41,432 nt of DNA, taken from the NCBI GenBank assembly GCA_029946105.1, contig JAQSDW010000100.1, forward strand, positions 1-41,432, in the 5' to 3' direction. Position 1 is the stretch's first letter. Each line of letters starts with the position of its first letter. The notes under the pieces are model-generated. The model worked only from the letters and a program-made list of their open reading frames with translations. It had not been told where the DNA came from and searched no databases. Below, piece by piece: positions 1 to 41,432 of the stretch. The stretch is from Reyranella sp. GTDB lineage: Bacteria; Pseudomonadota; Alphaproteobacteria; Reyranellales; Reyranellaceae. A program made the position numbers and the translations under genes.

Positions 1-57
1 ATCGGGCCCGGCTTGGGAATCCCTTCCGATTCAATTAGCCTCGGAAAGACTCTAGCG

Positions 58-2148
58 TCAGCCGGCGCGGAGCGTCCTCACCGCGTCGTCACGGCGGAAG
101 AGATAGAGGAGCGTCCGCAACGCGCCGCCGCGTTCCGACTTGAGGTCGGGGTCTCGATCGATCACCAGCCGCGCGTCGTCGCGGGCGGCCTGCAGCAGTT
201 CACCGTGAGCCGCGAGATCGGCCAGCCGCATATCGGGCAGGCCGCTCTGGCGGGTGCCCAGCAGTTCGCCGGCGCCGCGCAGGCGGAGATCCTCCTCGGC
301 GATGCGGAAGCCGTCCTCGGTCTCGCGCATGATCGCGAGCCGTGCCTTGGCGGTCTCGCCCAGGGGTTGGGCATAGAGCAGCAGGCAGCTCGACTTGCCA
401 GTGCCACGTCCGACTCGGCCGCGCAGCTGGTGAAGCTGCGCCAGGCCGAACCGCTCGGCGTGTTCGATGACCATGACGGTGGCCGCGGGGACATCGACGC
501 CGACCTCGATCACGGTCGTGGCGACCAGGATCGACAGCCGTCCGTCGGAGAAAGCCGCCATGGTCGCTTCGCGCTCGGCGCCTCTCAACCGTCCGTGCAG
601 CAGCCCAACCTTGCCGGGAAAGCGCCCACTCAGGAGCTGGAAGCGCTCCTCGACATTGGCGAGGTCGATTTCCTCCGATTCCTCGATCAGCGGGCAGACC
701 CAATAGACGCGTGCACCGGTTGCGATCATGCGGCCGACGCCTTGCACGACTTCGCCGATACGCTCGAGCGGCAGCGTGCGCGTGTCGATCGGCAGGCGTC
801 CGGCCGGCTTCTCGGTGAGCTTCGACACGTCGAGATCGCCGTAGGCCGCCAGCATCAAGGTGCGCGGGATCGGCGTCGCGGTCATGACCAGGAGATCGAC
901 CGCCTGGCCCTTGGACGAAAGCGCCATGCGCTGATGAACGCCAAAGCGATGCTGTTCGTCGACCACGGCCAGCGCGAGGTCGGCGAACTCGACTTCTTCC
1001 TGCACCAGCGCGTGCGTGCCGATGACGAGATCGATCGAGCCGTCGGCCAGGCCGCGCATCGTCTCTTTTTTCTGCTTCTGGCTGTCGCGCCCTGTGAGAA
1101 GCGCGAGGCGAACGCCCGTGGCCTCAGCAAGCGGCGCGATGGTGGCGTAGTGCTGGCGCGCCAGCAGCTCGGTCGGCGCCATGAGGGCTGCTTGGGCGCC
1201 GGCTTCGACGGCGATCAGCATGGCAAGGAAGGCGACCAGTGTCTTGCCGCTGCCGACGTCGCCCTGCAACAGGCGGATCATGCGCTCAGGCTTGGCCATG
1301 TCGGTCGCGATTTCGTCGACTGCGCCTGTCTGGCTCCCCGTCAATTCGAACGGCAGCGCACCCAGGGCCGCCTTGTGAAGACGCCGGTCGCCCTTGGTCG
1401 CACGTCCGCTGATCGTGCGGTTGTGGTGTCGCACCAGCGCGATGGCGAGCTGGCTTGCCAGCAGTTCGTCGAAGGCGAGGCGGGCTCGTGCCGGATGGAG
1501 CGGCGCGAGGTCGGATGTTTCTGCCGGTGCATGGGCAGTCGCGAGCGACGATTTCCAGTCGGCCCAGCCGTTGCGGGCGAGGTAGGCCGCGTCCTGCCAC
1601 TCCGGCAAGGCGGGCGCGCGCTCGACTCCTGCGGCGATAGCTTTCTGGATCGGCCGCTGGGTGAGGCCGGCGGTGAGGCCGTAGAGCGGCTCGACCCGAA
1701 GGATCCCCTCGCGCTGATCGAGCGGCACGACATGGTCGGGATGGGTGATCTGCACCTCGCCCTGATAGAGGTCGATCTTGCCGCTGATGACGCGGATTTC
1801 GCCCACCGGCAGCAGTTTCTTGAGATAGTCCTCGCGGCCATTGAAATAGGTAAGACATAGTCGCCCGGTCTCATCGCTGCACCAGACACGGTAGGGCTGG
1901 CGGGGATTGCGCGGCACCAGATGCTCGTCGACCGTCACGGTGAGCGTGGCGACGTCGCCCGCGTGCGCGCCCGCGATCTCTGGCGCATTGCGACGGTCGA
2001 TCAGGGCAAACGGCAGGTGCCAGAGCAGGTCGACAACCAGCGGCCCGGCTAGTTTCTCCACGAGTTTGCCCAATCGCGGGCCGATTCCGGGCAGCGATGT
2101 CACTTGGGCGAAAAGAGGGGTCAGGCTTTGCGGGCGCATCCGTGACAT
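58..2148 (-). CDS. recG: ATP-dependent DNA helicase RecG
   Basis: Branched-DNA helicase that remodels stalled replication forks and Holliday junctions in the cytoplasm. The 696-residue product has the RecG layout: an N-terminal wedge/OB-fold region (about 1-240), then a superfamily 2 helicase core with Walker A GDVGSGKT (296-303), the DEQH box (397-400), the TATPIPRT motif, and the C-terminal QLRGRVGRG motif. Length is normal for the family. The start is ATG at 2148; a second ATG three codons in is possible, and neither has a clear Shine-Dalgarno sequence. The gene diverges from sdhE-mfd across 91 bases, an arrangement common in alphaproteobacteria. Its 3' end is complete, 57 bases from the window edge, where I see no convincing terminator. 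Confidence 0.97.
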   Translation of the reverse strand: MSRMRPQSLTPLFAQVTSLPGIGPRLGKLVEKLAGPLVVDLLWHLPFALIDRRNAPEIAGAHAGDVATLTVTVDEHLVPRNPRQPYRVWCSDETGRLCLTYFNGREDYLKKLLPVGEIRVISGKIDLYQGEVQITHPDHVVPLDQREGILRVEPLYGLTAGLTQRPIQKAIAAGVERAPALPEWQDAAYLARNGWADWKSSLATAHAPAETSDLAPLHPARARLAFDELLASQLAIALVRHHNRTISGRATKGDRRLHKAALGALPFELTGSQTGAVDEIATDMAKPERMIRLLQGDVGSGKTLVAFLAMLIAVEAGAQAALMAPTELLARQHYATIAPLAEATGVRLALLTGRDSQKQKKETMRGLADGSIDLVIGTHALVQEEVEFADLALAVVDEQHRFGVHQRMALSSKGQAVDLLVMTATPIPRTLMLAAYGDLDVSKLTEKPAGRLPIDTRTLPLERIGEVVQGVGRMIATGARVYWVCPLIEESEEIDLANVEERFQLLSGRFPGKVGLLHGRLRGAEREATMAAFSDGRLSILVATTVIEVGVDVPAATVMVIEHAERFGLAQLHQLRGRVGRGTGKSSCLLLYAQPLGETAKARLAIMRETEDGFRIAEEDLRLRGAGELLGTRQSGLPDMRLADLAAHGELLQAARDDARLVIDRDPDLKSERGGALRTLLYLFRRDDAVRTLRAG

Positions 2149-2239
2149 TGGGGCGTGAGGCTGGCTCTGGGGCCGCGTGACTCCGCCATCGCCGCCGCCT
2201 ATATGCTACGCCCCTTTTCGGGTCGGACCTGGGGAAAAG

Positions 2240-2509
2240 ATGAGCGGCGAGGCGGATATCGAGACCCGGCGCAAGCGGCTGCTCTATCGCAGCATCTACC
2301 GTGGCAACAAGGAGAACGACATTCTCCTTGGCCAATTCGCGCGCGCGCATATCGGCGCGTTCGATTCGGCTGCCCTCGACCAGTACGAACGGTTGCTGGA
2401 TGCCGGCGACAACGACATCTTCGACTGGATCTCCGGCCAGGTCGGCGTTCCGCCCGAGGCCGATTCGGCCGTCCTGCGCCAGCTCATGGCATTTCGGGTG
2501 AAGTTCTGA
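2240..2509 (+). CDS. sdhE: FAD assembly factor SdhE (DUF339 family)
   Basis: Small cytoplasmic protein of the SdhE/Sdh5 family, which helps attach FAD covalently to the flavoprotein subunit of succinate dehydrogenase. The 89-residue product shows the family landmarks RRKRLLYRSIYRGNKEND near the N-terminus, a central YERLLDAGDNDIFDW-like segment and a short acidic helical tail. RGxxE is normally the conserved FAD-transfer loop; here the loop reads RGNKE. I chose ATG 2240 because GGGGAAAAG lies just before it and because the family begins near this point. Upstream in-frame codons would add residues not expected in the family. The stop overlaps the mfd start by one base (TGATG), so the two are probably co-translated. 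A weak promoter (CTATAT near 2199) may lie in the divergent region. Confidence 0.93.
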   Translation: MSGEADIETRRKRLLYRSIYRGNKENDILLGQFARAHIGAFDSAALDQYERLLDAGDNDIFDWISGQVGVPPEADSAVLRQLMAFRVKF

Positions 2510-5500
2510 TGGCCGCACCGCTCGCCGATATGCTGGCCGCCATCCATCGCAAATCGGGCCGCTGGACCATCGCCGGCCTGCCGGAGGGGGCGGATTCGCT
2601 GGCACTCGCGAAACTGGCCCGCACGACCGGCGGCCAGGACATCCTGCATGTGGCGCGCGACGGACAGCGGCTGGAGCGGCTGCAGGACGGGTTGCGCTTC
2701 TTCGCCCCGGAACGCGAGGTGTTGGTCTTCCCGGCGTGGGACTGCTTGCCCTACGACCGGCTGTCGCCGCACCCCGACATCGTGGCCGAGCGTCTGACCA
2801 CACTGGCGAAGCTCGCGGCCGCCAAGAAGCCCGGCTCGCCGGCCAGGATTATCCTGGCCTCAGTGGGCGCTGCCCTGCAGAAGGTCCCGCCGCGCAGCCT
2901 CTATGCCGATGCGGCCATGGTGCTGCGCAAGGGCCAGACGGTCGATGTCACCTGGCTCGCCAAGTTCCTGGGCGAAAACGGCTATGGCCGCGCCGAGACC
3001 GTGATGGAGCCGGGCGAATTCGCCATCCGCGGCGGCCTGGTCGATCTCTTCCCGCCGGGCACCGCCGAGCCGCTGCGCCTCGACCTGTTCGGCGACTCCC
3101 TGGAGGAAATCCGTTCGTTCGATGCGATGAGCCAGCGCTCGACCGGCACGTGTGACGAAGTCGTCCTGCTGCCGGTGAGCGAAGTGCCGCTCACGCCCGA
3201 GGGCATTTCGCGTTTCCGCACCGGCTACCGCGAGCTGTTTGGCAACGTGGCCGGCGACGATGAGCTCTACGAAGCCGTGTCGGCCGGCCAGCGCCATGTC
3301 GGAATGGAGCACTGGCTGCCATTGTTCCACGAGCGCATGGAGACGATCCTCGATTATTGTTTCGATGCGACGGTAACGTCGGATCACCAGATTGCCGAAG
3401 CCTTCCAGGCCCGGCACGAGTTGATCGACGACTACTTCGACGCCCGCCGCAAGACCGGTGCCAAGGGCGGCATGAGCGGGGCCGCCGACTACAAGCCGAT
3501 CCCGCCGGAGCTGCTCTACCTGAAGCCACCGGAATGGGACCGCCTATTGGGCGAGCGCACCGTTGCCGCCTTCACCACCTTCGACGCTTCACCGTCGGCC
3601 AGCAACACGATCGACCTGCACGGCCGCCGGCACGAGGGCTTTGCCCAGGCCCGGACCGCGCAGGGTGTGAACCTGTTCGACAAGGTGGCCGAACATGTGA
3701 AGGTAGCGAACATCGCCGGGCGCCGCGTCGTCATCGCGGGCTACACCGAGGGCTCGGCCAGCCGGCTACAACATCTCCTGCAAGAGCATGGCGCCACGAC
3801 GCCCGTGCCGGTGCCGGACATGGCGACCGTTCAGGGGCTGCCGCCGGGCGTGCTCGGCGTCACGGTGTGGCCGCTCGAGCATGGCTTTGTGCTCGATGGG
3901 CTGGAAGTCATCGGCGAGGAGGACATCCTCGGCGATCGCCTATCACGTCCGGCGAAAAAGCGGCGGCCGTCCGAGCGCTTCATCGCCGAGGCCTCGGCGC
4001 TCAGCGAGGGCGACCTCGTCGTCCACCGCGAGCATGGCGTCGGCCGCTACGAGGGGCTGGTGACGCTCGAAATCCAGAACGCCCGCCACGATTGCCTGAG
4101 ATTGACCTACGAAGGCGGCGACAAGCTCTTCCTGCCGGTCGAGAACATCGACGTGCTGAGCCGCTATGGTGCGGCGGAAGAGGGTGCGGCCCTCGACCGC
4201 CTGGGCGGCGTCGCCTGGCAGTCGCGCAAGGCCCGGCTGAAGCAGCGCATCGCCGACATGGCCGACCGTCTGATCAAGATCGCAGCCGAACGCGCCGTGC
4301 GGCGCGGCGAGACGATGGTGCCGCAGGACGGGCTCTACGAGGAATTCTGCGCACGCTTCCCCTATGCCGAGACCGACGACCAGCTCCAGGCGATCTCGGA
4401 TGTCCTGGAGGATCTCTCCTCGGGCAAGCCGATGGATCGCCTGATCTGCGGCGACGTCGGCTTCGGCAAGACCGAAGTGGCCTTGCGGGCGGCGTTCGTG
4501 GCCGCCCTCTCGGGCAAGCAGGTGGCGGTGATCGGGCCCACGACCTTGCTGGCCCGCCAGCATCACCGGACCTTCGTCGAGCGCTTCCAGGGGCTGCCGG
4601 TCCGCATCGGCCGCCTGTCGCGGCTGGTGACGGCGAAGGAAGCGAAAGCGACCAAGGCGGCGCTGACGGACGGCACCGTCGACATCGTCATCGGCACCCA
4701 TGCGCTGCTGGCCAGGAGCATCGACTTCAAGGACCTCGGGCTACTGATCGTCGACGAGGAGCAGCATTTCGGCGTCGGCCACAAGGAGCGGCTGAAAGAG
4801 CTGCGCGCCGACGTCCATGTGCTGACGCTGACGGCGACGCCGATCCCGCGGACGCTGCAGCTGGCACTCACCGGCGTGCGCGACATGAGCCTGATCGCCA
4901 CGCCGCCGGTCGATCGCCTCGCCGTGCGCACCTTCGTCACGCCCTTCGACGGTGTTGCCATCCGCGAGGCCCTGCTGCGCGAACAGTATCGCGGTGGCCA
5001 AAGCTTTTACGTCTGCCCGCGCATCGAAGATCTGGCCACGGTCGCGGCCGAGCTGCGCGAGCTGGTGCCCGAGATGCGCATGGCCATGGCGCATGGCCGC
5101 CTCGCGCCGACCCAGATCGAGAACACGATGCAGGACTTCGTCGACGGCAAATTCGATGTCCTGCTGTCGACCAACATCGTCGAAAGCGGCCTCGACATCC
5201 GCAACGCCAACACGATGATCATCCATCGCGCCGACATGTTTGGCCTCGCACAGCTCTACCAGCTGCGCGGCCGCATCGGGCGCGGCAAGACGCGGGCCTA
5301 TGCCTATCTGACGGTGCCGCCGGGGAAGGCGCTCAACGAGGCCGCCTCGAAGCGCCTCGACGTCATGCAGACCCTCGACACGCTGGGCGCCGGCTTCCAG
5401 CTCGCGAGCTACGATCTCGACATCCGCGGCGCCGGCAACCTTCTGGGCGAAGAACAGTCGGGCCACATCCGCGAAGTCGGCATCGAACTCTACCAGCAGC

Positions 5501-6006
5501 TTCTCGACGAGGCCGTGGCCGCGGCGCGGGGCCGGGTGGAAGAGGCGGAAAAGGCCGACTGGTCGCCGCAGATCAACCTCGGCATCCCGGTGCTGATCCC
5601 CGAAGAATACGTCGGCGAGCTCAGCGTGCGGATGGGACTCTACCGTCGTATCGGCGCTCTGGAGAGCCAGGCCGAGATCGATTCCTTCGCGGCCGAGATG
5701 GTCGACCGCTTCGGCAAGATGCCGGTGGAGGCCGAGTTCCTGCTCAACACCGTCGGCCTGAAAATCCTGTGCCGAACTTCCGGCGTCGAACGGATCGACG
5801 CCGGCGAGAAAGCGGTCGTGCTGTCGTTCCACGACAACAAGTTCGCCAGGCCCGACAGGCTGATCGCCTGGATCCAGAAGAACGCGCCGCTGGTCAAGCT
5901 CCGGCCCGACCACCGCGTGATCGTGCAGCGCGTTTGGGTCGACGAGCGGCAGCGGATTTCCGGCGTGACTTCGATTTTGGCCGCGCTCGCAAAACTGGCT
6001 GCTTGA
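2509..6006 (+). CDS. mfd: Transcription-repair coupling factor Mfd
   Basis: DNA translocase that removes stalled RNA polymerase at lesions and recruits UvrA. The product is 1165 residues, typical of Mfd. It contains the UvrB-homology N-terminal module, a CarD-like RNA polymerase interaction domain (around LVVHREHGVGRYEGL, about residues 500-580), a RecG-like translocase core with Walker A GDVGFGKT (648-655), the DEEQH box (749-753) and TATPIPRTLQ, and a C-terminal TRCF domain. The ATG at 2509 overlaps the sdhE stop (TGATG); the reading frame is open further upstream but lies there inside sdhE. The last 113 bases overlap, on the opposite strand, the 3' end of the TetR gene. Confidence 0.97.
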   Translation: MAAPLADMLAAIHRKSGRWTIAGLPEGADSLALAKLARTTGGQDILHVARDGQRLERLQDGLRFFAPEREVLVFPAWDCLPYDRLSPHPDIVAERLTTLAKLAAAKKPGSPARIILASVGAALQKVPPRSLYADAAMVLRKGQTVDVTWLAKFLGENGYGRAETVMEPGEFAIRGGLVDLFPPGTAEPLRLDLFGDSLEEIRSFDAMSQRSTGTCDEVVLLPVSEVPLTPEGISRFRTGYRELFGNVAGDDELYEAVSAGQRHVGMEHWLPLFHERMETILDYCFDATVTSDHQIAEAFQARHELIDDYFDARRKTGAKGGMSGAADYKPIPPELLYLKPPEWDRLLGERTVAAFTTFDASPSASNTIDLHGRRHEGFAQARTAQGVNLFDKVAEHVKVANIAGRRVVIAGYTEGSASRLQHLLQEHGATTPVPVPDMATVQGLPPGVLGVTVWPLEHGFVLDGLEVIGEEDILGDRLSRPAKKRRPSERFIAEASALSEGDLVVHREHGVGRYEGLVTLEIQNARHDCLRLTYEGGDKLFLPVENIDVLSRYGAAEEGAALDRLGGVAWQSRKARLKQRIADMADRLIKIAAERAVRRGETMVPQDGLYEEFCARFPYAETDDQLQAISDVLEDLSSGKPMDRLICGDVGFGKTEVALRAAFVAALSGKQVAVIGPTTLLARQHHRTFVERFQGLPVRIGRLSRLVTAKEAKATKAALTDGTVDIVIGTHALLARSIDFKDLGLLIVDEEQHFGVGHKERLKELRADVHVLTLTATPIPRTLQLALTGVRDMSLIATPPVDRLAVRTFVTPFDGVAIREALLREQYRGGQSFYVCPRIEDLATVAAELRELVPEMRMAMAHGRLAPTQIENTMQDFVDGKFDVLLSTNIVESGLDIRNANTMIIHRADMFGLAQLYQLRGRIGRGKTRAYAYLTVPPGKALNEAASKRLDVMQTLDTLGAGFQLASYDLDIRGAGNLLGEEQSGHIREVGIELYQQLLDEAVAAARGRVEEAEKADWSPQINLGIPVLIPEEYVGELSVRMGLYRRIGALESQAEIDSFAAEMVDRFGKMPVEAEFLLNTVGLKILCRTSGVERIDAGEKAVVLSFHDNKFARPDRLIAWIQKNAPLVKLRPDHRVIVQRVWVDERQRISGVTSILAALAKLAA

Positions 6007-6538
6007 GAAGCGCCTTGGTCGTCCGCCGCGCGCAGCGCAGCAGCCAGTCGGATAGGGTCCTGTCGCCGGAGGCGCGGGCGAGAATGACGGCGCCGATCGC
6101 CAGGATCGCCGCGGCCGTCGCATCGGCATCGAGCTTTCGGCGCCGGCCGCGCGCCAGCTCACCGATCGCAATGTGGAGATGATTGGCATAGGCGAGCTGG
6201 GCCGCGAGCGGTCCACGTGCGACGTCGGTTGGCAGGGCGGCCATGGCACAAGCCAAGGCGTTTGCTGCCAGCGCGTCCTTGTCCAAATACTCGTCCAGCA
6301 CTGTATCGACCGCGCCGGCCCGCAGCCTGGCCGACAGCCCGTAGCCTCCCCGCATTGCCTCGACGAACAGATCGTCCTTCGAGGTGAAGTGCGCATAGAA
6401 GGAGCCACGCGTCAGGCCGGCCGCCAGCATGATGTCGTCGAGGTTGGTGCCGGCATGGCCGCGCAGCCGGAACAGCCGGCCGGCATGGTCGAGGATTTCG
6501 GCGCGGGTTCGGGCCTTGCGGGCGGGACTGACGGGCAT
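5894..6538 (-). CDS. TetR/AcrR family transcriptional regulator
   Basis: DNA-binding repressor-type protein of 214 residues. The N-terminal helix-turn-helix covers about residues 12-57 (AEILDHAGRLFRLRG, then TNLDDIMLAAGLTRGSFYAHF), which is a textbook TetR signature. The C-terminal ligand domain is generic. The last 37 residues or so are a very basic Arg/Lys/Ala tail encoded antisense to the end of mfd, so the natural domain probably ends near residue 175 and the tail is an extension. It is the last gene of the SDR-MFS-FrnE-TetR run. A perfect palindrome 20 bases upstream of its ATG (6559-6579) is a likely binding site, implying autoregulation. The ligand is unknown; exporter and oxidoreductase neighbours suggest a toxic or redox-active small molecule. 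Confidence 0.9.
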   Translation of the reverse strand: MPVSPARKARTRAEILDHAGRLFRLRGHAGTNLDDIMLAAGLTRGSFYAHFTSKDDLFVEAMRGGYGLSARLRAGAVDTVLDEYLDKDALAANALACAMAALPTDVARGPLAAQLAYANHLHIAIGELARGRRRKLDADATAAAILAIGAVILARASGDRTLSDWLLRCARRTTKALLKQPVLRARPKSKSRRKSAAARRPKRAARSRGGRAGA

Positions 6539-6558
6539 TCTGGCCTCAAAATATGTGA

Positions 6559-6579
6559 TTCAACATATCATATGTTGAA
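6559..6579. promoter_or_regulatory. Palindromic operator, probable TetR binding site
   Basis: Perfect inverted repeat TTCAACATAT-C-ATATGTTGAA with a single central base, in the 56-base gap between the FrnE-like gene and the TetR gene. Additional ATATG/CATAT half-sites flank it (6551-6555 and 6583-6587). Size, symmetry and position 20 bases upstream of the regulator start match TetR-family operators. Assignment to this regulator is inferred. Confidence 0.7.
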
Positions 6580-6594
6580 CGACATATCATGCGC

Positions 6595-7254
6595 TCAGGC
6601 CGTCGATTGCGCCGCGCTGGTGGCCGCGTCGCGTTCGGCGAGGTTGAATACTTCGACGAAGGCGGACGGCGGCTGGGCGCCCGACACGGCGTACTTGCGA
6701 TTGACGATGAAGCAGGGGACCCCGTTGATGCCGAGGCGCCGGGCGTAGACGTCGGAGGCCACGACTTCCTGGCGGCCCTCGTCGCTCATGAGGAAGCGTC
6801 GCACCCTCAGCTCTTCGATGCCGGCGCGCACCGCACATTCGACGAGCGTGTCGAGATCGCCGATGTCGAGCCCTTCCTCGAAGTAGGCCTTGAACAGCTC
6901 GGCCACGACCTCGTCCTGCGCCTCGTGCTTGGAACTCCAGTGGACGAGCCGGTGGGACAGCACGGTATTGGGGGTGCGCTTGATGCGGGAGAACTGGAAT
7001 TCTATTCCCGCCTCGCGGCCGCTTTCGGCGATCGCCTGGTAGATCTGGCGCGGACGGTCGCCGCCGCCGAACTTGGCGCGGACATAATCGTCTCTCGTCA
7101 TGCCCTCGGCAGGCATGTCCGGGTTGAGCTGGAACGGCCGCCAGGAAATCGCCACGTCGGTGCGGCCGCTCAGCGCCAGCGCGCGCTCGAAGCGACGCTT
7201 GCCGATGTAGCACCAGGGACAGATCGTATCGGAGACGATGTCGACATAGATCAT
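6595..7254 (-). CDS. DsbA-family oxidoreductase, FrnE-like
   Basis: Thioredoxin-fold protein of 219 residues in the DsbA/2-hydroxychromene-2-carboxylate isomerase/FrnE family. The active-site CPWC motif is at residues 12-15, followed by the family-typical YIGKRRFE; a helical insertion follows, and VPCFIVNRKYAVSGAQ near the C-terminus supplies the conserved cis-proline region. No signal peptide is visible, so it acts in the cytoplasm, as FrnE proteins do. Family members act as thiol-disulfide oxidoreductases or glutathione-dependent isomerases. Its ATG overlaps the stop of the MFS gene by four bases (ATGA), which indicates translational coupling. The exact substrate cannot be read from the sequence. 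Confidence 0.9.
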   Translation of the reverse strand: MIYVDIVSDTICPWCYIGKRRFERALALSGRTDVAISWRPFQLNPDMPAEGMTRDDYVRAKFGGGDRPRQIYQAIAESGREAGIEFQFSRIKRTPNTVLSHRLVHWSSKHEAQDEVVAELFKAYFEEGLDIGDLDTLVECAVRAGIEELRVRRFLMSDEGRQEVVASDVYARRLGINGVPCFIVNRKYAVSGAQPPSAFVEVFNLAERDAATSAAQSTA

Positions 7255-8453
7255 GGAGTAATCCTACGCGTTTCGCGCCAATGCAGGAAGAGACCGGCCG
7301 CCGCCATCACCCCCAGGGCAACGGAGGTAAGCCAGGCGGCACTCGGCCAGCCCGCCGACGCGACCAGAGCGCCGGTGATGGGCGGCCCGATCAGGGCGCC
7401 GATGTTGGAGCCCTGCATCAGGAGGCCGGTCGAGGCGCCGACCAGTTCGGGCCGCGGCGCATGGACGGGAAGGGCGGTGAACAGGGCACCCGGGACGACG
7501 CCGATCACGGCCGAATAGACGCCCGCCAGCACCAGGCGCAGCAGGTCGGGCACGCCATCGACGAAGATGCCGGCGGCACAGAAGGCCATCGAGACAGCGG
7601 CACCAGCGATGACGGCAACCCTCGGCAGGCCGTGGTGCATCAGCCAGCCAGCGCCAAGATTTCCGCCGACGTTCACGATGGTGACCAGTGCCGTGACGAT
7701 GGCCGCGGTCGACGTGGCAAAGCCCAGACGCTCGACCTGCAGGGTGGGCAGGAAGCCGATGACAGCGAACCAGCAGCAGGAATAGGCCCCGAAACAGAGC
7801 GCTATCGCGAGCGGTCCGCCACTGCTCGCCACTTCGGCCATTTCATGCAGCACCGGCCGGCGCTTGACCGGCACCGAATCGAGTTCGCGCCGCGGCAGGG
7901 CACGCAGCAGCAGGGCCGCCAGCATGAGCGCCGAGGCAGCAGCCGCCACCAGCCAGGCAACGCGCCATGACGTGCCGGGCAGAACGACGGCCGCAATCAG
8001 CATCATCGAGCCGGCGCCGGCCGGCATGTAGGACGTCCACAGCGTCATGACGAGACGCTGGTCAGCCGGCCGGGCGATGCGCAGCAGCAGCGTGGGCAGG
8101 GCGACGACGACAGCGATGAAGCCCAGGCCCTCGAATACCCGTCCGACCAGCAGGGCATTGACACTGCCGGCGAAGGCGCCGAGCAGGCTGGCTGCGAAGC
8201 ACAGCGCAGTCCCCAGCAGCACCAGCAGGCGGTGGCCGAACCGATCGGCTGAGAGCGCAATCGCCATGCCGCCCAACGCCGTGACCAGGTTGATGGTCGA
8301 GAGCAGCCACCCAGCCTGGCGCAAGCTGGCGTCAAGGTCCTTGAGAATCGACGGCAAGGCGGGCGGCACCTTGCCAACATGGAACGCGGCAACCATGCCG
8401 GCCGCGACCAGCAGGCCGACCAGGGGCCAGGGCGTGCGCGGCGTCGCGTTCAG
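7251..8453 (-). CDS. Major facilitator superfamily transporter
   Basis: Inner-membrane transporter of about 400 residues with roughly 12 hydrophobic segments. The first is WPLVGLLVAAGMVAAFHVG, and the cytoplasmic loop after helix 2 has the MFS motif A form ALSADRFGHRLL. The domain begins immediately behind the upstream SDR. In this frame no ATG, GTG or TTG lies ahead of helix 1: the only candidate is CTG at 8453, which overlaps the SDR stop as CTGA. The next ATG (8396) would cut into helix 1. A CTG start driven by coupling is therefore the best reading, though uncertain. It is followed by the FrnE-like gene with an ATGA overlap. Probably an exporter of a hydrophobic or drug-like compound; the substrate is unknown. 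Confidence 0.85.
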   Translation of the reverse strand: MNATPRTPWPLVGLLVAAGMVAAFHVGKVPPALPSILKDLDASLRQAGWLLSTINLVTALGGMAIALSADRFGHRLLVLLGTALCFAASLLGAFAGSVNALLVGRVFEGLGFIAVVVALPTLLLRIARPADQRLVMTLWTSYMPAGAGSMMLIAAVVLPGTSWRVAWLVAAAASALMLAALLLRALPRRELDSVPVKRRPVLHEMAEVASSGGPLAIALCFGAYSCCWFAVIGFLPTLQVERLGFATSTAAIVTALVTIVNVGGNLGAGWLMHHGLPRVAVIAGAAVSMAFCAAGIFVDGVPDLLRLVLAGVYSAVIGVVPGALFTALPVHAPRPELVGASTGLLMQGSNIGALIGPPITGALVASAGWPSAAWLTSVALGVMAAAGLFLHWRETRRITP

Positions 8454-9211
8454 TATTGCACCCGCGCCGTCAGTGCGCCGTCGACGATGAAGTTGACGCC
8501 GCTGATGAACGAAGCCGGCGTGCCGGCGAGGAAGACAACGGCGGCTGCCACTTCCTGGGGCGTTCCCATGCGGCCCGACGGGTTGCGCGCCAGCATGCGC
8601 TTGTAGCGCTCGGCGCCGGCATCGCGCTGGCGTCCCCAGGTGTTGCCGTCCTCGAGGATCGTGCCGGGGGAGACCATGTTCACGCGCACACCCTTGGGCG
8701 CCACTTCGATGGCGATCGATTTCACCATCGGCACCAGCGCCGCCTTTACCGAACGGTAGGGCTGCGTCGGTCCGGCGATTTCGACCAGGGAAGTCGTGCC
8801 GATGATCGTGAGCGTGCAGCCCTTGCCCCGTGCCTCGAGATGCGGCCGGACATGAAGCACCGCGTTCACCGTAGCGACCAGGTCGATCTCGATCGCCTTG
8901 CGCCAGCCGTCGGGCGTGTTCTCGGTGCCCAGCGCGCTGACATTGGCCACGAAATGATCGATACCGCCGTCGTTGGCATGACCGTCGATCCACTTTTTCA
9001 GCGCCGCGTCGTCGGTGACATCCAGTGCCGCGCCGGCAACCCGGCCCTGCTTGCCCTGCCAATCCTTTTCGCGCTCCTGGACCAGCCCCGCGTCGCGCGC
9101 GCAGAAGCCCACGACGGCGCCTTCGGCCAGAAAGGCATCGACGATGGCCCGGCCGATGCTCTTGGTCCCACCGGTGACCAGAACGCGTTTGCCTTTGAGA
9201 CCGAGGTCCAT
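8450..9211 (-). CDS. Short-chain dehydrogenase/reductase (SDR family)
   Basis: NAD(P)-dependent oxidoreductase of 253 residues. It has the Rossmann nucleotide motif TGGTKSIG (13-20), an acidic DV after beta-strand 3, a VANVSA stretch where classical SDRs have NNAG, the catalytic Ser near 141, and Tyr152-x3-Lys156 (YRSVK). The C-terminus, GVNFIVDGAL, is typical. The ATG at 9211 has a strong GGAGG at 9216-9220. It is the first gene of a four-gene minus-strand unit with the MFS, FrnE-like and TetR genes, and it faces a second SDR on the plus strand. The substrate is unknown. The altered NNAG motif (VANVSA) is not rare in divergent classical SDRs. Confidence 0.92.
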   Translation of the reverse strand: MDLGLKGKRVLVTGGTKSIGRAIVDAFLAEGAVVGFCARDAGLVQEREKDWQGKQGRVAGAALDVTDDAALKKWIDGHANDGGIDHFVANVSALGTENTPDGWRKAIEIDLVATVNAVLHVRPHLEARGKGCTLTIIGTTSLVEIAGPTQPYRSVKAALVPMVKSIAIEVAPKGVRVNMVSPGTILEDGNTWGRQRDAGAERYKRMLARNPSGRMGTPQEVAAAVVFLAGTPASFISGVNFIVDGALTARVQY

Positions 9212-9228
9212 GTTTCCTCCACATGCGT

Positions 9229-9249
9229 TGCCTGCCTATAAGGCGGGCA
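9229..9249. promoter_or_regulatory. Imperfect inverted repeat between divergent SDR genes
   Basis: TGCCTGCC-TATAA-GGCGGGCA forms an 8-base inverted repeat with one mismatch in the 59-base spacer between the two divergent SDR genes. Its centre contains TATAAG, a possible -10 element for the plus-strand gene. It could be a shared operator or promoter core; there is no direct evidence for a regulator. Confidence 0.35.
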
Positions 9250-9270
9250 TGAGACAAGGGAGCGGTGGAG

Positions 9271-10026
9271 ATGTCCAAGCGATTCGACCTTAGCGGCAAG
9301 GTGGCGTTGGTAACCGGCGCGTCCTCCGGACTCGGCGCGCATTTCGCACGCTGCCTGACCGGCGCAGGCGCCGCCGTCGTTCTTGCCGCCCGGCGCGCCG
9401 ACCGGCTCGCGTCTCTTCAGGCGGAACTAAGCCAGCAGGGGGCAACGGTCTCGGCCGTGGATCTCGATGTGCAGTCGGGTACCTCCATTGCCGCCGCCCT
9501 CGACGCCGCGGGCCCGCTCGACATCGTGGTCAACAACGCCGGCATTTCCATCGTCAAACCGGCGCTGCAAATGCCCGAGGAGGACTGGGATGCCGTCGTC
9601 AATACCAACCTGCGCGGCGCCTGGCTGGTGGCACAAGGCGCGGCCAAGCGCTGGGTCGCCGACAAACGGCCGGGCGCGATCGTCAACATAGCGTCGATCC
9701 TGGGCCTCCGTACCATCGGACAGGTGGCGCCCTACAATGCATCGAAGGCAGGCCTCATCCACCTGACCCGGGCGCTTGCCATGGAATGGGCGCGTCACGA
9801 CATCCGGGTGAACGCGATCTGCCCCGGCTATATCGAAACCGAAATGAACGGCCCGTTCTGGAAAACCCCGGGAGGCCAGCGCCTGATCGAGCGCATCCCG
9901 CAGCGGCGCATCGGCCAGCCCGAGCATCTCGACGGTGCCTTGCTGCTGCTGGCGTCAGAAGCGGGCTCATTCATGACGGGAAGCGTCGTCACCGTCGACG
10001 GCGGCCACACCGTCAATTCGCTCTAA
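9271..10026 (+). CDS. Short-chain dehydrogenase/reductase (classical SDR)
   Basis: NAD(P)-dependent oxidoreductase of 251 residues of the FabG-like classical type. Motifs are TGASSGLG (15-22), NNAG (88-91), catalytic Ser142, and Tyr155-x3-Lys159 (YNASK). The terminal GSVVTVDGGHTVNSL segment is also typical. The basic pair ARR after strand 2 (40-42) hints at NADP preference. I chose ATG 9271 over the in-frame GTG at 9265 because AAGGGA lies 9 bases upstream and the shorter N-terminus matches the family. It is transcribed away from the other SDR and is followed by the REP-like repeat pair. The substrate is unknown; FabG proper is less likely because no fatty-acid synthesis genes are nearby. Confidence 0.92.
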   Translation: MSKRFDLSGKVALVTGASSGLGAHFARCLTGAGAAVVLAARRADRLASLQAELSQQGATVSAVDLDVQSGTSIAAALDAAGPLDIVVNNAGISIVKPALQMPEEDWDAVVNTNLRGAWLVAQGAAKRWVADKRPGAIVNIASILGLRTIGQVAPYNASKAGLIHLTRALAMEWARHDIRVNAICPGYIETEMNGPFWKTPGGQRLIERIPQRRIGQPEHLDGALLLLASEAGSFMTGSVVTVDGGHTVNSL

Positions 10027-10033
10027 TACTTGC

Positions 10034-10136
10034 CCTCATGCCGAGGAGGCCGTGCAGCGGCCGTCTCGAAGCATGGCAACAGCACGACTGGTCCCGCCCT
10101 TCGAGACGCGCCCTTCGGGCGCTCCTCAGGGTGAGG
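10034..10136. repeat. Pair of inverted REP-like palindromic units
   Basis: Two related units face each other. The left unit (10034-10076) starts CCTCATGCCGAGGAG, contains the hairpin GGCCG-TGCAG-CGGCC (10048-10062), and ends GTCTCGAAG. The right unit (10098-10136) is the reverse complement of the same plan: CTTCGAGAC, hairpin GCGCCC-TTC-GGGCGC (10108-10122), then CTCCTCAGGGTGAGG. The flanks are conserved while the stems differ in sequence but keep pairing. This is the layout of dispersed extragenic palindromes known from several alphaproteobacteria. It fills the convergent gap between the SDR and the PLP enzyme and could act as a bidirectional terminator. No other copy was noticed in this window. 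Confidence 0.7.
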
Positions 10137-10145
10137 TAGTGCGCT

Positions 10146-11297
10146 TCACCAGCCGTTGATGCGGTCGTAGACGTCGACCACGGTGCGGCCGCCGTCGAGC
10201 TCGCTGTCGACGACGTAATAGCGGTCGTAGGCGGCGGCCGTGATGCAGGCATGGTTGGGCAGGATGCGGACGCGGGAGCCAATCGGCAGATCGCCATAGG
10301 GCAGGGGCCTGTTCGAACCGACGAAGCCGTGCTCCTGCGAGCAGTCGACGACGGCGATGCCGTTTGTCGCCGCACCGGCGGCGGCACTGGCGATCGTGCC
10401 GAAGCCGACCTTGGGTTGGAATTCCTGGGCGCTGATATCCTTGGACAGGGCCAGGGCGCCGGCATCGACCAGGAGCTGGTTGCGGTGCGGATAGTGGCCG
10501 ATCACCGAAGCCAGCACCGAGAGCGCCAGATCGCCGGCGCCGCAGGAGCCGATGAATTCCTGGTCGAGGTCGTTGAAGACATAGACGCCCGGCCGCATCT
10601 CGGTGATGCCGGTGAAATCGGCGGAGTGCATGGCTGTCGGCGTCGAGCCACCCGACACGATCGGGCAGGGGATGCCGGCCGCCCTCAACGCTTCGGCCGC
10701 GCCCACGATCGCGCGACGTTCCTGTTCGGCGATCGCTGCAATGCCTTCCGGCGTGCTCTGGTGATAGGAGTGGCCGGCGTGGGTCATGACCCCCGCCAGG
10801 TCGACGCCCGGTGCCGCGCGCAGGACGCGGGCGATATCGAGCAATCCCGGCAGCTCGGGGAACGGCAATCCGGCCCGGCCGGCACCGCTGTCGATCTCGA
10901 TCAGGACCGAGAAGGTGTCGCCCGATATGGCGGCGGCGGCGATGGCCCTGGCGACGGCGAGATTGTCCATCACCACGCGCAGATTGACGCCCTGCCGGCG
11001 CAGTTCGGTGATGGCCGGCAGCTTCGCCGGCACGATGCCCACGCCGTAGAGAATGTCCTTGAATCCGCCGCGTGCGAAGTAGCGGGCCTCGGCCAGGGTC
11101 GACACCGTAATGCGACCGTCATGGCCTTCGACGGCCATGCGGCCGACCTGGATGGACTTTGCGGTCTTGAGATGGGGACGCAGGATCACCCCTGCATTGC
11201 GCAGGCGGTCGCTCATGCGCTTGAGGTTGCGGTGCAGGATCGCCCGGTCGAGAATGAGCGAGGGCGTCGGCAGTTCGTCGATGGTCTGTGTGGACAT
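10146..11297 (-). CDS. D-serine dehydratase / D-threonine aldolase-like PLP enzyme
   Basis: Fold-type III (alanine racemase-like) pyridoxal-phosphate enzyme of 383 residues in the DSD1/D-threonine aldolase family. The PLP lysine is Lys44 in RPHLKTAKS. The C-terminal metal site is His349-x-Cys351 (PNHACITAA), a pair that holds the divalent metal in this family. SGGSTPT and MRPGVYVFND are also family landmarks. Known members cleave D-threo-3-hydroxyamino acids or dehydrate D-serine; which one applies cannot be decided here. The ATG at 11297 fits the family N-terminus (TPSLILDRAILHRNL). Its start lies only 15 bases from the divergent CYTH gene, and a -10-like TAGAAT (11310-11305) sits 7 bases before the ATG, so its message may be leaderless. 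Confidence 0.9.
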   Translation of the reverse strand: MSTQTIDELPTPSLILDRAILHRNLKRMSDRLRNAGVILRPHLKTAKSIQVGRMAVEGHDGRITVSTLAEARYFARGGFKDILYGVGIVPAKLPAITELRRQGVNLRVVMDNLAVARAIAAAAISGDTFSVLIEIDSGAGRAGLPFPELPGLLDIARVLRAAPGVDLAGVMTHAGHSYHQSTPEGIAAIAEQERRAIVGAAEALRAAGIPCPIVSGGSTPTAMHSADFTGITEMRPGVYVFNDLDQEFIGSCGAGDLALSVLASVIGHYPHRNQLLVDAGALALSKDISAQEFQPKVGFGTIASAAAGAATNGIAVVDCSQEHGFVGSNRPLPYGDLPIGSRVRILPNHACITAAAYDRYYVVDSELDGGRTVVDVYDRINGW

Positions 11298-11312
11298 GGT
11301 GGCGATTCTAGC

Positions 11313-11852
11313 ATGCCGATCGAAAACGAGCGCAAATTTGTCCTCGACGAGGACGGCGAGCTGGAAGCCCGGTTGGCGAAGATGCCCGGCGTCGCGCGCA
11401 ACTTCCTGCGCCAGGCCTATCTCGATTCCTCGGGCGTGCGCATCCGCTCGGTCGAGGCGGACGGCAAGACCGATCACATCTTCACCTATAAGCGCACGAT
11501 CGACGGTCAGGTCGTCGAGATCGAGACCGGCCTCAGTGCCATCGACTTCAAACGATTGTGGACGCAGCGCAAGGAGACCCTGCAAAAGGTCCGCTATTCG
11601 TGGAATGCGGGTCCTTTCCATTGGGATGTCGATTTCTTCAAGCGCGACGACGGCTCGACCTACTTCGCCATGGCGGAGGTCGAGATGCCCGAGGAAGACA
11701 CCGAACCGCCGCCGCTGCCGGCGCATCTGTCGGCTCATCTGCTCGGGATCGCGCCGGCCGGCGACCAGAGGTTCACCTCCAAGCGGCTCGCCGACCAGGC
11801 TCACGCCACCGCGCTGCTCGCCGACATAAACCGCAAGGGACGTATCGAATGA
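11313..11852 (+). CDS. CYTH-domain protein (triphosphate tunnel metalloenzyme family)
   Basis: Protein of 179 residues with the CYTH signature near its N-terminus: MPIENERKFVL, the ExExK-type metal/phosphate motif, then a tunnel of alternating charged strands (IRSVEADGKTD, YKRTIDG, EIETGL, WDVDFFKRDDG, MAEVEMPEE). Family members hydrolyse inorganic triphosphate or make cyclic AMP; small bacterial ones like this are usually inorganic triphosphatases, which is inference here. The start is ATG 11313. There is almost no leader, because the divergent PLP gene begins 15 bases away. The stop overlaps the start of the enolase-superfamily gene (ATGA), so the two genes are coupled although no biochemical link is evident. 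Confidence 0.85.
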   Translation: MPIENERKFVLDEDGELEARLAKMPGVARNFLRQAYLDSSGVRIRSVEADGKTDHIFTYKRTIDGQVVEIETGLSAIDFKRLWTQRKETLQKVRYSWNAGPFHWDVDFFKRDDGSTYFAMAEVEMPEEDTEPPPLPAHLSAHLLGIAPAGDQRFTSKRLADQAHATALLADINRKGRIE

Positions 11853-12943
11853 AAATCGCGCGCATAGACAGTCAGTCGGTCAAGGTGCCGTACACCTTCG
11901 GTGGCAGCCATAAGGGCGAAGGCCTGCGCACCTGGACGACCAACAACATCCTGCTGGTGCGGGTCGAGACCGACACCGGTCAGGTCGGCTGGGGCGAGGC
12001 GTTCTGCTACGGCTGCACCGATGCGGTGAAGGCGGCACTCCACAACATGATCGCGCCGCTGGCGATCGGGCAGGACGCGCGCGACATCGCCGGCCTCTCC
12101 TACGACCTGCAGCAGAAGCTGCACCTGTTCGGCCGCTACGGTCTCACCATCTTTGCCCTGTCGGGCCTCGACATCGCGCTGTGGGACATCGCCGGCAAGG
12201 CGGCCAATCTGCCGCTCTATCGTCTGCTGGGCGGGGCGCGCCGCGACGGCCTGCCGGCCTACGCCAGCCTGCTGAAGTATCGCGATCCCGAGAAGGTCGC
12301 GGCGCGGACCGCGCAAGCGGTCGCCGAAGGCTATCGCCACATCAAGCTGCACGAGACCGAGGAGCCCGAGGTGCGCGCGGCCCGCGAGGCGGCAGGCGAG
12401 GGCGTTGCGATCATGGTCGACACCAACTGCCCGTGGACGCCCGAACAGGCGCGCCACATGACCCTGAAGCTCCGCCCGTATAACCTCTTCTGGTTGGAGG
12501 AGCCGATCTTCCCGCCTGAGGATTTCATCGCGATCGCCAAGCTGCGTGCCGGCACGGGCGTTGCCATGGCCGCCGGCGAAAATCTCTGCACCTCCTTCCA
12601 GTTCCGCGACATGCTCGCAGCCGGCGCCGTCGACTACGCCCAGCCCAGCGTCACCAAAGTGGGCGGCATCACGGAATTCCGGAAGGTGGCGACGCTCTGC
12701 GACGCCGCGGGCGTCACCCTGATGCCACACTCACCCTATTTCGGACCGGGCTTCCTCGCGACCCTGCATCTGCTGGCGGCGCACGGCACGCCGGGCGGCA
12801 TGGTCGAGCGCTACCACATGGACCTGGAGGCAAGCCTCTACGGCGAGCTCATCATGCCAAAGAACGGCAGCTTCGCGCTGCCGACCGGCCCGGGGCTGGG
12901 TCGCGACCCCGATCCTGACGTGATCAAGACTTACGGGGCCTGA
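11849..12943 (+). CDS. Mandelate racemase/muconate lactonizing enzyme family protein
   Basis: Enolase-superfamily enzyme of 364 residues. It has an N-terminal capping domain (1-125) and a TIM-like barrel. The metal ligands are Asp191 (MVDTN), Glu217 (WLEEP) and Glu244 (AGENL); candidate acid/base residues are Lys166/His168 in IKLHE on one face and His294 (MPHSP) on the other. The KxH rather than KxK pair argues against a simple muconate cycloisomerase, and GEN plus His favours the mandelate-racemase subgroup, which includes sugar-acid dehydratases. The substrate is probably a hydroxy-carboxylic or sugar acid (inference). The ATG overlaps the CYTH stop; the 3' end overlaps the convergent ThDP gene by 20 bases. 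Confidence 0.92.
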   Translation: MKIARIDSQSVKVPYTFGGSHKGEGLRTWTTNNILLVRVETDTGQVGWGEAFCYGCTDAVKAALHNMIAPLAIGQDARDIAGLSYDLQQKLHLFGRYGLTIFALSGLDIALWDIAGKAANLPLYRLLGGARRDGLPAYASLLKYRDPEKVAARTAQAVAEGYRHIKLHETEEPEVRAAREAAGEGVAIMVDTNCPWTPEQARHMTLKLRPYNLFWLEEPIFPPEDFIAIAKLRAGTGVAMAAGENLCTSFQFRDMLAAGAVDYAQPSVTKVGGITEFRKVATLCDAAGVTLMPHSPYFGPGFLATLHLLAAHGTPGGMVERYHMDLEASLYGELIMPKNGSFALPTGPGLGRDPDPDVIKTYGA

Positions 12944-14561
12944 TCCGCGGGACCTGGACCAGCGGCCACGGATCGGGGAGCTGGCCGACCGGGCAGTCGA
13001 TCAGCATCGGGCCGCCCTTGGCGATGCCGCGCGAGATCGCCGCCCCCAGTTCCTCCGGCGACTTCACCCGCACGGCGTCGAGCCCGAAGCTCTCCGCCAG
13101 CTTGACGAAGTCGGGGTTGCGCAGATCGCTGGCGATGGTGCGGTTGTTGAACGACTGCTGCTGGATCCGCTTCACGTTGCCGTAGGCGCCGTCGCTGAAC
13201 ACGACGGCGACCACCCCGATGCCGTGCTGCGCGGCCGTGGCCATTTCCATCGCCGTGAACAGGAAGCCGCCGTCGCCGCTGATCGAAACGACGGGCGTGT
13301 CGGGCCTGGCGCTCTTGGCGCCGAGCGACGTGGCATATCCCCAGCCCAGCGTGCCCTGGTATCCCGTCGAGAGGAACGTGCGCGGTTTGTAGGTCGGATA
13401 GGCGAGGCGGGCGGCGTAGCCCATCTGGGTCAGCTCATCGACCAGGATTCCGTCTTCGGGCAGGGCCTTGCGGATGGCGTCGAGATAGGCGACCTGCGGT
13501 GCCAACGTCTCCCGGATCCGCTTCGATTCGGCTGCCTTGACCTCGGCCACGGCCTCGGCGCGGCCATTGCGCTTGACGTTGTGGCGGGCCAGGCGATTGG
13601 CCAGTGCCCTGAGCGTTGCCGTCGCATCGCCCACGATACCGATCTCGGGCTTGCGTTGCCGATCGAGTTCTTCGCTGTCGACGTCGATGCGAATGATCTT
13701 GAGCGAATCGTCCAGGCCCCAGTTCTGCTGCTGTGGCTGCAGGCGCGTGCCGACGGCCAGAACCACATCGGCCTCGCCCCAGAAGCGATAGCCGGCCGGC
13801 ATGGTGACTGACAGTTTATGTCGTCCATCCAGCACGCCTTGGCCCATGCGCCCGGTCATGACCGGCGCGTCGAGCATCTCGGCAATCAGGCGAACGAACT
13901 CGCCGGCATTCTGCGCCCCGCCACCGACCACGATCATCGGGCGCTCCGCGGTCCCCAGGAGCTTGGCCGCACGCTCGACGGCTTCCTCATCGACCGGGCA
14001 GGGATCGGCCTGGGCGGGAGTCGCGATCAGTTCCACCGGGGCACGCCGCGCCCAGGTGTCCAGGGCGCATTCAAGGCCGACGGGACGCTGCCGGCCCGAC
14101 AGCAGGCGTCGGAACGCCTCGTTGATCATGCCGGGCGCTTCCGCCGGCGACCGCAGCCGATCGGCCCATTTGGTGAGGCCGCGCATGATCGAAAGCTGGT
14201 CCGGCAACTCGTGCAGCTGGCCGATATTGCGGCCGATCATCGACTGCTGGATCTGTCCCGTGAGCGCCAACACCGGCGCGTTGGCGGCGTAGGCAGTCGA
14301 CAGCGCCGCCGTCGTGTTCAGGAATCCCGGTCCCGGCACCACGACATAGGCGGAGGGCTTGCCGGTCGCCATGGCGTGACCCAGGGCCATGTAGGCGCAG
14401 GCCTGCTCATGTCGGGCATGAATGGGCCGGATTTTATTGGTGCGGTCGTACAAGGCGTCGAAGAACGGATCGTTCTGGACACCCGGCAGACAATAGAGCG
14501 TGTCGATGCCGTTAACTTCCAGCATCGACACGACGGCTTGAGCGGTGGTGAGTGTTTGCAT
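12924..14561 (-). CDS. Thiamine diphosphate-dependent enzyme (acetolactate synthase-like)
   Basis: ThDP enzyme of 545 residues with three domains: the N-terminal Pyr domain with the activating glutamate Glu52 (RHEQACAYMA), a central Rossmann-like domain (about 190-330), and the C-terminal PP domain with GDGG (429-432). The asparagine pair that normally follows GDG about 25 residues later reads Ser-Asp-Gly (456-458, VVFSDGAYGN). This is nearer to the NDG form of some catabolic carboligases and decarboxylases than to true acetolactate synthase. No small regulatory subunit gene is nearby, so a biosynthetic IlvB is unlikely. It lies 4 bases downstream of the Bug receptor gene in the same direction, suggesting a role in breaking down the acid that the receptor binds (inference). 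Confidence 0.88.
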   Translation of the reverse strand: MQTLTTAQAVVSMLEVNGIDTLYCLPGVQNDPFFDALYDRTNKIRPIHARHEQACAYMALGHAMATGKPSAYVVVPGPGFLNTTAALSTAYAANAPVLALTGQIQQSMIGRNIGQLHELPDQLSIMRGLTKWADRLRSPAEAPGMINEAFRRLLSGRQRPVGLECALDTWARRAPVELIATPAQADPCPVDEEAVERAAKLLGTAERPMIVVGGGAQNAGEFVRLIAEMLDAPVMTGRMGQGVLDGRHKLSVTMPAGYRFWGEADVVLAVGTRLQPQQQNWGLDDSLKIIRIDVDSEELDRQRKPEIGIVGDATATLRALANRLARHNVKRNGRAEAVAEVKAAESKRIRETLAPQVAYLDAIRKALPEDGILVDELTQMGYAARLAYPTYKPRTFLSTGYQGTLGWGYATSLGAKSARPDTPVVSISGDGGFLFTAMEMATAAQHGIGVVAVVFSDGAYGNVKRIQQQSFNNRTIASDLRNPDFVKLAESFGLDAVRVKSPEELGAAISRGIAKGGPMLIDCPVGQLPDPWPLVQVPRIRPRKS

Positions 14562-14565
14562 CCGC

Positions 14566-15570
14566 CTAGTCTACACGCGCGCCGGACTTGCGGATAATCG
14601 GCGCGAGCCGGGCTTCCTCGGCGTCGCGATAGGCCAGCGCGTCGGCGGGTGAACTCCACCGCGCCGTTGCTCCGAGATCCTGGAATTTGGCGATGAGGTC
14701 GGGGCTCTCCAGTGCTTTCTTGGAAAGCTCCGACAAGCGGGTAATGACGTCCGGCGGCAGCTTCGCCGGGCCTGTCAACGTGGTCCATGAGACGATGTCG
14801 AAGCCGACCAGGGTTTCGGAGATCGTCGGAACGTCGGGCGCGACGGGCGTGCGCTTGGCCGACGTCACCGCGATCGGCCGTACTTTGCCCGCGCGGGCCT
14901 GAGCAAGCGAGCCTGGGATGTTGTCGAAGATCATGTGAACCTGGCCAGCAAGCAGGTCCTGCATGGCCGGCGCGGCACCACGGTAGGGCACGTGCAGCAT
15001 GTCGACATCGGCCAGGATCTTGAAGAGCTCACCCGACAGGTGAAGCGTCGTCCCGGAACCGGCCGAAGCATAGGAATACTTGCCGGGATTCTTCTTCAGG
15101 AGCGCGATCAGTTCAGGTACGTCCTTGACCGGCACGTCGAGATTGACGACCAGCATGTTGGGCAGCACCCAGATGGTCGAGACGAAGGTGAAGTCGGTGC
15201 GCGGATTGAACGGAAGCTTGGCGTAGAGCGTCGGGGCTATCGCATGGCTGGCGATGCCGCCCAGGCCGAGCGTGTAGCCGTCGGGCGCCGATTGGGCGAG
15301 CGAATCCATGCCGACGTTGCCGCCCGAGCCTCCCTTGTTCTCGACGATCCACTGCTGGCCGGTGATTTCGGACATCTTGGCGCAGAAAATCCGCGAAAGC
15401 GTGTCGGTGGCGCCGCCGGCCGGGAAGGGGTTGATGTAGCGCACGGGCTTGTTGGGGTAGGTGCTCTGCGCTTGGCCAATCGCGGGGGCGGCAATGGCAC
15501 CTGCCAGTCCCGCCACCACCGTTCGACGCCCGATCGTCCGACGCCCGATGCCCTGCTTCGCAAATTTCAT
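14566..15570 (-). CDS. Bug-family (tripartite tricarboxylate transporter) solute receptor
   Basis: Periplasmic substrate-binding protein of 334 residues. The N-terminus carries a probable twin-arginine signal (GRRTVVAGL, Arg15-Arg16, then a hydrophobic stretch ending APAIGQAQ). The mature part has the Bug/TctC landmarks YPNKPVRYINPFPAGGATD, VENKGGSGG, YASAGSGTTLHL and PAMQDLLAGQVHMIFD. Such receptors bind carboxylates. I chose ATG 15570 because a perfect GGAGG stands at 15576-15580, five bases away. The longer reading frame upstream has no such site. No TctA/TctB membrane partners occur in this window, so it is an orphan receptor here, paired with the ThDP enzyme 4 bases downstream. Confidence 0.93.
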   Translation of the reverse strand: MKFAKQGIGRRTIGRRTVVAGLAGAIAAPAIGQAQSTYPNKPVRYINPFPAGGATDTLSRIFCAKMSEITGQQWIVENKGGSGGNVGMDSLAQSAPDGYTLGLGGIASHAIAPTLYAKLPFNPRTDFTFVSTIWVLPNMLVVNLDVPVKDVPELIALLKKNPGKYSYASAGSGTTLHLSGELFKILADVDMLHVPYRGAAPAMQDLLAGQVHMIFDNIPGSLAQARAGKVRPIAVTSAKRTPVAPDVPTISETLVGFDIVSWTTLTGPAKLPPDVITRLSELSKKALESPDLIAKFQDLGATARWSSPADALAYRDAEEARLAPIIRKSGARVD

Positions 15571-15788
15571 TCTTTCCTCCGGTTTTTCATTCGCCGTGAA
15601 ATTGCCGGCGATTTGGCGAGTCATTTGCCCCGCCGTGCGACGTTACGCCATTAGCCTCGTAAATTGCAGATGGCCCCTGCTTTGGCGCTTGAAAAGCCGC
15701 CCAAATAGGTAATATCACTCGCGCTGCAGAATTGGGGAGCTTTATTGGGGGGCCGAAGGGACATAGTGCTGTGTGCCGAGGTCTTAAC
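15571..15788. other. Divergent intergenic region, Bug receptor / TPR protein
   Basis: A gene-free 218-base spacer. On the plus strand TTGAAA (15689-15694) and TAATAT (15710-15715) are separated by 15 bases, a weak promoter for the TPR gene, followed by GAGG (15778-15781) seven bases before its ATG. On the minus strand only the strong GGAGG of the Bug gene is clear. No stable hairpin or palindromic operator was recognised. Confidence 0.4.
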
Positions 15789-18308
15789 ATGACGATCTGG
15801 ATACGTCTCTTTGTCTCCGCCTTCACCGCAGTTGCTGTCGCGTTCGGCTTGGCCGGCGCGTGGGGCATCGCGTTTGCCCAGCAAAAACCCAAGGACGACA
15901 AGCCGGCAGCAACCCCCACCTTTCAGCAGTACGCCGACATCTGCCAGGGTTTCACCGGCGCAACCGCACCGGAAAAAGTGATCGCGTGCACGGAAGCGAT
16001 CAAGACGGGCAAGCTGACGGGCGGCGAGCTTGCGCTCGTCTACCTTAATCGTGGCCTCTCCGACGAAGGCAAGGGAAGCGACGTACGCTCGAAGGCCGAC
16101 TACAAGGCGGCGCTCCGGCTCATGACCGACGCGATCAACGGGGCGCCGACGAACGCTTATCTCTACATCCAGCGCGGCTCGATCTACCAGAGCATCGGCG
16201 AAGCCGACCGAGCAATCCTCGACTACAGCGACGCGATCCGCCTGGCGCCGAATCAGACCTATCCGCTGATCAATCGCGGGATCGTCCTCTACACGCGAAA
16301 AGACAATAATGAAGGCGCGATCGCCGACCTGACCGCCGCACTGCGCATCAATGCGAAGGAGATCAGTGCCTGGGTCAATCGCGGCATCGTCTACCGGAAG
16401 AAGGGTGACTTCGCAAAGGCGATGCCCGACTTCGACGAGGCCATACGGCTCCTGCCGCCGAAAATCGAACCGGTCCAGACGAAATTGGTGTCGGATGCAT
16501 CATCCAGCCCGACTGGCAAGGCGACCCAGGACGCCAACCGGATTGCCCTGCTTGCCGCGTTTTCCCATCTTCAACGCGGCATGGCCTACTACGACCTCGA
16601 CAAGTACGACAAGGCGATTACCGACTTCAGCGAATCAATTCGCCTTAACCCGCTCAACGCCGCGCCATGGGCGAGCCGCGCCTGGGCCTACATTCGCAAG
16701 GAAAACCTCAAGCAGGCGATCAGCGACCTGAGCGAGTCGATTCGCGTAGCGCCCGGAATGGCCTCCGCCTACATGCAAAGGGGTATCGCCTATCACCGTG
16801 CCGGCGACTCCGACGAGGCTATTGCCGACTATACTAAGGCGCACGAACTCACCCCTCGGGACCCGTTGCCGATCGTCAATCGTGGAATTGTCTACTACAC
16901 GAAGAAAGGCATGTACGACGAAGCGATCGCCGATTTCGACGAGGCTCTGAAGCTCAGCCCCAAGGAAATCGGCGCCCTCATCAATCGCGGCGTGACCTAC
17001 CGGCAGAAGAACGATCCCGATCGCGCGCTCATCGATTTCAATCGGGCGCTCAAGCTGGGCATGACCACGGCGGAAATTCTCAAGAGGCTGAAAAGGGCGG
17101 ACGGCACACGCGACCCGAAGATTGCCGAGATCGCCGACCAGGTATCGCAGGCGCTCTACCAGCGTGGCATGGCCTACATAGACAAGCAGGAATATGGCGC
17201 CGCCTTGGCGGACTTCGACAGTGCCAAGCAATTGACTCCCTCTGACCCCCGACCGGTGCTCGGCAGCGGTGCCACCCATCTTCGCCAAGGCAATTTCGCC
17301 TTGGCGATGGAGAATCTCAATGAAGCGATCAGACTCGCCCCAGGCCAGGCCTACGTCTATTTCGAGCGCGGCACCGCCTTCCATAGAGTCGAGGATTACA
17401 AAAGGGCCATCGCCGACTACGACGAAGCGATCAAGCTGGATCCAAAGGAGCCGCTTACTTACATCAACCGCGGCATGGCGGAGACATTCACGGGCAAGAT
17501 CGATGCGGCGCTCGTCGATTTCGACACTGCCCTCAAATATGCCCCCGATAACGTCAATGCCCTCATTCAGCGCTCTTACGCCTATGCCTTGAAGAAGGAG
17601 TTTGCCAAGGCAATTACCGATATCAACGAGGCCTTGAGACTCAGCCCGGACAATCCGACAGCCCGTTACTATCTCGCACTGATCTACATGCTTCGAGGTG
17701 ATGCCGGCCCTGCGCTCGAGGAATTGAATGCCGTCGTGAAACTCGACCCCAGCAATCCCCGCATCTACTCCAGCCGTGCCGCGCTCTATAGTGACCTCGG
17801 CGACTACGATGCTGCGATCGGGGATCTCACCGCGGCCATCAAGCTGCGGCCCAAGGATCCGCTGATGTACCTCAACCGTGGAACCGCCCTCTTCAACAAG
17901 GCCGACTATGAGCGGGCGATTTCGGACTACAGCGAAGCCCTTGGCCTGGACGGGAATCTGGTCGCGGCTCTCAACAATCGCTGCCTGGCGCGCGCCATTC
18001 TCGGCCAGGACATGGTCCAGGCTCGAGCCGATTGCGACACCGCGCAAAGACTGGCTCCCGGCGACGCAGTCGTGCACATTAACCGCGGGCTCATCGACCT
18101 GAAGCAGGGACAGTACGCCAAGGCGATCACGGAATATGACGCAGCGCTCGCGATCGATCCGCAGCGCGCCCGTGCCTACTACGGACGCGGCCTCGCCAGG
18201 CTCAAGACGGGCAATGTCACCGGCGGCAATGTCGACATCCAGACGGCCAAGGGAATGCTGCCGAACGTCGCCAGTGAATTCGCCCGCTACGGCGTAAAGG
18301 GCCAATAG
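15789..18308 (+). CDS. Secreted protein with about 20 tetratricopeptide repeats
   Basis: An 839-residue protein with an N-terminal signal peptide (MTIWIRLFV, then a hydrophobic core, cleavage near AFAQQ at about residue 31). The rest is almost entirely TPRs of 34-35 residues; I count about 20, from residue 75 to 815. Most repeat helices begin with a conserved N-R-G (INRGIVYYTKK, LNRGTALFNKA) and end in a DP/SP turn. Two longer linkers interrupt the array near residues 235-255 and 420-450. TPR arrays bind partner proteins, and the export signal places this one in the periplasm. No catalytic domain is seen and I cannot name a partner. ATG 15789 has GAGG seven bases upstream, better than an upstream TTG. 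Confidence 0.88.
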   Translation: MTIWIRLFVSAFTAVAVAFGLAGAWGIAFAQQKPKDDKPAATPTFQQYADICQGFTGATAPEKVIACTEAIKTGKLTGGELALVYLNRGLSDEGKGSDVRSKADYKAALRLMTDAINGAPTNAYLYIQRGSIYQSIGEADRAILDYSDAIRLAPNQTYPLINRGIVLYTRKDNNEGAIADLTAALRINAKEISAWVNRGIVYRKKGDFAKAMPDFDEAIRLLPPKIEPVQTKLVSDASSSPTGKATQDANRIALLAAFSHLQRGMAYYDLDKYDKAITDFSESIRLNPLNAAPWASRAWAYIRKENLKQAISDLSESIRVAPGMASAYMQRGIAYHRAGDSDEAIADYTKAHELTPRDPLPIVNRGIVYYTKKGMYDEAIADFDEALKLSPKEIGALINRGVTYRQKNDPDRALIDFNRALKLGMTTAEILKRLKRADGTRDPKIAEIADQVSQALYQRGMAYIDKQEYGAALADFDSAKQLTPSDPRPVLGSGATHLRQGNFALAMENLNEAIRLAPGQAYVYFERGTAFHRVEDYKRAIADYDEAIKLDPKEPLTYINRGMAETFTGKIDAALVDFDTALKYAPDNVNALIQRSYAYALKKEFAKAITDINEALRLSPDNPTARYYLALIYMLRGDAGPALEELNAVVKLDPSNPRIYSSRAALYSDLGDYDAAIGDLTAAIKLRPKDPLMYLNRGTALFNKADYERAISDYSEALGLDGNLVAALNNRCLARAILGQDMVQARADCDTAQRLAPGDAVVHINRGLIDLKQGQYAKAITEYDAALAIDPQRARAYYGRGLARLKTGNVTGGNVDIQTAKGMLPNVASEFARYGVKGQ

Positions 18309-18327
18309 ACGCCGCAGCCTGCGTGAG

Positions 18328-18417
18328 TGGCGGAGGGGGTGGGATTCGAACCCACGGTGCGCTTGCACGCACGCTGGTTTTCAAGACCAGTGCCTTAAAC
18401 CGCTCGGCCACCCCTCC
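18328..18417 (-). tRNA. tRNA-Ser (anticodon UGA)
   Basis: Read on the minus strand, this is a complete class II tRNA. The acceptor stem is GGAGGGG/CCCCTCC (18417-18411 and 18338-18332), with discriminator G and an encoded CCA (18330-18328). The D-arm is GCCGAGCGGTTTAAGGC. The anticodon stem CTGGT/ACCAG encloses the loop CTTGAAA, anticodon TGA at 18383-18381. The long variable arm is GCGTGCGTGCAAGCGCACC, and the T-arm contains GGTTCGAATCC. It decodes UCA/UCG-type serine codons. It sits alone between the TPR gene and the lytic transglycosylase. I see no integrase or duplicated 3' end, so there is no sign of use as an attachment site. Confidence 0.97.
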
Positions 18418-18429
18418 AGTGTGAAGAAT

Positions 18430-18458
18430 TCAATAGCTTGGGCGACGCCGGTCGACAA
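18430..18458 (-). promoter_or_regulatory. Candidate sigma-70 promoter of tRNA-Ser
   Basis: On the minus strand, TTGTCG (18458-18453) and TATTGA (18435-18430) are separated by 17 bases. The predicted start is about 6 bases before the mature tRNA 5' end at 18417. Spacing and placement are right for a tRNA promoter; the hexamers are good but not consensus. Confidence 0.5.
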
Positions 18459-18631
18459 CGAGAACGGAACGGTGTTTCAGGGAGGTTCGGTCCGCACAGA
18501 CCATGTCGCCAGATCGAAACGGGCTCCCTGCTTCAGAGGCGATGCGTCGGCAAATGGTCGCCACAAATATTGCGTATTCTCCCGGCACTTAGGTATCTTT
18601 CCTCATTCGTTCAAATTCAATTTTGGGGCCC

Positions 18632-19504
18632 ATGATCGGTCGACGATTTCTCTGCACCATGGCGGCATTCGGCTCCGTGCCGACACTGGCCCAGACGGCC
18701 GACGGCAAGTTCGCGGCCTGGCTGCGAGGGCTGCGCGCGGAGGCCGCGCGTGCCGGCGTCGATCAGGCCACTCTCGATGCCGCGCTCGAGGGCATCGAGG
18801 AAATCCCGCGGGTTCTCGAACTCGCGCGCAATCAGCCCGAATTCAAAATGACCTTCGGGCGATACCTGGAGGTCGTCGTTTCGCCGGAAAGGGTGAGTCG
18901 GGGCCGGGCGCTTTTCGCAGAAAATCGGAATGCCATCGAGCGCTTCGCGGCACCTGTCGGCATTCCCTCGTCGGTGGTCGTCGCGCTCTGGGGAATCGAG
19001 AGCAACTACGGCACACGGCTCGGCGACTTCGAAGTCGTGCCGGCACTCGCGACCCTGGCTTACAATGGATTTCGCGCCGTGTTCTTCCGCGCGCAGCTCG
19101 TCGCGGCACTGAAGATACTGTCCCAGGGTCACATTGGATTGCCGGCGATGAAGGGCTCCTGGGCCGGTGCGATGGGCCAGTGCCAGTTCATCCCGACGAG
19201 CTTCATCGCCTATGCCGCCGACGGCGATGGCGACGGCCGGATGGACATCTGGACGAACAGGGCCGACGTGTTTGCCTCGATCGTGAACTACCTGCATCGC
19301 GTCGGCTGGCGCGCCGGCATCGGTTGGGGCGAGGAAGTGACGGCGGGGGCGGCTGCGGGGCAGGGCGGCCGGATCGTCCGTCCGGCGGGAGCGGGCGGGC
19401 CCACGTTCCGAACCACCCAGAATTTCCAGGCCCTCCTGCGATGGAACCAATCCGACTTTTTTGCCCTCGCGGTCGGCCTCCTCTCTGACCAGATCGCCGC
19501 GTGA
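18632..19504 (+). CDS. Lytic murein transglycosylase (MltB family)
   Basis: Peptidoglycan lytic transglycosylase of 290 residues that cleaves the MurNAc-GlcNAc bond. The catalytic glutamate is Glu123 in ALWGIESNYGT, and the family blocks PALATLAYNGFRAVFFRAQL, MKGSWAGAMGQCQFIPTSF and YAADGDGDGRMDIW follow. A short export signal (MIGRRFLCTMAAFGSVPTLAQ) precedes the domain. It is weakly hydrophobic and carries an RR pair, so Tat export is possible. There is no lipobox and no C-terminal peptidoglycan-binding domain, so it is the short soluble type. ATG 18632 follows GGGG at 18625-18628. It begins an envelope group with rlpA and dacC in the same direction. Confidence 0.92.
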   Translation: MIGRRFLCTMAAFGSVPTLAQTADGKFAAWLRGLRAEAARAGVDQATLDAALEGIEEIPRVLELARNQPEFKMTFGRYLEVVVSPERVSRGRALFAENRNAIERFAAPVGIPSSVVVALWGIESNYGTRLGDFEVVPALATLAYNGFRAVFFRAQLVAALKILSQGHIGLPAMKGSWAGAMGQCQFIPTSFIAYAADGDGDGRMDIWTNRADVFASIVNYLHRVGWRAGIGWGEEVTAGAAAGQGGRIVRPAGAGGPTFRTTQNFQALLRWNQSDFFALAVGLLSDQIAA

Positions 19505-19562
19505 CGCTCGGGAGGCGAGGTGGCTCCACCAACTGCCCAAGATCATGTATAATATTCTCGTC

Positions 19563-20570
19563 ATGCAGCTAGACTTAGTAAGCTCTCCCTCCAACTCCGC
19601 GTCGCTGGCTCGCCTGTGCTGTGCCGTCATGATGATTACCTGTCTCAGTGCATGCGGCTCCACGCCGGGCGGCAAGGCGACGACGACAGCCCAGCGGGGC
19701 ACCTACAAGGTCGGCAACCCCTACAGAATCGACGGCGTCCTCTACACCCCGAAAGAAGAATTCAACCATGTCGAAACCGGCGTGGCCTCCTGGTACGGGC
19801 CCGGATTTCACGGCAAATCGACGGCCAACGGCGAGCGCTACGACCAGACCGACCGCACCGCGGCCCATCGCACATTGCAAATGCCATCGATTGTCCGGGT
19901 GACCAACCTGTCGAGCGGTGCCTCCACCGTGGTGCGGATCAACGACCGCGGGCCCTATGCGAGCAATCGGGTGATCGACTTGTCGCGCACCGCCGCCCAG
20001 GAACTCGACATCGTCCGCAACGGCACGGCACGGGTGCGGATCGAGCAACTTCAGGCCGAAAGCCTTGCTGTGAAGGACGTGGCGATCAACGGCGGCGGCC
20101 CGGCGGAACAGCACGAGGCATTGGCCCGACTGTCCTCGGGCAAGCGGGCGCCACAGCAGCCGCAGCAGGTCATGGCGACGGCGCAACCGGCAGCGCCTCC
20201 GCCTGCGCAGGTTCAGGCAGCCTGGCCGGACAATCCGCGCAACTCTGCCGTGGCACAGGAGCCAGCACTTGCACCGGCCACCTCGGGAAAGAGCGGCCCG
20301 ACGATCGCCAGTCTTGTATCGGCACCGCCTCCCGCCTCGGGAGGTGGCTTCTACGTCCAGACCGGCTCCTTTTCGACCGCCGAGAATGCCGAGCGGCAGC
20401 GCGGTGCGGTGCGCAGTTACGGATCTTCGGAGATTTCCCAGGCTTCGGCCGCCGGGCGCGAGGTTTATCGCGTTAGGCTGGGGCCCTATACCACCTCGGA
20501 TGCCGCCGGCATTGTCGCCGATCGGCTGAAGCGTTCAGGCTATGGTGATGCCCGTGTTATTTCAGATTGA
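19563..20570 (+). CDS. rlpA: Septal ring lytic transglycosylase RlpA family lipoprotein
   Basis: Outer-membrane lipoprotein of 335 residues. The N-terminal signal ends in the lipobox LSAC, with the lipidated cysteine at Cys31. A double-psi beta-barrel RlpA domain follows (about 72-155: ETGVASWYGPGFHGKSTANG, and NDRGP with the catalytic-type Asp128). Then comes a long Ala/Gln/Pro linker and a C-terminal SPOR domain (about 260-335: GGFYVQTGSFSTAENA to SGYGDARVI), which binds denuded glycan at division sites. The start is uncertain: ATG 19563 gives a full signal peptide, while ATG 19629 would leave only 8 residues before the lipid cysteine. A perfect TATAAT (19548-19553) lies just 9 bases before the chosen ATG. 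The 3' end overlaps dacC by 29 bases. Confidence 0.92.
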   Translation: MQLDLVSSPSNSASLARLCCAVMMITCLSACGSTPGGKATTTAQRGTYKVGNPYRIDGVLYTPKEEFNHVETGVASWYGPGFHGKSTANGERYDQTDRTAAHRTLQMPSIVRVTNLSSGASTVVRINDRGPYASNRVIDLSRTAAQELDIVRNGTARVRIEQLQAESLAVKDVAINGGGPAEQHEALARLSSGKRAPQQPQQVMATAQPAAPPPAQVQAAWPDNPRNSAVAQEPALAPATSGKSGPTIASLVSAPPPASGGGFYVQTGSFSTAENAERQRGAVRSYGSSEISQASAAGREVYRVRLGPYTTSDAAGIVADRLKRSGYGDARVISD

Positions 20571-21849
20571 TCGGCTGCGCCCTCTCGTAGCGTTTTTCGC
20601 GGTGGTTATCGTCGCCGGTGCCGCGATGACGGCCCACGCCCAGCAACAGGAACAGCCGCGACGGCAGCAGACGCAGCCGCAAAAGCCCGCTGCCAAGCCC
20701 AAGCCTCCGGCAGCCACGACGGCCAAGCCGGCGACACCGCCCGCCGCGGCAAAAACCGAAGCCCTGCCGCCCTCGCAAGTCGGCATCGGCACGCTTGCCC
20801 AGTTCGCTTTCATGGTCGATCCGCAGACATCGTCCGTTTTGCTGTTCAAGGACGCCGACAAGCCGATGCATCCGTCATCGATGGCGAAGATGATGACCAT
20901 CCACCTTGTCTTCGAGGAGCTTGCCGCGGGCCGGATCAAGCTCGACACGCGTTTCCGGGTCAGCGAGCGGGCACGGAACATGGGCGGTTCGCGGATGTTC
21001 GTCGAACTGGGAAGCGAAGTGACGGTCGAGGATCTGATCAAGGGCATGATCATCCTGTCGGGCAATGATGCGTGCGTCGTGGTCGCCGAGGGACTCTCCG
21101 GCAACGAGGACAGTTTCGCCGAGCGCATGAACACGCGCGCCCGCGAACTGGGGCTCGTCAAGACCGTCTTCAAGAATTCCTCGGGCTGGCCCGCCGAAGG
21201 ACAGTATTCGACGGCAAGGGACCTTGCCGTGCTGGCGTGGCGGACGATCGACGACTTCCCGAAGCTTTACCGCTACTACTCGGAGACCAACTGGACCTAC
21301 AACAACATCCGCCAGGACAACCGCAACCGACTGCTGAAGCTGACGCCGGGCACCGACGGCTTGAAGACCGGACATACCGAGGAGGGCGGCTATGGCCAGG
21401 CAACGTCGGCCCTGCGCGACGGGCGGCGTCTTATCCTCGTGGTCAATGGCCTCGCGTCGATGGCCGAGCGTGCCCAGGAGACATCGCGGTTGATGGAGTG
21501 GGGCTTCCGGGAGTTCACCAACACGACGATCTTCCGCGCAGGCGATACGGTGGTGGAGGCGCCAGTCTGGCTCGGCGCACAGGACAAGGTTCCGCTGGTC
21601 GTGGGCCGCGCCGTTCAGGTCACGGTGCCATCCGGGCAGGCCGCGTCGCCGCGTGTGGTCGCGCGCTATGATGGGCCGCTGCCGGCACCGCTCGTGAAGG
21701 GCACCAAGATCGGCACCGCCGCAGTGACACTTCCCGATGGCCGGATCATCGAATATCCCCTCGAAGTCGGCACCGACGTCCCTCGCATGGGCGTGATCGG
21801 CCGCGTGACGACCATGATCCAGCACTATTTGTTCGGCTGGCTGTCGTGA
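20542..21849 (+). CDS. dacC: D-alanyl-D-alanine carboxypeptidase (S11, PBP5/6 family)
   Basis: Periplasmic low-molecular-weight penicillin-binding protein of 435 residues that trims the terminal D-Ala of peptidoglycan stem peptides. It has a signal peptide (cleavage near AHAQQ, residue 33) and a low-complexity Gln/Pro/Lys/Ala linker (34-75). The catalytic motifs are Ser113-x2-Lys116 (SSMAKMM), Ser173-Gly-Asn175 and Lys275-Thr-Gly277. A PBP5-type C-terminal beta domain follows, then an amphipathic tail (TTMIQHYLFGWLS) for membrane anchoring. Start options at 20542, 20545 and 20548 all lie inside the end of rlpA, so translation is probably coupled. The stop overlaps the tmk start (GTGA). Confidence 0.94.
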   Translation: MVMPVLFQIDRLRPLVAFFAVVIVAGAAMTAHAQQQEQPRRQQTQPQKPAAKPKPPAATTAKPATPPAAAKTEALPPSQVGIGTLAQFAFMVDPQTSSVLLFKDADKPMHPSSMAKMMTIHLVFEELAAGRIKLDTRFRVSERARNMGGSRMFVELGSEVTVEDLIKGMIILSGNDACVVVAEGLSGNEDSFAERMNTRARELGLVKTVFKNSSGWPAEGQYSTARDLAVLAWRTIDDFPKLYRYYSETNWTYNNIRQDNRNRLLKLTPGTDGLKTGHTEEGGYGQATSALRDGRRLILVVNGLASMAERAQETSRLMEWGFREFTNTTIFRAGDTVVEAPVWLGAQDKVPLVVGRAVQVTVPSGQAASPRVVARYDGPLPAPLVKGTKIGTAAVTLPDGRIIEYPLEVGTDVPRMGVIGRVTTMIQHYLFGWLS

Positions 21850-22505
21850 GCGATCCCGCCTCGGGGCGTTCAGACGCCTCATCGGGGCGTTTCATTACAT
21901 TGGAAGGCGGTGAGGGGGCAGGGAAGTCGACCCAGATCGCCCGTCTCAAGGCGAAGCTGGAACAGGGCGGCCATGCCGTCGTCGCGACGCGCGAACCGGG
22001 CGGCGCGCCGGGAGCCGAGATGGTGCGCAAGCTGCTGGTGGAAGGCCCCGCCGAGCGCTGGGACGGCACGACCGAGGCGTTGCTCCATTTTGCGGCCCGA
22101 CGCGATCATCTGAGGTCGACCGTATGGCCGGCGTTGAAGCGGGGCGCCTGGGTGATCAGCGACCGCTTCGCCGATTCGACGATCGCCTATCAGGGCTATG
22201 GATACGGCGTCGACCACGCCATGCTGCACAGACTTTACGGCATCGCCGTCGGCGACTTTCGACCCGACCTCACGCTGATCCTCGATCTTCCGGTCGAGAT
22301 CGGCCTTGGTCGGGCCGCCGCGCGGCGCGGCAGCGAAACAAGATACGAAGGCCTTCCGGCCGATTTTCACGGCCGCGTGCGCGCCGGCTTCCTCGAGATC
22401 GCCGCCGCCGATCCTGGGCGCTGCGTCGTGATCGACGCCACACGGGACATCGACGCTGTCACCGCGGCGATCGCCGGAGCCGTTCACGAACGGCTGGGAG
22501 GCTGA
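21846..22505 (+). CDS. tmk: Thymidylate kinase
   Basis: Phosphorylates dTMP to dTDP. The 219-residue protein has the P-loop GGEGAGKS (21-28), the DR(Y/F) motif in ISDRFADSTIAYQGYG, and LDLPVEIGLGRAAAR leading into the lid region. The basic lid (RAAARRGSETRYEG) is of a common bacterial type. The start is GTG at 21846, overlapping the dacC stop as GTGA; no ATG lies in frame before the P-loop. It is followed after 4 bases by holB, a pairing widespread in bacteria. Confidence 0.96.
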   Translation: MSDPASGRSDASSGRFITLEGGEGAGKSTQIARLKAKLEQGGHAVVATREPGGAPGAEMVRKLLVEGPAERWDGTTEALLHFAARRDHLRSTVWPALKRGAWVISDRFADSTIAYQGYGYGVDHAMLHRLYGIAVGDFRPDLTLILDLPVEIGLGRAAARRGSETRYEGLPADFHGRVRAGFLEIAAADPGRCVVIDATRDIDAVTAAIAGAVHERLGG

Positions 22506-22509
22506 CGCG

Positions 22510-23640
22510 ATGGCCAGGGGCAAAGCGAGCGCCGATCCGGCCGAGCGCGAAAAACTGGAATGGCCTTATAGCTGGCCACCGCCGTGGCGCAGCCAGCGGC
22601 TGGTCGGCCACGACGATGCGGAAAAAACCATGCTGGCCGCGCAGCGAAGTGGGCGCCTGCATCACGCCTGGCTGCTGACCGGCCCGCGCGGCATCGGCAA
22701 GGCAACGCTCGCCTGGCGTTTCGCGCGTTTCCTCTTGTGCGGCCAGCAGCAGGGCGGCCTGTTCGGCGACGGGCCGGCAGATCTCGAGGTGGCCTCGGAT
22801 GCCCCCGGACGGGCCCTGGTCGACGCCCGCTCGCATCCCGATCTGTTCCATCTGCGACGTTCGCTCAATCCCGATACCGGCCGTATGCGGGCCGAGATCG
22901 CCGTCGACGACGTGCGCGGGCTCGGAGCGTTCATGCATATGACTCCCGCGATGGGCAGGTGGCGCGTTGCCATCGTCGATTCCGCCGACGAGATGAACCG
23001 CAACAGCGCCAATGCGGTCCTGAAGGTTCTCGAGGAGCCACCGCCCAACGCCGTCCTGCTGATCGTTGCGCACGCGCCCGGTCGCCTGTTGCCGACGATC
23101 CGCTCGCGCTGCCGTCGGCTGGCCATGCAGCCGCTTGCCGAAGAGACTGTCGTGGGCCTGCTCGGCGACTACGCGCCGGATACCAAGCCGGAGGAGAGGA
23201 TTGCCCTGGCGCGCCTGGCCGAGGGCAGCATCGGACGCGCCCTCGAGCTCTCCGGCGCGGGCAGCCTCGAACTTTACCGCGAGATGGTCGAGGTGCTGGC
23301 GACACTGCCAGACCTCGACATGCCGCGCCTGCATGACTTCGCCGAACGCTTCGCCAAACGCGGCGAGGAAGCCAACGCCGATTGGCGCTCGCTCAACTAC
23401 CTGTTAGACGGCTGGTTGAAAGGCCTCGCGCGGCATTGGGCCCTGGGGACGGAAGCTGCAGCCGTCGTGCCGTCAGAAAGCGGCCTGAACGGGCGTTTGC
23501 TCGACGCCGCCAGCCTTGATCGCTGGATGGAGGCATGGGAAAAGGTCGCCCACCTCTTGTCCCGTGCCGATGCCGTCAATCTCGACCGCAAGCAGACGGT
23601 GCTCGGTAGTTTCCTGGCTCTGCAAACGGCGATGCGCTGA
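22510..23640 (+). CDS. holB: DNA polymerase III subunit delta'
   Basis: Clamp-loader subunit of 376 residues. The AAA+ core starts with WPYSWPPPWRSQRLVGHDDAE, then a P-loop-like GPRGIGKA (58-65) ahead of TLAWRFARFLLC. It continues with VDSADEMNRNSANAVLKVLEEPP (Walker B/sensor region) and IRSRCRRL (the SRC arginine-finger motif). The C-terminal collar domain follows. Length and motifs match alphaproteobacterial delta'. It lies 4 bases behind tmk. A perfect hairpin (23653-23672) occupies the gap to metG. Confidence 0.94.
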   Translation: MARGKASADPAEREKLEWPYSWPPPWRSQRLVGHDDAEKTMLAAQRSGRLHHAWLLTGPRGIGKATLAWRFARFLLCGQQQGGLFGDGPADLEVASDAPGRALVDARSHPDLFHLRRSLNPDTGRMRAEIAVDDVRGLGAFMHMTPAMGRWRVAIVDSADEMNRNSANAVLKVLEEPPPNAVLLIVAHAPGRLLPTIRSRCRRLAMQPLAEETVVGLLGDYAPDTKPEERIALARLAEGSIGRALELSGAGSLELYREMVEVLATLPDLDMPRLHDFAERFAKRGEEANADWRSLNYLLDGWLKGLARHWALGTEAAAVVPSESGLNGRLLDAASLDRWMEAWEKVAHLLSRADAVNLDRKQTVLGSFLALQTAMR

Positions 23641-23652
23641 AGCGCTGAACCC

Positions 23653-23672
23653 GACGCTCCCGGAGGAGCGTC
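23653..23672. terminator. Perfect stem-loop between holB and metG
   Basis: GACGCTCC-CGGA-GGAGCGTC: an 8-base perfect stem with a 4-base loop, 13 bases after the holB stop and 33 bases before the metG start. No run of T follows, so it is not a classical intrinsic terminator. It may attenuate transcription, stabilise an mRNA end or fold in the metG leader. The terminator label is tentative. Confidence 0.4.
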
Positions 23673-23705
23673 ACGGGAGGGGCGACAGTTCGGAGTTCAG
23701 TCATC

Positions 23706-25259
23706 ATGTCGGGCCGCAGTACTTTTTACGTCACAACGCCAATCTACTACGTGAACGACGTGCCCCATATCGGGCACGCCTACGCGACGCTGGCGTGCGA
23801 CGTGATGGCCCGCTTCAAGCGCCTCGATGGCTACGACGTGCATTTCCTCACAGGTACGGACGAGCACGGCCAGAAGGTCGAGAAGGCCGCCGAAGCCGCC
23901 GGACTGTCGCCGCAGGCGTTCACCGACAAGGTGAGCCAGTCGTTTCGCGATCTGATCGGCGTGATGAACTTCAGCCCCGACGGTTTCATCCGGACCACCG
24001 AGAAGCGCCATTATGCCGCTTGCCAGGCGCTGTGGGAGAAGCTGGTCGCGGCCGGAGCCATCTATCTCGGCAAGTACGCCGGCTGGTACTCGGTACGTGA
24101 CGAGGCCTATTACGCCGACAGCGAGACCGAAGTCGGCACCGACGGCAAGCGTCGCGCAGGGCCGGTCGGTAACGACGTCGAATGGGTCGAGGAGCCGTCG
24201 TACTTCTTCAAGCTCTCGGCATGGGGCGACCGGTTGCTCGAGTTCTACGACAAGCATCCGCGGTTCATTGCACCCGACAGCCGACGCAACGAGGTCATCA
24301 GCTTCGTGAAAGGCGGCCTGCAGGATCTCTCGGTGTCGCGCACCAGCTTCTCCTGGGGCATACCGGTCCCGGGCGATCCCAAGCACATCATGTACGTCTG
24401 GCTGGATGCGCTCACCAACTACATCACCGAGTGCGGCTATCCCGACGAGAGCAATCCGCTATGGCGCTTCTGGCCGGCCGACCTGCATATCATCGGCAAG
24501 GACATCATCCGCTTCCATTGCGTGTTCTGGCCGGCCTTCCTGATGGCCGCCGGGGTGCCGCCGCCGCGGCGGGTCTTCGCGTCGGGCTGGTGGACGACGG
24601 AGGGTCAAAAGATCTCCAAGTCGCTCGGCAATGCCATCGATCCGGTGGCTGCGACGGCCGAATTCGGACTGGATCCGTTTCGCTACTTCCTGCTGCGCGA
24701 AGTCCCTTTCGGTAACGATGGAGATTTCCAGCGGCGAGCCCTGATCGGCCGCCTCAATGCCGATCTCGCCAACTCCTACGGCAATCTCTGCCAGCGCGTA
24801 CTGTCGATCGTGGCCAAGAATTGCGACGGGAAGGTGCCTCCCAAAGGAACGCTTGTGGCAGCGGACGCGGCGCTGCTCGACCGGGCAAAGGGACTGCTTG
24901 CCGTCGTGCGGGCGGAGTTCGACGAGCAGGCGTTCCACCGCGCGCTCACCTCGATCTGGGAGGTGATTGCCGACGCCAACCGCTATGTCGACGCGCAGGC
25001 ACCGTGGGCGCTTGCCAAGACCGATCCGGTGCGACGCGACACGGTGCTCTGGGTCCTGGCAGAGACCATTCGGCGGATAACGCTGCTGGTACAGCCTTTC
25101 ATGCCCGACTCGACGGCCAAGATCCTCGATCAGCTGGCCGTGCCGGCCGACGCGCGGGCCTTTGCCGCGTTCGATCGTGAACTCGAAGCCGGCACGGTGC
25201 TGCCCAAGCCGCAGGGCGTATTCCCGCGCTTCGCCGAACCAGCCGCCGCCGCGAGCTGA
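23706..25259 (+). CDS. metG: Methionine-tRNA ligase
   Basis: Class I aminoacyl-tRNA synthetase of 517 residues that charges tRNA-Met. It has the HIGH signature as HIGH (21-24, VPHIGHAYA), the KMSKS loop as KISKS (302-306), and the WWTTEGQ segment before it. The connective-peptide region (KYAGWYSVRDEAYYAD) lacks the cysteine knuckles of the E. coli-type enzyme, and there is no C-terminal tRNA-binding domain, so it is the short form usual in alphaproteobacteria. ATG 23706 is well placed at the family N-terminus (STFYVTTPIYYVN). The tatD start follows its stop after one base. Confidence 0.97.
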   Translation: MSGRSTFYVTTPIYYVNDVPHIGHAYATLACDVMARFKRLDGYDVHFLTGTDEHGQKVEKAAEAAGLSPQAFTDKVSQSFRDLIGVMNFSPDGFIRTTEKRHYAACQALWEKLVAAGAIYLGKYAGWYSVRDEAYYADSETEVGTDGKRRAGPVGNDVEWVEEPSYFFKLSAWGDRLLEFYDKHPRFIAPDSRRNEVISFVKGGLQDLSVSRTSFSWGIPVPGDPKHIMYVWLDALTNYITECGYPDESNPLWRFWPADLHIIGKDIIRFHCVFWPAFLMAAGVPPPRRVFASGWWTTEGQKISKSLGNAIDPVAATAEFGLDPFRYFLLREVPFGNDGDFQRRALIGRLNADLANSYGNLCQRVLSIVAKNCDGKVPPKGTLVAADAALLDRAKGLLAVVRAEFDEQAFHRALTSIWEVIADANRYVDAQAPWALAKTDPVRRDTVLWVLAETIRRITLLVQPFMPDSTAKILDQLAVPADARAFAAFDRELEAGTVLPKPQGVFPRFAEPAAAAS

Positions 25260-25260
25260 C

Positions 25261-26049
25261 ATGCTGATCGACAGCCACTGCCATCTCGATTTCCCCGAGC
25301 TTGCCGGCGACGAAGAGGCGGTGCTGGCACGGGCGCGTATGGCCGGCGTCGGTGGCATGCTGACGATCAGCACGCGTCTCGACCAGTTCGAGCGGGTCCG
25401 CGCCATCACTGAGCGTCACGGCAATGTCTGGTGCTCGGTCGGCGTTCACCCGCACGAGGCGAAGGAGGAGGGGCAGCGCACACCCGATCGCCTCATCGAA
25501 GCCACGCACCATCCCAAGGTCGTCGGCATCGGCGAAACCGGACTCGACTTCTATTACGAACATAGTCCGCGCGCCGAGCAGGCGGAGAGCTTCCGCGCCC
25601 ATATCGCCGCGTCGCGCGCGACCGGCCTGCCGTTGATCGTCCACACAAGGGACGCCGATCGCGAGACCATCGACATTCTCGAGGAGGAGGCGGGCAAGGG
25701 CGCCTTTCCCGGCCTGATCCACTGCTTCAGCTCCGGTGCTGACGTCGCCCAACACGCGCTGGCGCTCGGCTTCTATATTTCGATTTCCGGGATCGTCACC
25801 TTCAAGGCCGCCGAGAGCCTGCGCACCGTCGTCCGCGACATCCCGCTCGACCGGCTGCTGGTGGAGACGGACTCGCCCTACCTCGCGCCCATTCCCAAGC
25901 GCGGCAAGACCAACGAGCCGGCTTACGTTGCCCATACCGCCGCCAAGGTCGCCGAATTGAAGGGCGTCGGCATTGCCGAATTGGAGGCCGCGACGACGGC
26001 GAATTTCTTTCGGCTCTTTGCCAAGGCGGAGCGCCAGCAGTGCGGGTGA
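25261..26049 (+). CDS. tatD: TatD family metal-dependent hydrolase
   Basis: TIM-barrel metallohydrolase of 262 residues; family members act as 3'-5' DNA exonucleases or D-tyrosyl-type deacylases. The metal ligands are in DSHCHLDF (5-12), GETGLDFYY, VHTRDAD, HCFSS and VETDSPYLAP. The ATG lies one base after the metG stop, so the two are co-translated, and metG-tatD-MBL is a standard alphaproteobacterial string. The 3' end overlaps the next gene by 10 bases. Confidence 0.95.
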   Translation: MLIDSHCHLDFPELAGDEEAVLARARMAGVGGMLTISTRLDQFERVRAITERHGNVWCSVGVHPHEAKEEGQRTPDRLIEATHHPKVVGIGETGLDFYYEHSPRAEQAESFRAHIAASRATGLPLIVHTRDADRETIDILEEEAGKGAFPGLIHCFSSGADVAQHALALGFYISISGIVTFKAAESLRTVVRDIPLDRLLVETDSPYLAPIPKRGKTNEPAYVAHTAAKVAELKGVGIAELEAATTANFFRLFAKAERQQCG

Positions 26050-26816
26050 CGATCCTCGGCTGCGGCACGTCCGCAGGCGTCCCACGTCCGGGTGGCAAGG
26101 ACGGGCTGGGCGAGTGGGGGGCGGCCAATCCCCAGGATAGCCGCAACCAGCGCCGCCGCTGTTCCATCCTGGTCCAGGACAAGGGCAGGACCCTCCTCGT
26201 CGATACCTCGCCCGATCTGCGGGCGCAGCTGCTCGACGCCCGAGTGGAACGCGTCGACGCGGTCCTGTGGACGCACGAGCATGCCGACCAGGTCCACGGT
26301 ATCGACGACCTGCGCCCCTATGCCCTGCGGCAGGGCAGGATCGAGGCATGGGCGGATCAGCACACGTTCGGCGTCTTGCGACGACGCTTCGGCTATTGCT
26401 TCGAGGCCGAGGGCGACGGCTTCTATAATCCCATCTACCAGCCGAACCTCATCGAGGGACCTTTCAGCGCCGCCGGCCTGCCGGTGCTTCCCTTCGTCCA
26501 GAACCACGGCTCAATCTCGTCACTGGGGTTTCGCTTCGGGCGGCTGGCCTATGCCAACGACGTCGTGACCTTGCCTGAAAGCGCCTTTGCCGCCATGGCA
26601 GGGGTCGAGGTGCTGGTCGTCGACGCCATGCGGTTCCGGCCACATCCGACGCACGCCCACCTCGATCGAGCGCTTGAATGGATCGAGCGGATTGGTCCGC
26701 AGCGGGCTTTTTTGACCAATCTTCATGTCGACATGGATTATGCTGAAGTCGACCATCTGACGCCGCCGCACGTGCATCCTTGTCAGGACGGCATGGTCAT
26801 CGACGTGAGCGAATAA
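26040..26816 (+). CDS. MBL-fold metallo-hydrolase (PhnP-like)
   Basis: Metallo-beta-lactamase-fold protein of 258 residues. The zinc motif HxHxDxxH is His79, His81, Asp83, His86 (THEHADQVHG); further ligands are in the ANDV and PTHAHLDRALE regions. The N-terminus VTILGCGTSAGVPRPG matches the phosphoribosyl cyclic phosphodiesterase (PhnP) and related phosphodiesterases, but no phosphonate genes are nearby, so the activity is unproven. The start is GTG 26040; GTG 26046, which overlaps the tatD stop as GTGA, is an alternative two codons in. It is the last gene of the rlpA-to-MBL run and is followed by AT-rich DNA. Confidence 0.9.
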   Translation: MRVTILGCGTSAGVPRPGGKDGLGEWGAANPQDSRNQRRRCSILVQDKGRTLLVDTSPDLRAQLLDARVERVDAVLWTHEHADQVHGIDDLRPYALRQGRIEAWADQHTFGVLRRRFGYCFEAEGDGFYNPIYQPNLIEGPFSAAGLPVLPFVQNHGSISSLGFRFGRLAYANDVVTLPESAFAAMAGVEVLVVDAMRFRPHPTHAHLDRALEWIERIGPQRAFLTNLHVDMDYAEVDHLTPPHVHPCQDGMVIDVSE

Positions 26817-26867
26817 TAACCACATAATTTCAATAGGTTGAAGTCTATTATTAAGGAAGAAAAAGAA

Positions 26868-27539
26868 GTGAGACAAAAGGAGTCCGGCCGCAGACTGTTC
26901 CTGTTGAGCGGCGCAGCCGTCCTGTGGATGGCTGCGCCGGCGCGAGCCGGCGACCAGCTCGATGCCGGCGGCCTGACTTTCTTGGACTTCGCCACACGAG
27001 ACAACGGCGCAAGTTTCCAGCGCGGCGACGCCATAATCGCGGGTGGCCCCAATCAGATTTCCTCAAGGGTCCTCGGCGTTGAAAACGGCAAGGGATTGGC
27101 CCGGATCCGCTTCGATCAGGTCCGCATCACGATGGCCGTACCCCTCGGCTGGCAGGCGACCGAGGATTGGGAGCGCGCGATCGCCTACAGCAGCGACAAG
27201 CGCTATCGCCTCGTGGTCTGGCGGGTCGATTTCGAGTTCGAGGGCGTCAAGGATGCCGAGCACTATGCCTCCAGCAAAGGAGGCGCAATCCAGTCGCGCC
27301 GGCCGGGCGTGAAGGCCCAGGCGCGCAAGCTGGGAGATGGGACCTATCTGGTCGTATTCGAGAACGTGCCCAAGGGACAGGGTGACGCCGAGTCCCGGAC
27401 GGTCTTCGATCTCGTCATCCCGCAGCCTGGCAATCCCAAGCTTGGCGTGCTGATGACCTTGGGCGTCCCGACAAGCGACGCCGGACGGGGGATCAAGCTG
27501 TTTTCTCTATTAAGAGAAAACATGAAGATTGATTGGTAA
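26868..27539 (+). CDS. Exported protein of unknown function
   Basis: I do not recognise this 223-residue protein. The N-terminus has a Tat-like signal (SGRRLFLLSG, then a hydrophobic core ending MAAPARA, cleavage near residue 28). The mature part is soluble and mixed alpha/beta, with no cysteine and no known motif; it has blocks such as MAVPLGWQATEDWERAI and YRLVVWRVDFEFEG. I chose GTG 26868 because AAGGA (26853-26857) lies 10 bases upstream; a TTG at 26838 is the other option. The gene interior is GC-rich like the genome, but the upstream 50 bases, the last ten codons and the downstream 65 bases are very AT-rich. An 8-base perfect hairpin lies inside the 3' end (27501-27520). Confidence 0.75.
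   Translation: MRQKESGRRLFLLSGAAVLWMAAPARAGDQLDAGGLTFLDFATRDNGASFQRGDAIIAGGPNQISSRVLGVENGKGLARIRFDQVRITMAVPLGWQATEDWERAIAYSSDKRYRLVVWRVDFEFEGVKDAEHYASSKGGAIQSRRPGVKAQARKLGDGTYLVVFENVPKGQGDAESRTVFDLVIPQPGNPKLGVLMTLGVPTSDAGRGIKLFSLLRENMKIDW
27501..27520. other. Hairpin in the 3' end of the exported-protein gene
   Basis: TTTTCTCT-ATTA-AGAGAAAA is a perfect 8-base stem with a 4-base loop, ending 19 bases before the stop codon's last base. It is AT-rich, symmetric and flanked by A and T runs, so it could act as an intrinsic-type terminator or RNA-stability element reaching into the coding sequence. Function is inferred only from symmetry. Confidence 0.4.
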
Positions 27540-27604
27540 TAAATTGTTAATAATATAAAATAACTATTTGTCATAATATATATTATACGATAATAGAAGA
27601 TAAA
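27538..27604. other. Extremely AT-rich spacer upstream of mazG
   Basis: Only 8 of 60 bases are G or C at 27541-27600, against a mid-60s percent background. It contains a 14-base palindrome, ATAATAT-ATATTAT (27573-27586), and several promoter-like strings, e.g. TTGTCA (27568-27573) with GATAAT (27589-27594) at 15-base spacing. It may hold the mazG promoter, a nucleoid-protein site or a small RNA; I see no coding capacity. Confidence 0.6.
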
Positions 27605-27614
27605 GCGAGGCAGC

Positions 27615-28442
27615 ATGGCGTCCGGGCGTCCCACCGCAGAATCACTGCCCCGCGAGCCGATGGCGCGGCTGCTTGCGGTCATGGCCTGGCTGCGCGACCG
27701 CCAGCATGGTTGCCCCTGGGATATCGACCAGACCTTCAAGACCATCGCGCCGTACACGATCGAGGAAGCCTACGAGGTTGCCGACGCCATCGAGCGCGGC
27801 GACCTGCCGGCCCTCAAGGAAGAATTGGGCGACCTGCTGCTCCAGGTCGTCTACCACGCGCAGATCGCCAGCGAGGCCCAAGCGTTCGGCTTCGATGACG
27901 TCGCCAGGGCCATCGCCGACAAGATGGTCGACCGTCACCCCCACGTCTTCGCTGACGCCCGGATCGACACAGCCGAGGCCCAGACCGTGTCCTGGGAAGC
28001 CCGCAAGGCGGCCGAACGCGCCGCCAAACAGACCGCCGAGGCGGCAGGGGCTCTGGACGGGGTTGCGCGCGCCCTTCCCGCCCTCCTTCGGGCCGAGAAG
28101 ATCCAGAAGCGTGCAGCCCGGGTTGGCTTCGACTGGAAGGACACCGCTCCCGTCATCGACAAGATCGAGGAGGAGCTGGGCGAGCTGCGTGCCGAGATGG
28201 AGGCCGGAACCGTCGACCACGCCCGCCTGACCGATGAATTGGGAGACGTCCTGTTCGCCGTCGCCAATCTGGCGCGGCACTGCAAGGTCGATCCCGAGGC
28301 TGCGCTCAGGGCCACCAACGACAAGTTCGAGCGGCGCTTCGGCTATATCGAGCGCCAACTGGCCGTCCAGGGCCGAAAGCCCGCCGATGCCACCCTGGAT
28401 GAAATGGAAGCGCTCTGGCAGGAGGCCAAGACGCGCGTCTAA
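27615..28442 (+). CDS. mazG: Nucleoside triphosphate pyrophosphohydrolase MazG
   Basis: House-cleaning NTP pyrophosphatase of 275 residues that hydrolyses (d)NTPs to monophosphates. It has two MazG domains. The first contains CPWDIDQTFKTIAPYTIEEAYEV-type helices and the Mg-binding EExx(E/D) pattern (EEAYEVADAIE, EELGDLLLQV). The second repeats it (EEELGELRAEME, DELGDVLFAVANLARH). The final FERRFGYIE is diagnostic. The ATG at 27615 follows GCGAGG. The gene is convergent with the IMPase gene and shares 4 bases with it. In related genomes mazG lies next to hflX; here groES and IMPase are inserted. Confidence 0.96.
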   Translation: MASGRPTAESLPREPMARLLAVMAWLRDRQHGCPWDIDQTFKTIAPYTIEEAYEVADAIERGDLPALKEELGDLLLQVVYHAQIASEAQAFGFDDVARAIADKMVDRHPHVFADARIDTAEAQTVSWEARKAAERAAKQTAEAAGALDGVARALPALLRAEKIQKRAARVGFDWKDTAPVIDKIEEELGELRAEMEAGTVDHARLTDELGDVLFAVANLARHCKVDPEAALRATNDKFERRFGYIERQLAVQGRKPADATLDEMEALWQEAKTRV

Positions 28443-29275
28443 TCCTCGGAGAGTTGCAGCAACGGCAACTCCAGCGCTTCGAATGCCGCCCAGACCCCGG
28501 CCAGTGCCGGCCTCGATGCCGCACCAATGATCCCTGCATCGATCTGCTGTGCTGGGGCGTAGTCTTCGCCGTCAAACCGGACCGCTCCGCCGCCCGCCTC
28601 GGCCAGCATCAGAGCTCCCGCCGCATGATCCCAGGGCTTGGTGCGTCGATAGATGCTGAAGGCCGCGCGGCCCGCCAGGATGTCTAGGTATTCGACCCCG
28701 GCGCAGCGTAGCGTCGACACGGGGCCGACCCCGCTCCGCCGGGCAACCGGAAGCTGGCGCTCGAAAGCCTTGCGGATCTTGTAGCCGACGAACCCAGAGG
28801 GAGACCCGCCCGGCGGCGTCCCGATCACCGCTGCGCCATCGAGAGTAACACCCCGCCCCGCCAGCGCCACAGCCATCCGTCTGTTGGGCACGTCGAGGAT
28901 CCAGCCGCCGACGGTCCGACGATCCTCCACCAGAGCGACGATGATCGCGAAGGTCGCCTTGCCGGCCGCGAAGTTCGAGGTGCCATCCAGCGGATCGACG
29001 ATCCAGCATCGCTCTCCTGGACGGCCGATTAAGTCGAGGAGGCCGGCATCGGCTTCGACCGCTTCCTCGCCCACCACCGGCACGCCAGGCAGGATCTTCG
29101 CCAGTCCTGATGCCAGCCGCTGCTCCGAAGCGACATCGGCCACAGTGACCAGATCGCCCGGGCGCTTCTGGCGGACATCGTCCTTGGAGAGATTGCGAAA
29201 TCGCGGCAGCAACTCGGCCGCCGCTACTTCGCGGATCAGGTCGGCGACCTGGGCAAGATCACCGCTGTCGGGCAT
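28439..29275 (-). CDS. Inositol monophosphatase family protein
   Basis: Mg-dependent phosphatase of 278 residues. The metal site is GEE (69-71), then DPLDGT (94-99, WIVDPLDGTSNF) and WDHAAG (215-220). This pattern fits inositol-1-phosphatase, histidinol-phosphatase and CysQ-like nucleotidases alike; the sequence alone does not choose between them. It is soluble, with no signal peptide. Its ATG lies 5 bases after the groES stop, so it is probably translated from the groES message, an unusual partnership. The 3' end overlaps mazG by 4 bases on the opposite strand. Confidence 0.92.
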   Translation of the reverse strand: MPDSGDLAQVADLIREVAAAELLPRFRNLSKDDVRQKRPGDLVTVADVASEQRLASGLAKILPGVPVVGEEAVEADAGLLDLIGRPGERCWIVDPLDGTSNFAAGKATFAIIVALVEDRRTVGGWILDVPNRRMAVALAGRGVTLDGAAVIGTPPGGSPSGFVGYKIRKAFERQLPVARRSGVGPVSTLRCAGVEYLDILAGRAAFSIYRRTKPWDHAAGALMLAEAGGGAVRFDGEDYAPAQQIDAGIIGAASRPALAGVWAAFEALELPLLQLSED

Positions 29276-29280
29276 CGACC

Positions 29281-29568
29281 TCAGCCGACGACGCCGAACA
29301 GGTCCTCTTCCTTGAGGATGACGTGATCAACGCCACCGATCTTGACCTCGGTACCGGACCACTTGCCGTAGATCACCTTGTCGCCGACCTTCACGTCGAT
29401 CGACTGCAGGCGTCCGTCCTCGAGCCGCTTGCCCTTGCCGACCGCCACAACCTCGCCCTGCATCGGCTTTTCCTGGGCCGTGTCGGGGATGATCAGGCCG
29501 CCCTTGGTCTTGGTTTCGGCGGTCATTGGCTTCAGCAGAAGCCGATCATGCAAAGGCTTGAATTTCAT
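29281..29568 (-). CDS. groES: Co-chaperonin GroES
   Basis: A 95-residue Cpn10 protein, the lid of the GroEL folding chamber. It begins [14 protein letters not shown], has the mobile loop [18 protein letters not shown] that contacts GroEL, the GEVVAVGKG strand, and the conserved end [15 protein letters not shown]. The ATG at 29568 has GAGG seven bases upstream. No groEL lies on either side: the next gene downstream is the IMPase. It may be an additional groES copy or a split operon. A near-consensus sigma-70 promoter precedes it. I found no CIRCE element (TTAGCACTC and its mirror) upstream. Confidence 0.95.
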
Positions 29569-29596
29569 GGTGTTTCCTCGGTCTGGGATGGAGCCG

Positions 29597-29626
29597 CTTA
29601 TAGGATTCGCTGCCGCGGCATGTCAA
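29597..29626 (-). promoter_or_regulatory. Sigma-70-type promoter for groES
   Basis: On the minus strand, a perfect -35 TTGACA (29626-29621) overlaps the hflX stop codon, and TATAAG (29602-29597) follows at 18 bases (17 if read as CTATAA). The predicted start near 29590 gives a leader of about 22 bases containing GAGG. It is the best promoter match in the window and would let groES be expressed apart from the ntr-hfq-hflX run. Confidence 0.65.
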
Positions 29627-30969
29627 CGCGCGAGCCGGCGCTCGAACTGCGCGGCGGCGGCGGTATCGAGGGCCACAGTCAGAAGAGCCATCTCGCCATC
29701 GTCATGACGATGGCGGACCTCGCCGTGGCGATAGAGCCAGGCGATGGTGGCGCCGTCACTCAGCGGAACGGAGATCTCGCGCGCCGTCCCTGCCCGGCCG
29801 AGCAATTCGCCTATTGCCTCCAGAAGCTGGTCGACGCCCTCCCCGGTCAAAGCCGACACCGGAAACTGAAGCGCCCGTTCGGCACCCGCGGCGGCGCGGG
29901 TCTGGAGAATTTCGAGCTTGTCGGCCGGGAGCGCGTCGATCTTGTTCAGGGCCTCGATCAGGGGCCTATCGCCGCCCTCCTCGAGGGCGCCGAGTTCCTT
30001 CAAGACCACTTCCACGTCGGCGCGCTGTTGCTCGGTCTCCGGATGGGAAATGTCGCGCACATGCACAATCAGATCCGCCTCGATCACCTCTTCCAGCGTC
30101 GCGCGGAAGGCGGCGACGAGGTGCGTCGGCAGATCCGACACGAAGCCAACCGTGTCGGAGATGACACAATTCTTGCCGTTGGTAAGCTTGATCGACCGCA
30201 TGGTCGGATCGAGCGTGGCGAACAGCAGATCCTTGGCCATGACGGCGGCGCCCGAGAGACGGTTGAACAGGGTCGACTTGCCGGCGTTGGTGTAACCCAC
30301 CAGCGCGATCGTCGGCAGCCGCGCCTTCTTGCGGCCGACACGGTTGACGGCACGGGTCCGCTGGACAGCTTCGAGATCGCGTTTGATGCGAATGATGCGC
30401 TCGCCAATCAGGCGTCGGTCGATCTCGATCTGGGATTCGCCGGGGCCACCCAAGAAGCCGAAGCCGCCACGCTGGCGCTCAAGGTGGGTCCACGACCGAA
30501 CCAACCTGCCGCGTTGGTAGTCCAATGCCGCAAGTTCGACCTGAAGCCTGCCTTCGTGGGTGCGGGCGCGGGCGCCGAAGATCTCGAGAATCAATCCCGT
30601 CCGGTCGATGACCTTGGTCTGCCAGGCCTTTTCGAGGTTGCGCTGCTGAACGGGCGTAAGCTTGTCGTCGACGATCACCAGGCCGATACCCAGCTCGTCG
30701 ACGGCTTCCTTCAGCCGCTCGACCACGCCCTTGCCGAGCAGGGTCGCCGGCGTGACCCGCCGCAGCGGCGCCGTTTGCGCCAGCCGGACGTCGATATCGA
30801 TGGCGCGCGCAAGACCTACCGCTTCGCCGAGCTTGGCGTCGCTGTCGCGTTCCTGCCCGCGGCCGCGCACGTAGGGACACAGGACCGCGGCGACCGTCGC
30901 CGGTCGCCCGGTCTCCAGAGGTCTACGCTCGCGTTTTTGGTGCTCGCCCTGGGCGGGATCTTCGATCAA
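29623..30969 (-). CDS. hflX: Ribosome-associated GTPase HflX
   Basis: GTPase of 448 residues that binds the 50S subunit and rescues stalled or heat-damaged ribosomes. The N-terminal HflX domain has VERLKEAVDELGIGLVIVDD and the diagnostic glycine-rich RGGFGFLGGPGESQIE. The G domain has G1 GYTNAGKST (about residue 222-230), G3 DTVGF and G4 NKID. The only plausible start is TTG at 30969, one base after the hfq stop, consistent with coupled translation. The order hfq-hflX is standard. The groES promoter overlaps its stop codon. Confidence 0.95.
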   Translation of the reverse strand: MIEDPAQGEHQKRERRPLETGRPATVAAVLCPYVRGRGQERDSDAKLGEAVGLARAIDIDVRLAQTAPLRRVTPATLLGKGVVERLKEAVDELGIGLVIVDDKLTPVQQRNLEKAWQTKVIDRTGLILEIFGARARTHEGRLQVELAALDYQRGRLVRSWTHLERQRGGFGFLGGPGESQIEIDRRLIGERIIRIKRDLEAVQRTRAVNRVGRKKARLPTIALVGYTNAGKSTLFNRLSGAAVMAKDLLFATLDPTMRSIKLTNGKNCVISDTVGFVSDLPTHLVAAFRATLEEVIEADLIVHVRDISHPETEQQRADVEVVLKELGALEEGGDRPLIEALNKIDALPADKLEILQTRAAAGAERALQFPVSALTGEGVDQLLEAIGELLGRAGTAREISVPLSDGATIAWLYRHGEVRHRHDDGEMALLTVALDTAAAAQFERRLAR

Positions 30970-30970
30970 A

Positions 30971-31219
30971 TCAGCCTGCTGCGTCGGCCTTGTCCCCGTC
31001 GAACAACTGCACCGGTGTTACCGGCATGATGGTCGAAATCGCGTGCTTGTAGACAAGCTGCGAATGGCCGTCACGGCGCAGAAGCACCGAGAAGTTGTCG
31101 AACCAAGTGACGATTCCCTGCAATTTTACGCCGTTCACGAGGAATATCGTGACCGGAGTCTTGTTCTTTCGCAGGTGGTTCAGGAACACGTCCTGAACGT
31201 TTTGTGCCTTTTCGCTCAT
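30971..31219 (-). CDS. hfq: RNA chaperone Hfq
   Basis: Sm-like hexameric RNA-binding protein of 82 residues that pairs small RNAs with mRNAs. Sm1 covers [20 protein letters not shown] and FDNFSVLL; Sm2 contains the YKHA motif ([10 protein letters not shown]). The short acidic tail ([10 protein letters not shown]) is typical of alphaproteobacteria. I chose ATG 31219 because AGAGG lies 8 bases upstream and the family begins [10 protein letters not shown]; a longer frame starting at 31261 has no such support. In Rhizobiales and relatives Hfq controls nitrogen-regulation genes, which fits its place downstream of ntrYX. Confidence 0.97.
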
Positions 31220-31304
31220 GTTTTTGGCCTCTTGCTGGGCGGCCGGCTCCCCGAAGGTCACCGGTTGGGGGGCGCGGATCTCTACCCGCTACCAAGTTAA
31301 AACA

Positions 31305-31332
31305 AATATAGGGGACGGTTTGTTCAAAGCAA
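31305..31332 (-). promoter_or_regulatory. Candidate hfq promoter
   Basis: On the minus strand, TTGCTT (31332-31327) and TATATT (31310-31305) are 16 bases apart, in the 104-base gap between the HAD gene stop and hfq. The gap is AT-rich at this point compared with its surroundings. The predicted leader is about 80 bases, long enough for regulation, but no hairpin was clear. Confidence 0.4.
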
Positions 31333-31980
31333 TGCTAGCAACTCATGACAATTACGTGCCCTGAGGCCGGGTGGATATTCCAGCAGGGGCGCGGCCAATT
31401 GTTCCGCTCCGCCGACCAGAACGGGTAAACACCCCGCCGCATGGGCACATTGAAGGTCGGCAAGGGAGTCGCCGACCATCCAGACCGTCTCGTCAGGGGC
31501 AATTCCCGTGCCGTCCAGCGCCAAATAGATCGGATCGGGAGCCGGCTTGTCGCGTTTCGCATCCTTGGCGCCGACGGCCCGGGTGATCCAGTGCTGCCAG
31601 CCAAGATGCGCCAGTTCCGTGCGCAGGTTGTCGCCAACCTTGTTGCTGACCACGGCCACATAGCAGCCTGCGTCATGGCAGCGCGCGAGCAGCAGATCGG
31701 CGCCGGGCAAGGCTTCCAGACGCTCCAGATGGATGCGGTGGAAGGTCCCGTAGAAGATTTGCTCCGCTTCGCCGGCCCGTGCGCCGAAAAGCGTCGGGAA
31801 AAGGTCACGAAGCGAGCCATGGGCCCGGACCTGGACCTCTTCTGCGGTCCATGGTGTCATCCCCAGCATCTTGAAGGTGTCATGGTAGCACTCGACGATC
31901 GTCGGCCAGGTGTTGACCAAGGTGTTGTCCCAGTCGAACAGCACGGCGCGTGGCAGCTTGATCCCGGCCGGGCTGCTCAC
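31324..31980 (-). CDS. HAD-superfamily hydrolase (phosphoglycolate phosphatase-like)
   Basis: Haloacid dehalogenase-type phosphatase of 218 residues. Motif I is FDWDNTLV with nucleophile Asp16 and Asp18, motif II is VVSNK, motif III is the Lys in KRDKPAPDP, and motif IV is GDSLADLQCA. The helical cap between motifs I and II is the C1 type of Gph/PGP enzymes; the substrate is not determinable. The start is GTG at 31980, overlapping the transaminase stop as GTGA; no better start exists before motif I. It is unusual between the transaminase and hfq, so it may be a lineage-specific insertion in the ntr-hfq run. Confidence 0.9.
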   Translation of the reverse strand: MSSPAGIKLPRAVLFDWDNTLVNTWPTIVECYHDTFKMLGMTPWTAEEVQVRAHGSLRDLFPTLFGARAGEAEQIFYGTFHRIHLERLEALPGADLLLARCHDAGCYVAVVSNKVGDNLRTELAHLGWQHWITRAVGAKDAKRDKPAPDPIYLALDGTGIAPDETVWMVGDSLADLQCAHAAGCLPVLVGGAEQLAAPLLEYPPGLRARNCHELLALL

Positions 31981-32840
31981 GTAACGCGATCTCCTGTTTC
32001 GGCGAAGCGCACATATTCCTCGCGCAGGCGTCGCGCCGTTGGGCCGACCTTGCCATCGCCCACCACATTGCCGTCGATCTTCACCACCGGGGTCACGAAC
32101 GACGTGGCGCTGGTGATGAATGCTTCCTGCGCCTTCATCGCTTCCGCCAGAGAGAACGGGCGCTCGACGAACTTGAGCTGAAGGGCGTTGCAGAGCGACT
32201 TCAGCGTCTGGCGCGTGATACCGGCCAGAATGCCGTTGTCGGTCTGGCGCGTCACCAGTTCGCCGTCGTGCGTGACGATCCAGGCATTGGTCGACGCGCC
32301 CTCGGTGACGCAGCCGTTGGTGTCGATAAGCCAAGCCTCGTAGGCGCCGCTCTCGCGCGCCGCTTGCTTCGCCAGCACGTTCGGCAGCAATGCTACGGTC
32401 TTGATGTCGCAACGTTCCCAGCGGATATCGGGGTGGCTCTTGATCGCGATTCCAGGGCCGGGATCGGCATCGCCGCGCTTGCTGTTCTTGGTCGTTAGCA
32501 CCAACGCCGGCTTGACCGGCGTGGTTGGAAAGGCGTGATCGCGCCGGGCAACGCCGCGCGTGACCTGCATATAGATCAGCCCGTCGCGCAGCCGGTTACG
32601 GCGCATCAGCTCGCGCAGGATGAAGCCCAACGCCGCCCGCGTCACCGGCCAATCGATCCGGAGTTCGCGCAAAGACCTTTCGAGCCGATCGATATGGGGA
32701 ACTTCGTCGATCAGCCGTCCGTCGCGAACGCCCACGACCTCGTAGACGCCATCGGCGAGCTGGTAGCCGCGATCCTCGATATGGACACTGGCCTCGCGGT
32801 GGTCGACGTAACGGCCGTTGACGTAAGCATAACGTGCCAT
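31977..32840 (-). CDS. dat: D-amino-acid transaminase (class IV aminotransferase)
   Basis: PLP-dependent fold-type IV aminotransferase of 287 residues. The PLP lysine is Lys147 in CDIKTVALLPN, a context close to Bacillus-type D-alanine aminotransferase. EGASTNAWIV (phosphate loop) and the N-terminal YVNGRYVDHREASVHIEDRGYQ are typical. It interconverts D-alanine and D-glutamate via their 2-oxo acids, so it may feed peptidoglycan synthesis; a branched-chain substrate is less likely. The ATG at 32840 starts 17 bases after the ntrX stop. A class IV transaminase downstream of ntrX is common in alphaproteobacteria. Confidence 0.92.
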   Translation of the reverse strand: MARYAYVNGRYVDHREASVHIEDRGYQLADGVYEVVGVRDGRLIDEVPHIDRLERSLRELRIDWPVTRAALGFILRELMRRNRLRDGLIYMQVTRGVARRDHAFPTTPVKPALVLTTKNSKRGDADPGPGIAIKSHPDIRWERCDIKTVALLPNVLAKQAARESGAYEAWLIDTNGCVTEGASTNAWIVTHDGELVTRQTDNGILAGITRQTLKSLCNALQLKFVERPFSLAEAMKAQEAFITSATSFVTPVVKIDGNVVGDGKVGPTARRLREEYVRFAETGDRVT

Positions 32841-32857
32841 GGCGTCCTTCCCTTCCC

Positions 32858-34270
32858 TCAGTCCGCAGTGTCCGGGCCGGAACGCTCGTCCGGCGCGCCG
32901 CCATGCAAGCCCAGCGACTTCAGCTTGCGATGAAGTGCCGAGCGCTCCATGCCGACGAATGTCGCGGTGCGCGAAATGTTTCCGCCAAACCGCGTCACCT
33001 GGGCCAGCAGGTATTCCCGCTCGAAGACCTCGCGGGCCTCACGCAGCGGCAGTTGCATGATCTCGCCGCCCTTCTCCCAGCGCAGGACCGACGGTGCGTC
33101 TTCGCTGACATCGTTCGGCAGGACGTCGGCCCGGATCGGCCCGCCATCCGCAGGTGCGAGGATCAGCAGCCTCTCGATGACGTTACGCAGTTGCCGGACG
33201 TTGCCCGGCCAATCGTGGCCCTGCAGGGCGGCCAGCGTGTCTTCGCCGATCGTCCGCGACGGCAGCCCCGTTGCATCGGCGACACGGCGCAGAAGGTCTC
33301 CCGCCAGTTCGGGGATGTCCTCACGACGCTCGCTGAGCGGCGGGACCCGCAGCGAAACCACGTTCAGGCGGTGGTAAAGCTCTTCGCGGAATTCGCCTGA
33401 CGTAATCTCGTCCGACAGCGACCGCGCCGTCGAAGCGAGCACGCGCACATCGACCTCGACGCGGGTCTTGCCGCCGTCGCGGACGAAGGATTGTTCCTGA
33501 AGCACGCGCGCCAGTCGGCTTTGCAGCGCCAGCGGCAGGTCGCCGACCTCCTTGAGCAACAGGGTGCCGCCGTGGGCCATCTCGAAGGCGCCGGAGACGC
33601 GCAGCGTGTCTGCTTCCGTCTCGCCGTCGGTGCCGAACAGTTCGATATCCAGGCGTTCGGTTGGCAGTGTCGAGCAATTCACCACGACAAACGGCCCGTC
33701 GGCCCGTTTCGATCCCTGATGGATCAACCGTGCCATTGTCTCCTTGCCGGCTCCCGAAGCGCCGGTGATCAAGACCCGGCTGCCCGTCGGCGCAACCCGC
33801 TCGATCTGGGTGCGGACACTGGCGGCGCTCGGCGAGGTACCGACGAATGTCACGTCGCCGCCTGCCCGCCTGCGGAGACTCGCATTTTCGCGCTTCAGCC
33901 GGTCGGCCTCGATGGCACGGTCGACGACGAGAAGCAGGCGGTCGGCCTTGAACGGCTTTTCGATGAAATCGTAGGCACCCGTCTTGATCGCCGAAACAGC
34001 CGTATCGATCGTGCCGTGGCCACTGATCATGACGACGGGGATGGGTGGATCCTCGCGCCGAATGACCTCGAGAAGCTGCAGGCCGTCGAGTTCGCTGCCT
34101 TGCAGCCAGACGTCCAGGATGACGAGCGACGGGCGACGCTGGCGCACGGCGTCGATCGCCTCGGTACTGTTGTGTGCGCGACGGGCTGTATTTCCCTCGT
34201 CTTCGAGGATACCCGCGATCAGCGTGCAGATGTCGCGCTCGTCGTCGACGATCAGGATGTCGTGGGCCAT
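32858..34270 (-). CDS. ntrX: NtrX-type response regulator with altered AAA+ domain
   Basis: Response regulator of 470 residues partnered with NtrY. The receiver (1-120) has phospho-acceptor Asp53 and Lys105. The AAA+ domain (about 140-375) has Walker A GASGAGKE (170-177), but two positions differ from active sigma-54 activators. The GAFTGA loop is absent (ELFGTDGETEADTLRVSG in its place), which is usual for NtrX. The Walker B aspartate is lysine (Lys240 in GGTLLLKEVGD, codon AAG at 33553-33551). A Fis-type helix-turn-helix (NISRTATFVGMERSALHRKLK) ends the protein. It probably binds DNA without ATP-driven sigma-54 activation. ATG 34270 follows the ntrY stop by 34 bases. Confidence 0.93.
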   Translation of the reverse strand: MAHDILIVDDERDICTLIAGILEDEGNTARRAHNSTEAIDAVRQRRPSLVILDVWLQGSELDGLQLLEVIRREDPPIPVVMISGHGTIDTAVSAIKTGAYDFIEKPFKADRLLLVVDRAIEADRLKRENASLRRRAGGDVTFVGTSPSAASVRTQIERVAPTGSRVLITGASGAGKETMARLIHQGSKRADGPFVVVNCSTLPTERLDIELFGTDGETEADTLRVSGAFEMAHGGTLLLKEVGDLPLALQSRLARVLQEQSFVRDGGKTRVEVDVRVLASTARSLSDEITSGEFREELYHRLNVVSLRVPPLSERREDIPELAGDLLRRVADATGLPSRTIGEDTLAALQGHDWPGNVRQLRNVIERLLILAPADGGPIRADVLPNDVSEDAPSVLRWEKGGEIMQLPLREAREVFEREYLLAQVTRFGGNISRTATFVGMERSALHRKLKSLGLHGGAPDERSGPDTAD

Positions 34271-34304
34271 GACTCTTCAAGCAGTCCGCTACTGTCTCTG
34301 CGGA

Positions 34305-36536
34305 TCATTGTGCGGCTGTCGCGTGTGGTCGAGCCGACGCGATTTCCTTCGCGTCCCGCCGGAATACCAGACTGATGCACGCACCGCCACCCTCGCGGTC
34401 CTCCAAGGCAAGATAACCGCCGTGATCTTCCATGATTTTCTTGACGATCGCCAAACCCAGCCCGGTGCCTTTGCTGCGGGTCGTCATATAGGGCTCGGTC
34501 AGGCGCTCGCGCCCTTCCTTCGGCAATCCCTTGCCATTGTCCGCGACGATGATGCGTACGGTCGCACCATCATCCTTCAGGGTCAGCGCAATCTCCCCAG
34601 GCGGCAGGGCCCCGGCTGACGACGGCTCCCGCCCTTCGATGGCCTCCGCCGAGTTCTTCAGGATATTGGTCAGGACCTGACCGACCTGCCGGCGGTCGCA
34701 GATCAGGGGAATCGGTCCTTCCGGCAGATGCGAGGCGTAGCGGATGTCGGGATTACCATTGCGCTGGAGGAAAAGTGCCTGCTGGCAGAGCTCCTTGGCG
34801 TCCTCCGCCTGGACCGTCGGGCGCGGCATGCGGGCAAAGGACGAGAATTCGTCGACCATACGGCCGATATCGCCAACCTGACGGATGATCGTGTCGGTGC
34901 AGATCGTGAAGGTTTCCGGGTCGTCCTTGATCTGCTTCAGGTAGCGGCGCTTCAGCCGTTCGGCGGAGAGCTGGATCGGCGTGAGCGGGTTCTTGATTTC
35001 GTGCGCAATGCGCCGTGCCACGTCGCCCCATGCCGCCATGCGCTGAGCCGACATCAGATCGGTCACGTCGTCGAAGGTGACGACCGAGCCGGCGTCGGAG
35101 GCGGCACTGATCCGCACCAGCAGTATCCGCCTGGCACCGCGCTGGAGGATCTCGATCTGCCCCTGGGTGACGCGATCCGGCCGTTCGCCCGCCTGCGCCA
35201 TGAGTGCCGTGAGCTCGGGCATGACATCCGCCAATGGCCGCTCGAGCACACCATCCTCGGGCAGTGCGAGGAGTTCGAGGGCCGAACGGTTGCTTCTGAT
35301 GACGATGCCCTTGCCGTCGACGCTGAGTACTCCGGCCGAAACGCCGGCCAGCACCGCATCGGTCAGGCGACGGCGTGTGTCGAGTTCCCTGTTGGCGTTG
35401 ACCAGTTCTCCGCGTTGATGCTCGATCTGACTCGCCATGCGATTGAACGAGCGGGCGAGCTGGCCCAACTCATCGTTGGGCGGCCCCTCCTCCACGCGTG
35501 TCGTCAGGTCGCCTCCCCGCAGCCGCTCGGCCGCCTGCATCAATCCGCCGATCGGCTCCGTCAGGCGGGTCGCGAACAGGATCGCCAGCCAAACGGCGGC
35601 CAACAGCATCAGGAACGCAATCACGCCGCTGACCAGCAAGATGACCAGCTGGTTGCGTTGCAGCGCGGACTCGATCTGCGCATAGAACTTTCCGGCCAAT
35701 TCGATGCTCTTGATGTAGTCGACGACCCTGAGGTCGACTGCGTGGCCGGTCGCCAGAAAGAGCGGCTCGGCGATGAAAAGCTGCATGACGAAGTAGGCGC
35801 CGTTCTCCGAATCGAACTGGACCGGTCGTGCCTGATTGACCGCCTGCCAGATGAACTTCGCCGACGGCTGCGGATCCTTCATGCCCCTGGCATCGGCGGC
35901 CTGGGCCTGCGCGATCACGCCTTTGTCGGCATCGATGACGGTCGCCTCGATGATCGGGCGTCCCTGGATCGCGGTTTCCAGGAGACGCTTCGTCATCTCG
36001 CTGTCGCGAACGCCGTCGATGCCCAAGGCCTGAAGGGGGCCGGCAATCGCGTCGATGTCGCGCAGGATTTCATTTTCCCGCGCTCGCCGCACCGGCTCGC
36101 CGATCTCGCGAGCTGCTTCATATGCAGCCTGCGACGGTTTCACGACGAAATCCGTCAGATTGAGGAAAAGCAAGGAGAGGATGATGGCAACGATCAGTGT
36201 CGGCGTGATGGTGAAGACGCTGCACACCAGCACGAGCCGCATATGGAGCCGCGAGCCGGCGGCGCCGCGGCGGCGGTCCAGCCATAGTTGCGTGAGCCGC
36301 ACGGCAAGGACTGCCACGAGGGCGATGGCGATGACGAGATCCGACACCAGCAGGCCGGTTATCCAGCCGAGCGTCCCAAAGGCGGCCGGTACGAATCCCG
36401 CCAGCCACGCATAGGTAAGGGCGCCGGCGACGATGGCGAGCACGGCCAAGGACACGGCAGCAAAGCGGCCACTCAGACCGCGAAGCACCGCGCTTGCCCT
36501 ATCGCCCAAGCGTGGAGCGCCCAGCGCAGCTGTCAC
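34305..36536 (-). CDS. ntrY: Sensor histidine kinase NtrY
   Basis: Membrane sensor kinase of 743 residues. There are about four N-terminal transmembrane segments (within 20-160), then a periplasmic loop and a further membrane helix ending near residue 320. Next come HAMP (RLTEPIGGLMQAAERLRGGDL), PAS (about 390-480), the dimerisation/phosphoacceptor domain with His512 (AHEIKNPLTPIQ) and the HATPase domain (NILKNSAEAIEG, DNGKGLP, TGLGLAIVKKI). The order is that of NtrY. It senses nitrogen status or redox conditions in relatives. The start is ATG 36536, 4 bases after the ntrC stop (last base 36541), and ntrX lies downstream. Confidence 0.95.
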   Translation of the reverse strand: MTAALGAPRLGDRASAVLRGLSGRFAAVSLAVLAIVAGALTYAWLAGFVPAAFGTLGWITGLLVSDLVIAIALVAVLAVRLTQLWLDRRRGAAGSRLHMRLVLVCSVFTITPTLIVAIILSLLFLNLTDFVVKPSQAAYEAAREIGEPVRRARENEILRDIDAIAGPLQALGIDGVRDSEMTKRLLETAIQGRPIIEATVIDADKGVIAQAQAADARGMKDPQPSAKFIWQAVNQARPVQFDSENGAYFVMQLFIAEPLFLATGHAVDLRVVDYIKSIELAGKFYAQIESALQRNQLVILLVSGVIAFLMLLAAVWLAILFATRLTEPIGGLMQAAERLRGGDLTTRVEEGPPNDELGQLARSFNRMASQIEHQRGELVNANRELDTRRRLTDAVLAGVSAGVLSVDGKGIVIRSNRSALELLALPEDGVLERPLADVMPELTALMAQAGERPDRVTQGQIEILQRGARRILLVRISAASDAGSVVTFDDVTDLMSAQRMAAWGDVARRIAHEIKNPLTPIQLSAERLKRRYLKQIKDDPETFTICTDTIIRQVGDIGRMVDEFSSFARMPRPTVQAEDAKELCQQALFLQRNGNPDIRYASHLPEGPIPLICDRRQVGQVLTNILKNSAEAIEGREPSSAGALPPGEIALTLKDDGATVRIIVADNGKGLPKEGRERLTEPYMTTRSKGTGLGLAIVKKIMEDHGGYLALEDREGGGACISLVFRRDAKEIASARPHATAAQ

Positions 36537-36540
36537 TAAG

Positions 36541-38022
36541 TCACCCGCCTCGGCGAACCTGCGGTGTGCGAACCACGGGGACGTCGAGGTCCTTTATCTT
36601 CTTGCGCAACGTATTGCGATTGAGCCCCAGGAGACGGGCTGCGCGCAACTGATTCCCGCGTGTTGCCCCAAGAGCCAGGGACAGGAGGGGTCGCTCGACC
36701 TCGGAAATGACACGATCGTACATACCGTCCGGCGGCAGCCGGTCGCCATGGGCGGCAAACAGGGCCTGGAGGTGGCGGTCCATCGCATCGGCCAGGGAGG
36801 CGTCGGCGTGACCGGGGCTTCCGGCACCCGAGACTTCGAGTTCCGGTGCCTGGACGGCGTCGGCGAGCTCGGATTCGATGGTTTCGACGCCGATCACCTC
36901 TTCTGAATAGAGCGCGGACAGGCGGCGGACGAGATTTTCCAGTTCGCGTACATTGCCTGGCCAGCGGTGCTGGCGCAGACGTCCCATGGCATCCGTGGAC
37001 AGCACCTTGGTCGGCAGGCCATCCATGGTCGCGGCGCGCAGAAAGTGGTTGGTCAGTTCGGGGATATCGTCGAGGCGCTCGCGCAGCGGCGGCAACCTTA
37101 TCGGCACGACGTTGAGACGGTAGAACAGATCTTCGCGGAAAAGCCCCTGCTGGATCAGGCGGCGCAAGTCGCGATGAGTGGCGGCCACGATACGTACATT
37201 GGCCTTGATCGGCGTACGGCCTCCAACGGTCGTATATTCACCCTCCTGCAGAACACGCAGCAGGCGGGTCTGTGCCTCGGGCGGCATGTCGCCAATTTCG
37301 TCGAGGAAGAGCGTACCGCCGGAGGCCTGTTCGAACTTTCCCGATGAGCGCTGCACGGCCCCCGTGAAGGCGCCGCGCTCGTGCCCGAACAGCTCGCTCT
37401 CGATCAGTTCACGCGGGATCGCCGCCATATTGAGGGCCACGAACGGCCCCTTGCGGCGCTTGCCATAGTCGTGCAGCGCGCGTGCAACCAGTTCCTTGCC
37501 AGTACCCGACTCGCCCGACACCATCACCGTAAGGTCGGTCGACATCAGGCGCGCCAAGGCGCGATAAATCTCCTGCATCGCGGCCGAGCGCCCGATCAGC
37601 GGCAGCCGTTCGCTCTCCTCCGGGGGGTGCGCGCCGCGTGGCATCGAGGCGGCTGGTGCCGAAAGGGCCCGGTTCACCACCGATACCAGTTCGTTGAGAT
37701 CGAATGGCTTCGGCAGGTACTCGAAGGCGCCGCGCTCGGTAGCGCGCACGGCGGTAAGCAGTGTCGATTGCGCGCTCATCACGATGATGCGCAGGTCGGG
37801 CCGCAACTTGCGGATACGCGGCACGAGATCGAGGCCGTTTTCGTCAGGCATGACAACGTCAGTGATGACCAGCTGGCCTTCGCCTTCCTGGACCCATTGC
37901 CACAGGGTCGCCGCAGTGCCCGTGCTGCGCACGGTATGGCCCTGGCGGCCCAGCGCCTGGTGCAAGACGGTGCGGATCGCACGATCGTCGTCCGCGACGA
38001 GGATCGTTGCAGCGGCGCTCAT
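36541..38022 (-). CDS. ntrC: Nitrogen regulation response regulator NtrC
   Basis: Sigma-54 activator of 493 residues. The receiver has Asp55 as phospho-acceptor. The AAA+ domain has Walker A GESGTGKE (170-177), the sigma-54 contact loop GAFTGA (217-222) and an intact Walker B TLFLDE (237-242). The C-terminal Fis-type helix-turn-helix is [23 protein letters not shown]. All active-site residues are present, in contrast with the neighbouring NtrX. It is phosphorylated by NtrB and activates nitrogen-assimilation genes. The start overlaps the ntrB stop by 4 bases, and ntrY follows after 4 bases. Confidence 0.97.
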
Positions 38023-39131
38023 GGGGCAGCCTGTGAAAGTTGCATCGGCAGCATTACTCGGAATGTTGTCCGGCCGGGCGCACTATCGAACTCGATGGCC
38101 CCGCCGTGGTCGTTGATGATCTTGGCCACCAATGCAAGACCCAGGCCGGTCCCCGTCGGCTTGTTGGTTACGAAAGCGTCAAACAAGTGCGCCCGGATCT
38201 CGTCCGGCACGCCGCCACCGTTATCGCGAACCGAAACGACCAACGGCAGATTGACGCGCGCCTGCTGTCCCGGCACCGCTAGGCGAAGGCCATGCCGGAA
38301 GGCGGTCGACAGTTCTATTTCGCGCCCACCTTCGCCCAGCGCCTCGCAAGCGTTCTTGACCAGATTGAGAAAGACCTGGATGAGCTGGTCGCGATCGCCA
38401 TGGACCTCGGGCAACGACGGATCGTATGTCTCGACGAAGCGAACGCCCTTACCGAAGCCGTTCTCGGAGAGGCGGCGAACATGGTTCAGCACCTGATGAA
38501 TGTTGATCGGACCGCGCTCGATCGGGCGGCCGTCGGCGAACGCCTCCATGCGATCGACCAATGCCACGATGCGGTCCGTTTCCTCGCAGATCAAGCTGGT
38601 CAGCTCGCGGTCGCTGTCGGGAACCGACTGCTCGAGGAGTTGGGCCGCTCCACGAATACCAGACAGCGGATTCTTGACCTCATGCGCCAGCATCGCGGCC
38701 AGCGCACTCACCGAGCGGGCCGCGCTCCGGTGCGACATCTGGCGGTCGATATTGCGGGCAATCGTCTGCTCCACCAGCGATACGGCGACCAACCCGTCGC
38801 TGTCGGCGACCGGCGACAGGCGGAGCGCACAGAACCGAGTGCCGATACGCGGCGAGGCGAGCGTGATGCCGTTTTCCGCGACCGCGCCGCCACTCGCCTC
38901 AACCTGCTCGAGCAACGAGAAAAGCGGCGTATCCTCGGGCACGAATTCGTCCAGCGGATGGCTGATCAGGCGCGCACGGCCCACCCCGAAGAATTGCTCG
39001 GCCGACAGATTGGCGTAGTGGATCAACCGGCCACGGTCGACGACAAGGATCGCCTCGGACAGCGAATCCAGGATGGCCGCGGAAAACAGGTCAGGCGAGT
39101 CGGCGGAGCGCTTGAAGGGACGCAACGCCAT
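38019..39131 (-). CDS. ntrB: Nitrogen regulation sensor kinase NtrB
   Basis: Cytoplasmic histidine kinase/phosphatase of 370 residues. A PAS domain (about 15-125: [16 protein letters not shown]) is followed by the H-box with His150 ([18 protein letters not shown]) and an HATPase domain ([35 protein letters not shown]). PII protein controls it in relatives. No membrane segment is seen, as expected for NtrB. The start is ATG 39131, one base after the dusB stop; the open frame extends further upstream but lies there inside dusB. ntrC follows with a 4-base overlap. Confidence 0.96.
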
Positions 39132-39132
39132 G

Positions 39133-40140
39133 CTAGGCCGCCTGCCGTTCGAGGGCGGGCAGAAAGAAGGCGGCAAGCATTGCCCGCACCTTGGCCGGAT
39201 CAGGCTCACGATTGACCGCGCCGCGGAAGTCGGCCGACGCCGGCAGGCCTTTGGAGTACCAACCGAGATGCTTGCGCGCCATGCGCACGCCCGTTTCCAG
39301 CCCGTAATGCTCGAGCATCGATTCGTAATGGGCGCGCACCGTGGTGTACTGCTCGGCAAGCGAGGGATCGGGCAGTCGCTCGCCCGTCCGCAGATAGTGG
39401 ATCGCCTGGTTGAGGAACCACGGCCGCCCATAGGCGCCGCGCCCGATCATAACGCCGTCGGCGCCCGACTGGGCCAGCGCCTGGTCGACGTCGTCGAGCG
39501 TGTTGATGTCGCCATTCACGATCACGGGCAGCTTCGTCGCCGCCTTGACGTTGGCCACGAACGCCCAGTCGGCATGACCGTCGTAGAACTGGCAGCGCGT
39601 GCGACCGTGCACGGTCAGCATCTGAATGCCGCAGTTCTCGGCGATGCGCGCGAGGCTGGGGGCATTGCGGTTGGCGTCGTCCCAGCCCGTGCGCATCTTG
39701 AGGGTCACCGGCAGCTTCACCGCCTTGACCGTGGCTTCGAGAATCTTGGCCGCGTGAACCTCATCGCGCATCAGCGACGATCCGGCATGACCGTTCACGA
39801 CCTTCTTCACCGGGCAGCCGAAATTGATGTCGATGAGTGCCGCGCCCCGGTCCTCGTTGAGCTTGGCCGCCTCGGCCATCACTTCGGGCTCGCAGCCGGC
39901 GAGCTGGACCGACATCGGGAATTCTTCGGGCGAGTTCTTCGCCATCAAGAGCGTCTTGCGGTTTTCGCGGACCATCGCGGCCGAGGCGATCATTTCGGAT
40001 ACGACGAGGCCGGCGCCGCCGCGCTTGACCATCCGGCGGAACGGCATGTCCGTGACACCGGACATCGGCGCCAGGATGACAGGGTCTTCAAGGCGGACCG
40101 GACCGATGTCGATGGGGCGGAGGCGATTGGCTTCAGCCAT
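39133..40140 (-). CDS. dusB: tRNA-dihydrouridine synthase DusB (NifR3)
   Basis: FMN-dependent enzyme of 335 residues that reduces uridine in the tRNA D-loop. It has a TIM barrel with [13 protein letters not shown] near the start, the signature [14 protein letters not shown] with its catalytic cysteine, [14 protein letters not shown] and NGDI, then a helical C-terminal tRNA-binding domain. It is the first gene of the long ntr run; dusB-ntrBC is the classical nifR3-ntrBC order. ATG 40140 follows AAGGGA (40142-40147 on the minus strand). Its promoter region holds a perfect palindrome (40166-40180). Confidence 0.97.
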
Positions 40141-40153
40141 TTCCCTTGCTCAG

Positions 40154-40183
40154 TTAATAGGCATCTTGTGCAGTGCACAATAA
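40154..40183 (-). promoter_or_regulatory. Candidate dusB-ntrBC promoter with internal palindrome
   Basis: On the minus strand, TATTAA (40159-40154) is a good -10, with TTATTG (40183-40178) 18 bases upstream as a possible -35. Between and over these lies TTGTGCA-G-TGCACAA (40166-40180, plus strand), a perfect 7-base inverted repeat placed where a repressor would block polymerase. The regulator is not identified. Half-sites resemble NtrC's GTGCA/TGCAC but in the opposite order. Confidence 0.5.
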
Positions 40184-40230
40184 TTGAGCGAGCATTACCG
40201 GGTCCAGCACTCTTCTGCAAGTCTCCGAAG

Positions 40231-40259
40231 TGCACATACCCCTGCCCGAGTGTTATTAA
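40231..40259 (+). promoter_or_regulatory. Candidate ispDF promoter, possibly leaderless
   Basis: TGCACA (40231-40236) and TATTAA (40254-40259) are 17 bases apart. The expected transcription start, 7 bases after the -10, is at or next to the GTG start codon at 40266. No Shine-Dalgarno sequence precedes the GTG. The -35 overlaps a second GTGCAC (40230-40235), the core also found in the dusB-side palindrome 57 bases away. Confidence 0.45.
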
Positions 40260-40265
40260 ACCCCC

Positions 40266-41432
40266 GTGCCCACCTGTACCGCCCTGATCGTCGCCGCCGG
40301 CCGCGGCAGCCGTTTCGGCGGCCCGCTGCCCAAGCAATATGCGCTTTTGGGCACCCAATCGGTCCTGGGACGCACCCTTGCGGTGCTGCGGGCGACCCCT
40401 GGCATCGATCAGATCCGGGTCGTCATTGCCGCAGGAGACGAAGGTCTATACCAGGCGGCGGTCGCCGGCTTTGACCTGCTGCCACCGATCCTTGGCGGCC
40501 CAAGCCGGCAGCTTTCCGTCCTGAACGGCCTCGAAGCGCTGGCTGTAGACGCTCCCGACCTGGTCGCCATCCACGATGCCGCCCGCCCCTTCGTACGCGC
40601 GGCCGACATCGCGGCCTGTCTCGAGGCTGTGGCGGCGCCGGATGTGGACGGGGCCGTCCTGGGCATCCCGCTCGCAGACACACTGAAACGCGTCACCGGC
40701 CGTGGGGCGATTTCCGAAACGGTCCCGCGCGACAATCTTTGGCTCGCCCAGACACCCCAGATCTTCCGCTTCGAACCCTTGCTCCGGGCGCACCGTGCAG
40801 CAGCCGCGCTCGGCGCCACCGAAGCCACGGCGCTCACTGACGATGCTGCCATCGCAGAGCGCGCCGGCCTGAAGGTTGTCATGGTGGCGGGCAACGGAGA
40901 TAACACAAAGATTACCACTGCCGAGGACCTGCAGCGCGCATCGACAATGGAAACACGCACCGCCTTTGGTTTCGACGTGCACGGCTTCGCACCAGGCACC
41001 GCCGTGATGCTGGGTGGCCTGTCGATCCCGCATGTCCAGGGACTCAGCGGCCATTCCGACGCCGACGTCGCGCTTCATGCCCTCACCGACGCGGTCCTTG
41101 GCACGATCAGCGCGGGAGACATCGGCCTCCACTTTCCGCCATCCGACCTGCAATGGCGCGGCGTCTCCTCCGACCGCTTTCTCAAGCACGCGCTCGGCCT
41201 TCTCGCCGAACGCGGCGGCCGGGTAGTCCATCTCGACCTCACGCTGATTTGCGAGGCGCCGCAGATCGGCCCGCACCGCGAGGCCATGATCGACAGCATC
41301 GCACGCATCGCCGGCATCGGGCGAGACCGCGTCAGCGTGAAGGCGACGACCACGGAGGGGCTGGGCTTCACCGGCCGCCGCGAAGGCATCGCCGCCCAGG
41401 CGGTCGCAACCGTTGAAGTGCCGAGAAGCTAG
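40266..41432 (+). CDS. ispDF: Bifunctional IspD/IspF isoprenoid enzyme
   Basis: Fused enzyme of 388 residues for two steps of the methylerythritol phosphate pathway. Residues 1-227 are IspD, the cytidylyltransferase (AAGRGSRFGGPLPKQY, HDAARPFV, TPQIFRFEPLLRAH). Residues 228-388 are IspF, the cyclodiphosphate synthase (FDVHGF with metal residues Asp and His, SGHSDADVALHALTDA, ATTTEGLGFTGR). Such fusions are well known in alpha- and epsilonproteobacteria. The start is GTG 40266, since the IspD fold begins at once (TALIVAAG). It diverges from dusB across 125 bases. The stop TAG occupies the last three bases of the window, so the gene is complete. Confidence 0.96.
   Translation: MPTCTALIVAAGRGSRFGGPLPKQYALLGTQSVLGRTLAVLRATPGIDQIRVVIAAGDEGLYQAAVAGFDLLPPILGGPSRQLSVLNGLEALAVDAPDLVAIHDAARPFVRAADIAACLEAVAAPDVDGAVLGIPLADTLKRVTGRGAISETVPRDNLWLAQTPQIFRFEPLLRAHRAAAALGATEATALTDDAAIAERAGLKVVMVAGNGDNTKITTAEDLQRASTMETRTAFGFDVHGFAPGTAVMLGGLSIPHVQGLSGHSDADVALHALTDAVLGTISAGDIGLHFPPSDLQWRGVSSDRFLKHALGLLAERGGRVVHLDLTLICEAPQIGPHREAMIDSIARIAGIGRDRVSVKATTTEGLGFTGRREGIAAQAVATVEVPRS

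Follow-up and report, generated by a model that had tools for sequence, protein, structure and literature searches.

A lysine fixed in place of the Walker B aspartate of NtrX in Reyranella, and its predicted effect on ATP hydrolysis

Does an NtrX whose Walker B aspartate has been exchanged for a lysine still hydrolyse ATP, and what would such a regulator do if it bound the nucleotide only? The question is raised by a locus of Reyranella sp., located in a window (the whole stretch of DNA that was analysed) of 41,432 nucleotides. The open reading frame at 32858..34270 on the minus strand encodes a protein of 470 amino acids. It is NtrX, as a first-pass annotation of the same sequence had proposed: it passes the NCBIfam NtrX equivalog NF051870 with 670.2 bits against a cut-off of 600, it matches the Pfam families Response_reg, Sigma54_activat, AAA_lid_14 and HTH_8, and its nearest solved structures are those of Brucella NtrX. 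A receiver (residues ~1-120) with Asp9, Asp10 and Asp53, an AAA+ domain (~141-312), a lid (~313-385) and a Fis-type HTH (~409-455) are all found. The Walker B aspartate is a usual feature of NtrX that lies outside the curated score test, which this protein passes with its lysine.

The gene belongs to a block dus-ntrB-ntrC-ntrY-ntrX, where it adjoins ntrY and lies downstream of ntrC and of an ntrB-like kinase gene. The partner sensor kinase gene ntrY (34305..36536, minus strand) encodes the Pfam domains NtrY_N, HAMP, PAS, HisKA and HATPase_c. The neighbouring ntrC (36541..38022, minus strand; TIGR01818 with 692 bits, above 558.6) served as an internal control; its product retains both the Walker B stretch FLDEIGDMP and GAFTGA, and the aspartate and GAFTGA were found in the NtrC of 20/20 genomes of the genus. 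The NtrC of the window carries a histidine at its sensor I position (AATH), and so do the 20/20 copies read from the genus. The ntrB-like sensor kinase gene (38019..39431, minus strand; Pfam PAS, HisKA and HATPase_c), the start of which is uncertain, owes its name to its position beside ntrC, and the dihydrouridine synthase gene dus (39133-40140) is found upstream of it.

On the minus strand, Walker B is encoded by GGC ACC CTG TTG CTC AAG GAG GTC, in which AAG (33553-33551) specifies Lys240 of the 470 residues, within the stretch GTLLLKEVGDLP. The replacement of the aspartate by lysine that had been annotated at this codon is exact in its coordinates. The next codon, GAG (33548..33550, minus strand), encodes the catalytic glutamate Glu241, kept in 59/59 proteins of the clade that carries the lysine (hereafter the Lys clade). 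Walker A was annotated as kept and indeed reads GASGAGKE at residues 170-177 (33740..33763, minus strand), Lys176 and Glu177 being unvaried in the 58/58 readable clade proteins. The same holds for Asn198 (33677..33679, minus strand), which by its motif position is the probable equivalent of the glutamate switch N64 of PspF, as well as for Asn357 and Arg359 of sensor II and the receiver residue Asp53; Asp9 and Asp10 of the receiver are present in 57/57 readable proteins. Close to the site, Ser200 (57/58), Leu249 (56/58) and Thr178 (55/58) are near-fixed changes in the Lys clade.

Two other departures were considered as possible clade-specific changes. The R-hand (residues 295-301, REELYHR; 33368..33388, minus strand) keeps the R-finger residues Arg295 and Arg301, each in 58/58 readable clade proteins, and has Glu instead of Asp at 297; Glu297 occurs in 47/58 Lys-clade proteins and in 2/198 proteins outside the order, but its presence in 12/47 proteins of a further alphaproteobacterial sample weakens its claim to be specific. 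Similarly, residue 282 at the sensor I position (33425..33427, minus strand) is Ala and not Asn, and A, S, T, G, C or V, never Asn, is found there in 58/58 readable clade proteins. This loss was rejected as a second clade-specific defect because it is common in NtrX: outside the order, Asn is kept in only 96/198 NtrX and absent in 102/198.

The absence of GAFTGA had been described as usual for NtrX, and the exact string was found neither in the window NtrX nor in any of the 267/267 distinct NtrX of the main set. Without the GAFTGA loop, and with Lys-Glu instead of Asp-Glu in Walker B, the window NtrX lacks these features of a sigma54-activating bEBP. Since NtrX has no GAFTGA in any case, the role as a sigma54 motor was already gone, and in this one respect the observation is weaker than it was first presented. 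It is stronger in another, as the lysine is fixed in a clade that has Glu- and Asp-bearing relatives in the same family.

An alignment of 36 sequences was used for an AlphaFold2 model of NtrX (mean pLDDT 82.9, pTM 0.59), which places Lys240 at the end of a confidently predicted strand (236-240). Its best matches in the PDB are the Brucella NtrX structures 5M7N, 5M7O and 5M7P, of which one has ADP, one no named ligand and one ATP. Isolated AAA+ domains such as that of FleQ match the model with a TM score (by target) of ~0.92, so the AAA+ fold as modelled looks normal, whereas the low pTM and a large whole-chain rmsd mean that the arrangement of the domains is not settled by the model.

The distribution of the lysine was read from a search of 76 genomes of the order, 70 of which had an NtrX at E up to 1e-120. 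The genus (Reyranella and near names) is represented by 65 genomes, the present one included; six of these had no match at this threshold, and in one (G018) the NtrX stretch with the codon for residue 240 falls between two contigs and was excluded from the counts. The Lys clade as read comprises the remaining 58 genus genomes and the single genome of genus g20, which nests inside the clade in a tree of 50 rows; with seven named loci encoding identical proteins, these 59 genomes give 66 loci; the distinct proteins among them number 59, of which two are partial. Among the best 80 of a longer list, the nearest named relatives were Reyranella, 'Enhydrobacter aerosaccus' and Rhodospirillales or Alphaproteobacteria. 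Residue 240 is lysine in 59/59 distinct proteins of the genus and g20, encoded by AAG in 55 and AAA in 4. Other lysine codons in the full-length clade proteins are 569 AAG and 44 AAA, which suggests that the codon at residue 240 drifts as usual and that the residue does not. With 0/265 outside the order, the lysine is far beyond chance.

These counts also bear on the idea that the lysine is a sequencing, assembly or binning error, or belongs to a decaying pseudogene. In its favour, draft and metagenome assemblies make up many of the genomes; however, the residue is present in every distinct protein read from the clade, three of them from genomes assembled as single contigs (G016, G022 and G069), the frames are open in the genus genomes, and the HTH and receiver are strongly conserved. 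The lysine is no sequencing error, and we count this explanation, to which we give next to no probability, as refuted by the sequence data. As for fixation across the whole order, which had been put forward as a check, it holds within the genus, for all members that could be read, and is rejected for the order, because sister genera carry Glu or Asp.

Within the family, Glu (GAG) was found in 4/4 proteins of sister genus g21 and in 1/1 of g18, and Asp in 4/4 of g19; the second family of the order, represented by a single genome, also has Asp. In g21, two of the four proteins (L136 and L138) have, besides the Walker B Glu, an Asn or His in place of the R-finger Arg295. Outside the order, a first set of 198 distinct proteins, part of which was selected by likeness to the query NtrX so that it is not a random sample, contained Asp in 197 and Glu in a single Cohaesibacter protein (L091). 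The class part of this set holds the closer matches among 232 class genomes with a match. A further set of 70 loci gave, after three repeats were dropped, 67 new proteins, of which 47 were alphaproteobacterial, while 20 were NtrX-like, came from other classes within the phylum and scored below the NtrX cut-off; all 67/67 have Asp. Altogether, of the 265 proteins from outside the order that are NtrX or NtrX-like, 264 have Asp, one has Glu and none has Lys, and the aspartate therefore does matter in most NtrX.

When the column of residue 240 was masked, the 20/20 Lys rows of the 50-row tree fell on one side of a single branch (support 100/100), and three state changes among Asp, Glu and Lys are needed on the tree. 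By codon parsimony, three base changes suffice for a route from Asp through Glu to Lys on which Asp is regained once, compared with four for a direct change from Asp to Lys with two gains of Glu. The route through Glu is thus favoured by parsimony, which is not proof, and it points to a site that had become relaxed in the family by the time the lysine arose. The equivalent of the catalytic Glu241 is changed in 7/198 proteins outside the order and in 1/47 of the further alphaproteobacterial ones (to Asp). It is Ala or Ser in 8/20 NtrX-like proteins of other classes (L336, L342, L343, L346, L349, L350, L353 and L354), where Walker B reads LDA or LDS; here the aspartate is retained and the catalytic Glu lost, a separate kind of site loss. 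Changes of the hydrolysis site are a repeated theme around NtrX, and none of those seen is more radical than Lys at the position of the aspartate.

Constraint was compared across the domains of the Lys clade, in which 90/120 positions of the receiver, 68/172 of the AAA+ domain, 39/73 of the lid and 45/47 of the HTH are unvaried. Disjoint pairs of like total identity were compared, with the AAA+ core taken without loop 1. The median share of the core in the change of AAA+ and receiver together is 0.76-0.78 for 28 Lys-clade pairs; pairs from outside the order (34 and 24) give 0.51-0.53, and four pairs of sister-genus proteins, with a wider identity range, give 0.61-0.63. These figures are descriptive, pairs inside one clade not being independent and the clade being a single lineage. 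The share in NtrC of the genus (20 genomes) is 0.52 for 189 pairs that are not disjoint and include loop 1. The high share in the Lys clade can be read as a slow receiver instead, as pN is about equal in the AAA+ domain (0.116 in the Lys clade vs 0.119 outside) and differs in the receiver (0.031 vs 0.100). Besides residue 240, the residues fixed in the clade (at least 95%) that differ from a residue conserved at 90% or more outside the order are at positions 15 and 89 of the receiver, 200, 245 and 249 of the AAA+ domain and 326 and 345 of the lid; at positions 15, 89, 245 and 326 the clade state is common to most sister-genus proteins.

Several known systems may be compared. NtrX of Brucella abortus (5M7N, 5M7O and 5M7P) resembles the present protein in its receiver, its AAA+ domain without GAFTGA and its Fis HTH, with 56-57% identity in structural alignments, and according to the PDB entry titles it was crystallized with ATP and with ADP. 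Unlike the Reyranella protein, it has Asp in Walker B; the sensor I Asn is missing from both and is Ala in Brucella. VpsR is an atypical bEBP-type regulator. It is a fold match (7V2B, 7V2V; 28-30% identity) that binds c-di-GMP by PDB entry title, and the likeness drawn here is one of fold. The literature searched gave no answer as to whether NtrX uses ATP hydrolysis, the Brucella structure paper being outside its scope; among the titles and abstract openings listed, which left out most subscription journals, none was found to describe an NtrX with Lys in its Walker B or to deal with NtrX of Reyranella.

The removal of a Walker B acid has been studied by engineering PspF, a sigma54 activator. 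As excerpted, Table 1 of one report gives the D107A variant a Vmax of 0.23 vs 39.5 per min (~0.6%) and a Km of 300 vs 250 uM (PMC3419264), and excerpts of another give the E108Q variant a 30-fold tighter binding of ATP with an activity <1% (PMC4132715). In both, hydrolysis stops while the Km is kept (D107A) or binding is tightened (E108Q). These acids were exchanged for Ala or Gln by design, whereas the lysine of Reyranella NtrX is natural and fixed in its clade. In the excerpted part of a study of Caulobacter NtrC, the Walker B Asp is described as vital to hydrolysis and not to binding, and this NtrC, which has no GAFTGA, requires it, the D235A strain showing no growth in ammonium-defined medium (PMC10274813); the absence of GAFTGA alone therefore does not make hydrolysis dispensable. 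The same excerpts describe NtrC of R. capsulatus, also without GAFTGA and acting with sigma70, as requiring the binding of ATP and not its hydrolysis (PMC10274813). We take the latter as a model of how the protein may work, though it is an NtrC and not an NtrX.

Taken together, these analogies make a phosphorylated, DNA-bound NtrX that binds the nucleotide without hydrolysing it the likeliest reading, and we consider it probable that the window encodes a working two-component regulator, controlled by phosphorylation, of this kind. NtrY would phosphorylate the receiver, and the AAA+ domain would still bind ATP or ADP through its P-loop and sensor II, with Lys240 presumably occupying the place where an acid normally helps to hold Mg2+. 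The assembly of dimers or oligomers and the binding to DNA may be tuned by whether the site is occupied by nucleotide and by the conserved R-fingers, and the protein, having no GAFTGA loop, would serve as a DNA-bound switch at promoters that do not depend on sigma54. The earlier suggestion that ATP is not hydrolysed stands as an expectation by analogy with PspF D107A, zero hydrolysis itself being a prediction. That the protein would be a sensor rather than a motor may hold for much of NtrX, given the absence of the sensor I Asn from 102/198 proteins and the Ala or Ser at the catalytic Glu in 8/20. In that case the lysine would have come late in a wider trend and would not be its cause.

Lysine may behave unlike alanine, and the binding of Mg-ATP could be blocked altogether. 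In a rival reading, that of a full pseudo-ATPase, the pocket of the AAA+ domain would be shut by a salt bridge of Lys240 with Glu177 or Glu241, and the domain, binding neither ATP nor ADP, would be only a scaffold between receiver and HTH. Such a loss would fit the drift of sensor I and the low share of unvaried AAA+ positions, the lowest of the domains; yet residues that a pure scaffold could do without (Lys176 and Glu177 of Walker A, Asn198, Arg359 of sensor II and the two R-finger arginines) are unvaried in 58/58 proteins, and in the excerpt on PspF removal of the Asp hardly alters the Km (PMC3419264), so that we regard it as unlikely. A rather doubtful variant of nucleotide binding treats Lys240 as a built-in cation, whose amino group would replace Mg2+ by the ATP phosphates and pair with Glu177; ATP would be bound without Mg2+ and without turnover, and NtrX would be a stoichiometric sensor of ATP (energy state), combined with phosphorylation by NtrY, and would have evolved by way of Glu, which sister genera still carry.

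Hydrolysis might also persist in a rebuilt site, in which Lys240, Glu241, the R-fingers and the co-changes A200S, T249L and V/L178T would provide slow turnover with a different geometry. The proximity of these near-fixed co-changes to the site and the retention of Glu241, Asn198 and the R-fingers speak for it, but with the charge of the Asp reversed, the sensor I Asn absent and the near-total loss of activity in the PspF D107A excerpt (PMC3419264), we find it quite improbable. Highly improbable in our estimate is neutral tolerance, that is, a family in which hydrolysis is unused and the site drifted to Lys without functional effect: the retention of the sensor I Asn in only 96/198 proteins and the changes of the catalytic Glu (7/198, and 8/20 outside the class) agree with it, whereas the Asp of 264/265 proteins outside the order points to a site normally under selection, and the lysine shows no further change across the 59 proteins read.

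The probable nucleotide-binding, non-hydrolysing NtrX gives this clade a wider interest. A charge-reversed Walker B that is fixed, in a family that also has living members with Glu and with Asp, provides a natural series to test whether NtrX needs ATP hydrolysis and, if the reading is true, would show an AAA+ motor domain becoming a nucleotide-controlled switch.

Regarding the rest of the genome, the sigma54-activator family is represented by two strong AAA+ domains, those of NtrC and NtrX. A third match is weak (28.9 bits) and lies in an open frame of 872 residues (L003; G000:C185:2845-3219), and one sigma54 gene is present (L133). Downstream of ntrX, the window encodes a D-amino-acid transaminase, a HAD hydrolase, hfq (30971-31261) and hflX. 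The open frame of the HAD hydrolase (31324-32412) extends upstream across the D-amino-acid transaminase gene; its true start is likely further inside, since the match to HAD starts no earlier than residue 155-157 of the frame.
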